Shown here in pieces: positions 1-64,000 of a stretch of DNA of 64,000 nucleotides. This DNA is from Fibrobacteria bacterium (GTDB taxonomy: Bacteria > Fibrobacterota > Fibrobacteria > UBA11236), in assembly GCA_025360005.1 (NCBI GenBank), contig JANYDA010000008.1, positions 186,001 to 250,000 on the forward strand, written 5' to 3'. The position numbers and the translations under genes were made by a program. How positions within the stretch are numbered: the first letter of the stretch is position 1; each line of letters begins with the position of its first letter. Under the pieces are notes generated by a model. The model was not told where the DNA came from. It saw only the letters and a program-made list of their open reading frames with translations, and searched no databases.

Positions 1-795
1 CAGATCCACCGCATCGTATCCGGGCGCGGGTTTGGCGCGGCGGAAAATGAGCACGCCGTGCAGGGCCGAGCCGACTTCCACGGGCAAGGACAGGTACCAG
101 GCGCCCGGGCCGCCGGAATCCGAAGCGCCGTCCCCGGGGCCGGCGTCGGTGACTTCCACGTCCACTTTTTCCGCGGTGGAGCGGGCCACTTTAACCAGGA
201 AGCCGTGTTGGGAAATGCCGTCCGCGTCCGGATAGAGAACCTTGGCGGCGGAGATGGCCGTGTCCGACGAGGGCGAAGCCACCCAATACCAACCGCCGTC
301 CGATCCGGTGAGGCGGGTGCCCAGCTTGATGACCTTGGTGGACAGCTCATCCATGGAGGCCGCCTCGGCAGTAACGCGCGAGATACTGTGGAGGGAAACC
401 AGCTTGGAGTAGAGGGTGTTCTCGTCCTTGACGCGCTTGGTGAAGAGGGCCTTGTCCGCGCGCTCGGAGATCTCCTCCAGGTGGAAGGGTTTGACCACAT
501 AATCGAAGGCGCCGCTGCGGAGGGCTTGCACGGCGGAGTTGTGGGAAGGATTGCCGGTGGTGACGATGACGGGGACGTCCAGGCCCGCATCCTTCATCTT
601 CTGGAGCAGTTCCAGGCCGGACAGGCCCTGCATGGCGATATCGGTGATGACCAGATCCGTTTGCGCGGCGGCCAGATGGGCCAGCGCTTCTTCGGCGCGG
701 GTGAAGCCCGTGACTTCGTGCCCCTTCTCGCGGAAGAAGCGCGCGATGATTTCGGTGATGTGGCTTTCGTCGTCGATGATGACCAGACGGGCCAT
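1..795 (-). CDS. Response regulator with receiver and GAF-like domain (3' end outside window)
   Basis: I translated this by hand because the reading frame runs off the window edge with no stop. The ATG is at 795, and 265 codons are open to position 1. Residues 1-120 form a receiver domain: the acidic pair D8/D9, phospho-acceptor D52 in VITDIAMQG, a T79/T80 switch region and K102 in VVKPFH. Residues from about 125 onward look GAF-like, with a YSKLVSLHSISR start and a GGWYWVAS strand. The missing C-terminus could be an output domain such as HD-GYP, GGDEF or a histidine kinase, and I cannot tell which. It lies 38 bp downstream of pyrG on the same strand and may be co-transcribed with it. Confidence 0.8.
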   Translation of the reverse strand, partial: MARLVIIDDESHITEIIARFFREKGHEVTGFTRAEEALAHLAAAQTDLVITDIAMQGLSGLELLQKMKDAGLDVPVIVTTGNPSHNSAVQALRSGAFDYVVKPFHLEEISERADKALFTKRVKDENTLYSKLVSLHSISRVTAEAASMDELSTKVIKLGTRLTGSDGGWYWVASPSSDTAISAAKVLYPDADGISQHGFLVKVARSTAEKVDVEVTDAGPGDGASDSGGPGAWYLSLPVEVGSALHGVLIFRRAKPAPGYDAVDL

Positions 796-833
796 TTTAC
801 CTCATTCCGGATTCGCCAAGATCAGCCGGCCGC

Positions 834-2471
834 TCATTCCGAAAGAGCGACCTTGACGAGATGGTAGAAGAGCGGGCTGGGCGTGCGCAGGTTGCTGGTA
901 AGCTCCGGATGGAATTGGGACCCCATGAAGAACTTGTGATCGGGCAATTCCATCACCTGCATGATATTCTCGGTGGGATGCTTGCCGGAAAAGACCAGGC
1001 CCTTCTCTTCCAGGGGCTTGATATAGTCCGGATTCACTTCGTAACGATGGCGGAAGCGCTGGCGCACCATGGTCTTGTTGCCGAAGATCTTGAAGGCCAT
1101 GCTGCCCGATTTGATCTCTACGTCGTGCCCCCCCAGCCGCATGGTGCCGCCCTTGTTGGACAGGTTCTTCTGGCCGGGCAGGATATCGATGACGGGGTGC
1201 GGGACGTTGACACCCTCTTCGCGCACCTCGGTGGTATTGGCATCCTTGAGGCCGGCCACGTTGCGGGCGAATTCCACCACGGCCAGTTGCATGCCGTAGC
1301 AGATGCCCAGGTAGGGGATGTTCTTCTCGCGCACGTATTGGATGACCTTGATCTTGCCTTCGATGCCGCGGTGGCCGAAGCCGCCGGGGACGATGACGCC
1401 CTGGGCCCCTTTGAGCGCGGCCTCCACGCCGGCCGTGTCCGAAAGCTTGGAAGTATCCACCCATTTGATCTCGACCTTGCAGTTGAGATGGGCTCCGCAA
1501 TGCGTCAACGCTTCTACGACCGAGGCATAGGAATCCTCAAGCGTGGTGTACTTGCCGCACAGGGCGATGGTGACCGCCTTGCGGGGGTGGACCTGGTTGT
1601 TCTTGATGTTGCTGACCCAGGTGTCCCATTGGCGCAGGTCCGGGGGCGAATAGATGCCCAAGGCCGTGTGCAGCAATTCCGGCAGGCCTTCCTTCTCGTA
1701 GATGAGCGGGATTTCGTAAACGGAGGCTACGTCTGGACCGGAGATGACCGCGCTGGGCGAGATGTTGCAATAAGAGGCGATTTTCTCCTTGATGGACGGG
1801 CTCAGCAGCTCCGAACAGCGGCCGATGATGATGTCCGGTTCGATGCCTTTTTCGTTGAGCAGGCGTACGGACATCTGGGTGGGCTTGGACTTCTGCTCGT
1901 GCACGCCTTCCGGAACGGGCACGTAGGTAAGGTGGACGTAGATGAGGTTGTCCTCGCCCACGTCCCGCTTCAACTGGCGGATGGCTTCCAGGTAGAATTG
2001 ATTCTCCAGATCGCCCACGGTGCCGCCCACTTCGATGAGGAGCACGTCCGCGTTTTCCTTGGCGGCTATCTCATGGTACCAGTTCTTGATGGAGTCGGTG
2101 ACATGGGGGATGAACTGGACGGTCTTGCCCAGGTAGTCGCCGCGGCGTTCCTTTTCCAGGATGTTCTTGAAGACCTTGCCCATGGTGAGGTTCCAATAGA
2201 ACTTGGTCTCGATGTTCATGAAGCGTTCGTAATGGCCGAAGTCCATGTCCACTTCCCCGCCGTCGTCCTGCACGAAAACCTCTCCGTGTTCGATGGGATT
2301 CATGGTGCCGGGATCGGTGTTGAGATAACCGTCACACTTGACGGGAATAACCTTGAGGCGGCCCGAAAGGAGGTTGCCGATGGAGGCGGCGGCGATGCCC
2401 TTGCCCAGACCGGAGAGGACTCCCCCGGTGACAACTATGAATTTGCAACTGGCTTTCCGGGGCTTGGACAC
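834..2471 (-). CDS. pyrG: CTP synthase
   Basis: This enzyme converts UTP to CTP using ATP and glutamine-derived ammonia, in the cytoplasm. The 545-residue length is normal for the family. The N-terminal synthetase domain carries the hallmark VTGGVLSGLGKGI. The C-terminal class I glutamine amidotransferase domain shows VPGGFGHRG, the nucleophile motif LGICYGMQ at about residue 392, and QFHPE near the end. It follows kdsB by 23 bp on the same strand. This placement is sensible because KdsB consumes CTP. The long frame antisense to this gene is a high-GC shadow. Confidence 0.97.
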   Translation of the reverse strand: MSKPRKASCKFIVVTGGVLSGLGKGIAAASIGNLLSGRLKVIPVKCDGYLNTDPGTMNPIEHGEVFVQDDGGEVDMDFGHYERFMNIETKFYWNLTMGKVFKNILEKERRGDYLGKTVQFIPHVTDSIKNWYHEIAAKENADVLLIEVGGTVGDLENQFYLEAIRQLKRDVGEDNLIYVHLTYVPVPEGVHEQKSKPTQMSVRLLNEKGIEPDIIIGRCSELLSPSIKEKIASYCNISPSAVISGPDVASVYEIPLIYEKEGLPELLHTALGIYSPPDLRQWDTWVSNIKNNQVHPRKAVTIALCGKYTTLEDSYASVVEALTHCGAHLNCKVEIKWVDTSKLSDTAGVEAALKGAQGVIVPGGFGHRGIEGKIKVIQYVREKNIPYLGICYGMQLAVVEFARNVAGLKDANTTEVREEGVNVPHPVIDILPGQKNLSNKGGTMRLGGHDVEIKSGSMAFKIFGNKTMVRQRFRHRYEVNPDYIKPLEEKGLVFSGKHPTENIMQVMELPDHKFFMGSQFHPELTSNLRTPSPLFYHLVKVALSE

Positions 2472-2494
2472 GTGGGATACCTTCCTAAAGGGAA

Positions 2495-3286
2495 TTAAGA
2501 TCGAATTATAACCATATTCGGGTCCGCTTCGGCATTATCCGCGGGCCAGGATGCTCCGCCCGCCGAAGCCCGTTGCAGCAGGGCCAGCGCGGCTGCCGCA
2601 TCTTCCGGAACATCAACGGCTTGGCCGAGGAAAGGACAGGCGTGGGCGCGGATGGGCGCGGCCGCGAAGTCACGCAGCAGTTCGTGGCTTTCGGAAAGTT
2701 CCAGTCCCGATTGCGCGCCTTGGGCGTATTTGCGCACATAGGTTTTGGAGTAACCATAGCTGCCCATCTGCAAGCGGGACTCCGCCAACAGTCCGGCGGC
2801 CACGTGCGGCTTACCGCGGTAGAAATCCAGTACCCGGCCATCCGCGTCGAGACCGGTCTTGCACCGGTGGGGATTGTCCAATTCAGCTTGCGAAGCGGGA
2901 TGATCGTGGACCAGCACATGCACGGATTCCGGATCCAGAACCAGGGCCCGGCAAATGAGACGCAGGGCTTGGGACGGGAAGACGGGTTCATCGCCTTGCA
3001 GGTTCACGATCAAATCGTTGGCGATATAGTCATGGTATTTGCCTATGCGCTCGCTGCCGTTTGCGGCGGGGCCGGTTAGCTCGGCGCGGAAGCCCGCATC
3101 CACCACAGCGTCGCGGATGGCATGGGAATCCGTCAGGCACAAAATCTCATCGAAACAACCGGCCTCTTGGGCGCGGCGCAGGGTATGGACCACGATGGGA
3201 ATCCCCAGGAGGGGATGCAGCATCTTGCCGGGGAACCGATTGGACGCCAGGCGCGCAGGCACGGCGCAACTGACCTTGCGGGTCAT
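2495..3286 (-). CDS. kdsB: 3-deoxy-manno-octulosonate cytidylyltransferase (CMP-Kdo synthetase)
   Basis: This activates Kdo with CTP to give CMP-Kdo for lipid A-core assembly, which indicates an LPS-bearing outer membrane. At 263 residues it is of normal length. The nucleotidyltransferase signature PARLASNRFPGK lies at residues 10-21 and the nucleotide-binding LQGDEP is at about residue 96. The usual YAYR-type motif is replaced by MGSYGYSKTYVRKYA, a moderate divergence, so another CMP-sugar synthetase specificity is possible. The gene is 4 bp downstream of gatC and upstream of pyrG, in an apparent gatC-kdsB-pyrG operon. Confidence 0.85.
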   Translation of the reverse strand: MTRKVSCAVPARLASNRFPGKMLHPLLGIPIVVHTLRRAQEAGCFDEILCLTDSHAIRDAVVDAGFRAELTGPAANGSERIGKYHDYIANDLIVNLQGDEPVFPSQALRLICRALVLDPESVHVLVHDHPASQAELDNPHRCKTGLDADGRVLDFYRGKPHVAAGLLAESRLQMGSYGYSKTYVRKYAQGAQSGLELSESHELLRDFAAAPIRAHACPFLGQAVDVPEDAAAALALLQRASAGGASWPADNAEADPNMVIIRS

Positions 3287-3290
3287 AAAG

Positions 3291-3581
3291 TCATCCGCCC
3301 ATCACCTTGGGGATGGAAAAGTGATCCATGTTGACGGAAGGCGCGTTGCGGAAAGCGAGTTCCTTGGGCAAACCGGGTACATTTTCATCCGCGCGGAGCG
3401 GGCGCGGCGAGGTGTCCACGGCGAGCATGGGCTCGACATCCTTCAAGTCTATTTTCTTGAGGACGGCCATGTATTCGACCAGCCCGTTGAGCGAACCCGT
3501 CATCTTCTCGACATCGGCGTCCGAGAGTTCCAGGCGGGAGAGCTTTGCCATTCTGAGTACTTGTTCGCGATTGACTTCCAT
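3291..3581 (-). CDS. gatC: Asp/Glu-tRNA(Asn/Gln) amidotransferase subunit C
   Basis: This is the small subunit of the GatCAB complex, which amidates misacylated Glu-tRNA(Gln) or Asp-tRNA(Asn). The 96 residues match the family: an N-terminal helix VLRMAKLSRLELSD, a central helix around LNGLVEYMAVLKKID, and the typical PLRADE followed by a C-terminal FSIPKVMGG. gatA and gatB are not in the window. It is the first gene of the kdsB-pyrG run. The 209 bp upstream (3582-3790) contain no gene and presumably hold the promoter; I see only an A/T-rich stretch near 3683-3705 as a candidate. Confidence 0.93.
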   Translation of the reverse strand: MEVNREQVLRMAKLSRLELSDADVEKMTGSLNGLVEYMAVLKKIDLKDVEPMLAVDTSPRPLRADENVPGLPKELAFRNAPSVNMDHFSIPKVMGG

Positions 3582-3790
3582 GTGGGACCCTCTCCAAATG
3601 TCTGAAACGCCGCTACCCGGCGCGATCGAGGCGGCGCTGGATGGAAAGCTGGGAGCGGACTTCTTGGGCCCGACCCCAGAGGGGAAAGATAGTTAAAGAG
3701 GATAGGCTGTCGTTCCCGGAGTCCCCCGGGAGCATGCGGAGCCGCGGAGCGGAGCCTGCACCCCGCTAGGCATCCGCAATTGGCGCTACT

Positions 3791-4939
3791 TTAGCGCAAT
3801 ACCACCATTTTCCGGACCAGCCCGCCGGATCGGGCATCGCGGACAAACAGGATGCCGGACTGACGGGGAGGCACCCCGAAAGAGGTCTCCCCCGTTTTCG
3901 CAGTGAAGACGGAGCGGGTGCGGCCGGTTAGATCGGAGACCCGCAAGCGTTCACCGCTGCGCAGCCCCAACCGTTTGGCGTCCAGATCGAAACGGTCCTG
4001 TCCGGTGCGGACCAGCGTGGACCCCAGGTTCACTTCGCTGATGACGTCGAACTTGTCCTGGATCTTTCCGGTAATATCCTTGAAATAAAAGGAGGCTTTG
4101 TTGGCCTGTCCGCCCACGTTGAAAGTCGCGAACATGGCACCGTAACTGCCGGTGAACTGTTTGGCGAACCACGGACCGTGTACGCAAAGGTCACGGAAGC
4201 TCGCGCCACCCAGGCCGCTGACGAATGAAAAGCTTTCCCCCTTTTTCACATGCAGGCTGCTGGACGAATCCGCAACCGTCTGCTTGGTGAAATTGCTGAG
4301 AAGATTGGTGCGTACGTAGGAATGCTCGTGGCCGGCGGCCATGATGGCTCCGCCCAGGCGGGACTCTTCGTACACGGGCCAGCCGGCCTCGTCGGGTTTG
4401 GTGCAACCTTGCATCAGATGCTGGTTGACATGCCAGGCGGAGAAGCGCCAGATGGAATTGTCCTGGGCCAGTTGCTGGCGTATGAAAGCGTCATGCCCGG
4501 TGCCTTCCAGGCCGGGCGTGGTGAATACGAAGAAGATGCCTTTGTAGTTGAAGGCACATTGCTTGCCCATGGTCCCGGTGATGGTGACGCCCAATTTCTG
4601 CATGCGCGCAGCGATATAAGCCCCGTAGCCGTTGGCTCCGGGAAACTTCGTTTGATCATGGTTTCCCATCACGGAAATTTGCAGAAAATTCGGGCCCAGT
4701 ACCTTGTCTGTCTGGGCTTCCCAGGCGGCGGGATTGTCGGCATAGTCGAAATCGCCCAAGTGGACCAGCAGTTGCGCGCCCTCGGATTTTACCAGGTTGA
4801 GGACGGCGACGGAATTGGTGGTGAGCCCTTGGTCCCCCAGCAAAGCGATTTTGAAATCAGGGGGCGGGACTTCCGCGCGGACCTGGGCGGCAAATGCTCC
4901 CAGCGTCACCGTCAAGAAAGTCAAGATGAAGCGAATCAT
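3791..4939 (-). CDS. Exported calcineurin-like metallophosphoesterase
   Basis: This 382-residue protein has a signal peptide at residues 1-22. It carries the metal-binding blocks of calcineurin-like phosphoesterases: LLGDQG (D36), HLGDFDY (D63), MGNHDQ (N93-H94), a histidine in SAWHVNQH near residue 170, and AAGHEHSYVRT near residue 203. The layout resembles purple-acid-phosphatase-like secreted enzymes. The substrate is unknown. The last 75 or so residues form a separate beta-rich tail ending in GILFVRDARSGGLVRKMVVLR-type sequence, like type IX secretion sorting tails. It appears to be a single-gene unit, and its function beyond phosphoesterase is not predictable. Confidence 0.82.
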   Translation of the reverse strand: MIRFILTFLTVTLGAFAAQVRAEVPPPDFKIALLGDQGLTTNSVAVLNLVKSEGAQLLVHLGDFDYADNPAAWEAQTDKVLGPNFLQISVMGNHDQTKFPGANGYGAYIAARMQKLGVTITGTMGKQCAFNYKGIFFVFTTPGLEGTGHDAFIRQQLAQDNSIWRFSAWHVNQHLMQGCTKPDEAGWPVYEESRLGGAIMAAGHEHSYVRTNLLSNFTKQTVADSSSSLHVKKGESFSFVSGLGGASFRDLCVHGPWFAKQFTGSYGAMFATFNVGGQANKASFYFKDITGKIQDKFDVISEVNLGSTLVRTGQDRFDLDAKRLGLRSGERLRVSDLTGRTRSVFTAKTGETSFGVPPRQSGILFVRDARSGGLVRKMVVLR

Positions 4940-4966
4940 TTTAACTCCTTCCTTGGGATATTCCCA

Positions 4967-5718
4967 TCACTGAACCACCGCAAGCGAGGGCGTTGTGATG
5001 GCACAACGATAACCGCGCAGCCCATTATAATTCATATGATCAGCGGCCTCGAGATCTAACCGTACTCTATCGAGTACATGCGGAAAACTTTCAGGAATGA
5101 AGCGTATTTGATTCGGATGATAACCAAGGATGCCCCGCTTGGATGCGGGCAGCCGCGCACCGGGTGGGAAGGTTAAAAATCCTCGCGCAAGCCCAGGCTG
5201 GACGTTATTACGAAAGGACAGCCTGGCTTCGATTTCCACATTGCCGCCAGACCAAATCCAGGCGCTTTGGAACCGCGCTCCGGGATCGGGGCGTCCGAAG
5301 AAGGCGTCGGAGCGATAGCCTTTCACCTTGCCCAACCAACTTTCCCGCCACAGGAAACTGGGCCGACCCCGATGCGCAAAGCCAGGCGCGGCAGCGGCGG
5401 CCAGTTGAGCCGAAATCCCAAATGGGCGAAACCGCCCAGAGATCGGCGCGATCTTTATATAGGGAGCCCGCGCCGCGCAGCAGCAGCCAGGGCTTGAGAG
5501 AATAGTCCGCATAGGCTTCGGCGCCCACTTGCACCACCCGATAGGCTTTGGCATCCAGCTCGCGAGGCGGAAAGATATTTGGCAAAACGGTTCTCCGGAG
5601 TGAAAACGAATGGGAAAGGAGCGCTGCCACCATTCCCATTAAATGCCAAGCGAATATGCAGCCGGGATTCAACTCCCGATTTATCTTCCGGGGACGGGAA
5701 TACCGCATCGATGGCAAA
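4967..5718 (-). pseudogene. Frameshifted remnant of an outer-membrane-like protein
   Basis: No single frame covers this stretch, but protein-like sequence continues across frames on the minus strand. One frame gives PFPFVFTPENRFAKYLSA. A second gives KAYRVVQVGAEAYADYSLK and LWAVSPIWDFG. A third gives FRLNWPPLPRLALRIGVG. A fourth stretch, in the frame ending at 4967, gives VKGYRSDAFFGRPDPG and GYHPNQIRFIPESFPHVLD before the stop. The alternating hydrophobic pattern is like beta-barrel strands. At least three indels are needed to join it. I do not recognise the family. Either a real gene has decayed or the assembly has indel errors here. It lies between the phosphoesterase and the divergently oriented dehydrogenase. 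Confidence 0.5.
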
Positions 5719-5765
5719 CCGGATCCACGATGCATAACGCCAATCCGGCTTCCCAAGGAGACGAC

Positions 5766-7382
5766 ATGTCCTTATCCGCCCGCAAGGCCCTAGGGCCCGC
5801 CATCGCCCTGGCCGCGATTGCTTTCCTGATCCCCGCATCGCCGGCGCGCGCCGCCGATCCCTGCCTTACGGTGCTGGATACCGAAATCAAGAAGGTGCAG
5901 CTTACCGCCGCGCTGGTCAACCCCATGGAGCTGGCCATCGCTCCGGACAAACGCATCTTCATCGTCGAAAAGGTCACGGGCAAGGTGCGCATCTTCGACC
6001 CGGCCACTTCGCAATTGACCGACGCCGCCACCATCCCGGTCTATTCGCCCACCCATGAAGGGCTGTTGGGGATCACCCTGGATCCCGGATTCGCATCCAA
6101 TCATTTCGTGTACGTCTACTATTCCCACCCTACGGAAGCCAAGCATGAGCTGGCCCGCTTCACCGAGGTGGGCGGCAAATTGGACGCGGCTTCCAAAAAG
6201 ATAATGCTCACCGTGCCGGGCGTGCGCTGGGCGGATGAGCACCATTCCTCCGGCTCGCTGGCGTTCGGCCCGGACGGAAACCTCTACCTTTCCACCGGAG
6301 AGAACGTGGACCCGACCGTTTCCCAAGGCTACGCCTCCGTCAATGAGGCCAAGCGCCTGGAAGACACGCAGGCGACGGCCGCCAACACCAATGATCTCAA
6401 CGGCAAGATCCTGCGCATCCATCCGGAAGCGGACGGATCCTATACCATTCCGGCCGGCAACCTTTTCCCCGCTTCTGCCAAGACCAAAGGCGAGATTTAT
6501 ACCATGGGTATGCGCAACCCCATCCGCATCGCGCTGGACTCCAAGACCGGATGGCTCTACTGGAGCGAGCCGGGACCGGATGCCGAGACCGTAAGCGCCA
6601 CGCGCGGTCCCATCGGCCGGGATGAGATCAACCGCGCCAAGGCGCCGGGGTTCTTCGGCTGGCCTTATTTCATCGCGGACAACCAATCCTATATAACCAA
6701 CGGCAAAACCCAGGATCCGCTCCATCCCGTGAACAACTCCGTCAACAACACCGGCGAGAACAATCTCCCTCCTGCGCAAGCGCCTTTGCTGGCCTATGAC
6801 GATGCCGGCAATCCCAAGTACGCGGCCTTCGAGACCAATCCGGCGCGCGCTTCCATCATGGGCGGGGTCTACCGTTTCAATCCCGCCTTTACCTCCCCGC
6901 GCCGGCTCCCGCCCCGCTTCGACGGAAGCCTGTTCATAATGGACTGGGCCCGCCATTGGATCAATGAAGTGACCTTCACCGCGGCCGGGGAGGTAGCGGA
7001 CGTGGTACCCTTCCTGAAAAGCCAGAGGCCCAACGGCCCCATCGACATGGCTTTCGGCCCGGACGGGGAAATGTTCCTGCTGGAATACGATGCGCACGCC
7101 TTGTTCCGCGTGGAGTACGCCGGATCGTGCAAAATGGACGGGATAACCGATTTGGCCCGCGCCGAACGGACGGCGCCCGGGCCCGGGCGGGCCGCCGCTC
7201 TGCTGTGGATCCCGGCGGATGCCCGCCTATACGCGCCTCCCGGAACGGGTAACGTGCAGGTTTACAACATGCGCGGCATGCGCCTGTGGAGCGCGGCAAA
7301 GAAGGGTTCCGGAAACGGAATCGCCTGGGTCGATCTCCCCAAAGCCTACGCCGGTAGGCCCGCCTGGGTTCGCTGGGAATAG
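5766..7382 (+). CDS. Exported GSDH-type (PQQ-dependent) sugar dehydrogenase-like protein
   Basis: The ATG at 5766 is preceded by AAGGAG at 5755-5760, which is better than the in-frame ATG at 5643. This gives 538 residues. A signal peptide covers residues 1-29. The body is a beta-propeller of the glucose/sorbosone dehydrogenase family: ELAIAPDKRIFIVEK, EGLLGITLDPGF, SLAFGPDGNLYLSTG, TNDLNGKILRIHPE, MGMRNPIRIALDS and EINRAKAPGFFGWPYF. Such enzymes oxidise sugars at the cell surface or periplasm with PQQ. PQQ use is inferred from the family, and no pqq genes are in the window. A C-terminal beta-rich extension (about the last 70 residues) resembles a sorting tail. The next gene encodes a lactonase-like propeller. 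Confidence 0.85.
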   Translation: MSLSARKALGPAIALAAIAFLIPASPARAADPCLTVLDTEIKKVQLTAALVNPMELAIAPDKRIFIVEKVTGKVRIFDPATSQLTDAATIPVYSPTHEGLLGITLDPGFASNHFVYVYYSHPTEAKHELARFTEVGGKLDAASKKIMLTVPGVRWADEHHSSGSLAFGPDGNLYLSTGENVDPTVSQGYASVNEAKRLEDTQATAANTNDLNGKILRIHPEADGSYTIPAGNLFPASAKTKGEIYTMGMRNPIRIALDSKTGWLYWSEPGPDAETVSATRGPIGRDEINRAKAPGFFGWPYFIADNQSYITNGKTQDPLHPVNNSVNNTGENNLPPAQAPLLAYDDAGNPKYAAFETNPARASIMGGVYRFNPAFTSPRRLPPRFDGSLFIMDWARHWINEVTFTAAGEVADVVPFLKSQRPNGPIDMAFGPDGEMFLLEYDAHALFRVEYAGSCKMDGITDLARAERTAPGPGRAAALLWIPADARLYAPPGTGNVQVYNMRGMRLWSAAKKGSGNGIAWVDLPKAYAGRPAWVRWE

Positions 7383-7508
7383 CCAACGTCTACATATACC
7401 GATTCCGGAGTTTGAAACGGGCGGTCAAATCCGGCTTTGCCCCCTATATTGTCTTGCAACACTGGTCCGCGCAGGTGCCTTGCCGCGCCGGACCTTTCGG
7501 GGGGCGAT

Positions 7509-8600
7509 ATGATTCGTTCGATTTTGGCTTGGGGATGCCTGGGCCTTTTGGGAATGGGAATGGGAATGGGAATGGGCGCAGCCTGGGCGCAACAATCCGC
7601 GCTGGTGGACCTTCCCGATTCCATTGCCGCCCCGGGCGCCACGGTCAAGTGGGTCAAAAAAGTGGCGGCCTATTGCGAAGGTCCCGCCGTGGACGCCCAA
7701 GGCAACCTTTACTTCACGCAGCAGAAGGGCAGCGATTGGCCCATCTGGAAAATCGATCCCGCCAACCCTGCCGATACCGGTAAGATCTGGGGGCCGCCCG
7801 GATTCCAGAGCAATGGATTGGCATTCGACTCCCAAGGCCGCATGTACGCGGCGCAAAAAGGAAAGGTCTCTCGTTACACTTTAGACGGAAAAATCGACTC
7901 GACCCTGGCCACCTCCGGGCAAGGAGCCAACTTCGGCCAGGCCAACGACCTGACCTTGGCCGCGGACGGTTCCTTCTATTTCACCGACTTGGCCGCGCAG
8001 GTATTCCACGTGGATGCCAAGGGGAAGCTCAGCGTGGCCGGTTCGAGTTTCAAAGGCGCCAACGGCATCGAGTACCTGGAAGAGGAAAAGGCCGTGTATG
8101 TCTTTGAATACAACAAGAGCCAAATCACGCGCAATGATATAGCCGCAGACGGCAGCCTGACCAATCCCCGCCCCTTTATCCAGGCGACCGCCCCGGACGG
8201 AGCCGATATCGACAGCCATGGGAATTGGTATGTGGGAAGCTACGAAACCGGAACCGTTTTCGTCTTCAACGCCAAGGCCGAGCAAATCGGGAAAATCGCT
8301 TTCAAACAAACCGCCGGGCAAATGTATGACGCCACCGCCGGCGACCGCGGGAATATCTGCAATTGCCATTTCGGGGGCGCGGCGAACAAGACCTTGTATT
8401 GCACCGGTGACGGCGGTGCCTACAGCATCGATTTGAAAATCGCCGGACGCAAACCCTTATTCGCGGCCGGAGTGAGGACGGCATGGATCGCGCCTATGGC
8501 GAAACCCGCGGTCCTATCCGGGATATTCCGGTTGGACGGGCGCGGAATCCCTTCGCGGTCCACGCCCATGTTCCGGGCGCCCATTACCTTGCATCGCTGA
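7509..8600 (+). CDS. Exported SMP-30/gluconolactonase-like beta-propeller
   Basis: The start at 7509 gives 363 residues beginning with a signal peptide that contains four Gly-Met repeats, encoded by a GGGAAT hexanucleotide array. The mature part carries SMP-30/gluconolaconase-type blades: YCEGPAVDAQGNLYFT, SNGLAFDSQGRMYAA, NDLTLAADGSFYFTD, ANGIEYLEEEKAVYV and PDGADIDSHGNWYVG. A sugar lactone would be the product of the dehydrogenase encoded 126 bp upstream, so the pair could work in sequence in the periplasm or outside the cell. This is inference from gene order. The C-terminal 40 residues leave the propeller pattern. A terminator-like hairpin follows at 8625. Confidence 0.83.
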   Translation: MIRSILAWGCLGLLGMGMGMGMGAAWAQQSALVDLPDSIAAPGATVKWVKKVAAYCEGPAVDAQGNLYFTQQKGSDWPIWKIDPANPADTGKIWGPPGFQSNGLAFDSQGRMYAAQKGKVSRYTLDGKIDSTLATSGQGANFGQANDLTLAADGSFYFTDLAAQVFHVDAKGKLSVAGSSFKGANGIEYLEEEKAVYVFEYNKSQITRNDIAADGSLTNPRPFIQATAPDGADIDSHGNWYVGSYETGTVFVFNAKAEQIGKIAFKQTAGQMYDATAGDRGNICNCHFGGAANKTLYCTGDGGAYSIDLKIAGRKPLFAAGVRTAWIAPMAKPAVLSGIFRLDGRGIPSRSTPMFRAPITLHR

Positions 8601-8624
8601 GACCCACCAATCGGTGGAACCGGC

Positions 8625-8684
8625 ATCGCCGGGTTACCTCGCGAGCACGGGCCGAGGCCCGCTAGTGCGGGCCGTAACGGCGAT
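8625..8684 (+). terminator. Nested hairpin followed by T-rich tract
   Basis: Outer arms are 8625-8637 (ATCGCC, GG bulge, GTTAC) and 8674-8684 (GTAACGGCGAT). An inner perfect stem pairs 8656-8662 with 8667-8673 around TAGT. The sequence TTTATTT follows directly. It sits 25 bp after the lactonase stop on the plus strand and fits an intrinsic terminator. It also marks the edge of the AT-rich island. Confidence 0.5.
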
Positions 8685-8723
8685 TTATTTCCCTGTACTC
8701 AGAACATGAGAGGCATAATACCT

Positions 8724-8828
8724 TCACATTTTTCTTTTTAATACCAGTTGGCTTGGCGAAGGCAAAAAGTCCTTCACGATTTCCAAATCACCCATCGGTT
8801 CATGCGTGTATTTAATTTTCTTTTCCAT
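8724..8828 (-). pseudogene. Truncated CopG/BrnA-type antitoxin remnant
   Basis: An ATG at 8828 opens a frame reading MEKKIKYTHEPMGDLEIVKD, then FLPSPSQLVLKRKM and a stop at 8724. This start is typical of small CopG-like antitoxins that accompany BrnT toxins. In intact homologues, as I recall, the sequence continues as NVKV plus a ribbon-helix-helix. Here an AAAAATGTGAAGG stretch would read NVKV if one A were added, so a single-base loss in a poly-A run seems to have broken it. Even after that shift the frame diverges and ends at 8662. Its start overlaps the end of the toxin remnant by 17 bp, the usual toxin-antitoxin arrangement. Confidence 0.55.
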
Positions 8829-9024
8829 ATACCTTCTTACCTTTTCTCCAATATCCCGCACCAATTATCCGTATCTTATTGCCTCGTAAAGTGAACCTGG
8901 CCGTCAAGATACCGCCCTTCATCTTCCCTATGCAATAAAAGCGCTTCTCATGGAGGGCGCTATGGCCCTTATCGATGGCGATAATTCTCTTCGGATCCAA
9001 GAAAGCGAGCGAACACGGACGCAA
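8812..9024 (-). pseudogene. BrnT-family toxin remnant (N-terminus lost)
   Basis: The open frame begins at a TTG at 9024 directly after an in-frame TGA. It encodes 70 residues with the C-terminal two-thirds of a BrnT (DUF497) ribonuclease toxin: LAFLDPKRIIAIDKGHS, then EKRFYCIGKMKGGILTARF and RGNKIRIIGAGYWRKGKK. The N-terminal tryptophan-aspartate and KHG block expected in BrnT is missing. Fragments such as IEW occur upstream in another frame near 9030-9045, consistent with decay by indels. It overlaps the antitoxin remnant downstream. I regard the module as dead. Local base composition is clearly more AT-rich than the flanks, suggesting horizontal acquisition. Confidence 0.6.
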
Positions 9025-9089
9025 TCAAGTTGATCCATTCGATATACGGCGCGATTCGACCAATTTTATTAGTCTTTATTTCAGCCTGA

Positions 9090-9518
9090 CTATGCGGCTT
9101 TTTTGGTTGACTGGCTGCGACTTGATTTACTTTTCAAAACCTTTTTCTCGGGAGCCGGGCAATGCCACCCTGCCGTTTTTTTTTGAGGTTTTGCCCTCAT
9201 TAAGATTCTCTTAATCTGAGGCATCCGCCTCATAAGGGTCATCAAAATTTCGACAGCCTTTGGATAGTCTTGTCGCCCGGTTTCCCACCCCTGAAGCGTA
9301 CGAACATTAGCGCCAACCGCCTTTGCAAGTTCACTTTGAGATAGCTTTAACTTGTCGCGACGAAGTCTTTGCAAATAGGTTGCCCGCTCCCGTCGCTCGT
9401 CGTTATCCTTTTTAGCGGAGCCAATGAACTCTTCGAGATCATCATCGGTTTCAACGAGTTCCGAGGCATGAGCTTCTAAGTATCCTTCCAATTTCTTTGC
9501 ATCGTTTTGCTTTTTCAT
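9090..9518 (-). CDS. XRE-family HTH protein, probable antitoxin
   Basis: This protein has 142 residues with a Cro/C1-type helix-turn-helix at about 59-82 (LSQSELAKAVGANVRTLQGW) and a Lys/Ser-rich basic tail. The N-terminal 50 residues are acidic and helical. The position of the HTH behind such a region is common in type II antitoxins. Its ATG overlaps the stop of the upstream toxin frame by ATGA (9518-9515), indicating translational coupling. It would neutralise the toxin and repress the operon, probably through the palindrome at 9792-9808. The partner toxin is frameshifted, so this antitoxin may now be solitary. Its AT-rich codon use differs from neighbouring genes. Confidence 0.75.
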   Translation of the reverse strand: MKKQNDAKKLEGYLEAHASELVETDDDLEEFIGSAKKDNDERRERATYLQRLRRDKLKLSQSELAKAVGANVRTLQGWETGRQDYPKAVEILMTLMRRMPQIKRILMRAKPQKKTAGWHCPAPEKKVLKSKSSRSQSTKKAA

Positions 9519-9782
9519 TTTAACCTCAAATACTTCTTTGTATAGAAGTCGCTATAGAATGCTGTTATTGATCGTTTCTTGCCATCGCGGATCTCAAATG
9601 GAACTGTGAATACAGCTTTACCTTTAAGCACCAGCAACGCTTTTTGGCCTGGATAATCTAGACTGCGGCTTTCTACAATCGCAAGCAATTGCCTACGCTC
9701 GATGAGGTCTCGGATTTCTTGAAACGAGATTCCATGCTTTTCCGGATTTCTAGTCCTTTTCTTCGTCCCAGTGGAAATCCAT
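9515..9782 (-). pseudogene. BrnT-like toxin with +1 frameshift
   Basis: The span is 268 nt, one base more than 89 codons. From the ATG at 9782 the frame reads MDFHWDEEKD and then TAG. Skipping one T gives DRNPEKHGISFQEIRDL and continues to ALLVLKGKAVFTVPFEIRDG, ending TKKYLRLK and a TGA that overlaps the antitoxin ATG. The rejoined W-D-E-x-K plus K-H-G-I-S-F block is the BrnT/DUF497 toxin hallmark. A single-base insertion has therefore inactivated an otherwise full-length toxin, unless this is a sequencing error or a programmed shift. The C-terminal half belongs to a variant of the family with a YPGQK core. Confidence 0.7.
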
Positions 9783-9791
9783 TCAAAAAGT

Positions 9792-9808
9792 ATACGTAAT
9801 TTACGTAT
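9792..9808 (-). promoter_or_regulatory. Palindromic operator candidate of the toxin-antitoxin module
   Basis: ATACGTAA (9792-9799) and TTACGTAT (9801-9808) form a perfect 8-bp inverted repeat with a single central base. It ends 10 bp upstream of the toxin ATG. An XRE antitoxin binding such a site for autorepression would be typical. The binding itself is inference. The remaining stretch up to proC (9809-9914) shows no gene. Confidence 0.55.
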
Positions 9809-9914
9809 GATGGAAAAGATCTTAGTTTGGCTGGATTACCGCGATTCGACAGTTTTAATCGGTTACGCCCAATCTTGTGACCTCATGACCCTTTGATTCA
9901 TCCGTACGGGCCTG

Positions 9915-10727
9915 TTAACCCGATAGGATACGCTTTACCATCTCATGCTTGCCCAGGGTGGCCGCAAAGACGTTGTCAAATAAGGCGGGCAACTCCGCTT
10001 CCAGGCAACGCATGCCTTCTTCCGTGATGCCGCCCTTGGTGGCCACGTTCGCGATCAGATCCCCGAAACCCAGACCGCCCCGGGCCAGCAACCTGGCGGT
10101 CCCGTATAATGTTTCGATCACCATGCGCTCCGCGTCCTGGGGCCGGATATCGCTATGCCGGAGGCCCGCTTCCATGAATTGGCGGAAAATGGCGGCGATG
10201 AAGCCAGGCGCGCAACTGGTGAGATCGGAGCCGGCTGCGAAATCCTTTTCCGGCAGGAGTTGCACGCGGCTGATGGACGCGAACAGGGATTCCACGAAAG
10301 CGCAGTCCGCGGGCGGAACGCCGGGACCATGGCACATGAGGCTGACCCCGCCGCCCAGCGCCGAAGCCAGGCTGGGGATGACGCGCGTGTAACGGCCGGG
10401 GGCGATCCGGTTCAGGTAGCCCAGCTCGGCGCAAGCGGCGATGGAAACGACATGCGTTTGCGGCCGGATGGCGCCCCGCAGGCCTTCCAGCACGCCTTTG
10501 ATCTCCATGGGTTTGACGCAGAGGAAGAGCCGGGTAGCGGAGAGCGCCGTGCGGCGGTTGTCCTCGGCGGCGATGAGGCCGGGATGCCGCGCAGCCAAAG
10601 GAATCAGTTTTTCCGGCGAGCGCGTGGACACGATGATGTCCGCGGGAACGCAGGTTCCGGCGGCTATGAAACCGTCGATGAGCATGCGCGCCATGTTCCC
10701 GCATCCGATGAATCCGAGTTTGGGCAT
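9915..10727 (-). CDS. proC: Pyrroline-5-carboxylate reductase
   Basis: This catalyses the last step of proline synthesis, NAD(P)H-dependent reduction of pyrroline-5-carboxylate. It has 270 residues, the normal length. The Rossmann fold opens with LGFIGCGNMARML at residues 3-15. The C-terminal part carries the family region with DLTSCAPGFIAAIFRQFMEA and ATKGGITEEGM. Near-identical motifs in well-studied ProC proteins read SGPAY and SPGGTT; here they are CAPGF and TKGGIT, so some divergence exists. The gene stands 16 bp downstream of the large lipoprotein on the same strand, but a functional link is not apparent. Confidence 0.88.
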   Translation of the reverse strand: MPKLGFIGCGNMARMLIDGFIAAGTCVPADIIVSTRSPEKLIPLAARHPGLIAAEDNRRTALSATRLFLCVKPMEIKGVLEGLRGAIRPQTHVVSIAACAELGYLNRIAPGRYTRVIPSLASALGGGVSLMCHGPGVPPADCAFVESLFASISRVQLLPEKDFAAGSDLTSCAPGFIAAIFRQFMEAGLRHSDIRPQDAERMVIETLYGTARLLARGGLGFGDLIANVATKGGITEEGMRCLEAELPALFDNVFAATLGKHEMVKRILSG

Positions 10728-10742
10728 GGATGGGAAAATAGA

Positions 10743-13625
10743 TCAATGCGGGCGCATTCTCAAAACCGGGCCGTACCTCCGCGAGGAAATCAAGCGGCCC
10801 TTATTGGCTTGCGACGCGGGACCGATGGCCCCGTAAACAAGGCTGTCGAGGCGAAGACTTAACTTGGCGGCGCCGGTTTGATTCAGATGATCCTCATCTG
10901 AGAACTCTTCCGAGGTGAAATCATGATTCCCCTCCCGGTTCGCATCGTATAATCTGCAGTTGGGGAGCAAGGAACAGGAATTTTCCAGATCGGCGACTAT
11001 GGCGCGCCCCGCCTCCCGCACCGGACCGTGTTTCGCGTAATAGGGAGTGCGCTGGTAATTGGGGCTTTCCGGGAAAATCACCATCACGAAGAGGATGCCG
11101 CGAGCGCCGACCTCCGCCGCCAGGTCCTTGAGCGTCTGCACATTTTCGCTTTCATATTGATCCGGCAATACTCCCGTTCCCTGGATGAAATTCGGGGGTG
11201 GATCAGCGCCCCATCCGTTGGAATGGAATATGAAATATCCCCCACCACCCAGTGAATCGTATTGGGCGGCGGTAGCTTCCACCCTCGTGTACCGCATCAG
11301 GCTGTCCATGTAAACCGGTACCGCCTGCTTCCAGTAGCCGTGGTTCCGATCGTAGACATGCCCAAGCGCCCCGTTCCAGACCGGCGGGGTGGCGAACGAG
11401 AAAAAGAGGTTGCCCAGCAGCACGTCGAAGATGACGGCCCGCAATTTCTGGTATTGCGGCAGCACGTAATCCTTCAAAACGCCCACATTGACGCCCATGG
11501 GCGCTCCCGCCGTGCCCATATTCACGGCATTGAAATGGGTGAAGGCCGCGGGCCACATGCCGAAGGCCAAATGGGATGTGCCCAGGCCGACCACATCCCC
11601 ATAACCGCGTTGCAGCCAAAAGGTCCTCATCTTGTTGGCGAACATTTCCTGAGAGAAATCCGTCGGCAACACATTGTACCGGCCCAAGCTATCATTCACC
11701 GCGCGATCTTCGCTGGATGGGATCACCACACCCGGCTTGATCCACAAAGCCGGCTGCCGGAGGTTCTCTCCCTTCGCAAGGATCGCTGTGGTGGAATCAG
11801 TTAGGTTTGCGGCCAGCACGGCGGGATATCCGAGGCTCTTGTCTTCCCCAACCGCGGCCGCATAGTCGGGATGATTGGACCACTCGACATCCTGCCAGGC
11901 GGTGAACCCCTGAGGGGCCCCGTACCAGCGCCCCACCGCCCCGGAAGCCGTATTCAACCGGAATAGGATCTCATGCAGCCCATACGATCGCCCCACCCTG
12001 CTGCTGATTCCTCGATAGCCGAAGTCCAGTAGCAAGGCATCGGGCGCATCCGCACCCGTGGGTTGCAGGGAGACATTGCATACCTGCGACGTGTCCCCCG
12101 CCGGTTTTCCGTTCTGCGGCCCCGTGAACAATGTTACTATGCTCCCGTCACCGGTATTCCGCACTTTCAAAGTCTTGTATCCCGAGACCAGATACTTGCC
12201 GCTTTGCGATAGGCCGTCATGGAACCCACCGTTGCCCGAAGCCAAGACGGGTGATCCCGCAGCCTTTCCGCCCGACATTCGGATAGCATAGGTCTGATCG
12301 CCGCTCCATGCCGGATCGGCATTATCCCTGGCATTGGTCGCATAATAAAGGAAGGTGTCCGCTTCCGAACTCCACCACCTTGGGATCAGAGCGCTGGGAA
12401 CCGGAAGCGTATTGATGGGGCTGCCCGGCTTGAGCCGCCTCACGCAAACGGTTCCGGCGCGGGTGTCCCCTTCATCCCTGTTCCCATAAGCAACCCATTG
12501 TCCATCGGGCGATATGACCGGGACGAACACCAAGCTGTCGTCCAGGAACTCGTGCACGGTCACGGGATTCTCGGCGAAATCGGCGAAGCACAAGGTACGC
12601 GTCGCCGCGGCGGCATTCACAAAAACCAGTTTGAATTGGTTATGGCCGATAAAGGCCAGGCCCTTGGGGCCATCCAACGATACGCCTGGGGTTGCACCGT
12701 GTACCTGCCCGCCGGAAAGGTAGTTGCCCGCCGCGATTGCGCCGCGGACGCAGCGAAAACCGATATACTCCACCGCCGAGCTTCCCAGGGTAGGATAGTT
12801 CGCCGAGCGCGCCGAATAGCGCAAGTAACGCTCATCATAGGCGAAGCTGCCGCCTTTTACGGAACGTTCCTGAACGATACCGGGATCGCGATTACCCAGG
12901 AAGTCCCCGATAGTCCCGGCGGCATAGGGTTGCTTCCAGTCGTTCACCCATTCCATCACGTTTCCCAGCATATCGTAAAGGCCGTAGGCATTGGCCGGAA
13001 AGCCGCGCACGGGATGCGTCCTCCCCAGGGAGTTGCCGAAATACCACGCCGAGCCGGCGGCTTGCGCGCTATCGAAAACACCGCCCCAAGGAAAGGTGGT
13101 AGTCCTGCCAGCCCGACCCGCGAATTCCCATTCCGCTTCGGTGGGAAGGCGATAGCCGTCGCGTTCATAGTGGATGACCAGGCCTCCCAACAGGAACGCC
13201 CTGCCGGTAGAGTTGGTTTGCGCTCCCACGTATTCATAGACGGTATCCAAACCCGCGGCGCGGCTTCTGGCATTGCATAACAGGGCCGCGTCGTAGAAGG
13301 TCACGTTGTAAACCGGATAATCCGCCCCCAATCCAAAGCCGGCGTTGGCGGGATTGCGGCCCAGCAAGGATTGGAAAAGCGATTGGGTGACCTCGGTGGG
13401 ATCCATGAAAAAATCGTAGCTGAACGACACGGTGGTGCCGGACCCCTCCTCGTTTTTCTTGGCAAAGGGATCCCGCGAACCCAACAGGGTCTCTTTGCCT
13501 TTGGCCGGGATGCGGACCATGCCGTCCAGGATGGTAGCCGAATCGGGCCGAGAGGGGGATGTGCTATCGCAGGAAAACAGGGCCAGCGAAAAGACAAGAG
13601 GGGAAACCCGTGCGATGGGATGCAT
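10743..13625 (-). CDS. Large lipoprotein: FGE/SUMF1-like, propeller-like and SGNH-like domains (TIGR02171-like)
   Basis: This protein has 960 residues with a lipobox ALFSC (Cys19). Residues about 35-295 are a formylglycine-generating-enzyme-like (C-type lectin-fold) domain: DPTEVTQSLFQSLLG, YPVYNVTFYDAALLCNARS, GYRLPTEAEWEFAGR, GNVMEWVNDW and GFRCVRG. Residues about 310-650 show repeated WVAYGNRDEG-like blades of a TolB-type propeller. Residues about 675-940 look like an SGNH hydrolase, with GLGTSHLAFG as block I and SDEDHLNQTGAAKL as the Asp/His block. The order, length and lipobox match what I recall of Fibrobacter succinogenes family TIGR02171, whose function is unknown. No sulfatase is nearby, so the first domain probably does not make formylglycine. 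It is co-oriented with a small lipoprotein 6 bp upstream. Confidence 0.82.
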   Translation of the reverse strand: MHPIARVSPLVFSLALFSCDSTSPSRPDSATILDGMVRIPAKGKETLLGSRDPFAKKNEEGSGTTVSFSYDFFMDPTEVTQSLFQSLLGRNPANAGFGLGADYPVYNVTFYDAALLCNARSRAAGLDTVYEYVGAQTNSTGRAFLLGGLVIHYERDGYRLPTEAEWEFAGRAGRTTTFPWGGVFDSAQAAGSAWYFGNSLGRTHPVRGFPANAYGLYDMLGNVMEWVNDWKQPYAAGTIGDFLGNRDPGIVQERSVKGGSFAYDERYLRYSARSANYPTLGSSAVEYIGFRCVRGAIAAGNYLSGGQVHGATPGVSLDGPKGLAFIGHNQFKLVFVNAAAATRTLCFADFAENPVTVHEFLDDSLVFVPVISPDGQWVAYGNRDEGDTRAGTVCVRRLKPGSPINTLPVPSALIPRWWSSEADTFLYYATNARDNADPAWSGDQTYAIRMSGGKAAGSPVLASGNGGFHDGLSQSGKYLVSGYKTLKVRNTGDGSIVTLFTGPQNGKPAGDTSQVCNVSLQPTGADAPDALLLDFGYRGISSRVGRSYGLHEILFRLNTASGAVGRWYGAPQGFTAWQDVEWSNHPDYAAAVGEDKSLGYPAVLAANLTDSTTAILAKGENLRQPALWIKPGVVIPSSEDRAVNDSLGRYNVLPTDFSQEMFANKMRTFWLQRGYGDVVGLGTSHLAFGMWPAAFTHFNAVNMGTAGAPMGVNVGVLKDYVLPQYQKLRAVIFDVLLGNLFFSFATPPVWNGALGHVYDRNHGYWKQAVPVYMDSLMRYTRVEATAAQYDSLGGGGYFIFHSNGWGADPPPNFIQGTGVLPDQYESENVQTLKDLAAEVGARGILFVMVIFPESPNYQRTPYYAKHGPVREAGRAIVADLENSCSLLPNCRLYDANREGNHDFTSEEFSDEDHLNQTGAAKLSLRLDSLVYGAIGPASQANKGRLISSRRYGPVLRMRPH

Positions 13626-13631
13626 GCGCGC

Positions 13632-14120
13632 TTATTTCTTAACGAATGAGAAGGATTTCTGGGAAACGGCGATCTTGTTCGCATCCGAAGTGCTGTACTG
13701 CATGATGCGAATCCGTATCCTTGAATCATCCGCCAAATCGAAATGCACTCCCAATGCCTGGATATCCGCAGGAATGGTCCATTGGAAACTCCCCCACTTT
13801 GGATCTCCCAGGCCGATCGATTTGTCCAGCAATCCCACCCATGTTTTCCCGCTATCGGGAGAAAGATCGATGTTGACCGCGTTGACCTCGTCAATGCCTT
13901 TGCCTTGCGTTTTCCATTTAACCGGAAGCGTGGCGCCGATTTCAAAGCGATCTCCCGCTCGGGGGGAAAGTATTACGATTTCCGCCTCCGGATCCGTTGC
14001 CGCTTCCACCGGGGCTGCTTGGCAGCCAGAGAAATATTGGCAACCCACGCTCCATACCAATACCAATACCGACATCCGGAACATGGCGGGAACGCTTTTA
14101 TATTGCCTGGATCGCAACAT
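13632..14120 (-). CDS. Small lipoprotein with Kre9/Ig-like domain
   Basis: The ATG at 14120 has GGAGGTG 7 bp upstream, which decides against the longer frame from 14210. It gives 162 residues. The signal peptide contains VLVLV, encoded by a repeated hexanucleotide, and ends at a lipobox-like SVGC (Cys27). The mature part reads IVILSPRAGDRFEIG, LPVKWKTQG and VNIDLSPDSGKTWVGL. This is the Ig-like Ser-Thr-rich anchor (Kre9/Knh1-type) pattern often found in secreted proteins of this kind. It probably sits at the outer membrane or surface. It lies 6 bp upstream of the large lipoprotein and is likely transcribed with it, so the two may form one complex. Confidence 0.7.
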   Translation of the reverse strand: MLRSRQYKSVPAMFRMSVLVLVWSVGCQYFSGCQAAPVEAATDPEAEIVILSPRAGDRFEIGATLPVKWKTQGKGIDEVNAVNIDLSPDSGKTWVGLLDKSIGLGDPKWGSFQWTIPADIQALGVHFDLADDSRIRIRIMQYSTSDANKIAVSQKSFSFVKK

Positions 14121-14572
14121 GATTTTCACCTCCGACTTTCCCAATATGGTTGCAGCGACGTCTATGCGGCGATAGCATGAGCGCATTCGACGTCGGTCAC
14201 GTATATCCAATCACACCGTTTAGCTAGGTAGGATTAGAAAAAAGCAAATCGCGGGCCAGGGGAATTGTGCCTTTTTCCGCACCCATTGTCGACTTGATGC
14301 GGAAGGTCATACCCACTGACCATCAATCCTTGACCGATAACGCCCGCGCTCCGGCTGCGCTGCCACAATCGCACTAGGCGGCGATCGGATCGAAGATCTC
14401 GGTTATCGCGTGGGGTAACTTTTTGCGGTCATCGGTCTTGATATGGTCGGCGGGAACATTGCGATCGAAGAGGAGAGGGATGGCGGTTTGGGCGAAAGCT
14501 TATTTACCCATGGATCCGCCTGATTTTCATGCGGTTTTTCAATTTGAAAAAATACCCCGCCATGCGGCCGAC
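14121..14572. other. Intergenic region with a possible gene remnant
   Basis: This gap of about 450 bp has no complete gene. On the minus strand 14374-14499 is a 41-codon open stretch without a start that reads FAQTAIPLLFDRNVPADHIK and ends TEIFDPIAA before TAG. It looks like the C-terminus of a lost protein, but I cannot assign a family. The rest shows nothing I can interpret apart from the promoter that must precede the lipoprotein pair. Confidence 0.25.
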
Positions 14573-17260
14573 TCAAATCACGGTGAGCTTGGCGTACTTT
14601 ACCATCAGCACCCGCCGGATATGATCGCCGAAAGTGACGTGCACGCGCGCGGACTCGCCCGAACCATCCAGGCCTACCACGGTACCGTCCCCGAATTTTT
14701 CATGGCGCACGCGTTGGCCCTTCTGGAATCCCACCTCGGTCTCTTGGCTGTAGTCTTCGTAGTCCGGAGTGGGCGTGGCGCCCGAATCGTCGCCGCCGCG
14801 GCCTCCGCCGGCGCCCAGGCCTCCCCCGCCATATCCGCCATTCCCTCCGAAAGCGCCGCGTTTGGGGCCGCTTCCGCCCCCATAGGAACCCCCTCGGCCG
14901 CCCCCGGAAAAACCTCCCCCGCCGCCGAAGCCGGTGCGCGCATAGGGACCGGGCGCCGCGGGCCGCGCAATCTCAAGAAATTGCTTGTCGATTTCCCGGA
15001 AGAAGCGGGAGCCCGCGGATTCCTGGTACATGCCGTAGCGGCGGCGGCGGTGGGCGTAAGACAAGCTCAGCTCCTGTCGCGCGCGGGTTACCGCAACGTA
15101 GAAGAGACGTCGTTCCTCTTCCACGTCCCCGTCCATATCCTGGCGCATCATGGGGAACAGCCCGTCTTCCAACCCGGTGACGAAGACGCGCGGGAACTCC
15201 AAGCCCTTGGCGCTATGCACCGTCATGAGGGTCACCGCTTCCTGGCTGGCTTTGAGCCCGTCGGTATCCGCCAAAAGGGAGATTTCCTGGAGGAAGAAAT
15301 CCAGATCCCGGATGCGCGCGTTGTCCGATGATACGCCGGGTTGGCCGTCCGAAATGGATTCGGCTTGGGAGAAAGCGGCCGCGAGCGCCGGGCCCGGCGC
15401 GCCCGAAGTTCCGGAGCCCGGCGCGTTCCCGAAGAAAACCCACGCCTCCCCATCCATGGCGGGCTGTGGAGAAGGCGCTTGCGATTCCCTGGAAGCGGCT
15501 TCGATCGCCCCGCCGGTCGCCCCGGCCGCCCCGCCTTTTCCCCTGCCATCGGATTCGGGGAGCGGGAATTTCAGTTCGAGCGCGCGTTGGGCCTGATCGG
15601 CTTCCTGCGCCAGCGGATCGTTGGCCTGATCCAATTCGCCGTCGCTGCGGCGGCGCAGGAAATCCTGCGCGGCGGAAACCAGCTCTTCCACGTTGGCCAG
15701 ACGATCGAGCGCTTCGTCCGTGCCCTCCTCTTCCAGATGGGCGCGATATCCGGTGCGGGCGATGATCTCGGCGATCAGGGAGGGCAGCGGTTCGTTGGCG
15801 GCCAGGGCGCGCAAGGTGTCCAGCAGCGTCACGAATTCCGTGATCCTTTTGGCGGCGCCGGAAGAGAGGCCGGCCGCTTCCGGGCGGCGGAGAGCGTCGA
15901 TGAATTGCAGGCCGTGATCGAAGGCGTAGTCCTGGATGCCGCCGATGCTCTTGTCCCCGATGCCGCGCTTGGGCACGTTGATGATGCGGGCCAGGGATAC
16001 GCTGTCGCTTGGGTTGGAGAGCACGCGCAGATAGGCCATGAGATCCTTGACCTCTTTGCGCTCGTAGAAACGGATGCCGCCCACGATGAGGTAGGGGATG
16101 CGGTGGCGGCGCAGTTCGTCTTCCATGACGCGGGATTGCGCGTTGGTGCGGTAGAAAATGGCGGTGTCGCCGGGTTTGAAACGGCCCGGTCCCGGGCCGT
16201 CGCGATCGTCCTCGCGGATGCGGCGCGCCACCCAGGCGGCTTCCAGGATTTCGTCGTCCAATTCCAGCATGGTGATCTTGGCGCCGGGCTGGTTGGCGGT
16301 CCAGATGGTCTTGTCCATCCGGTTCTTGTTGTTGCGGATGACCGAGCTGGCGACCCCGAGGATATTGGCCGTGGAGCGATAGTTCTGCTCCAGCTTGGTG
16401 ACGCGGGCCTGGGGGAAATCCTTTTTGAAGCTGAGGATGTTGCCGATGTCGGCGCCGCGCCAGCCGTAGATGCTCTGATCGTCGTCGCCCACCACCACCA
16501 GGTTGTTATGGCCGCCCACCAAAAGGCGGATGAGCTTGTACTGGGCCTTGTTGGTGTCCTGGTACTCGTCGATGAGGATGTAACGGAAGCCGGCGGCGAA
16601 GACCTGGCGCACTTCCGGGAACGATTCCAGAAGACGGATGGCCATGAAGATGAGATCGTCGAAATCCATGCCGTTGTTCTTCTTCAGCTCTTCCTGGTAG
16701 CGGTGGTAGAGATGCGCCATGCGCTCTTCGTACCTGTCTTGGGCATTGAGCTTGGCTTCGGCGGCTTGGATGCCCTGGTTCTTGTGCCTGCCGATGAAAG
16801 CGCGCACCGCGTCCGGCGAGAACTGGGCGTCGTCCTCCAAGCGCTCGGCCTTGAGGATCTGCCTGATGAAGCGCTTCTGATCGTCGGTGTCGAAGATGGT
16901 GAAGTTGGATGTGTAGCCCAGGCGCGTGGCGTGGAAGCGCAACAGGCGCGCGCAGATGGAATGGAAGGTGCCTACCCAGCGCAGGTTGCCGGAGTAGCCG
17001 TCCGGCCCTAAAAGTTTGGAGATGCGCAGGCGCATTTCCTGGGCAGCCTTGTTGGTGAAGGTAACGGCGAGGATTTCCCAAGGACGCACATTGCGTTCGC
17101 GGATGAGCCAGGCGATTTTATAGGTGAGTACGCGCGTTTTGCCGGACCCGGCACCGGCCAGGATGAGCTGAGGGCCGGGACTGTGGGTGACGGCTTCCAA
17201 CTGGGGGGGGTTGAGGGCGGCTGCCAGGGACGCGGAGTCTAGTTTCACGAGGTCTTGCAT
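14573..17260 (-). CDS. pcrA: UvrD/PcrA-type superfamily 1 DNA helicase
   Basis: This is a 3'-to-5' ATP-dependent helicase for repair and replication restart. Walker A GAGSGKT lies at residues 36-42, followed by AVTFTNKAAQEMR, motif II LIDEYQDTN, motif III VVGDDDQSIYGWRGAD, motif IV-type QNYRST, and motif V/VI TVHSAKGLEFPRVFVTG and LFYVAVTRARQEL. The protein has 895 residues, more than the usual 720-780. The extra length is an Ala/Gly/Ser-rich insertion at about 560-660 and a Gly-rich linker at about 770-830. The linker precedes a Tudor-like C-terminal domain with GQRVRHEKFGDGTVVGLDG. The gap upstream holds large repeats. Confidence 0.95.
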   Translation of the reverse strand: MQDLVKLDSASLAAALNPPQLEAVTHSPGPQLILAGAGSGKTRVLTYKIAWLIRERNVRPWEILAVTFTNKAAQEMRLRISKLLGPDGYSGNLRWVGTFHSICARLLRFHATRLGYTSNFTIFDTDDQKRFIRQILKAERLEDDAQFSPDAVRAFIGRHKNQGIQAAEAKLNAQDRYEERMAHLYHRYQEELKKNNGMDFDDLIFMAIRLLESFPEVRQVFAAGFRYILIDEYQDTNKAQYKLIRLLVGGHNNLVVVGDDDQSIYGWRGADIGNILSFKKDFPQARVTKLEQNYRSTANILGVASSVIRNNKNRMDKTIWTANQPGAKITMLELDDEILEAAWVARRIREDDRDGPGPGRFKPGDTAIFYRTNAQSRVMEDELRRHRIPYLIVGGIRFYERKEVKDLMAYLRVLSNPSDSVSLARIINVPKRGIGDKSIGGIQDYAFDHGLQFIDALRRPEAAGLSSGAAKRITEFVTLLDTLRALAANEPLPSLIAEIIARTGYRAHLEEEGTDEALDRLANVEELVSAAQDFLRRRSDGELDQANDPLAQEADQAQRALELKFPLPESDGRGKGGAAGATGGAIEAASRESQAPSPQPAMDGEAWVFFGNAPGSGTSGAPGPALAAAFSQAESISDGQPGVSSDNARIRDLDFFLQEISLLADTDGLKASQEAVTLMTVHSAKGLEFPRVFVTGLEDGLFPMMRQDMDGDVEEERRLFYVAVTRARQELSLSYAHRRRRYGMYQESAGSRFFREIDKQFLEIARPAAPGPYARTGFGGGGGFSGGGRGGSYGGGSGPKRGAFGGNGGYGGGGLGAGGGRGGDDSGATPTPDYEDYSQETEVGFQKGQRVRHEKFGDGTVVGLDGSGESARVHVTFGDHIRRVLMVKYAKLTVI

Positions 17261-17302
17261 GTAGGTTCCAACTTAGAAATTCCCTAGGGTGGCTCTGGGA
17301 CC

Positions 17303-17508
17303 GGCCCCGGGGGCGGGCGGGGCCGTTCCGGCTTAGGCAAAGCTTGGCTAGGGGGTGGGTGGCGTGGCGCTCCGGGGACGGGGATGTCCGTGATCCAACG
17401 CTGGGGTGAACGCCGGGCGCACGGACGTTCGCCGGGGTGGGGTAACTCCCCGTCCCCGGAGCGCCGTCGCTTTGATGGGCCGGAACGGCCCCGCCCGCCC
17501 CCGGGGCC
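17303..17508. repeat. Nested long inverted repeat
   Basis: Two perfect stems are nested. The outer arms are 30 bp (17303-17332 with 17479-17508) and the inner arms are 18 bp (17366-17383 with 17448-17465). A third short pair, GTCCGTG and CACGGAC, lies inside at 17386-17392 and 17420-17426. The region is non-coding, between the esterase stop (17785) and the pcrA start (17260). It could form a cruciform in DNA or a strong RNA hairpin on either strand. It could be a MITE-like element, but I see no target duplication beside the arms. Confidence 0.85.
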
Positions 17509-17585
17509 TGTCGCAGCGCGACTGCGCGGGATCGGCCGCAGGGAGGGTATGCCAACCTCGCGAATGAGCGCGGCGGAGAGGAGAA

Positions 17586-17735
17586 GAGGGAGGCGCGCGC
17601 GGGGGGGGGCCGCGGTGTGGAGTGGGGCGGTGCGTTGGAATGCGCGCGGCGAGGAGGAGAAGATGGGAATGGCGCGCGCGGGGGGGGCCGCGGTGTGGAG
17701 TGGGGCGGTGCGCTGGAATGCGCGCGGCGGGGAGG
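17586..17735. repeat. Tandem duplication of about 78 bp, GC-rich
   Basis: Two near-identical copies lie 78-79 bp apart; for example CCGCGGTGTGGAGTGGGGCG starts at 17610 and again at 17688. They differ in the length of a G run (nine against eight) and at a few bases. The region is non-coding. Together with the inverted repeat it fills the 524-bp gap 17261-17784, in which I see no gene. Confidence 0.8.
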
Positions 17736-17784
17736 GAGTTGAAGGGAAGATGGGTAGGGCCAAAGGCGCGCTTGCCCTCGACAG

Positions 17785-19362
17785 CTATCCCTTGAGGAAG
17801 CGGATGAGGCCCAACGGGCGCCCATCCACCTTCATCTGGAGGAAGTAAAGGCCTTTCGGCAGAACCCGGATGGCGTCCAAGGTGAGGGAGCCGCCGCCGG
17901 CGGAAACGCCGATCGTTTTCACCGCCATTTTTTTGCCGTCCAATTGGAATATGGAAAACTCGGCATCACCGGCCGCATCCGAGACGTAGCCGACGCGTTG
18001 GTTGGCCGGGTTCACGGAGAAGCCGGAGCCGCCCGCTTGCCCTTCCAGGCCCGGGGACAGGCCCACGGTGCGGTGCCATACGGCGGTATCCGCGCTGGGG
18101 GGGATGCGCAGCGTATCGACCGGATCCGGCGACTTGGGATCGAAACCGGCGAAGTCGGCCGCCAGATGCGCGGCCAGCGCGGGAATGCTGTCCTTGACGC
18201 CTTGCGCCACGCACTTGGCGATCTCGAAAGCGCCGTATCGGTTCCAATGGGTGTTGTCCTGGCCGGAAGCGGGATTGTACCAATAGGCCATGGCCGAACC
18301 GGAAGGACCCAGCTTCTCGATGAAATCCGAGCCGCAGGCATTCATGTCGATCAGCAGCGCGGATTGGTCCCTGGCCACCTGCTTCACGGCCGCCAGGTAA
18401 TCCCCGTTGCCGTTGACGAAGGAATTGGTGGGCTTGGTCCCGCTGAAGGTCCGGCGCGGCGTGGGCGTCACGATCACGGGAATGGCGTTCTTGGAACGCG
18501 CCTGGGTGATGAAGGTCTTGAAGTTGGCCTGGTAGGCCGCGATGCCCATGGCCCCCATGTCATTATGGGCGAATTCCGCCAGCAGATAGTCGCCGGGTTT
18601 GATGAGGCTCATGATCTTGTCCAGGCGGCGCTGGTTGATGAACGCGGTTCCCGTCAATCCCGCTTCCGCCAGGCTGACGACTACGGCATCGTCCTTGAAG
18701 AATCGGGTGAACATCTGGCCCCAAGCCGTTTCGCTTTCCGTTGCCCAATCGCATTGCGTGGAGTTGCCCGCCAGGAAAATCTGCACAGGCGCATCCGCCA
18801 AGGAGACCTCCATGGACGCCACCGAGGGATGCGCGTTGGAGAATTCGAGGGTCAACTTGTTCCCGTCCCAATTGAGGCCGCCCAATTCGCGATCGGAAAC
18901 GCCGACGGAATTGCCGGTACCCGCGATAGCGACGTTGCGGCGGTTGACGATGAAGCTATGCGTGGTGAACCGGCCGGCCGCATTATCGGCCTTTTCGACG
19001 AACAGGCGCCGGGATTCCGCCTTGACCGTTGTGACCGTGGCGACGGTGGCATCGCCCAAAGTCACCGAGACCTTGTAATTGCCTTCCGGCAGGTTCATCG
19101 AGAAGTAGAAGTATTTGCTCCCATAGCAATTGTCGCGCGTCAATGAATCGGCGCCGCCCCTGTCCGCGCATGTGACGGGAACATTGAAGTCGAATCCATA
19201 TCCACGGGTTTTGTTGTACGTGGTGGAAGCCACCACCTGGGTATATCCCGCCTGGACGGGACCCGGCCCGAAATCGAACTTGTAGCCTGTTTGGCCGGAC
19301 ACCGCGCCGACCATGGCGGCCGCGGAAACCAATGAGATATTAACGCCGGAAAAAAACTTCAT
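17785..19362 (-). CDS. Exported rhamnogalacturonan acetylesterase-like SGNH hydrolase
   Basis: This 525-residue protein has a signal peptide (1-24). Residues about 25-190 form an N-terminal beta-sandwich with YKFDFGPGPVQAGYTQV, common in pectin-acting esterases. The SGNH catalytic domain follows: block I FLAGNSTQCDW (Ser near 201), block III-type AEFAHNDMG near 262, and the Asp/His block DNTHWNRYGA near 370. This fits carbohydrate esterase family 12, which removes acetyl groups from pectin rhamnogalacturonan. Substrate is inferred from the family. The C-terminal 75 residues end in VLPKGLYFLQMKVDG, a type IX sorting-tail-like sequence. It suggests growth on plant polysaccharide. Confidence 0.87.
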   Translation of the reverse strand: MKFFSGVNISLVSAAAMVGAVSGQTGYKFDFGPGPVQAGYTQVVASTTYNKTRGYGFDFNVPVTCADRGGADSLTRDNCYGSKYFYFSMNLPEGNYKVSVTLGDATVATVTTVKAESRRLFVEKADNAAGRFTTHSFIVNRRNVAIAGTGNSVGVSDRELGGLNWDGNKLTLEFSNAHPSVASMEVSLADAPVQIFLAGNSTQCDWATESETAWGQMFTRFFKDDAVVVSLAEAGLTGTAFINQRRLDKIMSLIKPGDYLLAEFAHNDMGAMGIAAYQANFKTFITQARSKNAIPVIVTPTPRRTFSGTKPTNSFVNGNGDYLAAVKQVARDQSALLIDMNACGSDFIEKLGPSGSAMAYWYNPASGQDNTHWNRYGAFEIAKCVAQGVKDSIPALAAHLAADFAGFDPKSPDPVDTLRIPPSADTAVWHRTVGLSPGLEGQAGGSGFSVNPANQRVGYVSDAAGDAEFSIFQLDGKKMAVKTIGVSAGGGSLTLDAIRVLPKGLYFLQMKVDGRPLGLIRFLKG

Positions 19363-19430
19363 AATAGAGTCACCTTATCGCGTCCTGAACGTATCATGTC
19401 CTGATTGCGCCCCACCGTCGCTGGAACCGC

Positions 19431-19451
19431 CCAACCTTAATCTAAGGTTGG
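19431..19451. repeat. Short perfect hairpin upstream of the esterase
   Basis: CCAACCTTA (19431-19439) pairs with TAAGGTTGG (19443-19451) around ATC. It lies about 70 bp upstream of the esterase start and 175 bp past the DUF2277 stop. There is no T-tract on the minus strand, so an operator is as likely as a terminator. The rest of 19363-19625 shows no gene. Confidence 0.4.
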
Positions 19452-19625
19452 CGGCGGAATTAAGCTCACCCAATTCCGGACGATACCGGCTGGGCGTGAA
19501 GAGAAACCCATGCTAACAGAACGTGAATTTAGCGCAAATGGATGATGATGCGGAATTTGGGAAGGACTATGGGAGACTTGGTAGCACTCCCATGCTTTTT
19601 TGCCGCAAAGGTTGACGACGTTTTT

Positions 19626-19934
19626 TCAGGGTTGGTTTTGGCCGATGGCGCGGATTCTGACATCGGACGGCCCGAACCGTTTCCGCGACTCCTCCATGGA
19701 TTTGGCCTTTTCGATTTCGCGATCGCGGGCCGGCGCCGACGAGACCAGGGAAAGGATTAGGCTTCTCGCGGCGGCCTCGACCTGTTCCACCGCCACGTTG
19801 AATGCCGTCTCATTGATCTTGGATGGTTTGTTGAAACCGCTGAGCTTACGGACGAATTGGAGGGCCGACGCCTTGATCTCCTCTTCGGTCGCGGGCGGTT
19901 CGAAATTGAACAACGTCTTGATATTCCGGCACAT
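19626..19934 (-). CDS. DUF2277 family protein
   Basis: The ATG at 19934 follows GGGAG and yields 102 residues starting MCRNIKTLFNFEPPAT. This is the characteristic conserved N-terminus of DUF2277. It continues EIKASALQFVRKLSGF and ends in a charged helical tail. The family is small, cytoplasmic and of unknown function. An upstream in-frame start at 19985 exists, but the conserved Met-Cys-Arg start and the ribosome site favour 19934. Neighbours give no functional hint. Confidence 0.85.
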   Translation of the reverse strand: MCRNIKTLFNFEPPATEEEIKASALQFVRKLSGFNKPSKINETAFNVAVEQVEAAARSLILSLVSSAPARDREIEKAKSMEESRKRFGPSDVRIRAIGQNQP

Positions 19935-20028
19935 CAGAATCTCCCTGCGCGTTGCTGGTTCTCTTCCAGCCGATAAAATAATCACTTTGCCCTGCCGGGA
20001 CCGGATCCTGTTTTACCGGCGGGTCGTG

Positions 20029-22713
20029 TCAATACCTCCAGCTCAGGCCCAGGAACAGGATGGGAATGGGATAGTTGGCGTCGAAGAATTTCCACTGTTC
20101 GGTTTTTTGATCCCGCATGATGAAGTTGGGCGTGTTGAAGGCGTTCCAGATTTCCATGTACGAAGTCATGGGATGATGGAATACCGGAAACTCCTTGGAC
20201 AGGCGGATGTCCCAGCGGCTGTAAGGCGCATAACGGGAGGTGTTGCGCGGGGCCAGATAAAACAGGGTGTCCGCGCCCACGATGGATCCCGGCAGGTCGG
20301 GGAATTTGAAATTCGTGTAGGGCAGGCCGGCGGCGAACCGGCCGCGGATGGACAGCTCGTAATTGCTGGGCATATGGAAGTAATTGACCCAATTGAAGGC
20401 CCAGGGCCGGGAGTAACGGAAATCGTACATGGCCTCCCCGGGCAGATCGCGGCGTTTTGAATAGCCGGCCTCGGCGGAAATCCAGCCGCTCCAGGTCTTG
20501 ACCGGGTCGTAGAAAAACGAGAGTTCGCCTCCCGCCGCCTTGCCCACGCCCTGATTGCCATAGGCCAAACGCTTTTCGCCGAAACGATCAAGCAGGGTCC
20601 GGCGCACCGCCGGATCCAGGTTGTTGAAATCCACGCTGTCTATTTCCACCAGGCCGCCGCTGAATTTTATCCTGCCGGTATTCTCCAGGATGGGCACCAC
20701 CAGGTCGTAATAATTCTTCTGGTAGATCTGCAGTTCCATGCGGTAATGCCCGGAGAAATGGTGGCTCCATTCCGCGTTCGCATGAAAGGCCTTTTCCGGC
20801 CGCAGGCGGGGATTGACCTCGCGCAGGTTGAAGGGGAAGTCCGCCTGGGAATAGAGGCCGCTGGCCAGGGTGATTTCATCCTTGTCCCCCAGGCCCTGGA
20901 AATAGGCCACCCGCGGGCTTAAGAAAGCATCCCCGGACCAGGTATCCAGTTCGGAACGGAAACCCGCGATGATGCGGTGCTTGTCGTCCAGGCTCCAGGC
21001 GTCGGAGAGGTAGCCGCCCAGGAAGGCCCCGGATTGCCTGCCGCTGTAGTCGAACCGGACCAGGTCCGGCAAGGAGGTGAGGTAGTCCGCATCCGGATTC
21101 GCGCCGGGATCGCTTTGCAGGATGGTGGTCCCGGCCGGATTGAGGTAACCCAGGGCATCGGTAACATCCACGCTACCGTCCACGATCACCTCGTAGATGG
21201 TGCGCTCCAGGCGGGTATCGTAGTCGAAGTTGCGGATGGATTGGAATAGGCCCATTTTGACCAGGTGGCTTTCCGAAGCCTGCCATTTGGAGTTCAGGTT
21301 CCAGTCGTACGCGCGCTTGCCCAATTGCAGGTAGCGCACGCTGCGGCCGAAGGTGCGGTAGCCCGCATAGTCCCCGTTGGGGGCGATGGAATCGTGCCAG
21401 GTCTCGTCGTCCGAGAATTTAACGCGCCAGTCCTGGCTCTGGTAGGCCACGCTCTGGTCCACGTCCCATTTGCCGTTGGGGCGCCAATGGAAATTAAGGC
21501 CGTGCACCTGGTTGGCCACGGCCACGTTGGCCACCGTATCCAGATCCTGGCGCTGCGTCCACGTACCCGGCGGCGAGGCGGGATCGAAATTGCGCCGGTA
21601 CCAGCGGCGCGAAACCTCCCTTCCATTCTGGAAATACCGGGTCTTGGCGTCGCGGGAACGGAAGCCGTCGCTCGAAACGAGCCCGGTATAATCCAGCTTG
21701 ATTTGATCGTTCACATCGTAAGCCAGACCGAACTGCATGTCCCGGAAATTGGGCAGCTGCAGGTAGCGGCGGAAGTTTTGCTTTTGCGCGGAGAAACCGC
21801 TGTCGCCCTGCGCAAGCTCGGCCAGATCCCAGGCGCGGTTCACCACCCAATCGTACCAGAAAGCCTGGTAGGAAAAGGAAGCCGCCAGTTTATGCCTGAT
21901 GATGGGGACGCCGATGTAGGTGCTGCCGCGCAGGAAGGAGAGATCGGCGAAAAGCCGCAAGGAGTCCATGGGAGCCGGCCGCGACTCCATGAACAGGGCC
22001 GCGGACAGGGCGTTGCCGGCCTCCACGGGGAAGCCGCCGCTATAGAGGGTCATGCTCTCCAGCGCCTCGGTATTGAAGATGGAATAGAGGGTTCCGAAAT
22101 GGTATGGCTGCAGGAGCGGCACGCCGTCCCACAGGATTTGCGTCTCCTCGGCCTTGCCCCCGCGCACGAACGGACGCACGCTGAGATCGTTCTGGTTGCT
22201 GACGCCGGGCAAGGTGCCCAGCACCTTGAGCGGATCGCCCTGGGCCGCGGCCACGCGTTGCAGATCCCGGCGGGAAAGCCGGATATGGCTGGCTTCCTTG
22301 GCGCGATGCACGCGCGAGCCGCGTGCCTTCACGTTTTTGTCCTCCAGTTCCAAAGCGGCCGTGTCCGCGGCCTGGGTATCTCGCCGGTTACCTTCGGCCG
22401 CCTTTTCAGGGGCCGCGGTATCGCGCGGCGCCGTATCGCCCGCTGGGCGGGCCTGCGCGGATGTGTCTCCCCGCGCGTCCTTTCCGGCCGGGGAACCGGG
22501 AGGTTCCGCGCTTTGGGCGCGAACCGTATCATAAGGCGAATCATCCTGCATGGGAGGCGCTTCGATTCCGGCTTGCGTCCGCGCTCCCCCCAATCCCAAT
22601 CCCATCCCCATGGCCGCCGCCAGGGCCGATGCGAAAAACCGGCGGCGCTGCCGGGCAAGCGGCGGCACCGAGGAGCGGCATCGCGCCCGGCCCGGCCATG
22701 GCGGCCATGCCAT
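20029..22713 (-). CDS. TonB-dependent outer-membrane receptor
   Basis: The start at 22713 overlaps the stop of the upstream gene by one base (TGATG); the much longer in-frame extension to 23343 is antisense-type shadow sequence of that gene. This gives 894 residues. The signal peptide carries MGMGLGLGG, encoded by a CCCAAT hexamer array. Residues about 45-130 are a low-complexity Asp/Ala/Pro-rich stretch. The plug domain follows (about 145-270: VLGTLPGVSNQNDLSVRPFV, ILWDGVPLLQPYHFGTLYS) and then a large beta-barrel ending in LSWRY with an aromatic terminus. It should import a substrate unknown to me. It is coupled to a small surface protein. Confidence 0.88.
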   Translation of the reverse strand: MAWPPWPGRARCRSSVPPLARQRRRFFASALAAAMGMGLGLGGARTQAGIEAPPMQDDSPYDTVRAQSAEPPGSPAGKDARGDTSAQARPAGDTAPRDTAAPEKAAEGNRRDTQAADTAALELEDKNVKARGSRVHRAKEASHIRLSRRDLQRVAAAQGDPLKVLGTLPGVSNQNDLSVRPFVRGGKAEETQILWDGVPLLQPYHFGTLYSIFNTEALESMTLYSGGFPVEAGNALSAALFMESRPAPMDSLRLFADLSFLRGSTYIGVPIIRHKLAASFSYQAFWYDWVVNRAWDLAELAQGDSGFSAQKQNFRRYLQLPNFRDMQFGLAYDVNDQIKLDYTGLVSSDGFRSRDAKTRYFQNGREVSRRWYRRNFDPASPPGTWTQRQDLDTVANVAVANQVHGLNFHWRPNGKWDVDQSVAYQSQDWRVKFSDDETWHDSIAPNGDYAGYRTFGRSVRYLQLGKRAYDWNLNSKWQASESHLVKMGLFQSIRNFDYDTRLERTIYEVIVDGSVDVTDALGYLNPAGTTILQSDPGANPDADYLTSLPDLVRFDYSGRQSGAFLGGYLSDAWSLDDKHRIIAGFRSELDTWSGDAFLSPRVAYFQGLGDKDEITLASGLYSQADFPFNLREVNPRLRPEKAFHANAEWSHHFSGHYRMELQIYQKNYYDLVVPILENTGRIKFSGGLVEIDSVDFNNLDPAVRRTLLDRFGEKRLAYGNQGVGKAAGGELSFFYDPVKTWSGWISAEAGYSKRRDLPGEAMYDFRYSRPWAFNWVNYFHMPSNYELSIRGRFAAGLPYTNFKFPDLPGSIVGADTLFYLAPRNTSRYAPYSRWDIRLSKEFPVFHHPMTSYMEIWNAFNTPNFIMRDQKTEQWKFFDANYPIPILFLGLSWRY

Positions 22714-23537
22714 CAGAAATCCCATCCGAAGCCCAGATTGAAATTCATCAGGTAAGGCTCCAGCCTTTCGGAAGCGATGGTCGTGAAAGGGGCCACCACG
22801 GGGAAGGTGAAAATGATCTGGGGGGTGAAAAAATCGGGTACCAGGATCCATTCCGGCATTTTCAGGTAAAGCCCCAGGGCGGCCTGGTTGACGTAACGCC
22901 GATGTGACGTGAATTTCCAGTTGTTGAAGGACGAATCCAGATCGGAAGGCTGGGTGGCCAGCCAGGTGAAACGGTAGTTGGCGTACAGGGCATGCTTGCC
23001 CAGATCCCGGGACGCGGCGTATTCCAGGAAATAGGAGTTGTCCGCCCACATGCCCACGCCCCAGCCGGCGGAAAGCGAATGATGCGCCCGGTACTTGGCA
23101 TTGAACGGCAGGCCTAACTTGAGATCGAACTCGACGGTGCCGGGATTGGTGGGCGCTTCTATGAGCCAGCCCATTTCCACGCCCGTGAAAGGTCCCCACG
23201 GCCCGCGTACGCCCAGGCGATAACTGAGGCTGAACTTGGGGAGGTTCTGGCTCCCGATGTTCGGCGCAATGGCGGAGGTATCGGGTATGTCCCCGGGCCC
23301 TAGTAGGTCTTGGTTCAGGTAGCGCGAGCCCTGGTTCAGGCAACTCGGCGCGCCTTGCGCGTCATGGGTAAGGGAAAAACCCTCGGGGCAGTTTTCCGAA
23401 TAGAGTTTCTCGCGGCCCATCCCGACGGTCACGGCGGTTTTGCCCGGTTCCAGGAGCCGGCCGGAATTGAAATGATGGGTGGTATAGAGGCATCCGGTCA
23501 CAAGGAAAGCGGCGAAAGCGGACGTCGGGCGCGCCAT
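22713..23537 (-). CDS. Outer-membrane lipoprotein, unrecognised family, paired with TonB receptor
   Basis: From the ATG at 23537 the protein has 274 residues. It starts with a short signal ending at a lipobox-like LVTGC (Cys16). The frame extends upstream to 23651, so a longer start remains possible. The mature protein alternates hydrophobic and polar residues, e.g. HSLSAGWGVGMWADNSYFLE and HALYANYRFTWL, and ends FNLGFGWDF. That is typical of a beta-barrel, which is odd for a lipoprotein; the lipobox may be fortuitous. Its stop overlaps the receptor start, so the two are translationally coupled and probably act together. I do not recognise the family. Confidence 0.65.
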   Translation of the reverse strand: MARPTSAFAAFLVTGCLYTTHHFNSGRLLEPGKTAVTVGMGREKLYSENCPEGFSLTHDAQGAPSCLNQGSRYLNQDLLGPGDIPDTSAIAPNIGSQNLPKFSLSYRLGVRGPWGPFTGVEMGWLIEAPTNPGTVEFDLKLGLPFNAKYRAHHSLSAGWGVGMWADNSYFLEYAASRDLGKHALYANYRFTWLATQPSDLDSSFNNWKFTSHRRYVNQAALGLYLKMPEWILVPDFFTPQIIFTFPVVAPFTTIASERLEPYLMNFNLGFGWDF

Positions 23538-23763
23538 CCGGGCGGTTGCATGCGTTTTCCCTGGGTCTCTGCGCAAAGGCGAATCCGTGGGCTGGAGGTA
23601 AGCGGGTTGCCGAATCGGGAATCCGGAAAAATACATAGCAAGGCGCCGCAAGACAGCGGGGTTCCGTTTCCACGCGAAGAATTCGCTGGGATAGCGCCGG
23701 GAAAAAAACCATCTTTGCCTAGGTTTCGCGACTTATCGCCCCAACGCCGAAAGGGAATCCTCC

Positions 23764-25368
23764 ATGCTGTCCGGTAAACCCAAGTCCGCCCATCCCGTAC
23801 GCCTGGCGCTGAGCGCCGCCTTCTCCATCGCATGTCTGGCATGCTTGCCTGCGCGGGCCCTGGACGTGTCCGGCTATGTGCTCGATAAGACTTTCACCCC
23901 CATCGCCGGCGCCATGGTCTGCGTCAAGTCGGAAAGCAATCGCTGCGTTTCCAGCGACCTGACGGGATTGTTCCATATCACCTCCAGCTTGGGCGCGCGG
24001 CGCCTGGCTCCGCAATCCGCGCCTTACGGCATGGAATTGCGCGGCGGGATGCTTTCCTTGTCTTCGCCCACAGCCCTTCGCGCCCGCCTGGATTGGACCG
24101 GACCCGACGGCCGCGCCCTGGCCAAAGCGCGCACGGTGGATCTTTCCGCCGGCCGCACCGCCATCGCCTTGCCCGCGGGCTTGCCGGAAAACGGGATATG
24201 CTTCATCCGCCTCAACACGCCGGATCTCTCCCTGGCCTGGAAGGCCGTATTGACGGGCTCCCGGAGCGGAAAGGGATCCGGCCGGGCCGCCACGGACGGC
24301 GCGGGCCGCATCGCATCCCTGTCCAAAGCCGCGTCGGCGGGAACATTGGAGATCAGCAAGCTCGGGTACCGCACGCGCATTTATGAGCCCGCGTCGGAAC
24401 CGGATACCAGCGCCGTTATTTTCCTGAGTGCGACGGACGATACGGGGTTAACCTACTCAATCCCCATCAACCAGAAAATCACTTCCATCGATCGCGCCGC
24501 CAAGACCCTGGTGGCGCAATCGATAACCCCCCGTTGCGACAGCGCCGGGATCATCGTACACGATACCCTCCTCGACACCAGCAGCTATGCCTTCCAGGAC
24601 GGGAAGTTCTGGCTTTGGACCAAAGGCGATTGCTTCGGGCAATCCTTCACGGGCACGGGAACGGCTCCCTTGGGGTCCTGGACTTTGGCGGACGGAAATG
24701 CGGAATTGCCCGCGGCCTTAAGGAGCGGATGCGTTCCGGATTCCACTTCCGGCGGCGTGCCATACTCCAACTATTCCGCCACCTACGCCGTTACGGAGAC
24801 GACTGCCACGGGGACCATCACCATGGAATTCTGCCCCGCGGATCTTCTGGGCCCCGTGATTACCAATCTGTTCGCTGCCGATACCGGCGTCACGCTGGCT
24901 AAAAACACCTGCAAGCAGGTGGTGTTGAACAATACGGCCGGCGAAACCGGAACCCTCGACTTCTCCAAGCAGGGAGACAATCTGCACGCGGAATTCACCT
25001 ACAAATCCCAGACTTGCAAGACGGACTACAATTGGAACTTCGGGGATGCGGATCCTGTTTGTCCGGATACCTCAAACATAGGGGCGTGGTATATCTGCAT
25101 AGCGGCTTCGGGATTCTCCGCCAACCAGCCGCTGACCGCATTCGCTAAGACCTCGGCCCCGGCCCAATCCGCGCCGCCCATCCTACCCATGTCCTTTGAA
25201 ATCCCCACGGCGCGCGGAACCGCATACGGACGGAGCTTGCAGGCCGCCTGGCCGGTTACCGGGAAGACAGCCAAAGCCATGGCGCCCGTTTCCGCCTTTT
25301 CCGCTTTTCCACTCAAAGGCGGAAGTATATTTCCCCAGCATGGACGGCTTCCCGCAAAAACGCGCTGA
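23764..25368 (+). CDS. Exported protein with carboxypeptidase-regulatory-like N-domain
   Basis: This 534-residue protein has a signal peptide at 1-32. Residues 33-75 (DVSGYVLDKTFTPIAGAMV, then SDLTGLFHI) match a carboxypeptidase-regulatory-like Ig fold. Residues about 100-170 look like a second beta-sandwich. The remainder, about 225-470, contains paired cysteines, as in disulfide-bonded extracellular proteins, and has no motif I recognise. It is divergent from the TonB receptor pair across a 226-bp gap, which holds their promoters. Its last 29 bp overlap the Nudix gene start. Function unknown. Confidence 0.7.
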   Translation: MLSGKPKSAHPVRLALSAAFSIACLACLPARALDVSGYVLDKTFTPIAGAMVCVKSESNRCVSSDLTGLFHITSSLGARRLAPQSAPYGMELRGGMLSLSSPTALRARLDWTGPDGRALAKARTVDLSAGRTAIALPAGLPENGICFIRLNTPDLSLAWKAVLTGSRSGKGSGRAATDGAGRIASLSKAASAGTLEISKLGYRTRIYEPASEPDTSAVIFLSATDDTGLTYSIPINQKITSIDRAAKTLVAQSITPRCDSAGIIVHDTLLDTSSYAFQDGKFWLWTKGDCFGQSFTGTGTAPLGSWTLADGNAELPAALRSGCVPDSTSGGVPYSNYSATYAVTETTATGTITMEFCPADLLGPVITNLFAADTGVTLAKNTCKQVVLNNTAGETGTLDFSKQGDNLHAEFTYKSQTCKTDYNWNFGDADPVCPDTSNIGAWYICIAASGFSANQPLTAFAKTSAPAQSAPPILPMSFEIPTARGTAYGRSLQAAWPVTGKTAKAMAPVSAFSAFPLKGGSIFPQHGRLPAKTR

Positions 25369-26020
25369 GGATAAAGCGGATCGGCGCGAGGATAATCCCG
25401 AGGAACGGCCCGGGAAGGTAGGCCCATGGACGCGGCTTTCCGGCCGGCAAATCTACGACAATCCCTGGATCCGGGTCCGCGAGGATCAAGTCCTCCATCC
25501 GGACGGCTCCCCCGGCATCTACGGCACCATACACTTCAAGCATATGGCCATCGGCGTGGTCCCCATCGATAGGGAGGGCCGCGTGGTCCTGGTGGGCCAG
25601 CATCGCTACGCCTTCAACCGGTATTTCTGGGAAATCCCGCAAGGCGGATGCCCCATCGGCAAAGAGACGCCGGAGATTTCGGCGATGCGCGAGCTTAAAG
25701 AGGAAACCGGATTCACCGCAGGAAGATGGGACTATCTGGGCGCCTTGGAATTGTCGAACTCCTGCACGGACGAGGCCGGCCACCTCTACCTGGCGCGCGA
25801 TCTGACCGCCGGGGATATGCAGCCGGAAGCCTCGGAGGAAATCACCGTGAAGCGGGTGGACTTCCAGGAAAGCTACCGCCTGGCCATGGAGGGCGGGATG
25901 AACGAATCCATCTCCGTGGCGGCGCTGGCGCGCGCCAAGTATTTCCTGGAATGGGAAGCCTCCCTGACACGGGGCAATAGGCCGGTGAAGGACGGGACGA
26001 AGGAAAGCGGGCCGATATGA
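25340..26020 (+). CDS. Nudix hydrolase, ADP-ribose pyrophosphatase-like
   Basis: The ATG at 25340 yields 226 residues; longer in-frame starts overlap the previous gene more deeply. The Nudix box is complete at about residues 104-126: G-x5-E-x7-R-E-x2-E-E-x-G in GCPIGKETPEISAMRELKEE. Upstream EIPQGG and the domain start AIGVVPIDREGRVVLVGQHR match ADP-ribose/NDP-sugar pyrophosphatases, which cut ADP-ribose to AMP and ribose 5-phosphate. The N-terminal 45 residues are charged and lack conservation. It overlaps the K+ channel gene by 4 bp (ATGA), and so it is translationally coupled to it. Confidence 0.88.
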   Translation: MDGFPQKRAEDKADRREDNPEERPGKVGPWTRLSGRQIYDNPWIRVREDQVLHPDGSPGIYGTIHFKHMAIGVVPIDREGRVVLVGQHRYAFNRYFWEIPQGGCPIGKETPEISAMRELKEETGFTAGRWDYLGALELSNSCTDEAGHLYLARDLTAGDMQPEASEEITVKRVDFQESYRLAMEGGMNESISVAALARAKYFLEWEASLTRGNRPVKDGTKESGPI

Positions 26021-27021
26021 ACCCAAGCTCGCATACCGAAAAAAAGATCCCCGCCAAGGCCAAAAATGATTTCAAGGATCTGGGTTTCGGCGCCAGATTG
26101 GGGGCCCAGCAAACCCGCCTGCTCAATCGGGACGGGAGCTTCAACGTGGAGCGCCGGGGCCTCCCCAGACTCTACGCCATCAACCTGTATCAAGAGCTGA
26201 TCGGTCTCAGCTGGCCCCGCTTCATCGTCACCGTCCTTTGCTTCTACATAACGGTCAACTTCCTGTTCTCGCTTCTTTACCTGGCCATAGGAGTGGAACA
26301 TCTGGTGGGCCTGGACAATTCCACCATGATGAACCGGTTCTGGGAATCCTTCTTCTTCAGCGCGCAAACGCTGACCACGGTAGGCTATGGGCGCATCAGT
26401 CCGGCGGGCTTCATCACCAGCATGACCGCCGCCTTCGAATCGCTGGCCGGGCTGATGGGATTCGCACTGGCCACGGGACTTTTGTATGCGCGTTTCTCCC
26501 GCCCGCAGGCGCGCATGCTCTTCAGCAAGAACGCCCTCATCAGCCCTTACCGGGAAGGCACCGCGCTTATGTTCCGCGTGGCCAACGGCCGCAAGAACGA
26601 AATGATCGAAACGGAAATCCAGGTCTCGCTCGCCAAGACCATGCCGGACGGCACGCGCAAGTTCTTCGAGCTTTCCCTGGAGCGGCGCAGCATCAATTTC
26701 TTCCCCCTGAGCTGGACCATAGTGCATCCCATCGACGCGGACAGCCCGCTGTTCGGCCTGGGACGGGATGATTTCCGGCAAGGAGGCGAATTCTTCATCC
26801 AGATGAAATCCTTCGACGACGTCTTCTCGCAGACGTTGTACATCCGCAGTTCCTACCGTTTCGAGGAAGTGGTTTACGGCGCCCGCTTCACCTTCATCTT
26901 CGGGCGCAACCAGGCCGGCGCCACCACCATCGATCTGCACCGCCTGGACGAGTACGAGCCGGCGGAGCTGTCGACGGCGGAGCCGGAGGCCGTTACCGCG
27001 GAAACGGGAGAGGCACCATGA
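26017..27021 (+). CDS. Inward-rectifier-type (KirBac) potassium channel
   Basis: This 334-residue protein has a Kir architecture. An N-terminal slide-helix region (LYAINLYQELIGLSWPRF) is followed by TM1 (about 65-90), a pore helix and the selectivity filter TTVGYG near residue 121, and TM2 (about 135-160). The C-terminal cytoplasmic IRK beta-domain has LMFRVANGRKNEMIETEIQ and INFFPLSWTIVHPID. KirBac proteins conduct K+ and are gated by cytoplasmic ligands or lipids. It overlaps the Nudix gene and the deaminase gene by 4 bp each. The tight coupling is unusual for a channel and may hint that a nucleotide-derived molecule gates it, which is speculation. Confidence 0.92.
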   Translation: MNPSSHTEKKIPAKAKNDFKDLGFGARLGAQQTRLLNRDGSFNVERRGLPRLYAINLYQELIGLSWPRFIVTVLCFYITVNFLFSLLYLAIGVEHLVGLDNSTMMNRFWESFFFSAQTLTTVGYGRISPAGFITSMTAAFESLAGLMGFALATGLLYARFSRPQARMLFSKNALISPYREGTALMFRVANGRKNEMIETEIQVSLAKTMPDGTRKFFELSLERRSINFFPLSWTIVHPIDADSPLFGLGRDDFRQGGEFFIQMKSFDDVFSQTLYIRSSYRFEEVVYGARFTFIFGRNQAGATTIDLHRLDEYEPAELSTAEPEAVTAETGEAP

Positions 27022-27512
27022 AGAAGACCCCGTCCGCGCTGATGGCTGAAGCCATCGCCCTGTCCGCGCGTGGCATGCGCTCCGGCCGGGGCGGACCATT
27101 CGGCGCCGTGGTGGCCCGGGACGGGAAGATCCTGGGCAAGGGCAGCAATCAGGTGCTGTCCTCCTGCGATCCAACCGCGCACGCGGAGGTGGTGGCCATC
27201 CGGGAAGCCTGCCGGAAACTGGGGGCATTCCAATTGGACGGCTGCGTGCTCTACACCTCCTGCGAACCGTGCCCCATGTGCCTGGCGGCGGCCTATTGGG
27301 CTCGCATCGGACGCATCGTGTTCGCCAACTCCCGCCGGGACGCGGCCAAGATCGGATTCGGGGACGATTTCATCTATACGGAAATTCCCCTGCTCCCGGC
27401 CCGGCGCAGCCTCCCCATGAAACGCCTGATGGGCAAAACGGCCTTCGCCGTTTTCCGGGAATGGGATCGCAAAACCGATAAGATCCCTTATGGGCCGGAT
27501 CTGCCGGAATAA
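27018..27512 (+). CDS. Guanine deaminase-like nucleoside deaminase
   Basis: This 164-residue zinc deaminase of the CDA fold shows the catalytic HAE at H55-E57 (PTAHAEVVAI) and the zinc cysteines C85 and C88 in CEPCPMC. The C-terminal FGDDFIYTEIPLLPAR followed by FREWD resembles the GuaD type, which converts guanine to xanthine, more than tRNA adenosine deaminase TadA. It might alternatively act on another purine. Its ATG overlaps the channel stop by 4 bp. It is followed 4 bp later by an exported protein gene. Confidence 0.82.
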   Translation: MKKTPSALMAEAIALSARGMRSGRGGPFGAVVARDGKILGKGSNQVLSSCDPTAHAEVVAIREACRKLGAFQLDGCVLYTSCEPCPMCLAAAYWARIGRIVFANSRRDAAKIGFGDDFIYTEIPLLPARRSLPMKRLMGKTAFAVFREWDRKTDKIPYGPDLPE

Positions 27513-27516
27513 CCCG

Positions 27517-28242
27517 ATGGCGAAAGTAAAAACCCGGCCCGTCTTCATCGTCATGGTGACCATTACCGCCCTGATCTTATGGCTAGCCCCCCGCGCATCC
27601 GCCGCCGACCTGCAACCCAGGAGTTACCCCTACCTGCTTTCCCACGCTTCTTTGGTGGCCGTAGGCAAGATCACCGGCGTCTCCGCCGGGTTCATGTCCG
27701 ATAGCCGCAACGCCAAGGTGGCGGTGGAAGGCATCATCAAAGGCAGGCTCCGCAGCGCGGAGATCAAAGTCGCATGGAACGACAAGGAGTTCCAGGAGAC
27801 CGCGTACCAGGACGACGCGCGCGTGGTCCTGTTCGTCATCCTGGGCAAGGACTCTTCCTGGTCGCAGGTGGCGCCGGGCATCTCCTGCTGGCCGGTGGAG
27901 AAGATCGCGTTGAAGGGCAAACGGGCGCGCGCGGTGGAATACGTCTATCCCATGGACTTGGTCACGGAAATCCCCTCTTCCGCCATGGGGGAAACGGAAG
28001 GGGTGGAAAAATCCATGAACTTCCAGGTGGCCAAACGCAAGCGTTGGATCCTTACCGATGCGCTCCTGCCCCCCGCCAAGGCGCTGGTCCTGCCCAAGCC
28101 GCCTAAACCGCCTGAACCCGGGGCCGCCGCCAAGCCGAAACCCGCGAAGCCGGACGCTGCCGTCAAAGCGGCCAAACCGTCCGCGGCCAAGAAAACCGCC
28201 GGAGGAAAACCCTCCCCGTCCTCCAGAAAATCCCTGTTCTGA
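27517..28242 (+). CDS. Exported protein with Pro/Lys/Ala-rich tail, function unknown
   Basis: The ATG at 27517 gives 241 residues starting with a signal peptide (1-29). A central domain of about 130 residues opens ASLVAVGKITGVSAGFM and includes DARVVLFVILGKDSSWSQV. A similar TIMP/OB-like arrangement occurs in small periplasmic proteins, but I cannot name the family. The last 55 residues are a low-complexity Pro-Lys-Ala tail, possibly wall- or membrane-interacting. It is the last gene of the Nudix-channel-deaminase run. The 147 bp that follow hold the ferritin promoter. Confidence 0.65.
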   Translation: MAKVKTRPVFIVMVTITALILWLAPRASAADLQPRSYPYLLSHASLVAVGKITGVSAGFMSDSRNAKVAVEGIIKGRLRSAEIKVAWNDKEFQETAYQDDARVVLFVILGKDSSWSQVAPGISCWPVEKIALKGKRARAVEYVYPMDLVTEIPSSAMGETEGVEKSMNFQVAKRKRWILTDALLPPAKALVLPKPPKPPEPGAAAKPKPAKPDAAVKAAKPSAAKKTAGGKPSPSSRKSLF

Positions 28243-28389
28243 TCTGCGGCCTGTTTCAATCCGCCCGTTTTTCCATTCCGCGTAATTCTTCCCCAAAAAA
28301 ATCTACCCCGCCCCGCGCGGTAAATATTGTTTAGGTTTTAGCGCCAATCCGCGCCGTCATCGCTTTGCCTCAAGTAAATAGGAGAAACC

Positions 28390-28920
28390 ATGGAAGATAC
28401 CGCCATCCTTACCGATAAATTGATCCTGCGCGAACGCGCCCGCAAGAACCTGGAAGAAGGAGCGGTAACCGAAGGGTATTCAGGGGATTTGGAAACCGTT
28501 CTCAAGCTGCTCAACGAAGCGCTGGCCACGGAGATCGTCTGCTGCCTGCGTTATCGCCGGCATTATTTCATGGCCAACGGCGTGAACTCGGAATCCGTCA
28601 AAGCGGAATTCAAGGAACATGCCGATCAGGAACTGGAGCATGCCGACAGCCTCGCGGAGCGCATCGTGCAATTGGGCGGGAAACCGGATTTCAACCCGGA
28701 CACCCTCACAAAGCGCAGCCACGCGGAATACGTGGAAGGCAAATCCCTCACCGACATGATCAAGGAAAACCTGGTGGCCGAGCGCATCGCCATCGACAGC
28801 TATCGCGAGATGGTCCAGTACCTGGGCGAGAAGGATCCCACTTCCCGCCGCCTGCTGGAATCCATCCTGGCGGTGGAAGAAGAGCATGCCGAGGATCTGT
28901 CCAGCCTCCTGGGCAACTGA
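28390..28920 (+). CDS. Ferritin-like/bacterioferritin family protein
   Basis: This 176-residue protein is preceded by AGGAG 7 bp before the ATG. It is a four-helix bundle with iron ligands in place: E48 (ALATEIVCCLRYRRH), E81 and H84 in QELEHAD, a glutamate in LVAERIAIDSYREM, and the final E-x2-H in VEEEHAEDL. Members store iron or act as ferroxidases under oxidative stress. Haem-binding Met of bacterioferritin is not obvious. The 28-residue N-terminal extension is longer than usual. It ends 61 bp before a convergent gene. Confidence 0.85.
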   Translation: MEDTAILTDKLILRERARKNLEEGAVTEGYSGDLETVLKLLNEALATEIVCCLRYRRHYFMANGVNSESVKAEFKEHADQELEHADSLAERIVQLGGKPDFNPDTLTKRSHAEYVEGKSLTDMIKENLVAERIAIDSYREMVQYLGEKDPTSRRLLESILAVEEEHAEDLSSLLGN

Positions 28921-28956
28921 AACGGACAAGCGGCCGCCGGTCGGCCCCAGCGGGTC

Positions 28957-28979
28957 CGGCGCCGTTCGCAAAGGCGCCG
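28957..28979. terminator. Bidirectional hairpin between convergent genes
   Basis: CGGCGCC (28957-28963) pairs with GGCGCCG (28973-28979) across a 9-base loop. An outer pair AAGCGGC (28928-28934) and GCCGCTT (28976-28982) offers an alternative fold. It sits between the ends of the ferritin gene and the GT-C gene. There is no T tract, so termination is inferred from placement only. Confidence 0.4.
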
Positions 28980-28981
28980 CT

Positions 28982-30553
28982 TCAATCGTCAGAAAGCCGC
29001 CGCCACATTTCCAGATTGTAGGGATGTGGCGGCAGGCGTAAAGTGCGCACCCGCTCATACCCGGAATACAAGGCGTCCTCGCCCGGATAGAGCAGCCCTT
29101 CGTCTTTTCCCAACCGCAGTCCCACGATCCAATCCGGATCATAGCGTTCCTGCATGGCCGCCATACGCAGGAGATAGCTTTCCCCCACACTGGGCTTGCC
29201 CAGGTAAGGCAGCGCCTCCGGAGACAGCAAACCGTGCGTGTCCAGGATGCGGGCATGGGAATAGTATCCGAGGGCCCCTACTTCGTCGATCATCACCAGG
29301 GGTAACTTGCCGGGTACGGACAGGGAATCGATGATGCGGGCGGCCTCGCGGTAGCGTCCCTCGCGAGCAGCCTGGGCCAGGACATGCTTGGCGGGGAGAT
29401 GTTGGCGGAAAGTCTGCGCGGGTACGTACGCCAGGAACAGGAAAAGCCCTCCCCAGACCGCCGGCTCCGGCGCACGGCCGGCGGAGAGCCTATGCAGGCC
29501 GGCGACCAGGAACAGGATCAGGAACGGGAGCACGGGCAGGTAATACCAGGTGAACAGCGCGTAGCTGGCGCCGGAAAGCAGGAAGAAAAGGAAGTAGCAG
29601 AAAGGCCAGGCCAAAAGCGGCCAAGGCGCACGTTCCTCCGGGGCCTGCCTGCGGGCGAATCCCAGGGCCGCCCCCGCCAGGACGGCCAGGTTCAGGGCCG
29701 CGGTCAGGGTGGCGCCGCCCAAACAGGGTCCCTTATGGAATACGTTCAGGATCCAGGCGGCCAATCCTTCCCTGAATCCGATGTGGATTTCCAGGCGCTT
29801 GGCCAGGATGGAATGCGGGAGCCAATGCCCGTAGGCGTAGAGGTTGAAGGCGAAGAAGAGCGCCAGCCCTGCGGCGGCGGCCCCGGCGGCGATGGCCGCC
29901 TGGGTAACTTGCAAGTTTCCCCCGCGCCGCCGGCGCGACCATAAATGCAAAGGCACCAGCACCCCGGCCAAAAGCGCCCCTTCCGGCCGCGCCAATGCCG
30001 CCAAAAAAGCGATGATGGAGAGGGCCGGGAAAGGCCTTTGCGAATAGAATGCGAACCAGCTCCCGGCCAGCGCCAGGGCGGTGTACATGGGGGTTTCCAT
30101 GCCGTATGCGGATACCGCCAGGAAATTCACGCTCAAGGCATAGGCGGAAAGCGCCAGCAAGGAAAACGGTTGGCCCAAACGCAAACCGCGGGCCGCAATG
30201 CGGTGCAGGAAGAAGAGGCCGGACAGATCCCAGGCCAGGTTGGTGAAGTAGGCCAGGTAGGTATACCGCGTTGCGTGCAGGATGGCGCCTTCCAGGCCCA
30301 GCACCATGGTATGCAAGGGGGTGCTGGTGGCGCAGACGGGATTCTGCGCGGACATGATGGGACCCAGCCCGGCATTCCAGGAACGCGCGTGCGCCAGGGT
30401 GATGTAAGCGTCATCGCAGATAAGCACGCCGAAAGCGTATTTGAGGAGAGCGCAGGCGGCCAGGCAGAAGAGCAGGCCCATTGGGCCTAACAGGCCGGGA
30501 TAGCGGAGCGCGGAAGGCCGGCGGCCCGCGGGCATGGCGGCGTCCCGGTTCAC
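28982..30553 (-). CDS. GT-C-type membrane glycosyltransferase
   Basis: The gene begins at a GTG whose last two bases are shared with the pilB stop (ATGTGA). The protein has 523 residues with about ten or more transmembrane segments. The first loop carries LICDDAYITLAHARSWNAG, the acidic pair typical of GT-C transferases that use polyprenyl-linked sugars. A soluble C-terminal domain of about 140 residues follows. It could transfer a sugar to pilin, lipid or surface polysaccharide. Being coupled to pilB suggests a role in modifying exported pilin-like proteins, but this is inference. Confidence 0.7.
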   Translation of the reverse strand: MNRDAAMPAGRRPSALRYPGLLGPMGLLFCLAACALLKYAFGVLICDDAYITLAHARSWNAGLGPIMSAQNPVCATSTPLHTMVLGLEGAILHATRYTYLAYFTNLAWDLSGLFFLHRIAARGLRLGQPFSLLALSAYALSVNFLAVSAYGMETPMYTALALAGSWFAFYSQRPFPALSIIAFLAALARPEGALLAGVLVPLHLWSRRRRGGNLQVTQAAIAAGAAAAGLALFFAFNLYAYGHWLPHSILAKRLEIHIGFREGLAAWILNVFHKGPCLGGATLTAALNLAVLAGAALGFARRQAPEERAPWPLLAWPFCYFLFFLLSGASYALFTWYYLPVLPFLILFLVAGLHRLSAGRAPEPAVWGGLFLFLAYVPAQTFRQHLPAKHVLAQAAREGRYREAARIIDSLSVPGKLPLVMIDEVGALGYYSHARILDTHGLLSPEALPYLGKPSVGESYLLRMAAMQERYDPDWIVGLRLGKDEGLLYPGEDALYSGYERVRTLRLPPHPYNLEMWRRLSDD

Positions 30554-32457
30554 ATCTCGGCTTGCGATACGGAGACCACCTGTTCGATGGTGGTGAGGCC
30601 CGCCAGCGCCTTTTCCAACCCGTCCCGGCGCAAGGTGGCCATCCCCAGGTTGCGGATGGCGTACATCTTGATCTCCTCGCTGGATTTGCGTTCCAGGATC
30701 ATCTTATGCACATGCTCGTCCGGGACCAGCAATTCGAAAAGCGCGAGCCGGCCGCGGTAGCCGGTATTGTTGCAATTGTTGCAGCCCTTGCCTTGGAAGA
30801 AAGACGTGCCTGGCCGGATGCCGATGCCTTCCAGCACCACGTCCGGGACCTGCACCTGTTGCTTGCATTTCTCGCAGATGCGCCGGCACAGCCGCTGCGC
30901 CAGGACGCCCTTGACGCAAGAGGTGACCAGGAAAGGCTCCACGCCCATGTCCAGGAGGCGCGTGAAAGCGCCGGCGGCATCGTTGGTATGCAGGGTGCTG
31001 ATCACCAAATGGCCCGTGAGCGCGGCCTGGATCGCCATTTCCGAGGTTTCCTTATCGCGCATTTCGCCCAGCATGATGACATCCGGATCCTGGCGGAGGA
31101 TGGAGCGCATGCCCGCGGCGAAAGTGAATCCGGCCGCGTTGTTGATCTGGCCCTGGGTGATGCCGGGGATGTTCTTTTCCACCGGGTCTTCCATCGTCAC
31201 CACGTTCACGGAAGCAGACGCCACCCGCTGGATGAAGGCGTAGAGCGTGCTGGATTTGCCGCTGCCGGTGGGGCCGGTGGTGAGCAGGATGCCGTCCGGG
31301 AGTTCGATGAGCCGGTTGATGGCGGGGTAGACGGAGGCCGAGAAACCGATTTTGTCGAGGGTGGCGATCTCGGTGTTGGGATCGATGATGCGGATGACCA
31401 TTTTCTCGATGACGCCGCGCGAACGCAGGAGCATGGGGAAGGTGGAAAGCCGCAAATCCACTTCCTGGCCCTTGTACTGGATATGCGCACGCCCGTCCAG
31501 GGGCTTCCGCTTTTCCGCGATGTCCATGCCGCCGAGTACCTTGAGGCGCGAGACGATTTGCACCATCAGGCGCGCCGGAATGGGATTCTGTTCCGTCAGC
31601 TCGCCGTCGATGCGGTAGCGGACGCGCAGGTTGCGCTCCTGAGGCTCCAGATGCACGTCCGAGGCGCCCAGCCGGATGGCTTCGCTGATGATCAGGTTCA
31701 CGATCTTGATGATCTGGCGGCCTTCTTCATCGCCCACCAGCCCCTCATCGGACTTTTCCTCCTTGGCGCTCTCCAAGACCAGATCCTTGTCCTCGTCCCC
31801 GCCGATCAGATCGCTGAGGGTATCCTTGTCGCCCACGTAAGCGCGGCCGATGGCCGCCAGGATCTCCGCCTCCGTGCCGATCACCGGTTCCACGTCCTTG
31901 CCGGTCTTGAACTTGATATGATCCAACGAACGCAGGTTGGTGGGATCCACCATGGCCACGGTCAGCACGCCGTTGTTCTCGTACAAGGGAATGACTTTAT
32001 AGGAACGCGCCATCTCCTCCGAAACCATGCGCGTGATGTTCTGGTTGAATTTGAAATTCTCCAGGTTGATATGCTGGAGATCGAGCTGCGCGGCGAGCAC
32101 GTCCAGGAGCTTGGTCTCTTCGATGAATCCCAGCTTGACCAGGCACTTGCCCAGCGGAAGGCCGAAGGATTTCTGGCTGGCCAAGCCTTCCGCCAATTGC
32201 GCGGGCGTGATATAACCCTGGTCCACCAGGATCTCGCCGATGCGCTTGCGGTAGGAAAGCTCCAGCTGCTTGCCCAGCACCGCGTTGAGGGTATCCTCGT
32301 CGATGAAATTGAGCTTGACCAGCACCGTTCCCAGGCTGATGCCCGTGGTGGCGTGCTGCTCCAAAGCATGCTCCAACTGCTGCTGGTTGATATAGCCCTG
32401 CGACAGCAGGATCTCGCCGACCTTGCGCTTGTTACGTTTTACCTGTTGGATGCTCAT
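30550..32457 (-). CDS. pilB: Type IV pilus/type II secretion assembly ATPase (PilB/GspE)
   Basis: This 635-residue hexameric ATPase drives pilin or pseudopilin assembly from the cytoplasmic side. Two MshEN-like segments occupy residues about 8-120 (VGEILLSQGYINQQQLEHAL and a second GEILVDQGYITPAQLAEGL). The Walker A TGPTGSGKSS is near residue 395, the Asp box and Walker B LGEMRDKETSE near 460. A tetracysteine zinc site follows: C-R-R-I-C-E-K-C and CNNCNNTGYRGR. MshEN domains bind cyclic-di-GMP in MshE, so c-di-GMP input is possible. It is remote from pilM-Q and adjacent to thiL. Confidence 0.93.
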   Translation of the reverse strand: MSIQQVKRNKRKVGEILLSQGYINQQQLEHALEQHATTGISLGTVLVKLNFIDEDTLNAVLGKQLELSYRKRIGEILVDQGYITPAQLAEGLASQKSFGLPLGKCLVKLGFIEETKLLDVLAAQLDLQHINLENFKFNQNITRMVSEEMARSYKVIPLYENNGVLTVAMVDPTNLRSLDHIKFKTGKDVEPVIGTEAEILAAIGRAYVGDKDTLSDLIGGDEDKDLVLESAKEEKSDEGLVGDEEGRQIIKIVNLIISEAIRLGASDVHLEPQERNLRVRYRIDGELTEQNPIPARLMVQIVSRLKVLGGMDIAEKRKPLDGRAHIQYKGQEVDLRLSTFPMLLRSRGVIEKMVIRIIDPNTEIATLDKIGFSASVYPAINRLIELPDGILLTTGPTGSGKSSTLYAFIQRVASASVNVVTMEDPVEKNIPGITQGQINNAAGFTFAAGMRSILRQDPDVIMLGEMRDKETSEMAIQAALTGHLVISTLHTNDAAGAFTRLLDMGVEPFLVTSCVKGVLAQRLCRRICEKCKQQVQVPDVVLEGIGIRPGTSFFQGKGCNNCNNTGYRGRLALFELLVPDEHVHKMILERKSSEEIKMYAIRNLGMATLRRDGLEKALAGLTTIEQVVSVSQAEM

Positions 32458-32484
32458 CGCTACCGCAAAATACCAAGCGGGCCG

Positions 32485-33459
32485 CTAGTGGCCCCACCCC
32501 GCTGCTTGCAATTCCCTTTCGTTTCCCGCGTCATCCAATATCGCCACGCCTTTGCCCGCGGTCACCCGGCCTATTTCCCGCAAGTCCGCATGCAGGGACA
32601 GGCCCGCGATTTCCACGTCCGAAAAATCGCCCGTGAACAGAAGCTGGTATTCCTCGCCTCCGTGCAACACCCAATCCTTCCACCCCTCCCCGCCGGGAAG
32701 AAGACTCAAGTCGGCGTCATAATGAAGCTTACCCCATTCCACCGTCAGCCTGCAACCGGACTGCCGGGAAAGATGCCAGAGCTCGGAGGAAAGACCATCG
32801 CTGATATCGATGGCGGCCACAGGTTGGGAACAGGCAGCCAAAGCCGGTCCCAGCCCCAAGGGAGGTTGCGGCAGGAAATGGGCGGAAAGGTACCGTTCCG
32901 CATCCTTCGCACTCTTGGCGGCTGCGGACGCGAGCAGGTGCAAGCCGGCCGCCGATCGGCCCAGGACCCCGCTGGCGTAGATGCGATGGCCCGGCCGCGC
33001 ATTGGAACGCAGGAGCGGCTTGCCTTCCACCTTGCCCATCACGGTAAAGGCGAAAAAACTTTCCTTTTCCTTGCGCACGGTATCCCCGCCCACAACGCGG
33101 AAACCGAAAGCGGATTCCATGCGGGACAAGGTCGCGCGCAAACTTTTCAGGATCGGTTCATCCCAGGACTTGAGCGCGCCCAGGTTCAGGAACGCCAGCG
33201 CCGTCCGGCCGCCCATGGCGTTTATGTCGGAGAGATTGGAAAGCAAGGCCTTCTCCAAAGCGCCGGCCGGATCGGTCCAATCCAATCGGTAATGGATCCC
33301 TTCCACGCTGGAATCGGTGGAGATGGCCCATGTCCCGCCGCCCACGTCCAACAGATAACCGTCATCGCCCAACCCCCGGCCATCGCGCGCGAAATGGGAA
33401 GCGTCGAAGAGGCTTTCGATGAGGGAGAATTCACCTCCGGCGGCGAAATGCCGGTTCAT
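32485..33459 (-). CDS. thiL: Thiamine-monophosphate kinase
   Basis: This phosphorylates thiamine monophosphate to the active diphosphate. It has 324 residues, the normal size. Family motifs are GLGDDGYLLD near residue 29, STDSSVEGIHY, NLSDINAMGG and VVGGDTVR, and later DISDGLSSEL. Most ThiL proteins have a GDDAA motif; this one has GDDGY, a minor change. The start overlaps the upstream small membrane-protein gene by 4 bp (ATGA). No other thiamine gene is in the window. Confidence 0.93.
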   Translation of the reverse strand: MNRHFAAGGEFSLIESLFDASHFARDGRGLGDDGYLLDVGGGTWAISTDSSVEGIHYRLDWTDPAGALEKALLSNLSDINAMGGRTALAFLNLGALKSWDEPILKSLRATLSRMESAFGFRVVGGDTVRKEKESFFAFTVMGKVEGKPLLRSNARPGHRIYASGVLGRSAAGLHLLASAAAKSAKDAERYLSAHFLPQPPLGLGPALAACSQPVAAIDISDGLSSELWHLSRQSGCRLTVEWGKLHYDADLSLLPGGEGWKDWVLHGGEEYQLLFTGDFSDVEIAGLSLHADLREIGRVTAGKGVAILDDAGNERELQAAGWGH

Positions 33460-33635
33460 GCCGCGGGACCGGTTCCCGGCCCATGCGCCGCATAGTAGAT
33501 GACGGGCATGGGCGCGCGGCCGTTCTCATGATGGGCTTTTTTCTTCTGTACCGTCTTCTCGGCGCATTGCATCATGCCGATGACCACGCCCATCAGGATG
33601 AAAACCATTATCAGTAAGCGTATGCCTTTAGTCAT
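33456..33635 (-). CDS. Small membrane protein, unknown function
   Basis: The ATG at 33635 follows GGGAGCC, giving 59 residues. The first 25 form a single hydrophobic helix (GIRLLIMVFILMGVVIGMM) ending near Cys; the rest is a short charged tail. An upstream frame start at 33695 has no convincing ribosome site. It overlaps thiL by 4 bp. I do not recognise it. Confidence 0.55.
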   Translation of the reverse strand: MTKGIRLLIMVFILMGVVIGMMQCAEKTVQKKKAHHENGRAPMPVIYYAAHGPGTGPAA

Positions 33636-33715
33636 AGGAGGCTCCCGAAGTTGTGCCGGTCCCCAATTATATCTAGAATCGCGGCCCGCGCCCATCGGTT
33701 CTTGGCGCGGCCGGG

Positions 33716-34021
33716 CTAGTCCGATCCCGCCGTCAAATGCACGTCCAGATGGAGGCTTTGGCCCGCGGCGATCTCGAAGCGGTTTTCATAGCCCTGGAAA
33801 CCCGGCTTGCGGATGCGGATTTCATGGGGACCGGGGGGCAAGGAAATGAGCCACACGCCCTGATCCAGGTAGGCTCCATCCATGGCGATTTCCGCCTTTT
33901 CCGAATCGATGTCCAGCCACAGCAAACCGTAGCCGGAAGCGGAGGCGGGACCGGGAGTATCGCCGGCCGCGGAAGCATGGGGAAGGGACAAAACGGCGCA
34001 AGCCAGCAAGGTTCGTAACAC
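33716..34021 (-). CDS. Exported PEGA-domain protein
   Basis: This 101-residue protein has a signal peptide at 1-19. The body is a single PEGA domain: AEIAMDGAYLDQGVWLISLPPG followed by GPHEIRIRKPGF and a final beta strand. PEGA domains are usually surface or periplasmic ligand-binding modules. It lies divergent from the ABC transporter ATPase with a 104-bp gap that should carry promoters for both. Function unknown. Confidence 0.7.
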   Translation of the reverse strand: MLRTLLACAVLSLPHASAAGDTPGPASASGYGLLWLDIDSEKAEIAMDGAYLDQGVWLISLPPGPHEIRIRKPGFQGYENRFEIAAGQSLHLDVHLTAGSD

Positions 34022-34125
34022 TGGAGAAAATTATAACATTCTTTGCGGGCCCGGATTCCGGCGCCCGGGTTCCCGCGGGGCCGCCAGGGCATTGGGCCGG
34101 CGGCCGGGGCGGAAAGGAAGCGGGG

Positions 34126-34980
34126 TTGATGTTTAACAGGGCGTTGCAGCGGGAGGCGGAGCCGGAAATGAAGATCGCGGATGAAGAAGTGGTCGGCCTC
34201 TCCGGCATCGAACTATTGCGCGAAGAACGCCTGGTGTTGAAGGATATCGAACTCTCCATCCGGCGCGGGCAGCATTGGGTGCTGCTGGGGCCCAACGGGA
34301 GCGGGAAAAGCTCCCTGCTGAGCGTGCTGCAAGGATTGTTGTGGCCCATCGAAGGGGAGATCCGCGTGCTGGGACGGCTCTTCGGCGAAAGCGACCTCAG
34401 CGAATTGCGCCGCCTGATCGGCTTCGTGGGCAATGAGATAGAGCCGGAGTTCCCGGACTGGCAGACGGTAGAGGAAATCGCCTGGTCCGGCGGCGTAGGC
34501 ACCGTGGGCTTGCGCTTCGACAAGCCCACGCCCGCCGATCGACAACGGGCCCGCCGGCTGCTGGGCGCCGCCGGCATCGGCCATTTGGCCAAGCGGCGCT
34601 TCGCGTTCCTGAGCCAGGGGCAAAGGCGCATGGCCACCATCGTGCGGGCCCTGATGGTCAAGCCCGGCCTCCTGATCCTGGACGAACCCGCCTCCGGCCT
34701 GGACCCGGTGGCGCGGGAGAATTTCCTGGCCAAGCTCACGGCCCTGATGAAAAACCCGGCCGGTCCCGTCATTCTCTACGTTACCCATCATGTGGAGGAA
34801 ATCCTCCCTTCCTTCACGCATGTATTGATGCTGAAGCAAGGCCGCGCGGTGGCGCAAGGCGCGGTGGCGCAGGCGTTGACCGCGAAGAATCTGGGGAAAG
34901 TGTTCGGGCAGGCGGTTGTGCTGAAGAGGAGCCAGGGGCGGTATACGTTGAGGCTTGCAGGGCGGGGCGCGATGGGATGA
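34126..34980 (+). CDS. ABC transporter ATP-binding protein
   Basis: This 284-residue ATPase shows Walker A GPNGSGKSS near residue 60, Q-loop FVGNEIEPE, the signature LSQGQRR near residue 163, Walker B LLILDEPASGLDP and the switch histidine VTHHVEE. The signature is LSQGQ rather than LSGGQ. It resembles YlmA/ModF-type stand-alone ATPases that lack a permease partner; no permease is adjacent. AGGAAG precedes the chosen ATG, and a second in-frame Met at 34165 is possible. Substrate unknown. Confidence 0.82.
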   Translation: MMFNRALQREAEPEMKIADEEVVGLSGIELLREERLVLKDIELSIRRGQHWVLLGPNGSGKSSLLSVLQGLLWPIEGEIRVLGRLFGESDLSELRRLIGFVGNEIEPEFPDWQTVEEIAWSGGVGTVGLRFDKPTPADRQRARRLLGAAGIGHLAKRRFAFLSQGQRRMATIVRALMVKPGLLILDEPASGLDPVARENFLAKLTALMKNPAGPVILYVTHHVEEILPSFTHVLMLKQGRAVAQGAVAQALTAKNLGKVFGQAVVLKRSQGRYTLRLAGRGAMG

Positions 34981-35030
34981 GAATTCGCGGGGCCTCGTAC
35001 CCCCTGCGAGATCCTCCCCGACCGGCCGTG

Positions 35031-36557
35031 TTAAGGATAATCCGGTCTACCCCGCGCGGAATCCACGGGAGCCCGGCCTCTGAGAATGTCCTGTGAGGCC
35101 GCCGGCGCCGCCTTGGGAGCGTAATCCCCGTAGACTCCCACTTCATCCTTCGCATCCTTGGGATCGTTTTTCGCCAGGTCCTCGCCGTGGGTGGCGGAGG
35201 CCACGATATGCGGCGTCACGAAGATGATCAGGTCGCGCTTGCTGGAAACGGTGGCGATATGCTTGAACAGGTAGCCGATCAAGGGGATGTCCTTAAGCAG
35301 CGGAACGCCGGTTTCCGATTCCGTTTCTTCCTTGGTAGTGAGGCCGGCGATGACCACGGTCTCGCCATCGGCCACCACCACCGTGGTCTTGGCGCTTTGC
35401 TTTTGCAGGATGGTGCCCGCGCTGGCGTCCACGCGAAAGGAATTCTTCTCCGGATTCAGATCCAGCAAAACCCGGCCGTCCGCGGTCACGTGCGGCGTTA
35501 CCGTCAGGGAAGTCCCCGCGTCCTGCAATTGGATGGCCTGGCGTCCGTTGGCGTCCAGCACGCGGATAGGCACCTGTTCGCCCATGAAGATGCGCGCTTC
35601 CGTATTATCGATGGTGGTGATTTGCGGCTTGGCCAGCACTTCGCCTTTCAGGTTCTTGACAAGGTTGGCCACCGCCACCGCTAGGTTTCCGTTCAAGAGA
35701 CCGAAAGCGAATTGGGTGGTCGCGCCGGCCACGCCGCCCACCGCTGCGCCCGCCGAACTGGAACTGCCGGAGCTGCCGTCGCTGCTGGATGACTGCGCGC
35801 CCTGGTTGGATGTCCCCAACATGCTGAAGTCGGTTTTGGTGGTGGGCAATTTGCCCGCATTGTCGCGCAGGGCGTTTATGGATCCGCCCCCTACCCCGAA
35901 TTGCCAGTCCACGCCCACTTCGCGCATGGCATCCGCGTCCACCTGGATCAACTGGGCCTGGATGTTGACCTGGTAGGTCTCGATGTCCAGATCCTTGACG
36001 GCGGCTCGGATCTCGTGGATGTTAGAGCGCGTGTCGAAGATGAGGAGGGCGTTGTTGCGCTCCACCACGTTGATGCGGCCGCGCGGCGAGAGCAGGCCTT
36101 TGACCGATTCTTCCAGATCCTTGGCTTTCGCATTCTTGAGCTTGATGATATCGCGCATGAGCGGGGCCATGGAACCGGCCTGCTGCAAGGCCGCGGCGTT
36201 CTCCACGGACGACTTGTTGAAGTCGGCCACGTTCTGCACGTACAGGTAGTTGTCCTCCACCAGGTATTTCAGACTGTACATCTGGCACAGGATGAGCATG
36301 GCTTCCTGCCAGGTCTTGTCCGTCAATTGCAGGTTCACGTTCTGCCCGGACACGTTGGGGGCCACCACGATGTCCACGCGGCCGGAGGCGGACAGCGCCT
36401 TGAACGCGGACCGGATCTCCATATTGGAGAAGTTGAAGTTCTGGCGATGGGTGAGACCGCCCACCGCTTGGGCCGCGGGCGCGTTGGCATCCTGGGCCAT
36501 GGCCGCGGTCGCCAGACAGGCCGCTACGCACATGTTCCTCATAGTCGCAGAAATCAT
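35031..36557 (-). CDS. pilQ: Type IV pilus secretin (PilQ/GspD-like)
   Basis: This 508-residue outer-membrane channel has a signal peptide ending near MAMAQD. Residues about 30-110 form an STN-type domain (SFKALSASGRVDIVVAPNVSG). A secretin N1-type domain follows (IIKLKNAKAKDLEESVKGLL). The C-terminal secretin core has VPIRVLDANG and the hallmark PLLKDIPLIGYLF near residue 435. A Ser/Gly-rich loop (about 245-275) lies in between. Unlike classic PilQ it has no N-terminal AMIN domains; those occur in the upstream gene. It overlaps that gene by 4 bp. Confidence 0.9.
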   Translation of the reverse strand: MISATMRNMCVAACLATAAMAQDANAPAAQAVGGLTHRQNFNFSNMEIRSAFKALSASGRVDIVVAPNVSGQNVNLQLTDKTWQEAMLILCQMYSLKYLVEDNYLYVQNVADFNKSSVENAAALQQAGSMAPLMRDIIKLKNAKAKDLEESVKGLLSPRGRINVVERNNALLIFDTRSNIHEIRAAVKDLDIETYQVNIQAQLIQVDADAMREVGVDWQFGVGGGSINALRDNAGKLPTTKTDFSMLGTSNQGAQSSSSDGSSGSSSSAGAAVGGVAGATTQFAFGLLNGNLAVAVANLVKNLKGEVLAKPQITTIDNTEARIFMGEQVPIRVLDANGRQAIQLQDAGTSLTVTPHVTADGRVLLDLNPEKNSFRVDASAGTILQKQSAKTTVVVADGETVVIAGLTTKEETESETGVPLLKDIPLIGYLFKHIATVSSKRDLIIFVTPHIVASATHGEDLAKNDPKDAKDEVGVYGDYAPKAAPAASQDILRGRAPVDSARGRPDYP

Positions 36558-38878
36558 TTTTTAGCCCCTTCCTTCGAGGAAACCAACTTCAGGCTATAGG
36601 ATCGCGCGATCCCGTATTCGCTGATGTCGAAGGTCACCGCGTCCCTGGTAATATGGGAGACGCGCCCGTTGTGCACGGGATCGCCTTCCTTGATGGTGAA
36701 GGACACGCCCGCTTCGCGGCTGTGCTCGAGCACGGCCATCGGCTGCTGCGCCTGCCAGATGATGCCCACCACCTTCATCTGATCGATATCGATGCCATTG
36801 TCGGTGGAGCCTTGCTCAACCGGTATGAAGGGATCCCTGCGGCCATAGCTGTTGTAGGAGACGCGGTTCTCTTCGGGCTCGACGCGTTTCTTCTCTTCTT
36901 CCGCCGCCAATTTCTCCTGGGCCAGCTTGGCCGCCAATTCCGGGTTGTCCGCGATGGCCAGCTTGGGCCCGCCCATGGCGGTTTGCCCGGCCGGATTGTC
37001 CGCATCGGTTTTCGCGGCCGGCTCCGGTTTGCCGGGGTTCTTTCCCGCCGCCTTGGCCGCTCCCGCAGCCGACGGAGCAGGGGCTTCCTGCATCTGGTCG
37101 GATTGCTCCGGCGCTTCTTGCGGTTGGGCCTTGGCGGTCGCTTTCGCCGCTTCCCTGGCCGCCTTGGCTGCCGCTAGGGCGGCTTTCGCCGAGTCCGCTG
37201 AAACCCGGGCGCGCGCCTTCCGGTCGGCCTTGAGCGAATCCGCCTGCGCCTTGGCCAACACCTTCGCGGCCAGCGCTTCCGCTTTCTGCTTGGCAATCTC
37301 CTCCGCCTTGCGGGCCTTCTCCTCTTCCTTGGCCTGGGCCGCGGCCGCCTTAGCCGCCGACGCCGCCAGCATGGCCTGCTTGGCCTCTATGCGGCCCTGA
37401 ATGGTCTTCTCCTGCACCTTGCTCAGTTCGTCCTCGTACACGGCCTCGCCCGCCTTGATGTATCCCGTATCGGAACCGGTGATAACGCGCAGGTTACCCT
37501 GCTGGTTGTCGATGCGGACCACCTTCTCGCCGATGGGGATCTTCCTGATCAGCTTTCCCTTGGCCCCCGGAGACGACTTCAAGGCAACGGAATCCCTGTA
37601 CATCACCATGGCCTTGGCGCTCCTGCCTACGGAGAAGGTGCGGCTGGATGACAAACCCTTGCCCGGCCGCGCCGACTCCAGGGCCTGGCCATCGGCAAAC
37701 GCCGACTTCACCGGATCCGGACCGTCGGCCGTTGCCGTTTCAGCAACGGGCGTCGCCGTTTCAACCACGCTTTCGCTTTCCTTGGCCTGGGGCTTGAGGG
37801 AGGTCCACTTGAAGGCCGGACCTGCTCCGCCTGGTAAGGGACCGGAAAGAGCGATGCCGTCCTCATGCGCCGCCGCCTGCGCGCTCCCGCCGGGGGCGAG
37901 CTGGATACGCAATTGCAATTTACCCCCTTTGACGGCGATCTTGATCCGCTTGTAAAGGCCATTCTTGGGCAGCAGGTAGTCCTTCTGCGCCAGCCCGGAA
38001 ACGGCGTTATCCAACGCGGCCTCCAGCCAGAGGGAATCCTTGGCGTTCCGCCGGGGCGCGAAGGTGGCGCCCAGGGGGGGATTGAAAACCAGGAACAAAT
38101 CCGCCTGGGAAGAAGTGACGATCATCTTCACTTCCCTGAGCGATGATGGAGTAACTTTTGCGTTACCCCCGTCCGATCCCGCTTGGACCCCGGCTTTCTC
38201 GGCAGGAGAGCCGGGGATGGGAGGTTCGGCGGAAGCGGATGCATTCTTCGGGCCTTTGGCGCCTTTGGCGCCGGACGCGGCGGCGTTTTGGGAAAGCCTG
38301 CCGGCCGTTTTCCCCGCGGATGCTTCTAACGATTTGCCGTCCGGCGGAGACTCCGCCTTCGCCGACAGATAAGCGGCTTCCGCTTTCAGGGAGGCGGACA
38401 GGGACCAGCTGTACTTGCCCTTGGCCTGGCCGAGCATCACCTTGAGCACGCCTTTGGGAGCCGGTTGCAGCGGCGCATCGCCCAAGGGCGGCTGCTTGAA
38501 TTTCAGTTCCAGGCCCAGGAAATTCTTCCCGCTGGGCGTGGTCACCTTCTTGAGGGTGATCTCCTCCAACTCCGGGCTCTTGGCCTCCAGCGGGTGCCGG
38601 CCCAATGGATAGGCCGTTTCCGTTTCCAGGAAAGACAATGCAATGATGCCTTTGGTCAGATCCGTCTTCTGGAAATAGAGGGGGTAATCGCCCTCGGATC
38701 CGTTGGGAGCGAAAGTCAGTTTGAGATGCGTCCGGCCCGCCGCGGAAATCAGGGAAATGTCCTTGAGTTCATGGGCCGGAGCGGGAACGGCGGAAGCGAA
38801 GAAGACCCAAGCCGCCAGCCACAAAACGGGCGCGGGGGCGTTGGCTAGGGGAAATCGGATTGCTTTTCTCATTTTCAC
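36554..38878 (-). CDS. AMIN-SH3-PilP fusion-like pilus protein
   Basis: This 774-residue protein has a signal peptide (1-35). Residues about 36-160 and 255-370 look like two AMIN-type beta-domains (HELKDISLISAAGRTHLKL; SLREVKMIVTSSQADLFLVF). Residues about 420-490 are a bacterial SH3-like domain (MVMYRDSVALKSSPGAKGKL, GNLRVITGSDTGYI). A long Ala/Lys helical stretch, rich in AKA repeats, covers about 500-660. The last 100 residues match PilP: SYGRRDPFIPVEQG, GIDIDQMKVVGIIWQ and GDPVHNGRVSHI. PilP links the inner PilN-O platform to the secretin. The operon position (between pilO and pilQ) is exactly that of pilP. Confidence 0.82.
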   Translation of the reverse strand: MKMRKAIRFPLANAPAPVLWLAAWVFFASAVPAPAHELKDISLISAAGRTHLKLTFAPNGSEGDYPLYFQKTDLTKGIIALSFLETETAYPLGRHPLEAKSPELEEITLKKVTTPSGKNFLGLELKFKQPPLGDAPLQPAPKGVLKVMLGQAKGKYSWSLSASLKAEAAYLSAKAESPPDGKSLEASAGKTAGRLSQNAAASGAKGAKGPKNASASAEPPIPGSPAEKAGVQAGSDGGNAKVTPSSLREVKMIVTSSQADLFLVFNPPLGATFAPRRNAKDSLWLEAALDNAVSGLAQKDYLLPKNGLYKRIKIAVKGGKLQLRIQLAPGGSAQAAAHEDGIALSGPLPGGAGPAFKWTSLKPQAKESESVVETATPVAETATADGPDPVKSAFADGQALESARPGKGLSSSRTFSVGRSAKAMVMYRDSVALKSSPGAKGKLIRKIPIGEKVVRIDNQQGNLRVITGSDTGYIKAGEAVYEDELSKVQEKTIQGRIEAKQAMLAASAAKAAAAQAKEEEKARKAEEIAKQKAEALAAKVLAKAQADSLKADRKARARVSADSAKAALAAAKAAREAAKATAKAQPQEAPEQSDQMQEAPAPSAAGAAKAAGKNPGKPEPAAKTDADNPAGQTAMGGPKLAIADNPELAAKLAQEKLAAEEEKKRVEPEENRVSYNSYGRRDPFIPVEQGSTDNGIDIDQMKVVGIIWQAQQPMAVLEHSREAGVSFTIKEGDPVHNGRVSHITRDAVTFDISEYGIARSYSLKLVSSKEGAKK

Positions 38879-39465
38879 CGTTTGGAAGTGAAGGTCGTCA
38901 GTTGGAAGTTGGCCACGATGGTGCGCGGGGTCTCGCCATGTTCCTTGGCATCCTCCACTTCCTTATCCAGATCCGGGGCCTTTTCGATCTGGAGCTTGTT
39001 GATGGCGGTAGGGTAGCGGAAATTCGCGACTTCGCCGAACAGCATGCCGAGCGCATGGTAGCTGGATGAAATGGTGATGGCGTAATGGTTTTCCTTGTAG
39101 AATTCCTTTTCCTCCACGCGCAGCGGCAGGAACTTGGTCGGCACCGTGAGGGACTTGCGGGTGACCGCGGTAAGGTCGATCAAGCGGCGCGGTATCAGCT
39201 CCTCATCGGGGAACATCTCCTGCAGCTTGGTGAATTCCGCGTTGGCCAATTCGATTTCCGCTTCCAGATCCTTGAGGCGCTGCTTCTGCGCCAGGATTTG
39301 CCGCAGCTCGCCTTTCTTCTTGCGGATATCGCCTTGCAGGCGTTCCAGCTTGTCGGAATACTCCACGTATTCGGTGTCGTAGAAGGTATAACCCAGATAG
39401 GCGATGATGGCCAGGGCGGCCCCGGCGAAAAGCCAAAGCCTGGCGTTAAGGGTAAGGCCTTTCAT
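38875..39465 (-). CDS. pilO: Pilus assembly protein PilO
   Basis: This 196-residue inner-membrane protein has a short N-terminal cytoplasmic segment, a TM helix at about 8-27, a coiled coil (YSDKLERLQGDIRKKKGEL) and a C-terminal ferredoxin-like periplasmic domain with YHALGMLFGEVANF. It pairs with PilN to form the alignment subcomplex. It overlaps pilN and the PilP-like gene by 4 bp each. The length is close to family average. Confidence 0.88.
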   Translation of the reverse strand: MKGLTLNARLWLFAGAALAIIAYLGYTFYDTEYVEYSDKLERLQGDIRKKKGELRQILAQKQRLKDLEAEIELANAEFTKLQEMFPDEELIPRRLIDLTAVTRKSLTVPTKFLPLRVEEKEFYKENHYAITISSSYHALGMLFGEVANFRYPTAINKLQIEKAPDLDKEVEDAKEHGETPRTIVANFQLTTFTSKR

Positions 39466-40148
39466 GCGCCCTCCTTCTTGGGGGGTTCCGCGGGAGGCGG
39501 TGATGCGGGAGCAGCGGCCGGATCCGCCGCCATGTGGTCGAGGCCGACGTTGGGATTCATATTGATGCGGATGGTGAACATGAAGGAGCTGGTTTTGGCA
39601 TCCTTCTGCAGTTCGATGCTGTTGAGGAACACCTTGGAGAAATATTCGTTCTTCTCAAGCTCGATCATGTATTCCGCGATTTCGGGAAAGATATAGGTCC
39701 GGCCCTTCAGCTCCAGTTCATTGTCGTTGGCTTCGGACTGCTTCATGGTCTCGATCCACATGTTGAGCGGCATCGATTTGTTGATGCCCTCCAGGATGCG
39801 CACCCACTTCTTCTTGCTGACGCTGATGCTCTTGAGGGAATTGTTCTTGGCCATCTTCTCGTCGCGCAGCTTTTCCAGCTCTTTGATGCGCGCGCCCACG
39901 TAGGAGTTGGCGCCTATCTCCTTCTGCACGTCCGCCAGTTCCGCGCGCTTGTTCTCCAGATTGGCCCGGAAGAAGGACTGGCCTACCATGTAGGCCGCCC
40001 CCACCGCTATCAGCGCCACCGTGGAAATGAGGATGCGCATGTCGATCAGGAACGAATAGTCCTTGCGGACCACCCGGTACTCGATCGGCAGCAGGTTCAC
40101 ATGGATGAAATCCGGCGCTTTTGCTTCCAGGGATTGCGATGACGCCAT
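39462..40148 (-). CDS. pilN: Pilus assembly protein PilN
   Basis: This 228-residue protein has a cytoplasmic N-terminus with HVNLLPIEYR at 17-26, the conserved peptide that docks in PilM. A TM helix at about 40-60 and a periplasmic coiled coil plus ferredoxin-like domain follow. The C-terminal 20 residues are Ala/Pro-rich. It lies 1 bp after pilM and overlaps pilO by 4 bp. Confidence 0.88.
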   Translation of the reverse strand: MASSQSLEAKAPDFIHVNLLPIEYRVVRKDYSFLIDMRILISTVALIAVGAAYMVGQSFFRANLENKRAELADVQKEIGANSYVGARIKELEKLRDEKMAKNNSLKSISVSKKKWVRILEGINKSMPLNMWIETMKQSEANDNELELKGRTYIFPEIAEYMIELEKNEYFSKVFLNSIELQKDAKTSSFMFTIRINMNPNVGLDHMAADPAAAPASPPPAEPPKKEGA

Positions 40149-40149
40149 G

Positions 40150-41232
40150 CTATATCCGCCTCAAGGCCAGCCCGGTCGCCACCGTCAGGATGGTGGAGAT
40201 GTTCTCGGGGATGGGTCCGCTGAATTTCTTTTCGTCGTAGGCGATGTGCTGGAGCGGGTTGGTGATCTCCACCTCCACGTTGTGGCGCTTGGCCAGGATG
40301 CCCGCCAGATCGCGGATGCATGCGCCGCCGCCGCACAAGACCATCTTCTCAACCTTGAGGTTATTCTCGGAGGATTGGAAGTAGCTGAAGGCCAGATCGA
40401 TACCCACCGAGAGCTCCTCCGCGGAGAACTCGATGCTGCGGTTGAGCGTAGCCGCGTTGTATTTCTCGATGTTCTTCCCCCGCAGGATGTTGGCGGCCTC
40501 TTCCCGCTCCACCTTCAGGTTCTTCATGATCGTCTTCACGAAGAAGTCGCATGCGGTGGCGATGTCGCGCGTGGAATGGTATGTCCCGTTCTTGAGGAAG
40601 GTGAGGTTTGTGAGATGCTCGCCGATGTTTATGAGCGAGACCACCTTGTTGCCGTCGTCGGGCGGGGCGGAAAGCAGGTAGGCGTTGGTAACCGCGAAGG
40701 CGTCCACGTCGATCACAACCGGACGCAGGCCGGCCTCGTAAAGAAGGTCGATATAGGACTGCATTACCTGGAGCTTGGCCGCCACCAGCAGCACTTCCAT
40801 CTCCTCGTTGTCTTCGCTCTTGTGCAGGATCTTGTAGTCGAGCGTGATGTTGTCCACATCGAAAGGGCTGCGTTGGCCCGCTTCCATGAGGATCACTTCC
40901 TCGTCGCTTTCGCCCTTATTGGACTTGAGCTTGATGCGATCGGCGATCACGCCGTAGGACCAGGAGAGGGAAAGGATCACGTCCTTGATCTTGCCGGTGG
41001 GATCAGTGCGATGGACCAATGCCGTCAATGATTGCAGCAGTTCATCGCGGTTCTTGATCTCGCCGCCGACGATGGTTTCCGGCTTGAGCACATGGATGCC
41101 GGCGCCCAACAGCACCGGGCCCCCGGGCCTATGGGCGACGCGCGATATCTTGATGCTGTAGTTGCCGATATCGATTCCCACGGTGGTGGGTTCGCCCTGG
41201 ATAGCGTTTAGAATTTTTTCCTTGATGCCCAA
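40150..41232 (-). CDS. pilM: Pilus assembly ATPase-fold protein PilM
   Basis: This 360-residue actin-like cytoplasmic protein opens with phosphate-1 motif VGIDIGNYSIKISRVA (residues 18-33) and carries VLCGGGACIRDLAGIL near residue 300. PilM binds ATP and the PilN N-terminal peptide, joining the cytoplasmic motor to the inner-membrane platform. It heads the M-N-O-P-Q run. The 426-bp gap upstream is a large palindrome. Confidence 0.93.
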   Translation of the reverse strand: MGIKEKILNAIQGEPTTVGIDIGNYSIKISRVAHRPGGPVLLGAGIHVLKPETIVGGEIKNRDELLQSLTALVHRTDPTGKIKDVILSLSWSYGVIADRIKLKSNKGESDEEVILMEAGQRSPFDVDNITLDYKILHKSEDNEEMEVLLVAAKLQVMQSYIDLLYEAGLRPVVIDVDAFAVTNAYLLSAPPDDGNKVVSLINIGEHLTNLTFLKNGTYHSTRDIATACDFFVKTIMKNLKVEREEAANILRGKNIEKYNAATLNRSIEFSAEELSVGIDLAFSYFQSSENNLKVEKMVLCGGGACIRDLAGILAKRHNVEVEITNPLQHIAYDEKKFSGPIPENISTILTVATGLALRRI

Positions 41233-41399
41233 CTCAAAGCCCCCGGCAATGGGATATCCTGAATCTTCTCAATGCAGGCTGAATTTTCTCAACCGACTTA
41301 TTATAACACCGAGGGAAAAGGAAATTCAACGAAGGAACGTGATGATTCGCTGGGACTTAAGAGGTGAACAGGGGTTACGGTAAAAGATAGGTCAGGAAG

Positions 41400-41660
41400 G
41401 GAGGAAAGGTTTGCAGGAGAGGGCGGAGATGGGGAGGGCGGAGGGAGTAGCGATGTTTCGTCGGGCGTCGGGCGCAAATCCAAGAGCTAGGCGACTTGGA
41501 TTTGCGCCGGGCGGACAAAAGAGGAGGCATTCCCTTTTCTTCACGCCCGACGCCGAGGCGAGGTCTCGACAGCGCTAAACCCTTCCGCGCCGATCGCCCG
41601 ACGAAACGAGGCTACAAACCTCCGGCCGCGGATCCGCGCCCTCCGGGTCAAACCTCTCCT
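41400..41660. repeat. Large imperfect palindrome with nested perfect hairpins
   Basis: The region upstream of pilM is non-coding. Perfect arms are GTTTCGTCGGGCG (41455-41467) with 41595-41607. Imperfect similarity extends outward to about 41400 and 41660, touching the PilZ gene stop. Inside, an exact 14-bp stem pairs 41471-41484 with 41495-41508, and an 11-bp stem pairs 41464-41474 with 41544-41554, so alternative folds compete. This fills most of the 41233-41658 gap; no gene is visible there. Confidence 0.7.
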
Positions 41661-42864
41661 AATCGATCTTAATCGGCCCGCGCATCTGCGAATCGATCCT
41701 CTGCTTTTCAAAAACGTAGCGGACGATCTTTTCCTGCGCCGCCGTTTCCATGTGCATGAACTTGAGGTTGTGCTCGAAGTCCTCGCGGTTCCCCTTGATC
41801 ACCGAAACCATCCGCATCACTTCCGTCTGCACGCCGCGCAGGGATTGCCCCGGCAGATCGAAATTGACGGAGAGCTTGTAGCCCTGGGGGATGGGGGATG
41901 AGAAACGCGCGCAGGTGCCGCCGCCGCTTAAGTCCAGCATGCGGCCTTCCAGGACCATGCCCACGCCGGGACCCGGCCCCGCGGGGCCGGCCGACTCCTT
42001 GGTCCAGCCCTCCGGCTTGGCCATCACGGTAACGCGGCACGGGATGTTCACGTCGATGCGCACCCAGTTGCGCAATTGCTTGCGTTCCAGCATGCGCGTA
42101 TGCTGCAGGAAGATGGCGCGCGCTCCCAGGCGCGTGGCCGTGACCAGGAGCTTGACTACGTATTCCCCGTCCCCGGAACGCAGCATGGACAACTCCACGG
42201 CGGCGCCCACCGCCACGGTAGGCGGGATCTCGCCGTCCAGCACCACCGCCCAGACCTTTTCCCGGACCTCCTGCACGCGGCCTTTGCATCCCGTCCCATC
42301 CCCGTCGATCAGGTTCACGGGCATGCCCTCTTCCAATTGGCGCGTGCTGCTGATGGGAACTTCCGCGGGCAGATGGGAATAACCCAGCTTCATGCGCAGG
42401 CCCCGCATCAGCGCATATTGCGTCTCGTCCCTGTCCAGCTGCTTCTGGTTGTCCTTCAGAAACGCCTCCAGCGCATCCTCGTAGATGAAGGAAGAATCGA
42501 AAACCATGTCCGCGCTGCTCACGCCGCCTTGTTCCACAATGCGCCGTAACATGTCCGTTTCCTGGGGGGTGAGGCGCTTCTGGCCGGCCATCTCGGCGAA
42601 GTATTGCCAGCCGATATCTATTTTCTCCCGCTGCCGGCTGTCGGTGCGGACGATTTCGAAAATCACGAATACGGCCAGGATCGCGACCAGGAAGATGCCG
42701 CACAAGGCCAGGCCCAAGGGGCTGATGCGGCCAAAGCCGCTGCCGAGTTCATGCAGCACTTCCACGGAGGCCGCTGCTTTCGCGGGCACGGCTGACGCAA
42801 GCCCAATCCCAACGGTAAGGACGACCATCCTCGGGGAGGCAAGAAAAAGGGCGGCTTTGACCAT
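41659..42864 (-). CDS. PilZ-domain membrane protein
   Basis: From the ATG at 42864 this is 401 residues. A signal-like segment at 1-24 and a TM helix at about 45-65 place it in the inner membrane. The middle region (about 100-240) resembles the YcgR-type N-domain that precedes PilZ. The PilZ domain (about 250-390) holds LRNWVRIDVNIPCRV and LDLSGGGTCARFSSP, corresponding to the RxxxR and D/NxSxxG cyclic-di-GMP motifs; the first is altered (R is followed by NWVR). It is upstream of pilM on the same strand and may link c-di-GMP to pili. Confidence 0.78.
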   Translation of the reverse strand: MVKAALFLASPRMVVLTVGIGLASAVPAKAAASVEVLHELGSGFGRISPLGLALCGIFLVAILAVFVIFEIVRTDSRQREKIDIGWQYFAEMAGQKRLTPQETDMLRRIVEQGGVSSADMVFDSSFIYEDALEAFLKDNQKQLDRDETQYALMRGLRMKLGYSHLPAEVPISSTRQLEEGMPVNLIDGDGTGCKGRVQEVREKVWAVVLDGEIPPTVAVGAAVELSMLRSGDGEYVVKLLVTATRLGARAIFLQHTRMLERKQLRNWVRIDVNIPCRVTVMAKPEGWTKESAGPAGPGPGVGMVLEGRMLDLSGGGTCARFSSPIPQGYKLSVNFDLPGQSLRGVQTEVMRMVSVIKGNREDFEHNLKFMHMETAAQEKIVRYVFEKQRIDSQMRGPIKID

Positions 42865-43064
42865 AAATTCCCGTTCAAACCCAATTGTCGCATATTTTAC
42901 GTTGCCTGTCCTCTCCACTGGGAGATAAAATAAAGCGACCGCACCCCGTCTTTGGCAACGCCAAGGTCCAAGGTTTTGCCAGCATAGCGGGCATGGCCGC
43001 CGGACCGGCCTTGACGGCGGAACCGGCTTTTACCGGCGGTGTCGGAAACCGGAGGGACGGTCGC

Positions 43065-43949
43065 TTGAACCCGGATTCAAATGAGTTGAAGGCCCTGGTC
43101 CATAAAATCACGGACCTGCCCACCTTGCCGGCCATGATGGCTACCATCACCCGGCTCATGCAAGATCCGCGCACCTCCGCCGAAGAACTGGGGCGCGCCA
43201 TCGCCACCGATCCCGCCCTGGTCTCCAAAGTTCTCAAACTCGTCAACTCGGCCTTCTACGGATTTCCCGGCCGCATCAGCACCATTACCCAAGCCATCGT
43301 GATCCTGGGGTTCAGCACCATCCGCAACGTGGTCCTCACCACTTCCGTCCTCAAAGCCTTCGGCCGCAACTCGACCCAGAACGGTTTCGACGTGGCGCGC
43401 TTCTGGGAGCATTCGCTTTTGACCGGCGCCATCGCGCGCTCCCTGGCCGTGGAGCGGGACGCCAATTTCGTCGAAGAGACGTTCATCGCGGGGCTCCTGC
43501 ACGACATGGGCCGCATCGTGCTCAGCCAGAAACTGGCGGCTGAATTCGAAAAGGTGATCCAGGTCCAGGCCAGGACCGGCGTCAGCCAATTGCAGGCGGA
43601 GCAATCCGTGCTCAAGCTGACCCACGGGGAGATAGGCGGCTGGCTGGCCCGCAAGTGGAATCTGCCCGTCCCCTACGTGGAAGTGATGCGCTTCCACCAT
43701 TTCCCCTTGGAATCCATCATCCAGGATCCCAACACGCAAATCGATACCACCAATCTCATCTATCTGGTCCACGCGGCGGACGTGCTCTCCAAGCGCCTGG
43801 TGGACGGCAAGCCGGATCTGATCGCCAGCGAGGCCATCGACCCGGCGGTCCGCGCCGAACTGAAGATAGGGCCGGAGGGCTGGGACCGTTTCCAGGCCAG
43901 GACGGAAGAGGAAATCGGCAAGGCGAGATCGTTTTTGGATATGTTATGA
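43065..43949 (+). CDS. HDOD-domain regulatory protein
   Basis: I chose a TTG start at 43065 because GGAGGG (43051-43056) precedes it by 8 bp and the HDOD fold starts soon after; the frame is open from 42885. The protein has 294 residues. HDOD features are LPTLPAMMATITRLMQDP, a KVLKLVNSAFYGFPGRI helix, and a degenerate HD-type region with AGLLHDMGRIV. HDOD proteins are signalling modules lacking phosphodiesterase activity, often tied to motility and c-di-GMP. It is 9 bp upstream of the FliN-like gene. Confidence 0.8.
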   Translation: MNPDSNELKALVHKITDLPTLPAMMATITRLMQDPRTSAEELGRAIATDPALVSKVLKLVNSAFYGFPGRISTITQAIVILGFSTIRNVVLTTSVLKAFGRNSTQNGFDVARFWEHSLLTGAIARSLAVERDANFVEETFIAGLLHDMGRIVLSQKLAAEFEKVIQVQARTGVSQLQAEQSVLKLTHGEIGGWLARKWNLPVPYVEVMRFHHFPLESIIQDPNTQIDTTNLIYLVHAADVLSKRLVDGKPDLIASEAIDPAVRAELKIGPEGWDRFQARTEEEIGKARSFLDML

Positions 43950-43958
43950 AGGAACCCC

Positions 43959-44249
43959 ATGCCCACTGAGTACAAGCGATCCGCCAAGAAGAAACTCACC
44001 TTCGAGCAATTGCAGGACATCACCTTGCCCGTGAGCCTGGAGCTGGGGCACAAATTCATGCGCGTCAAGGAGCTGTTGGACCTGACGCCCGGACGCATCG
44101 TCAAGTTGGATCGGTTGGCGGGCGAAGCGGTGGATCTGGTCATCAACCACAAGACCATCGCCAAGGGCGAAGTGGCCGTGGTGGACGAGAACTTCGCGGT
44201 CCGCATCGTGACCTTGCTGTCGCCGGAAGAGCGCCTTAAACTCCTGTAA
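43959..44249 (+). CDS. FliN/SpoA-domain protein
   Basis: This 96-residue protein matches the SpoA (surface presentation of antigens) C-terminal domain of FliN: DITLPVSLELGHKFMRVKEL, DLTPGRIVKLDRLAGEAVDL and FAVRIVTLLSPEERL. In flagella it forms the C-ring switch with FliM and FliG. No other flagellar or type III secretion gene is in the window, and it lies between the HDOD gene and lptD. Its role may be a flagellar switch encoded away from the main cluster, or a switch-like protein in another system. Confidence 0.85.
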   Translation: MPTEYKRSAKKKLTFEQLQDITLPVSLELGHKFMRVKELLDLTPGRIVKLDRLAGEAVDLVINHKTIAKGEVAVVDENFAVRIVTLLSPEERLKLL

Positions 44250-44269
44250 ATTTCTAGTTTAGGTGGGCC

Positions 44270-46879
44270 ATGACGGCTCCCTTTTCCCGCATCCTTCCGC
44301 GTCCGGCCGTCTTCGTCGCACTCCCGTTCCTGCTTTCCTTCCTGCCCGCGCGCGCGCAATTGCATACCCTGGATCATTCCGTGCAGGACAGTCTGGCAGC
44401 CCGGATCGTCGCCGATTCATTGCGCCTCAAGACGGACTCGACCAAGGCCGCCAACGATTCTTCTTCCGGGGACGATACCGTGGCCTACTCGGCCGATCGC
44501 ATCCGCTACCGCAATGATCGTTTTTCGCTTTCCGACAAAGCGCTGCTGAGCTATCGAGGATCCTCGTTGACGGCGGACTCCATCGTCTTCTACAGCCAGG
44601 ACAATGTGGTGGAGGCCATGGGCGCGCCGCTCATCAAGGATCCGGCCAACCCGCCCATCCTGGGATACCGGATGCGCTACAACCTCAAGACCAAGGTGGG
44701 CGAAATCTACTACGGTTCGTCCAAGAAGGGCAACCAGACCTTCAACGGCGTGGAGATCCGCCGCCAGAAGAACGGCGACATCCTGATCGCCCGCGGGGAT
44801 TTCTCCACCTGCGATCTCACCGTGGACAAGCACTATTATTTCTACAGCCGCCGCATGATCCTGGAGCCCAAATCCAAAGTGCTTTCCGGCCCCATCGTAA
44901 TGAACGTGGGGGACGTGCCGGTGGCCATCCTGCCCATGATGGTGATGCCGCTCGGCACCGGCCGGCGTTCCGGCCTGTTGCAACCCAAATTCGGCGGCGA
45001 TCAGACGCAAGGCTTCTACATCAATAACCTGGGGTACTACTGGGCCATCAACGATTATACGGATTTCATGACGGCGGGGGATATCCTGGAAGGCCAGCAG
45101 GGCACTTTCGATCAGACCAACATCCATTCCGTATTCCGTTACAACAAGCGTTACGATTTCAACGGATCGTTGGGCGGGAAGCTGTACCTAAGCCAGTTCG
45201 ATATCACCAGGCCGGGCTGGAGCGTGGACTACGCGCATGACCAGAACATCACGCCCGACCAGAAACAGACCCTGAAAGGCACGGGTACCTTCCTCTCCCA
45301 GCCGGACGTGGTGCAGAATTCCGCCGTCACGGAAGAGGAGAGAACCAAGCAGACCGCCAACGCCACCCTGGGATACCGCCGCCAGTTCGATTGGAACCAG
45401 GCCACCTTCAATGCGGACTTCGCGCAGGACAACAACCTCACGGACAACCTGGTCGATCGCACCGTCCCCAATCTGGGGTTCCGCGTGAGCGGGCCCATCT
45501 TTCCCAAGCCGGACGAGGATCTGCCGCTGCAAAGCGGGGACGATCCCTGGTACCGAAAGCTCACTTACAACTACGACAACCGTTTCAACGTGAACATGAT
45601 AAGCCGGCCCACCACAGCCTCCTTCCGCGGCGATACCAATACTTACGTGGGCTACGTGGATCATCTGAGCTTTTCCGGCAAATACCCCTTGCTGCAATAC
45701 TTCAACGTGACGCCTTCCGTGAACGTGAGCCAGCTATGGAGCCTCACCTCCCACGGGGATTCCGCGCAACCGGTGCGCACGTCCTGGGATCCGGCCGCCG
45801 GGGACCTGGGGGAATACTTCGCCTTCTTCAATACCGGAGCCGCCGTGGACACGCGCATCTACGGCATCGCCCAGGCGGCGGACAAGCCCTGGTTCGGCAA
45901 GCTGATGGGCATCCGCCATACCATCTCCCCCACCATGAGCTTCACCTACGCGCCCAAGCTGGATTCCAATCCGCGCTTCCTCCCCAATCCCAAGATAGGC
46001 GGGACCGCGTTCCAGGAAGAGCAGAAGACGGTGGGCTTCACGCTGGGGAACGACGTGGACCTGAAGCTGGCGCAAGACCGCGTCGGTAACCCACCCGTTA
46101 CCCCGGGTGCGGGCCTCCCCGGGGGGGCATCCCTTCCCGGCAGCGCGGTCCCGGGCGGCGGCACGGCGGGCGGTCCCGCCGCCAAGAAAGGCGAGCCCTA
46201 TAAACTGCTGTCCGCCTCCTCATCCATCAATTACAACTTCGCCAAAGATGTCCGGGAATGGTCGGATATCCCCAGCGTCTTCAGCGTCTACCTTACCAAG
46301 AACGTGGCCTTCACCCTCAATACCCGCCACTCCCTGTACGATGATTTCGCCCCCGCCGCCCGCCACGATATCCTGGTATCCCCCATCCTCACCTCTTACG
46401 GCTTCGGATGGCGCAAGGGCCTGCAGGTCAGCGGAAACTTCAATTCCGGCGCGCGCATCAAGGATACTCAGGGCTTCCCCACGGACCGCTTCGATACCAC
46501 GCCCTGGTCCATGGACCTCAATTACAGCTTCGACTACGCCTCCAACCGGGTGGGCGGGGATAATAATTCCGATCTGGAACGGATTTTCGGGGCCAACGGA
46601 ACCTTTCAGCGCACCCTCACCCATTCCGCCAACGGCAGCCTGAAGCTGAATCCCACCCCCGGCTGGCAAATGTCCTATGATACCGACTACAATTTTTCCG
46701 AAGGCAAGTTCTCCAAGCATTCCTTCGCCTTCCATCGCACCCTGCACTGCTGGCAAATGGATTTCCAATGGACTCCGCGGGGCATCTCCGAGGGCTGGAA
46801 TTTCAATATCCGCATCACGGACCTGCCGGACGTGAAGCTGCAGACCAGCGATTCGCGCAGCAAGCGCTTCACTCGATGA
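44270..46879 (+). CDS. lptD: LPS assembly outer-membrane protein LptD
   Basis: This 869-residue protein has a signal peptide (1-29). An OstA/jelly-roll N-domain (about 70-200) contains RYRNDRFSLSDKALLSYRGS and ILIARGDFSTCD. The large barrel carries FGGDQTQGFYINNLGYYWAI, typical of LptD. A Gly/Pro-rich linker near residue 615 (PPVTPGAGLPGGASLPG) interrupts the barrel region and may be an extracellular loop. It inserts LPS into the outer leaflet with LptE. Fits the kdsB gene in indicating LPS. Confidence 0.9.
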   Translation: MTAPFSRILPRPAVFVALPFLLSFLPARAQLHTLDHSVQDSLAARIVADSLRLKTDSTKAANDSSSGDDTVAYSADRIRYRNDRFSLSDKALLSYRGSSLTADSIVFYSQDNVVEAMGAPLIKDPANPPILGYRMRYNLKTKVGEIYYGSSKKGNQTFNGVEIRRQKNGDILIARGDFSTCDLTVDKHYYFYSRRMILEPKSKVLSGPIVMNVGDVPVAILPMMVMPLGTGRRSGLLQPKFGGDQTQGFYINNLGYYWAINDYTDFMTAGDILEGQQGTFDQTNIHSVFRYNKRYDFNGSLGGKLYLSQFDITRPGWSVDYAHDQNITPDQKQTLKGTGTFLSQPDVVQNSAVTEEERTKQTANATLGYRRQFDWNQATFNADFAQDNNLTDNLVDRTVPNLGFRVSGPIFPKPDEDLPLQSGDDPWYRKLTYNYDNRFNVNMISRPTTASFRGDTNTYVGYVDHLSFSGKYPLLQYFNVTPSVNVSQLWSLTSHGDSAQPVRTSWDPAAGDLGEYFAFFNTGAAVDTRIYGIAQAADKPWFGKLMGIRHTISPTMSFTYAPKLDSNPRFLPNPKIGGTAFQEEQKTVGFTLGNDVDLKLAQDRVGNPPVTPGAGLPGGASLPGSAVPGGGTAGGPAAKKGEPYKLLSASSSINYNFAKDVREWSDIPSVFSVYLTKNVAFTLNTRHSLYDDFAPAARHDILVSPILTSYGFGWRKGLQVSGNFNSGARIKDTQGFPTDRFDTTPWSMDLNYSFDYASNRVGGDNNSDLERIFGANGTFQRTLTHSANGSLKLNPTPGWQMSYDTDYNFSEGKFSKHSFAFHRTLHCWQMDFQWTPRGISEGWNFNIRITDLPDVKLQTSDSRSKRFTR

Positions 46880-47018
46880 GCGGAAATCGGAAGGCACGGG
46901 TTTGCCGGCGGGATAACCGGTTCGCATGGCCCGATTGGCGTTGGCGTAGGCTTAAACTACCTTGTAATCATGCCGGCCGGAATTCGGGTCCCTCCAAGCC
47001 TTTGGGTTGAAACGCTTT

Positions 47019-47594
47019 ATGACAAAGGTTAAGCTAATCCTGGCAAGCCGATCGCCGCGGCGGGAGCAAATCCTCCGCATGCTCGGCGTGGACTTCATGG
47101 TTGCGGTTCCGGACTACGAGGAGATCAACCCTCCCGGAATGGAACCCGAGCGCGTCCCCGAGCATCTGGCCCGGGGCAAGGCGGCATCCATGGCGGATCT
47201 GGGGGAAGATACCCTGGTGCTGGGCTCGGACACGGTGGTTTTGCTGGGCGATCGCATACTCGGCAAGCCGGGGAGTTCCGAGGGCGCTTTGGAAATGCTG
47301 AGCGCGCTCAACGGCCGCACGCATAGGGTGGTGACGGGAGTGGCCTTGGCCCGGGGAGGAACGGTGATCGATTCCGGATCGGCTCTCAGCGAAGTCACCT
47401 TCGCCCGGTCGTCCCCGCAAATGTTGCGGGACTACGCCGGGTCTGGTGAGCCGATGGACAAGGCGGGAGCCTATGCCATCCAGGGCCAGGGAGCCCGGTT
47501 GGTGGAGAAAGTGAACGGATGCTTTTACAACGTCATGGGCCTGCCCATCCAGCTGACCTTGCGGATGCTCAGCCCTTATCTTCAGCAGGAGTGA
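47019..47594 (+). CDS. maf: Maf-family nucleotide pyrophosphatase
   Basis: This 191-residue protein begins at the ATG at 47019; a TTG at 47007 is also in frame. It matches Maf with LILASRSPRREQIL near the start, VLGSDTVVLLGDRILGKP in the middle and MDKAGAYAIQGQGARLVEKV in the C-half. Maf/YhdE enzymes hydrolyse non-canonical or pyrimidine nucleoside triphosphates and are linked to septum control. Two bp separate it from the RodZ-like gene. Confidence 0.93.
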   Translation: MTKVKLILASRSPRREQILRMLGVDFMVAVPDYEEINPPGMEPERVPEHLARGKAASMADLGEDTLVLGSDTVVLLGDRILGKPGSSEGALEMLSALNGRTHRVVTGVALARGGTVIDSGSALSEVTFARSSPQMLRDYAGSGEPMDKAGAYAIQGQGARLVEKVNGCFYNVMGLPIQLTLRMLSPYLQQE

Positions 47595-47595
47595 C

Positions 47596-48663
47596 ATGAG
47601 CGACGAATCCAACGCGAGCGGCAACGAAGGGCAACCGAACGGCGAAGCGCGCATCGGACGGACCATCCGGGACGCGCGCGCGGCAGCCAACATAGACGTG
47701 AACAAGATCTGCACGGATCTGCGCATCGCGCCGCAGGCCCTGGAAGCGCTGGAGCAGGGGAATTACCACCTGCTGACCGGGGATCCTTATATCCGCGCCC
47801 TGCTGGGGTCGCTTGGGCGTTACCTTGGCCTGGATCCCGCCGCCTTGGTGCAGGGGTACAACAAGGAAATCGGGGCCGTGCACGCCGCCCCCTCGATTGC
47901 GCCTTACAAGGATAGGACTTCGACCCATACCGCCGCCCATAAGCAGATCTTCATCGCCATCTTCGCCCTGCTTTTCATCGTACTGTTCTTCCTGTTCCGC
48001 AAACTGGGAACGGAAGAATCGGCCGCGGGCAAAATCGTTCCGCCCGCCGGTACCGCCGTTTCGGACACTCTGGCCCCGGCGGCGCAGGACACCTTGGTGG
48101 AAAGCCGTTCCCTGGCCCCGGATTCCTCGCAAGCCAAAGCTTCGCCGGACACGGGGGAAACCCATGGGCTGGGGCCCCGCGTGATTCCCAAACCCACAGC
48201 CGCCGTTCCCGTTAAACCGGTAGCGCCGGGTCCGCCGGCGCCCGCCTTAACCGTAACGCCGGCGCCCGGGGCCGCCGCCGCGCCCTCGGCGGGAACCGCC
48301 AAACCCATTCCCGGCAAACCGTTGGCGGCCGCTCCGGCCGGGGCCGCCCCGACGCCGGCCGCCGCCCTGCCCGCGAATCCTGCCGCGGCCTCGCCTGCCA
48401 CCGCGCCCATCGATTCATCGCATCTGATCCTGGCCGTGATCAAGCCCCTGATCGACAGCGTGGGAGTCAAGGTCATGCGCTTCGGCAAAGAGGATTTCGC
48501 CACCATGCTGCGGCTGGGCAAGCAAATGCAGGTCAGCCATACCGACACCATCGTAGTGATGATTTCCAAACGCAAAGCCGTGGAAGTGACCGTCGGCGGT
48601 AAATCCGTGATTCCGGACAAGAAAAGGTTTAAGATATTCGGGAACACCCTGAAGACCTTCTGA
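47596..48663 (+). CDS. rodZ: RodZ-like HTH membrane protein
   Basis: This 355-residue protein has a Cro-type HTH at about residues 15-85 (IGRTIRDARAAANIDVNKIC, PYIRALLGSLGRYLGLDP). A single TM helix at about 116-133 is followed by a Pro/Ala-rich linker of more than 100 residues and a C-terminal DUF4115-like beta-domain ending VGGKSVIPDKKRFKIFGN. RodZ anchors the MreB cytoskeleton in rod-shaped cells. The linker is long and low-complexity. It is 2 bp downstream of maf. Confidence 0.82.
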   Translation: MSDESNASGNEGQPNGEARIGRTIRDARAAANIDVNKICTDLRIAPQALEALEQGNYHLLTGDPYIRALLGSLGRYLGLDPAALVQGYNKEIGAVHAAPSIAPYKDRTSTHTAAHKQIFIAIFALLFIVLFFLFRKLGTEESAAGKIVPPAGTAVSDTLAPAAQDTLVESRSLAPDSSQAKASPDTGETHGLGPRVIPKPTAAVPVKPVAPGPPAPALTVTPAPGAAAAPSAGTAKPIPGKPLAAAPAGAAPTPAAALPANPAAASPATAPIDSSHLILAVIKPLIDSVGVKVMRFGKEDFATMLRLGKQMQVSHTDTIVVMISKRKAVEVTVGGKSVIPDKKRFKIFGNTLKTF

Positions 48664-48665
48664 CC

Positions 48666-48866
48666 ATGACCATCGCCGCCATCCTCCTTGTCGCCCTGGT
48701 GCTCCCTCTGGCGCTGCTTTACCTGACGGTATCGATGAACGAGTTCGAGAAAAGCACGCGGGCGCTGGCCACCTTCATCCAGAAACGGTACGTATACGTG
48801 CCGCCCAAGAAAGCCGTCGAATCCAAGGCCATGCAGGCCTTATCCAAGCCTCCAGGCAAACTCTGA
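48666..48866 (+). CDS. Small membrane protein, unknown function
   Basis: This 66-residue protein starts 2 bp after the RodZ-like stop. Residues 1-22 (MTIAAILLVALVLPLALLYL) form one TM helix; the rest is amphipathic and basic. It is transcribed with rodZ and precedes hisB. Unrecognised. Confidence 0.5.
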   Translation: MTIAAILLVALVLPLALLYLTVSMNEFEKSTRALATFIQKRYVYVPPKKAVESKAMQALSKPPGKL

Positions 48867-48907
48867 CGGGCCCGGCCCGGCATCTCCCATCAGCTTAGGC
48901 GGAACCC

Positions 48908-49498
48908 GTGCGTAAAGCGGACATCAATCGCAAGACCAAAGAGACCGACATCAGGCTGTCCCTGGATCTCGACAACGCCGTGGACGGGCCCGTCGATACC
49001 GGCTCCGCGTTCCTGGATCATATGCTGGATCTGTTCCGCAAGCATAGCGGCGTGGGACTCACCGTGGTGTGCAAGGGCGATAAGGACATCGACATGCATC
49101 ACTCGGCCGAGGATATCGCCATCTGCCTGGGAGAAGCCTTGGCCAAGGCCGTGGGCGACAAGCAGGGCATAGAACGGTACGGATTCTATTACGTGACCAT
49201 GGATGAGGCGCTGGCGCGCTGCTGCCTGGATTTGTCCGGCCGCATCGGCTTCGTCTACAATGCCGCCATCCCCACCGCCCGCATCGGTAACCTGGATACG
49301 GAGCTGGTCCAGCACTTCTTCCAGAGCGTGGCCGAGAACGCCAGGATGAACCTGCACATCGATCTCCTGCGCGGCAGCAATACCCATCACTGCATCGAAG
49401 GCATGTTCAAGGCCTTCGCGCGGGCGCTGGCCATGGCCGTCTCGCCTTCCCGGCGCGTGCAAGGCGTGCCTTCCACCAAGGGAACGCTGAACGCGTAG
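48908..49498 (+). CDS. hisB: Imidazoleglycerol-phosphate dehydratase
   Basis: This 196-residue enzyme of histidine synthesis converts imidazole glycerol phosphate to imidazole acetol phosphate. The start is GTG at 48908. Two manganese-binding HHxxE blocks are present: MHHSAEDIAICLGEA and THHCIEGMFKAFARA, plus FLDHMLDLFRKHSG near residue 40. No bifunctional phosphatase domain is fused. Other his genes are absent from the window. Confidence 0.96.
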   Translation: MRKADINRKTKETDIRLSLDLDNAVDGPVDTGSAFLDHMLDLFRKHSGVGLTVVCKGDKDIDMHHSAEDIAICLGEALAKAVGDKQGIERYGFYYVTMDEALARCCLDLSGRIGFVYNAAIPTARIGNLDTELVQHFFQSVAENARMNLHIDLLRGSNTHHCIEGMFKAFARALAMAVSPSRRVQGVPSTKGTLNA

Positions 49499-49514
49499 GC
49501 GGTCGGGCCTCCGC

Positions 49515-50504
49515 ATGCCATCCCAGCCCGCGCCGCGCGCGCGCCGGCACGCCTCCGCTCCGGCGCTGCTGGCCGCGTGGATGCTGGCGGCATCCGTCCC
49601 CGATCACGCCTTGTCCATCACCCCCGTGCAGCGTTCCGGATCCCCCGGTAACGGGACCGTTACCGGCAAGGCCGCGCCGCGCGAATCCCGCAAAGGACCA
49701 GGTTGGAGCGCGGAGGATTCCCTGGCCGCGGGACGCATCGTGGACGCGTTCCTCCGCCGCCCGGAGTCCATCGACTCCCTCACCGCGGGTTCGCTTTCGC
49801 GCGATCATGATCTGGGATTCGGCCGCCGCCTGCGAGAGGCCTGGATCAACCCGGCGGGGGCGCTTGGCTTCGCGATCAAGATAGTCTATACCGGAACGCG
49901 CGCGGTAAGCTTCGAGGCCAAGCCGGTGATGAACTACGGAGGGTTGCACGCACGTTACCGGGCGATCCTGGCGCCCGCCTTCAAGACCTTGCTGGGAGCC
50001 GGCAAGACCTTGCGGGCGGAACCTTATCGCTGGAACCCGGATTCCGCTTCCGCGCCTTTGCCCGCCGACTCCCTGATGCTGTCCGAAGATTCCCTGCCGG
50101 CCCCGGCCATCCGCGCGGCTTTCGCCTTTTACATGTCGCCGTATTCCGGGATCTTGTACGGGATCCGGGGCGGGGACGCGGGCCAGATGCTGGAGAACCG
50201 CGATCGCTTTCTGGACCTGGCGGAAATCCTGGGGGCGGACAAGCGGCTGGCGCGCTATCTGCTGCGCAGCATCAACCCGGCCACGCGCCTTACCGCCGCG
50301 GAATTCATCGTCCGGCATAAGCAGGAATTCCCCGCCTTCGATTCGCTCCAGCGGACGGCCTTCCGCGCCGCCTTCGCAAATCCGCCCAAGGCGGCCACCA
50401 TGCGGGGCGGAACGGAAGCCTCCGAAGACGCGCGCAAACTGGTGTGGGAATATTCGCGCCAGGAAGTCCGCCGGGACGGCCGCGGCGTGCTGCGCATGTA
50501 TTGA
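49515..50504 (+). CDS. Exported protein of unknown function
   Basis: This 329-residue protein has a probable signal peptide (1-33). The mature part is mostly alpha-helical in appearance, with EDSLAAGRIVDAFLRRPESID and a middle block YSGILYGIRGGDAGQMLENR. No domain is recognised. It follows hisB by 16 bp and is probably in the same transcript. It ends 38 bp before the convergent bshA. Confidence 0.55.
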   Translation: MPSQPAPRARRHASAPALLAAWMLAASVPDHALSITPVQRSGSPGNGTVTGKAAPRESRKGPGWSAEDSLAAGRIVDAFLRRPESIDSLTAGSLSRDHDLGFGRRLREAWINPAGALGFAIKIVYTGTRAVSFEAKPVMNYGGLHARYRAILAPAFKTLLGAGKTLRAEPYRWNPDSASAPLPADSLMLSEDSLPAPAIRAAFAFYMSPYSGILYGIRGGDAGQMLENRDRFLDLAEILGADKRLARYLLRSINPATRLTAAEFIVRHKQEFPAFDSLQRTAFRAAFANPPKAATMRGGTEASEDARKLVWEYSRQEVRRDGRGVLRMY

Positions 50505-50509
50505 GTGGA

Positions 50510-50556
50510 CCCTGGCTTACCGGCCCAAGGCGGACCTTTGGCCTAGCGACCCAGGG
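50510..50556. terminator. Bidirectional hairpin between convergent genes
   Basis: GGCCCAAGG (50522-50530) pairs with CCTTTGGCC (50535-50543) with one mismatch. An outer pair CCCTGG (50510-50515) and CCAGGG (50551-50556) encloses it. It overlaps the bshA stop. No T tract is present; the role is inferred from the convergent setting. Confidence 0.4.
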
Positions 50557-51667
50557 CCTTGGCGTACAACGCTTCGTATTGCGGGACGATAAGATCGGGA
50601 TGGAAGGATTCCTCCGCCGCCTTGCGTCCCGCCTTGCCCATGGCGGCGCGCATCTCCCGCGAGCGGCCCAAGGCGACGGCATGCTTCGCCATATCGTCCA
50701 CGTCGCCCACGGCCGATAGGAAACCGTTCACGCCATGCGTCACCACTTCCGGAATGCCGCCGGAGTGGGTGGCCACCACCGGGATCTGGCAGGCCATGGC
50801 TTCCAGGGGCGCCAGTCCGAAGCTTTCCACTTCCGACGGGAACAACAGCACGTCCGAACACCCCAGCAGGCTGACGATGTCCAATTGCTTGCCCAGGTAA
50901 CGTACATGTTGCTGCACGCCCAGCTTGGCGGCCAGTTCCTTGGCGTCCCGCAGCATGGGCCCTTCCCCCACCAGCAACAGCACCGCGTCCAGCTCCTCGC
51001 GCACCTTGGCGAAGATTTTGATCACGTCCGGGATGCGCTTTACCGGGCGGAAATTGCTGACGTGGATGTAGACCGGCTGGGCGGGCCGGGCGAATGCGGT
51101 GCGATGGCAGCCGAAGGCGGTATGCCGGAACAGGTCCAGGTCCACGAAATTATGCACGCGGTGGATGGGCTTGGCGGGATGGAACACCTCCTCGGTCATC
51201 TTCTTGAGATAATCGGAAACGGCCGTCACCACCGTGCTCTCGTTGATGCTGAAGCGCGTGATATCGAAGAAGCTTTTCTCCTGGCCCACCAAGGTGATAT
51301 CGGTACCATGTAAAGTGGTCACCACGGGGATGGACTTGGGCTTCATCAATTGGGAGGCCAAGTAGGCGCTGATGGCATGCGGTATGGCGTAGTGCACGTG
51401 CAGCAGGTCCAGGTTCTCCTGCACGAACACGTCCTTCATCTTGGCGGCCAGGGCCAGATCATAGGGCGGATGCTCGAACAATGGATATGGCTCCATGTCC
51501 ACGGTATGGAAATAGATGCGCTCCTGGAAATCCCTCTGCAGCCGGTAGGGAATGGTGGATGTGATGAAATGGATCTCATGGCCGTGCTTGGCCAGGAACT
51601 TGCCCAGCTCGGAAGCCAAAACGCCGCTGCCGCCGTAGGTGGGGTAACAGGTGATGCCGATTTTCAT
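50543..51667 (-). CDS. bshA: N-acetyl-alpha-D-glucosaminyl L-malate synthase
   Basis: This 374-residue GT4 glycosyltransferase is the first step of bacillithiol synthesis, joining L-malate and UDP-GlcNAc. BshA-specific start MKIGITCYPTYGGSGVLASEL, then THLGTDI-type TTLHGTDITLVG, and the C-terminal FPSEVESFGLAPLEAMACQI nucleotide-sugar site are present. Overlap with bshB1 is 4 bp (ATGA). Confidence 0.93.
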   Translation of the reverse strand: MKIGITCYPTYGGSGVLASELGKFLAKHGHEIHFITSTIPYRLQRDFQERIYFHTVDMEPYPLFEHPPYDLALAAKMKDVFVQENLDLLHVHYAIPHAISAYLASQLMKPKSIPVVTTLHGTDITLVGQEKSFFDITRFSINESTVVTAVSDYLKKMTEEVFHPAKPIHRVHNFVDLDLFRHTAFGCHRTAFARPAQPVYIHVSNFRPVKRIPDVIKIFAKVREELDAVLLLVGEGPMLRDAKELAAKLGVQQHVRYLGKQLDIVSLLGCSDVLLFPSEVESFGLAPLEAMACQIPVVATHSGGIPEVVTHGVNGFLSAVGDVDDMAKHAVALGRSREMRAAMGKAGRKAAEESFHPDLIVPQYEALYAKALGR

Positions 51668-52431
51668 GCGAATCTCTCCCCGCCCAGGGCGGTAATGTCA
51701 TGCACTTCCGGAAGCTCGCCGGTGACGAAAGCTTCCGCATAGCGGCGCCTGATGCGCGTTCCCCAGAAACGGTTGCGCACGGACAGGAACTCCAGGAACG
51801 CCGGACTGGCCAGATCGGTCTTGCCCTTGAACTTGCCGGCCGCGGGATTATGGAACTGGCTCTTATAGCAGAGCACGGCCTTGATTTTAGCGTCCCAGAA
51901 CGGGCTTATGTCCACGCAGAAGGAAGGCTCATGCGCCTCCATTCCTATGAAACTGAAAAGCCTGCCGGGGCGATGCGGCGTTCCCGCCACGTCCAGCTTG
52001 GCCAGCCCCGCCTTGTACATGGCCTGCTTGACGATGCGCGCCGTGGTTTCGTGATCGGGGTGCTCCTCGTGCCGGTGATGGGTGAGGATGACCTTGGGCC
52101 GCCACAGACGGATCTGATCGATGAGGCGCTTCTGCGCATCCCAACCGTCCGCCAGGCGTCCGTCCGGCAATCCCAGGTTGACGCGTTCGGCGCCCAGCAC
52201 CTTGGCCGCGGCCCTGGCTTCCTTGGCGCGGATCTCCGGCGTCCCGCGCGTGCCCATGGACGCATCGGTCATATCCACCAGCACGCCGCGCTTGCCCAGC
52301 GAGGCCAGCCGCAGCAAGGTTCCGCCGCAACCGAGTTCGATATCGTCCGGATGCGCGCCGATGGCCATGTAGTCGACGGAGCGTGAAACTGGGGAAGCGC
52401 CAGCGAGGGTAGCTGGGGAGGATTTAGACAT
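51664..52431 (-). CDS. bshB1: Bacillithiol biosynthesis deacetylase BshB1
   Basis: This 255-residue LmbE/PIG-L zinc deacetylase removes the acetyl group from GlcNAc-malate. Zinc-ligand motif AIGAHPDDIELGCGGTL is at residues 26-42 and the second block THHRHEEHPDH is near residue 118. The ATG follows GGAGGG by 8 bp. It overlaps bshA, an arrangement seen in other bacillithiol producers. Confidence 0.92.
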   Translation of the reverse strand: MSKSSPATLAGASPVSRSVDYMAIGAHPDDIELGCGGTLLRLASLGKRGVLVDMTDASMGTRGTPEIRAKEARAAAKVLGAERVNLGLPDGRLADGWDAQKRLIDQIRLWRPKVILTHHRHEEHPDHETTARIVKQAMYKAGLAKLDVAGTPHRPGRLFSFIGMEAHEPSFCVDISPFWDAKIKAVLCYKSQFHNPAAGKFKGKTDLASPAFLEFLSVRNRFWGTRIRRRYAEAFVTGELPEVHDITALGGERFA

Positions 52432-52627
52432 GCGACGGCCCTCCCGGATGAACCACGCGGGGCGTAAAGAAAGGGCCCGTTATGAAAGCGGAGCGCGCGC
52501 GTTTTTTGCGCAACCTGGAAGCGGCTCCGGAATGCCCTGCCGTTGGCCCCAGCCGCCCATTTCCTTGGCCTTGGCCTTTGGATTGGGTGATTGCGCCCGA
52601 TGGGTCGCTGCTGAAAAGTCCCATGCC

Positions 52628-54319
52628 TTACTCCCCTCCGTACTTCAATAATTGCATCTCCGTACTCACGGGATCGACCGCCGCCCGCAGCGCGTCCAGC
52701 CCATCCTTGCCGATTTCATTCAAAAGCGATCCCAGGCCCAGATGGCGATCCTGTCCCATGCCGTTGCCGAGCCAGCGCAGGTGATCGAAGAGGCCGCGCT
52801 TGGAGGGCGCCAGGGCGGCGTATTCGGCCTTTTCCAGGCTGCGCAAGTAACGCTTCCAGGCCAGGGAGACTTCCTTGGCGAACCGTTCCATGGGGCCGGC
52901 GTCCCGGAAATAGCGCGCGTGCAGCTTATGCGGGGCGGCGAGCCACTTCTCCGTAAAGGCCGGCGTGAGCGCGGCGGATGCGGGCTGGGCGCGCCACGCG
53001 CGTTCGCTCAAGCGCGCGCGCAGGGAAGCGGGGCCGAAGCGCACCGTTTCCGGCAGGCCCAAATCTTCCGCGCGGAAGGCCTCGAAGGCGGCATCGGGGG
53101 CGAGCGCGGCGGTCATGCGGGGATGGAGCAGGGGCATGTCCCCGGTGGTTGCCAGGAACAGCGGCGCCAGTTGCGCGAAGTAGCGGAGTTCGGCGGGCCC
53201 CAGCACATGGCCCAACACGGGGAAGATCCTATCGGCTACCAAGGGACGGCTGAAAACGTCGTGGCTCAATTCCAAAGCGGCCAGATCGCCGCTCAAATCA
53301 TGGCCGGGACGATCGGGAGTGTAGAGGATGTCGCGGTGAGATGCGCCGCCCGGCGCCCCGCCGCCCGGCTCCGCGAACAGGCGGCGCCTTTCTCCTTGCC
53401 GCAAGGCGAAAGCATGCACCGCGCCTTCGCGCAGTTCCACCTGGGCGGGAATGCCCGCGGCCTCCGCGGCGGCGGTGCCCTGGAGCAGGAGCCGGTGCCA
53501 GTCGCGGCGTTGGGCCACCGCTTGTTCCAGTACGGGCCGGGACAGGACCCGCAAGTTGCGCGAATAGCCATCCACGAAAAGGATGCCTTCGCGGCCCAGT
53601 TGCGCTTGGGCCAGGCGCAGGAAGCCGGAGGCCAAGGTGCTGGGCGCGGGATAAGCCCGGCCGAGGCAATCGATGGTTTCCCGGTTCCAGATGGCGCCCA
53701 AGCGCTTGAGCAAATCCTGGAAAGCCGCCGGGTCCACGCGGCGTTCGCCCATGGCGAGCTGCAATCCGGCATCCGGAAAGGGGAGCCGCAGATCGCCGTG
53801 GGCGTCCGCGGCGCGGCGATCGAGCAATTCCACATGGTTGCATTCCTGCAGATCGGCATCGTCCCCGGCCACCCAGAAAATGGGGATAACCGGGCGCTGC
53901 AGGCGCGCGGCCCATTCCCGCGCCAGCGCCGCGCAGGTCAGGGCCTTATAGTACCAGAGGATGGGGCCGCCCAAAAGGCCCGGTTGCTGGCCGGTGAGCA
54001 TAAAGACCGCGTCCGGCGCAGCGGAGGCTTCCAGGTTGGCGCGCTGCTCCGGGGCCAGCGGGGCGAAAGCGTTTTCATGGCGCAGGAAACCCTGCAATTC
54101 CGCGCGCGCGCGCGCCAGGGCGGCATCCTGCGACGGTTGCTTGTCGAGATGGGCCAGCCGGCGCGCCGCATGGGCTTCGGATCGGAAATGGCCGCCCGGA
54201 TAGACGGCTTCCCCCGCCGGGGTAACTCCCAAGATACCTAGGCCCCGCGCTTGCGGGCCGAAGAGGGCCTTTTGGGCGGCATCTTCGGCCGGCAGGCGGG
54301 AATGCAGGGTGATGGCCAT
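52628..54319 (-). CDS. bshC: Bacillithiol synthase (cysteine-adding enzyme) BshC
   Basis: This 563-residue protein adds cysteine to glucosaminyl-malate, the last step to bacillithiol. Family blocks are MLTGQQPGLLGGPILWYYKA, VIPIFWVAGDDADLQECNHV, and the C-terminal coiled part with LRSLEKAEYAALAPSKRGLF. The 196-bp gap to bshB1 shows nothing clear except a GCGC-rich A tract. It follows a methyltransferase by 15 bp. Confidence 0.93.
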   Translation of the reverse strand: MAITLHSRLPAEDAAQKALFGPQARGLGILGVTPAGEAVYPGGHFRSEAHAARRLAHLDKQPSQDAALARARAELQGFLRHENAFAPLAPEQRANLEASAAPDAVFMLTGQQPGLLGGPILWYYKALTCAALAREWAARLQRPVIPIFWVAGDDADLQECNHVELLDRRAADAHGDLRLPFPDAGLQLAMGERRVDPAAFQDLLKRLGAIWNRETIDCLGRAYPAPSTLASGFLRLAQAQLGREGILFVDGYSRNLRVLSRPVLEQAVAQRRDWHRLLLQGTAAAEAAGIPAQVELREGAVHAFALRQGERRRLFAEPGGGAPGGASHRDILYTPDRPGHDLSGDLAALELSHDVFSRPLVADRIFPVLGHVLGPAELRYFAQLAPLFLATTGDMPLLHPRMTAALAPDAAFEAFRAEDLGLPETVRFGPASLRARLSERAWRAQPASAALTPAFTEKWLAAPHKLHARYFRDAGPMERFAKEVSLAWKRYLRSLEKAEYAALAPSKRGLFDHLRWLGNGMGQDRHLGLGSLLNEIGKDGLDALRAAVDPVSTEMQLLKYGGE

Positions 54320-54334
54320 GGGAATGATCCGCCG

Positions 54335-55096
54335 TCAGCGGCTTTGCGGTCCCGCGGATTGCAGCAGCAGGGACATGCGCGGGGAATCCTCGGGGCGGTA
54401 AGGCGCGCCGGTTTCATCCCCGAAGCTGGCCACATGCCGCAGCGAGAATTTTTCCGCCAGGCCCAGCATGGTCTCCGGTTCGTAGAGGCGGACGCGTTCC
54501 TGGTGGCTTTCCATCCTCCCGTCCGCATGCAGGATTTCGATATCCTTGACCACCACGGTTCCGGGCCCTGCCACCGGGCCTTCCAGCGTGCGGCGCTGCT
54601 CCACCCGGGCTCCCTCGACGGTGCGGATATCGTGGGGCACCAGATTACGGATCAATGGGGCTTTGTTGATGAGATCGAGGAAAAGGAAGCCGCCGGGCTT
54701 GAGGACGGATACGAATTGCGCCAGCGTTTCCACGTCCGCAGCGAAGGTAGCAAAGTACCCGAAGGAAGTAAAAAAGGAGGTTACCAGATCGAAACATAAA
54801 GGGCGGAAGGGCAGGTAACGCATGTCCCCGCGCGCAACCGACAGATCCGCCGCGCGCGCGTCGCGCAACAGGGGCAAGCTGTAATCGATCCCGAAGGACC
54901 TGGGATAGCCTTTTTTGCGCAACACCTCCAGGTGGCGGCCCGCTCCGCATCCGATGTCCAGCATATGCCACTCCGGTGTTACTGGTAACGCGCGTAATAC
55001 GTAGCCGACCTGCATCTCCGCTTCGGGAAGATTGCGGTGCGGATACAATCGCTTGTAGGCCTCTCCGAACCAGCTGGCGTACCAGGGATTAGACAT
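54335..55096 (-). CDS. Class I SAM-dependent methyltransferase
   Basis: This 253-residue protein has Rossmann motif I MLDIGCGAGRHLEVL near residue 45, motif II FGIDYSLPLL and motif IV FDLVTSFFTSFGYF near 105-118. The start is at 55096. Placed directly upstream of bshC and co-oriented, it could act on the bacillithiol intermediate, but function is not known. The upstream 146 bp hold no gene. Confidence 0.75.
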   Translation of the reverse strand: MSNPWYASWFGEAYKRLYPHRNLPEAEMQVGYVLRALPVTPEWHMLDIGCGAGRHLEVLRKKGYPRSFGIDYSLPLLRDARAADLSVARGDMRYLPFRPLCFDLVTSFFTSFGYFATFAADVETLAQFVSVLKPGGFLFLDLINKAPLIRNLVPHDIRTVEGARVEQRRTLEGPVAGPGTVVVKDIEILHADGRMESHQERVRLYEPETMLGLAEKFSLRHVASFGDETGAPYRPEDSPRMSLLLQSAGPQSR

Positions 55097-55242
55097 GGGG
55101 GTAAGGGGGGGAAGTGAATGCGACGGGAAGGGAGAAGAAAGGATTTTGCAATTTTAAATTTTTAATTCGCAAAAAAAAGCGGCCCGCACGTGAATCGCCA
55201 GTTAAGACCGGCAGGGCCGCGGTACGGACCGCGAAGTCCCTT

Positions 55243-55611
55243 TTACGCCGGTACCAATGCCGCGGACATTTGCTGCAGGGCGGCGTAGAAATCCTCGGTC
55301 TGGGGCGGGGTGCTGCAATGGGCCGTAAGGGCTTTGCCGTTGCGGAACTTCAGCGGCGGCAGTTTCTTGCTCTTGCTGAAGACGATGATGGGCTTGGGAT
55401 TGATATCCTCCAGCACGCCGAAATACTTCAACAAGGAGACGCAGCGTTGCCAGCTCTGGTGATCGACCAGCATGCCGTCGAAAGCGCCCAAGCGTCCGCG
55501 GGACAATACGGCGGCCAGGTCGAAAGTCTGGAAATTGTGGGGCGTGGAGGTGAGAAGATCCTCCAGATGTTTACGGAGGCTGCTGTTTTCGGAAAACACC
55601 ACTAATTTCAT
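55243..55611 (-). CDS. Small receiver-like protein
   Basis: From the ATG at 55611, with AGGAATG upstream, this is 122 residues. KLVVFSENSSLRKHLEDLL, DGMLVDHQ and KPIIVFSKSKKLPPLK have the periodicity of a receiver domain with the phospho-Asp replaced (LVDHQ keeps one Asp) and the usual acidic pair missing. It may be a degenerate response regulator. Unrecognised otherwise. Confidence 0.5.
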   Translation of the reverse strand: MKLVVFSENSSLRKHLEDLLTSTPHNFQTFDLAAVLSRGRLGAFDGMLVDHQSWQRCVSLLKYFGVLEDINPKPIIVFSKSKKLPPLKFRNGKALTAHCSTPPQTEDFYAALQQMSAALVPA

Positions 55612-55742
55612 GTCCCGGCATTCCTTTCGGTCCGGGCGGACAAATGCATCCGCTACCGACCAAGTCGTTTGAGGGCGTAAATCTAGCAAGACCGGGCCGA
55701 AAATGAAAACCGTTCGGTCCCTTTCGGGGAGTGGAGTCCCGA

Positions 55743-57098
55743 TTACCCCAAAACGGCCCGAATGGACGCTGTTGTGATGCCTTCCAGCTCGGAAATGACC
55801 CCGGAACCGGCGTTCAGCGGCAAAAGCCAATACACGGTATCGCCCAAGGTACGTAGCAGCGCGCCCCGACCCACCGCTTCCCGATAGACCCGGTAGCCCG
55901 CCCGCGTCCCGGATCCCGTGCCCGGACCGCGCAAGTCCGCGGCCACTACCGCTCCCACGCAGCGCAGGTTGTGCAAACGGCCGGTGGCTTGGGCCACCCT
56001 GTCCATAGCGGCGGCCAGCAGCGGGCCCGTGCGGCGGACCTGGCCCAGGATGTCTTCCTCGCGGTAAATCTCCATGGCTTCCAGCGCCACCGCAGCGGCC
56101 AACGGGTTCCCCGCATAGGTGTTGGAATGCAGGAAGTCCCGCCCTCGGCCGTACTCGGCATAGAACATCCCGTACAGATCATCGGAAACCAGGGTGGCGG
56201 ACATGGGCAGCCAACCCGCGGTGAGCCCCTTGGACAGGCAGACGATATCGGCGACGATACCGGCATGATCGCAGGCGAGCATGGTCCCGGTGCGGCCGAA
56301 GCCGGTGAGGATTTCATCCGCGATCAGGATCACGCCGTGGGCTTTGGTCCAGGCGCGCAGGCGGCGGAGGAAATCCGCGCTGTAGAACCGCATCCCGCCC
56401 GCGCCCTGCAAGATGGGTTCGATCACCACCGCGCATAGGCCGGCCAGATTTTCCCGCAATTGCTTTTCCAGGCCGGGCCATACGGACGAACAATCCTTCC
56501 ATAAGGGATGATCGACCGAATCCACGTAAGGCAGCCCGCGCAGGTAGGACACGGGCGGCAGCACTTCCCGGTAGGCTTCGCGGTATAAGCCCAGATCGCC
56601 CAAGGCCAAGGTCAGCGCGGTCTCGCCGTGATAGCCGTTCTCCAGGGCCAGGAAGCGGCTCTGCCCGCCTCCCTGGATCTTGCGCGCATGCAAGGCCAGC
56701 TTGGCGGCCACCTCCACCGCGGTGGATCCGTCCCCGGAATAGAACACATGGTTCAGGCCCGGCGCCAGCGCGGCCAGCCGCTCGGACAGCCGCACGATCA
56801 CATCGTTGGTGGTATTGGCCAGGATGACATGCTCGAAACGATCCAGCTGGCGCGCGAGCGCGGCCTTAAGGCGCGGGTGCCCGTGGCCCAGGGATTTGCA
56901 CCACCAACTGGAAACGGCGTCGATGAGCTTGCGTCCGTCGCGGAGGTGGAGATGGCAGCCTTGCGCGCCGATTATTTCCAGGGGCGGGAAGCCTTCGTAG
57001 TCCCGCATCTGGGAGCAGGGATGCCAAACGTGTTTCACATCCCGCGCGGCAAGATCGGGCTGGGCGGACGGCAGCGACGAAGCGGAAGCATCGGGCAC
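55743..57098 (-). CDS. bioA: Adenosylmethionine-8-amino-7-oxononanoate aminotransferase
   Basis: This PLP enzyme makes 7,8-diaminopelargonate in biotin synthesis. I chose GTG at 57098, just after the preceding gene's stop at 57101; a longer start at 57188 overlaps that gene by 88 bp. It gives 451 residues. Motifs: HVWHPCSQMRDYEG, WWCKSLGHGHP, YSGDGSTAVEVAAKLAL, ILIADEILTGFGRTG and the PLP lysine CLSKGLTAGWLPMS. No other bio gene is here. Confidence 0.9.
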   Translation of the reverse strand: MPDASASSLPSAQPDLAARDVKHVWHPCSQMRDYEGFPPLEIIGAQGCHLHLRDGRKLIDAVSSWWCKSLGHGHPRLKAALARQLDRFEHVILANTTNDVIVRLSERLAALAPGLNHVFYSGDGSTAVEVAAKLALHARKIQGGGQSRFLALENGYHGETALTLALGDLGLYREAYREVLPPVSYLRGLPYVDSVDHPLWKDCSSVWPGLEKQLRENLAGLCAVVIEPILQGAGGMRFYSADFLRRLRAWTKAHGVILIADEILTGFGRTGTMLACDHAGIVADIVCLSKGLTAGWLPMSATLVSDDLYGMFYAEYGRGRDFLHSNTYAGNPLAAAVALEAMEIYREEDILGQVRRTGPLLAAAMDRVAQATGRLHNLRCVGAVVAADLRGPGTGSGTRAGYRVYREAVGRGALLRTLGDTVYWLLPLNAGSGVISELEGITTASIRAVLG

Positions 57099-57100
57099 GA

Positions 57101-57643
57101 TCAGTCCGGAACTGGAAATACGCTGGCGCCCCTTTGGGCGGAGGGATCGACCGCGCGCGTGGAATCGGGCTGTTTTTCCAAAACCCATTCCGGCGAACCT
57201 TTGCCGCGCTCGCTGTCCTCGATCTTGATGCGCAGGGAGCGCAATTGCGGGCCGGTGCGGAGCAGAACGGTGTAAAGGCCGGGAGGCAGATTGCGGGGCC
57301 GCAGGGTCCAGTCGCCCGCTTCCAGGGAGTAGGCGTTGCGGGCCAAGGTGCGGCCGGCGCCATTGCGGATCTCCGCCGTAACATCCTGGTTACCGACCAT
57401 CCTGAGCGAGAACCCTTCCTTGGCGGAAAAGGTGAGGCGTTTGAGCGGGGCGGGCCGCTTGAAGCGGGCCTTGACGATGTCGTCTCCCGGCGCGGCACCT
57501 TGCGCGGCCGGCGCCGTCCGCGCAGCGGCGGGAACGGCGGCGCGCGCGGGCCCGGGAACGGCATCGTTCGCCTGCGCTTGGGCAAAGGCGAGAACCACGG
57601 CGCATAGCCATGCGGGCAACGGGAGGCCGTTCGGCTGGATCAT
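57101..57643 (-). CDS. Exported small protein, unknown function
   Basis: From the ATG at 57643, with AGGA upstream, it has 180 residues. Signal peptide at 1-25. An Ala/Pro-rich linker to about 55 leads to a beta-rich domain with FSLRMVGNQDVTAEIRNGAG and LEAGDWTLRPRNLPPGLYTV. This resembles a type IX tail-like or fibronectin-like fold. It lies between pabAB and bioA; the pairing with biotin is not explained. Confidence 0.55.
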   Translation of the reverse strand: MIQPNGLPLPAWLCAVVLAFAQAQANDAVPGPARAAVPAAARTAPAAQGAAPGDDIVKARFKRPAPLKRLTFSAKEGFSLRMVGNQDVTAEIRNGAGRTLARNAYSLEAGDWTLRPRNLPPGLYTVLLRTGPQLRSLRIKIEDSERGKGSPEWVLEKQPDSTRAVDPSAQRGASVFPVPD

Positions 57644-57793
57644 TTCCTGTCCCTTCTCCGGACGCGGAGCCTTGGGTTTACACAAGCGCCTGGCCCCGGA
57701 AGCCGTTCCCATGGGGGTTTGGGCTTGCCGGAACCGCGGGTAAAACTAGTCACAGAGTACGGCGCCCGCAATATCGAGATACAGGATATCCAA

Positions 57794-60070
57794 TTACGAA
57801 ACCGTTTGCCAGTTTCCCGCGGCCCCGAATTCCGCCAACTCCACCGCGATCAGGGATGCCGAAGCCTTGAGCATGGCTTCGGCGAATTCGGCTTCCGGGT
57901 CCGATTCCGCCAGGATGGCGCCCCCGCAACCCACGCGGTAAACTCCATCCTTGTACACCAAGGTGCGGATCACCATCCCCAAGTCCATGGCTCCGTCCCA
58001 GCCCAGGTACCCCAGCGCGCCGGAAAAGATCCCGCGCGGACGGCGCTCTTGCGCGGCCAGCAATTCCATGGTGCGGCGCTTGGGCGCCCCGGTCATCGAT
58101 CCGCCCGGGAAGCAAGCGCGCACGGCGTCCAACGCCGTGCGGTCACGCGCCAACCGTCCCGTCACCGTGGACACCAATTGCAGCACCGTGGGATGTTCCT
58201 CCACCTTCATCATCTCCGGCACGCGCACGCTGCCGAGTTCGCAAACCTTGCCGAAATCATTGCGCACCAGATCGACGATCATGAGGTTTTCCGATCGGTC
58301 CTTGGCGTCGCCGGCGAGTTCGCTTTTGAGCAGCGCGTCCTCTCGCCGGTCGGTCCCGCGCCGCCGCGTGCCCTTGATGGGACGGCAGGCAAGATTGCCG
58401 AGCGCGTCCAGCTTGAGGAAACGCTCGGGCGAAGCGGACAGAATATCGGCATGCGGAAAAGCGAGATAGGCGGCGTAAGGCGCGGGATTCGTGCGCCGCA
58501 GCCGGCGGTAGACTTCGAAGGGGCGGGCCTGCGACTCCGCCCTCAATTCATTGGTGAGGCAAGCCTCGTAGCTTTCCCCCCGCAGGATGGCCTCCTGCAA
58601 GGATCGGATGCGCGCCAGGTATTCCGGCCCTGCGGCGGAAAGGCGCCATGGCAAACGCGTGGCCGGACCCGCAGGCGCATGGGTTTGCGGGGCATTGGCA
58701 GACGCGCCGAGCGCAGCGTCTTCGCCGGAGGACCGGCGCGCGATACGCAACTCCGAAGGCGGGACGGCATCCCACCCGGAGCGCACCGTTTGCAACCAGG
58801 CGCGCGCGGACGCGTCAGGCTTCGCCTGGGACGGGCCCAGCGGCAGGATCGCGTAAGCCTTGCGGGCCTGCGGATCGAAGGCGAGCATGCGATCGGGTTG
58901 CAGGAACAAGGCGTCCGGAAGATCCGCATCCGGGTGCGCGGACGGGCCGGCCGCGCCGGGCGGCGCCGTCGATCCGCCGTCTCCTTCGGAAAAACGCCCC
59001 AGCTCGTACCCGAACCAGCCTACCAATCCGCCCAGGAAAGAGCCGGTAAACGCCAAGGTTTCCGGTAACCTGCAAGGTACGGCGGCGCGGAACCAACCAT
59101 CCAGCGCCGGAAACGGATGGGAATCCGCCCCGGCCGCGGAAAGGAGAGGGGCCGAAATGGATTCCCCGGTTGGGAGTCCGCCCGTGCCGGCGGCGTCCCG
59201 CATGCGGATGGTTCCCCCCCGGACCTCGATTAGCCGGGATCCGGCGCCCATGTAGGTGATACGGTGTTCCCCCGGGACCGGCTCGGAAAGCGAGTCCAGC
59301 CAAAAGGTGGCGGGAAGCCCGGCGCTCTTGGGATCTCGGTTAAAGAAATGGGCGAAGGCGGCTTCCGGATCGCACCAGGGAAGCTCCACCGCCTCCAACC
59401 GGCGCGGGGCCGGCTGCGACCGCGGCGGAATGGGCAGGGCTGCGGTGGGCGGTTCATAGATGGGCGATCCGCGGGCGGCCAGGAAGCGTTCGGACAAGGC
59501 GCGAAAATTGGCCAGCAGGGCTTTGCCGTGCTCGGAACCGATCGATTCGGGATGGAATTGCACGCCATGAAAAGGTTTATCGGAGGATCGGATCGCCATG
59601 ATCTGGCCGTCATCCAGCGCGGTGGCGGCGACGATGAGGCCGGCAGGCAGGCGGTGGGGATCCAGCACCAGCGAATGATAGCGCACCGCGGAGAAATTCT
59701 GGGGCAGGCCCGCGAAAAGGCCCTCCCCATCGTGCCGGATGCGGGAATGCTTGCCATGGCGGACGGCGGGCGCGGGCACCACCCGGCCTCCGGCGGCCAG
59801 GCCCAGGCCCTGCAGTCCCAGGCACACGCCCAGAATGGGCCGATCCGGGAAGGCGGCGATGACCTGGGCGCATACGCCGAAGTCGCGTGCGTCGGCGGGG
59901 TGCCCCGGTCCCGGCGAGATCACGATGGCGTCGAAGCTGGCGCGGCGGATCTCCTCCAGGCTCCATTCGTCGTTGCGCAAGAGCAAGGGCTTCTCGCCGT
60001 TCACTTCCCACAGGTATTGGAACAGGATGTGGGTGAAGGAATCGTAGTTGTCGAGAAGCAGGGTCTTCAT
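57794..60070 (-). CDS. pabAB: Fused aminodeoxychorismate synthase (PabA-PabB)
   Basis: From the ATG at 60070 this is 758 residues. The N-terminal amidotransferase has LLLDNYDSFTHIL, the Cys nucleophile in ILGVCLGLQGLG and FHPESIGSEHG. Residues about 230-758 are PabB: LTNELRAESQARPFEV, PIKGTRRRGTDRREDALLKS (the PIKGT motif favours PabB over TrpE), VDLVRNDFGKV and FPGGSMTGAPKRR. It makes 4-amino-4-deoxychorismate for folate. A middle insertion of about 150 residues rich in Ala/Gly/Pro is weakly conserved. The aminodeoxychorismate lyase is not adjacent. Confidence 0.88.
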   Translation of the reverse strand: MKTLLLDNYDSFTHILFQYLWEVNGEKPLLLRNDEWSLEEIRRASFDAIVISPGPGHPADARDFGVCAQVIAAFPDRPILGVCLGLQGLGLAAGGRVVPAPAVRHGKHSRIRHDGEGLFAGLPQNFSAVRYHSLVLDPHRLPAGLIVAATALDDGQIMAIRSSDKPFHGVQFHPESIGSEHGKALLANFRALSERFLAARGSPIYEPPTAALPIPPRSQPAPRRLEAVELPWCDPEAAFAHFFNRDPKSAGLPATFWLDSLSEPVPGEHRITYMGAGSRLIEVRGGTIRMRDAAGTGGLPTGESISAPLLSAAGADSHPFPALDGWFRAAVPCRLPETLAFTGSFLGGLVGWFGYELGRFSEGDGGSTAPPGAAGPSAHPDADLPDALFLQPDRMLAFDPQARKAYAILPLGPSQAKPDASARAWLQTVRSGWDAVPPSELRIARRSSGEDAALGASANAPQTHAPAGPATRLPWRLSAAGPEYLARIRSLQEAILRGESYEACLTNELRAESQARPFEVYRRLRRTNPAPYAAYLAFPHADILSASPERFLKLDALGNLACRPIKGTRRRGTDRREDALLKSELAGDAKDRSENLMIVDLVRNDFGKVCELGSVRVPEMMKVEEHPTVLQLVSTVTGRLARDRTALDAVRACFPGGSMTGAPKRRTMELLAAQERRPRGIFSGALGYLGWDGAMDLGMVIRTLVYKDGVYRVGCGGAILAESDPEAEFAEAMLKASASLIAVELAEFGAAGNWQTVS

Positions 60071-60109
60071 TTTCCTATAATTTAGGAATGCTTTTCCCAA
60101 CGGAGGCTC

Positions 60110-60973
60110 ATGCGTTTCCCTGACCCGGCCAAGCCCTCGGCTTTGGCCCGCAAGTTTTTCCTGGCGTTGCTTCCGCTCGCCTGCGGCGTCCAGGCCGCAT
60201 CCACGGGCGTTCCGACTGCTCCCTCACCGGGTATTGTCGAGTTGGGGAAACAGGATTACTACTGGATCCCGGCGGTTGTGGTGACGGCCATCCCGGCCCA
60301 GATCCGCTACTCCGACATGCCGATAACGGACACGGCCGCTTTGGATAAGGGGCATGACCTATGGGCATTCGATCGCTGGGCGGCGGGAATGTACTCCTCC
60401 AAATACGCCTTGGCCAGCGACGCGTTCCTGGTTCCGCTGCTGGCCTTGCCCATTGCCGCCACCGCCTGGGACAGCCGTCAGGGCCGGCAAACCTGGGGCG
60501 CCGCCGTTTCGGAAGGCGTGGTCTACGGAGAAGCCTTGGCGCTTTCCTCCTCCCTGGATCTCCTGGTGCGATCGATGCGGCTGCATCCTCGGCCCCTGGT
60601 CTACAATACGGATGCGCCGGACAAGGAACGGCTCACCGGGGAGGCTTCCGGCAGCTTCTATTCCGGGCATGCCAATGCGGCTTTCCTCTCCGCGGTCTAT
60701 TTCTCCTATACCTATTCCCTGCGGCATCCTGATTCTCCCGCGCAGGGCTGGATCTGGGCTGGCAGCCTGGCCGCGGCTTCGCTGGAAGCGGGGCTGCGCG
60801 TGGCGGCGGGCAAGCATTATCTCTCGGACGTTGCCGTGGGCGCGGCGGTAGGTTCGCTGTTCGGCTGGGGGCTGCCCTACCTGCATCGCCGCGGTCCCGG
60901 AACGGATCGGCTGGGGTTGGCCGTAGGAATCGGCAGGGACGGGGCCTATCCCGTCCTGACGCTCAAGTTCTGA
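60110..60973 (+). CDS. PAP2-superfamily membrane phosphatase
   Basis: This 287-residue protein has a signal-anchor-like N-terminus and several membrane segments. Phosphatase motifs: K-E-R near residue 173 in DKERLTGEASG, SFYSGHANAA near 184 (PSGH type, with Y before SGH) and RVAAGKHYLSDVAVGA near 238. These act on lipid phosphates such as undecaprenyl diphosphate. It diverges from pabAB by 39 bp. Confidence 0.82.
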   Translation: MRFPDPAKPSALARKFFLALLPLACGVQAASTGVPTAPSPGIVELGKQDYYWIPAVVVTAIPAQIRYSDMPITDTAALDKGHDLWAFDRWAAGMYSSKYALASDAFLVPLLALPIAATAWDSRQGRQTWGAAVSEGVVYGEALALSSSLDLLVRSMRLHPRPLVYNTDAPDKERLTGEASGSFYSGHANAAFLSAVYFSYTYSLRHPDSPAQGWIWAGSLAAASLEAGLRVAAGKHYLSDVAVGAAVGSLFGWGLPYLHRRGPGTDRLGLAVGIGRDGAYPVLTLKF

Positions 60974-61012
60974 GCCCGCCGCGGGCGGTACGGAAGCAAG
61001 GTAACATCAAGG

Positions 61013-63823
61013 TTACGGCAGGGCGCTGGACGGGCCGCGGCAAGCGAAGCCGCCGCCTTCGATCAGTTTGCGGGCGGCGGTATCTTCCAGGGGCCGGGAG
61101 AAATAATACCCCTGGCCATACGCGCAATCCAAACCGTGCAAAAGGGCCCATTGGCCCGCCGTCTCGATGCCTTCCGCCACCACGTCCATCCCCAAGTTCT
61201 TGGCCAGGGAGTTGATCACCTTCACTATCTCCGCGTCCTTGTCCCCGGTTTCCAGCTTGGACACGAAGGAGCGATCGATCTTGAGGTTGTGGAAAGGGAA
61301 ACGGTGCAGGTAGCTTAGGGACGAATACCCGGTCCCGAAATCGTCCAAGCTCAGGTGGATGCCAAGATCCCGCAGGCTGGTGAGGATGGCGGCGGCCTTT
61401 TCCGGGTTCTCCATGATGGCGCTCTCCGTCACTTCCAGTTTCAATGAGGACGGGGCCAATCCCGACTCCGAGAGAATGGCCTGGATCTGGCGCACCAGAT
61501 CCGTGTCCTGCAATTGCTTTCCGGAGAGGTTCACGCTCATGGTAAGGTTGCGGCCGTCCTGGAAAACCCTCTGCCATTCAACCAACTGCTTGCACGATTG
61601 CCAAAGCACCCAGCGCCCGATGGGGATGATGAGGCCGGTATCTTCCGCCAAGGGGATGAAATCCATGGGCGGGACCATGCCCAGGGTGGGATGCGCCCAG
61701 CGGATCAAGGCTTCGAAGCCCATCAGGGAGCTGTCTTCCAGGGATACGATGGGCTGGTAGTGCAGGCGGAATTCCATCCGCTCCAGCGCTTTGCGGAGAT
61801 CGGTCTCCAGCGTCATCATCTGCACGGCCTTGGCGTGCATGGAAACGTCGAACACCTCGTATCGGCCCTTGCCGGCGGCCTTGGCGCGGTGCATGGCCGT
61901 ATCCGCGTCGCGCAGCAACTCTTCCGGGCCGGGCGTCTGGGCGCCGCCCACGGCGATGCCGATGCTGGCGGCCGCGTAGACTTCCGTGCCCTCCAGATCG
62001 AATCCCGTCCCCAGCACTTCCTGAAGGCGTTCGGCCAGGATGGTGGCATGGTTGAAGTCGCGCAGGTCTTCCACCAGTATACAGAACTCGTCGCCGTCCA
62101 GGCGGGCCAGGGTGGTCCCCGGCGGCACGAACGTTTCCAGGCGCCGCGCGAATGCGACCAGCATGCGATCGCCTTGCAGGTGGCCCATGCTGTCGTTGAT
62201 CATCTTGAAGCGATCCAGATCCAAAACCAGCACCGCGCTCATGATCCCGGGCTTGCGGCGGGCGCGCTCCAGCGATCGGCCCAGGCGCTCGATCAGCAAG
62301 GTGCGGTTGGGCAGGCCGGTGAGGGAATCGTGCAGGGCGCCGTGGATCAGCTGATCCTCCAGGCGCTTGCGCTGGGTCACGTCCATTACGGTGCCTTCGA
62401 AATAATCCAGACTCCCGTCCGCCTTGAGAACCGCGCGTGCGTTCTCGGAAATGAGGATTACGGCGCCGTCCCTGCGGCGTACTTGCGATTCGAATTCCGT
62501 TACGCGCCCGCGCTCGCGCAGGATGCGCACGAATTCTCCGCGCCGCTCCGGATCCACGTACAAGTCGACGGCGATATCTTTGACCCCGTGCAGGACCTTG
62601 CGGGGATCGGAATATCCCAGGATGCGCGCCAAAGCGGGATTGACTCCCAGGAAGCGTCCGTCCGGCGTGGATTGGAAAATCCCCTCCACCGCGTTCTCGA
62701 AGATGTTGAGGTAACGGGCCTTGGCTTCGCTGAGGGCCTGATCGGCCTTCTTCCGCTCCAGCGCATTGACGAATATCTCGCCCGCCATGCGCAGCACCTG
62801 GATGTTTTCCTCGGACCAATTCTTCTCGCGTTTGACGGAATCGAACCCCAGGTAGCCGCGCAAGGTCCCGCGATGGACCATGGGTACTATGGCCAGGGAT
62901 TTGATGCCCTCGCGCTCGAACTCGGCCATCTCGGCGGACGCCTGGGGCGGGAGATCGGCGACCCTGGGAATATGCAGGGTCTGGAGCGCGCGGATCCGTT
63001 CCATGAACCATGGGTAGCGGCTTACGTTGATGGCTTTCAGGTTTTCGATTTGCGCGTCCACCCCGCGCGAGCACCATTCATGGGTGTTGTCCACCTTGGC
63101 CCTGTCCGGCGAGAACAGGAAGATGTAGCTGCGATCCACCTCGGCGAATTCGCCCAGCGCATGCAAAGCGTAGTTGATGCCCATATCGATGCGATCGCTG
63201 GACAGATGGATGAAATGCGCGGAGATGGTGGTGATGAGGTTCTCGAAGCGGATCCGGTATTGGAGTTCCTCGCGGGCCCGGCGGTGCCTTTCTTCGTTCT
63301 GCCGGAGGGCGGCCTCCGAATTCCGGCGCACGGAAAGGTCCCTGATCAGGGTCAGCCTCAGTCCGCCCGCGTCCGCGGCGAAAGCCCCCTGGGTAAGTTC
63401 CACGGGCACCCGGGAGCCGTCCTTGCGGATCGCGTTCGCTTCCCGCGCTTGAGTAACAAGTATGTTACCCTGGAAGGGGAATGGCCACCCGCCCTCCGCC
63501 AACATGGAGGCATCCCGCCCCAGCACTTCCGATCGGGCATAGCCGAAAAGGGCTGCCGCGCCGTCGTTCCAGAAGCGGATGAGGCCGGCGCCATCGCTTA
63601 CGAGCATGCCTTCCTGCGAGGATTGGAACAGGCTCCATACGTCCGGGACCATGGCATCGCTCGTCGCTATGTCCGCGCCCTTATCGGATCCCTCCGATCC
63701 CGCCGGTCCCGGCCGCCAATCGTCCCGGGCCGCACGCACAACCGCATCCGGCTCCGGGGCCGCCTGCGTCTCCGGCGGCTTTTTCGCCAAACTCTTCTTC
63801 ACTGCATTTCCGTTCCGGGTCAT
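61013..63823 (-). CDS. PAS-GAF-GGDEF-EAL cyclic-di-GMP protein
   Basis: This 936-residue protein has PAS (about 55-170), GAF (about 200-350), a second PAS (about 375-490), GGDEF (about 505-665) and EAL (about 680-925) domains. The GGDEF site reads LARLDGDEFCI (DGDEF variant). The EAL side retains FEALIRW, NLSGKQLQ, LEVTESAIM and DDFGTGYSSLSYL, with KIDRSFV, so phosphodiesterase activity is likely. GGAG precedes the ATG. It may act on PilZ or MshEN targets encoded here. Confidence 0.88.
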   Translation of the reverse strand: MTRNGNAVKKSLAKKPPETQAAPEPDAVVRAARDDWRPGPAGSEGSDKGADIATSDAMVPDVWSLFQSSQEGMLVSDGAGLIRFWNDGAAALFGYARSEVLGRDASMLAEGGWPFPFQGNILVTQAREANAIRKDGSRVPVELTQGAFAADAGGLRLTLIRDLSVRRNSEAALRQNEERHRRAREELQYRIRFENLITTISAHFIHLSSDRIDMGINYALHALGEFAEVDRSYIFLFSPDRAKVDNTHEWCSRGVDAQIENLKAINVSRYPWFMERIRALQTLHIPRVADLPPQASAEMAEFEREGIKSLAIVPMVHRGTLRGYLGFDSVKREKNWSEENIQVLRMAGEIFVNALERKKADQALSEAKARYLNIFENAVEGIFQSTPDGRFLGVNPALARILGYSDPRKVLHGVKDIAVDLYVDPERRGEFVRILRERGRVTEFESQVRRRDGAVILISENARAVLKADGSLDYFEGTVMDVTQRKRLEDQLIHGALHDSLTGLPNRTLLIERLGRSLERARRKPGIMSAVLVLDLDRFKMINDSMGHLQGDRMLVAFARRLETFVPPGTTLARLDGDEFCILVEDLRDFNHATILAERLQEVLGTGFDLEGTEVYAAASIGIAVGGAQTPGPEELLRDADTAMHRAKAAGKGRYEVFDVSMHAKAVQMMTLETDLRKALERMEFRLHYQPIVSLEDSSLMGFEALIRWAHPTLGMVPPMDFIPLAEDTGLIIPIGRWVLWQSCKQLVEWQRVFQDGRNLTMSVNLSGKQLQDTDLVRQIQAILSESGLAPSSLKLEVTESAIMENPEKAAAILTSLRDLGIHLSLDDFGTGYSSLSYLHRFPFHNLKIDRSFVSKLETGDKDAEIVKVINSLAKNLGMDVVAEGIETAGQWALLHGLDCAYGQGYYFSRPLEDTAARKLIEGGGFACRGPSSALP

Positions 63824-63950
63824 AGCGGACCAGCTCCACCCATAGCCTGCCCAGTCCGCAACCCGCGTAGGACAGAGGATTACCAGAAACTATATGGGCC
63901 GGAGCGGCTTCCCCGCAACATGGCATCCCCATCGCGGCCGGAAATATATC

Positions 63951-63973
63951 GGGCGGCCCCGTAAGGGCCGCCC
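63951..63973. terminator. Hairpin in the end gap
   Basis: GGGCGGCCC (63951-63959) and GGGCCGCCC (63965-63973) form a perfect 9-bp stem around CGTAA. No T tract follows, and the partner gene is outside the window. Confidence 0.4.
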
Positions 63974-64000
63974 TACTTGGCCTTAAGAATGCCTAAGACC

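Follow-up and report, generated by a model that had tools for sequence, protein, structure and literature searches.

A long PilP with predicted AMIN-fold and SH3 domains beside an AMIN-less PilQ in the type IV pilus operons of Fibrobacterota

The AMIN domains of the secretin PilQ are reported to bind peptidoglycan and to set the localization of type IVa pilus (T4aP) machines, in both P. aeruginosa (PMC5285504) and M. xanthus (PMC10653833). Which component, then, would hold such a machine at the cell wall when the secretin has no AMIN domain? The question is raised by a locus of a Fibrobacteria bacterium (Fibrobacterota; UBA11236; assembly GCA_025360005.1, contig JANYDA010000008.1, positions 186,001-250,000 of the forward strand), in which an AMIN-less secretin gene stands next to an unusually long gene in the pilP position. 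This whole stretch of 64,000 nt is referred to below as the window.

The operon and the identity of the 774-aa protein

With Pfam and NCBIfam we recognised in the window PilM, PilN and PilO, together with a PilB/GspE-type ATPase and a PilQ-type secretin that lacks AMIN. The genes considered here are the following.

30550..32457, minus strand: PilB/GspE-type assembly ATPase, close by (TIGR02538 E=3.2e-167, under the curated cut-off)
35031..36557, minus strand: pilQ, AMIN-less secretin, 508 aa, N-terminus starting at N0
36554..38878, minus strand: long PilP gene, 774 aa, GTG start
38875..39465, minus strand: pilO (PF04350 E=5.5e-11)
39462..40148, minus strand: pilN (PF05137 E=2.8e-12)
40150..41232, minus strand: pilM (PF11104 E=7e-49)

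The long ORF is placed between pilO and the secretin gene, with a 4-base overlap at each junction, and this tight pilM-N-O-P-Q order assigns it to PilP by position. A sequencing frameshift or a chance gene fusion was rejected as the source of its length, as the gene is a single open frame in more than 100 genomes. The ATPase at 30550-32457 carries MshEN/c-di-GMP-type N-terminal domains, which suggests a c-di-GMP control of pilus extension.

The 774-aa ORF is a PilP. Its match to the Pfam PilP model (PF04351) is weak (E=0.041), covers only the HR half (residues 697-750) and misses the gathering cut-off (14.2 bits vs 25.6), a control PilP reaching 146.7 bits; we read this score as divergence and not as absence, because both profile and fold comparisons match PilP. 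Precisely, the C-terminal tails of 22 homologues were aligned, with a mean column identity of 62% and with invariant Y, G, RDPF and HR residues, and the profile of these tails found M. xanthus PilP as its best match in the PDB (E=0.0033), in an alignment spanning the G+RDPF motif and the HR core. Foldseek, run with the full-length model, returned PilP 3jc8_Pa first and PilP 2y4y and 2ivw within the top four, all with probability 1.00. An HR domain with the RDPF motif is hence present by alignment, profile and fold, and these two features, together with the position between pilO and pilQ, are common to the T4aP PilP proteins of PF04351 (M. xanthus 3jc8, P. aeruginosa 2y4y, N. meningitidis 2ivw).

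The 508-aa secretin is PilQ-type (TIGR02515 E=1.7e-83) and consists of N0/STN, Secretin_N and Secretin domains. Neither Pfam nor NCBIfam found an AMIN domain in it, in agreement with an earlier note, made from the sequence alone, that had described it as AMIN-less. The genome's other three secretins have no AMIN match either, nor has any other gene of the genome, and no second PilP was matched; a separate pilP or an AMIN-secretin elsewhere in the genome, which the same note had named as evidence against its reading, was therefore not found. In a classic control locus (L191) a 175-aa PilP (6e-43) and a PilQ with two AMIN stretches (2e-21) were recognised.

A second pilin-rich locus of the same genome (L003:2849-3439, L036:8747-10333) encodes a 528-aa secretin behind a 196-aa protein, the end of which resembles a GspC/PilP HR domain and has no Pfam match. 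Two more GspD-like secretins are encoded at L035:8202-10478 and L037:7136-9547.

Predicted domains ahead of the PilP tail

We built an AlphaFold2 model of the 774-aa PilP from 37 aligned sequences. From the N-terminus onwards, the following parts were distinguished.

38774..38878, minus strand: signal peptide, about residues 1-35, no lipobox cysteine (model helix 16-28)
38402..38773, minus strand: AMIN-fold domain 1, residues 36-159 (pLDDT about 80-96; Foldseek matches to PilQ 3jc8_Qa and 4aqz)
37796..38146, minus strand: AMIN-fold domain 2, residues 245-361 (pLDDT about 80-95; Foldseek match to PilQ across both domains)
37436..37612, minus strand: bacterial SH3 domain, residues 423-481 (pLDDT about 95)
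37148..37420, minus strand: Ala/Lys/Glu-rich single predicted helix, residues 487-577 (91 residues, about 13.6 nm if straight)
36944..37147, minus strand: disordered linker, residues 578-645 (mostly pLDDT <50)
36890..36943, minus strand: short helix in the model, residues 646-663, candidate for binding PilN/PilO by comparison with known PilP proteins
36575..36856, minus strand: PilP tail, with the RDPF motif at 36827-36838 and the HR domain core at residues 701-764

Overall, this order of parts bears out the earlier note, which had read the gene as AMIN-like regions, an SH3 domain, a long helix and a PilP end, and the prediction of the protein alone contains both the AMIN-type and the SH3 folds that it had expected. 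A Pfam PDZ_6 match was rejected as chance, since it covers 14 residues in a low-confidence stretch.

The two beta-domains are confidently modelled and keep a pLDDT of about 90 when residues 31-375 are folded separately. With this region, Foldseek returned M. xanthus PilQ at the top (E=2e-3, probability 1.00, 342 columns, both domains), the B2 domain of N. meningitidis PilQ at 0.99 (4aqz) and PilQ 4av2 at 0.91, all the remaining listed folds having a probability of 0.35 or less; these E-values are modest, and 3jc8, the top target, is an integrative model, whereas 4aqz is a solved structure. Searches by sequence gave less. The Pfam AMIN model (PF11741) did not match the window PilP and reached at best E=0.088, in one member, among the 22 class homologues; hhalign of the N-terminal domains against AMIN sets was not significant, a comparison of little power, as the known pair of AmiC and PilQ AMIN domains fails in it too.

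This lack of significant sequence similarity would fit beta-domains that are an unrelated sandwich, AMIN-like by convergence, in which case only the PilP and SH3 parts of the assignment would be correct. We consider this very improbable, because no other sandwich comes near the PilQ AMIN structures in Foldseek probability and because a bona fide AMIN domain occupies the same place in a PilP of WOR-3. In the latter (L134), the Pfam AMIN match is clear (E=2e-7, 31.4 bits vs a cut-off of 20.5), and the domain is followed by a PilP tail with the motif YNSYGRRDPF and then by a 421-aa AMIN-less PilQ, in the same gene position. HMM cross-searches between the WOR-3 AMIN and the Fibrobacterota domain 1 were not significant. 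As sequence methods fail in the Fibrobacterota PilP, the AMIN fold predicted for both of its beta-domains is called from the PilQ fold match together with the WOR-3 homologue. The fold alone does not prove peptidoglycan binding.

The WOR-3 protein is one of three minimal forms of 246-271 aa, the others belonging to Hydrothermota/WOR-3 (L136, L137), in which a signal peptide is followed by a single domain, AMIN or AMIN-like, and by the PilP tail, with a PilQ of 405-421 aa beside them. AMIN on PilP is thus not confined to Fibrobacterota, being found also in two distant bacterial lineages, WOR-3 and Hydrothermota. In the Hydrothermota/WOR-3 operons PilM and PilN are apparently fused in a 555-aa ORF (L136:4898-6565, L137:4574-6241).

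The SH3 domain of the window PilP matched SH3 domains of NlpC/P60-type proteins in Foldseek (probability 1.00). The window sequence itself is unmatched by the Pfam SH3_3 model, which at a permissive limit matches 12 of the 22 class members (best 2.5e-8) and, in other classes, members with 1.5e-16, 1.8e-13 and 1.5e-10, so that the assignment stands on the sequences of homologues and on the fold. The HMM comparisons suggested by the earlier note therefore came out unevenly: weak for PilP, clear for SH3_3 in the relatives and blank for AMIN. Bacterial SH3 domains have various ligands. The domain is optional, as there is no SH3 match in f4 (L043/L044), L179 and L176 and there are two stretches in L177.

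The Ala/Lys/Glu-rich helix is modelled as one helix (pLDDT about 90). It is similar to domain II of TolA and to the SH3-and-anchor proteins of TIGR04211, which also have such a helix beside an SH3 domain (weak match, E=2e-4, residues 431-595); unlike these, the window PilP has no C-terminal anchor and ends in the PilP HR domain, and the position of its helix is not conserved. In fact, within the window genus the helix follows SH3, as it does in one order-level relative, where it measures 147 aa; in Fibrobacter it lies between the AMIN-fold domains and reaches 180 aa, and elsewhere it is absent. The proposal that this helix spans the periplasm is accordingly not general. The helix is a spacer and no defining part of the protein; together with SH3, it is a variable add-on. 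Helices of 20-180 aa in L063, L083 and other Fibrobacter loci differ in position by lineage, as if spacers had been gained independently.

The Sec signal peptide of the window PilP lacks a lipobox, and residues 1-40 are free of Cys. A simple lipobox motif was present in 3 of 55 homologues, hence PilP here is probably not lipid-anchored. In many Fibrobacteraceae, L083 among them, AMIN-fold domain 1 starts with two Cys at a spacing of 4-5 residues (residues about 27-34), a possible disulfide.

Distribution in the phylum and origin

The earlier note had proposed to look for the same architecture in other Fibrobacterota, and there the proposal was confirmed. A homologue of the long PilP was present in 57 of the 61 genomes searched, the window's own included; the remaining four, of the same family, are without any secretin as well. 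A scan of genome contigs with the full-length window protein gave no match, while the tail alignment did, with a relative of the PilP tail in 150 of the 168 Fibrobacterota genomes. The order pilM-N-O-[long PilP]-[PilQ] recurred in all 36 loci read outside the window (21 in the class and 15 outside it), so the architecture is not due to chance, and every PilQ N-terminus read among these loci begins at N0, without AMIN. Only three genomes of the phylum have AMIN matches above the Pfam cut-off, two in what read as amidase genes and one in a different protein. The arrangement with AMIN-fold domains on PilP is phylum-wide. Compared with the T4aP PilP, an inner-membrane lipoprotein of about 175 aa, the Fibrobacterota PilP is longer (347-793 aa in intact loci), usually lacks a lipobox, scores below the Pfam cut-off and has in addition N-terminal AMIN-fold domains and often SH3. 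In Candidatus Fibrimonadaceae/Fibrimonadales (L056, L057, L130-L132) PilP is shorter, 380-384 aa, and without the first AMIN-fold domain.

The idea that AMIN had moved from secretin to PilP holds as to its present place, on PilP and not on PilQ; a transfer is just one possible history. An insertion of AMIN before pilP, or a separate gain on PilP and loss from PilQ, are equally possible. A slide of the boundary between pilP and pilQ was rejected, because AMIN lies upstream of the PilP core, at the N-terminus and so at the wrong end of the protein. The arrangements of WOR-3/Hydrothermota and of Fibrobacterota may derive from one shared event or from separate ones. Gain of AMIN by another component of a trans-envelope machine is known for AMIN-FliO and PflA (PMC12403147, PMC11870540), which are flagellar components and not a T4P PilP; the FliO case (PMC12403147) offers a precedent, by analogy, for such a relocation.

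Wall anchoring through PilP

In P. aeruginosa, the HR domain of PilP binds the N0 domain of PilQ, and the PilQ AMIN domains bind peptidoglycan and localize PilO (PMC5285504); in M. xanthus, PilQ AMIN is required for the polar recruitment of PilQ (PMC10653833). Compared with the AMIN-bearing PilQ of these two species and of the control L191, the window system has the same two tandem AMIN-fold modules in the same machine, here on PilP, with PilQ starting at N0. We consider it likely that the long protein is the PilP of a type IVa-like machine, its HR domain sitting on N0 of the AMIN-less PilQ and its AMIN-fold pair and SH3 holding or placing the complex at the peptidoglycan. The C-terminal HR domain would dock onto the N0 ring, the helix ahead of it (residues 646-663) would probably touch PilN/PilO, and the N-terminal AMIN-fold pair with SH3 would fix the complex to the wall or position it there, with a possible effect on the site of pilus assembly. 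Wall anchoring or targeting, which is the job of PilQ AMIN in classic T4aP, would then be done in trans via PilP and delivered by the HR-N0 contact, the long helix and the disordered stretch acting as a tether of lineage-specific length. Anchoring in trans is the simplest reading given that the AMIN-fold domains and SH3 are on PilP and that N0 is exposed as the first domain of PilQ; we infer that PilP rather than PilQ most likely anchors or targets the machine at the peptidoglycan. A functional precedent, again by analogy, is GspB/OutB of the type II secretion system, an HR-type protein that binds the secretin N0 as well as peptidoglycan and so ties the secretin to the wall (PMC9239104); OutB does so through a C-terminal extension, whereas here the wall modules would be N-terminal.

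The beta-domains could instead be AMIN-derived and have lost peptidoglycan binding, serving as a scaffold, for example an outer ring round the PilQ base, with SH3 or another protein as the anchor. A fold that stays while the AMIN sequence signal is gone fits relaxed or changed binding, and the number of domains varies. We regard this scaffold as unlikely, since lineages without an SH3 match (f4: L043/L044; L179) retain AMIN-like N-terminal regions, so that this region accompanies the PilP tail more constantly than SH3 does. Much less probable still is that anchoring is dispensable, or comes from a TsaP/FimV-like LysM protein, and that the N-terminal region binds a pilotin, PilY1-like proteins or a substrate: LysM proteins do anchor secretins of other bacteria (PMC9239104), but AMIN-fold and SH3 each belong to the typical cell-wall modules, and it is specifically PilQ that the AMIN-fold domains match.

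If anchoring through PilP is accepted, a more tentative reading, to which we give somewhat less than even chances, is that PilMNOP finds septal or polar peptidoglycan without PilQ, via AMIN-PilP, and then recruits the secretin, with the order of assembly reversed. It would cover Fibrobacterota and some WOR-3/Hydrothermota. A survey has proposed that whether the secretin has AMIN or lacks it tracks with polar or peritrichous pili (PMC10653833), and the loss of AMIN from secretins was said to merit investigation (PMC7545093); a reversed order would mean polar piliation with AMIN-less secretins, contrary to that correlation.

In the literature covered, which leaves out most subscription papers, we found no paper joining an AMIN domain, PilP, a secretin and SH3, and none joining PilP, an SH3 domain and type IV pili. 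A published gene table for T4P of Fibrobacteres has rows for PilM, N, O and Q and no row for PilP (PMC4704652). The unrecognised PilP of the phylum is now supplied. Its predicted AMIN-fold domains, missing from the secretin and present on the partner, are overlooked when PilQ alone is scored, and this challenges the idea that an AMIN-less pore means a machine without wall-targeting. In Fibrobacter, type IV pili are linked to the attachment to cellulose, and through this link the machine matters for the digestion of fibre in the rumen.
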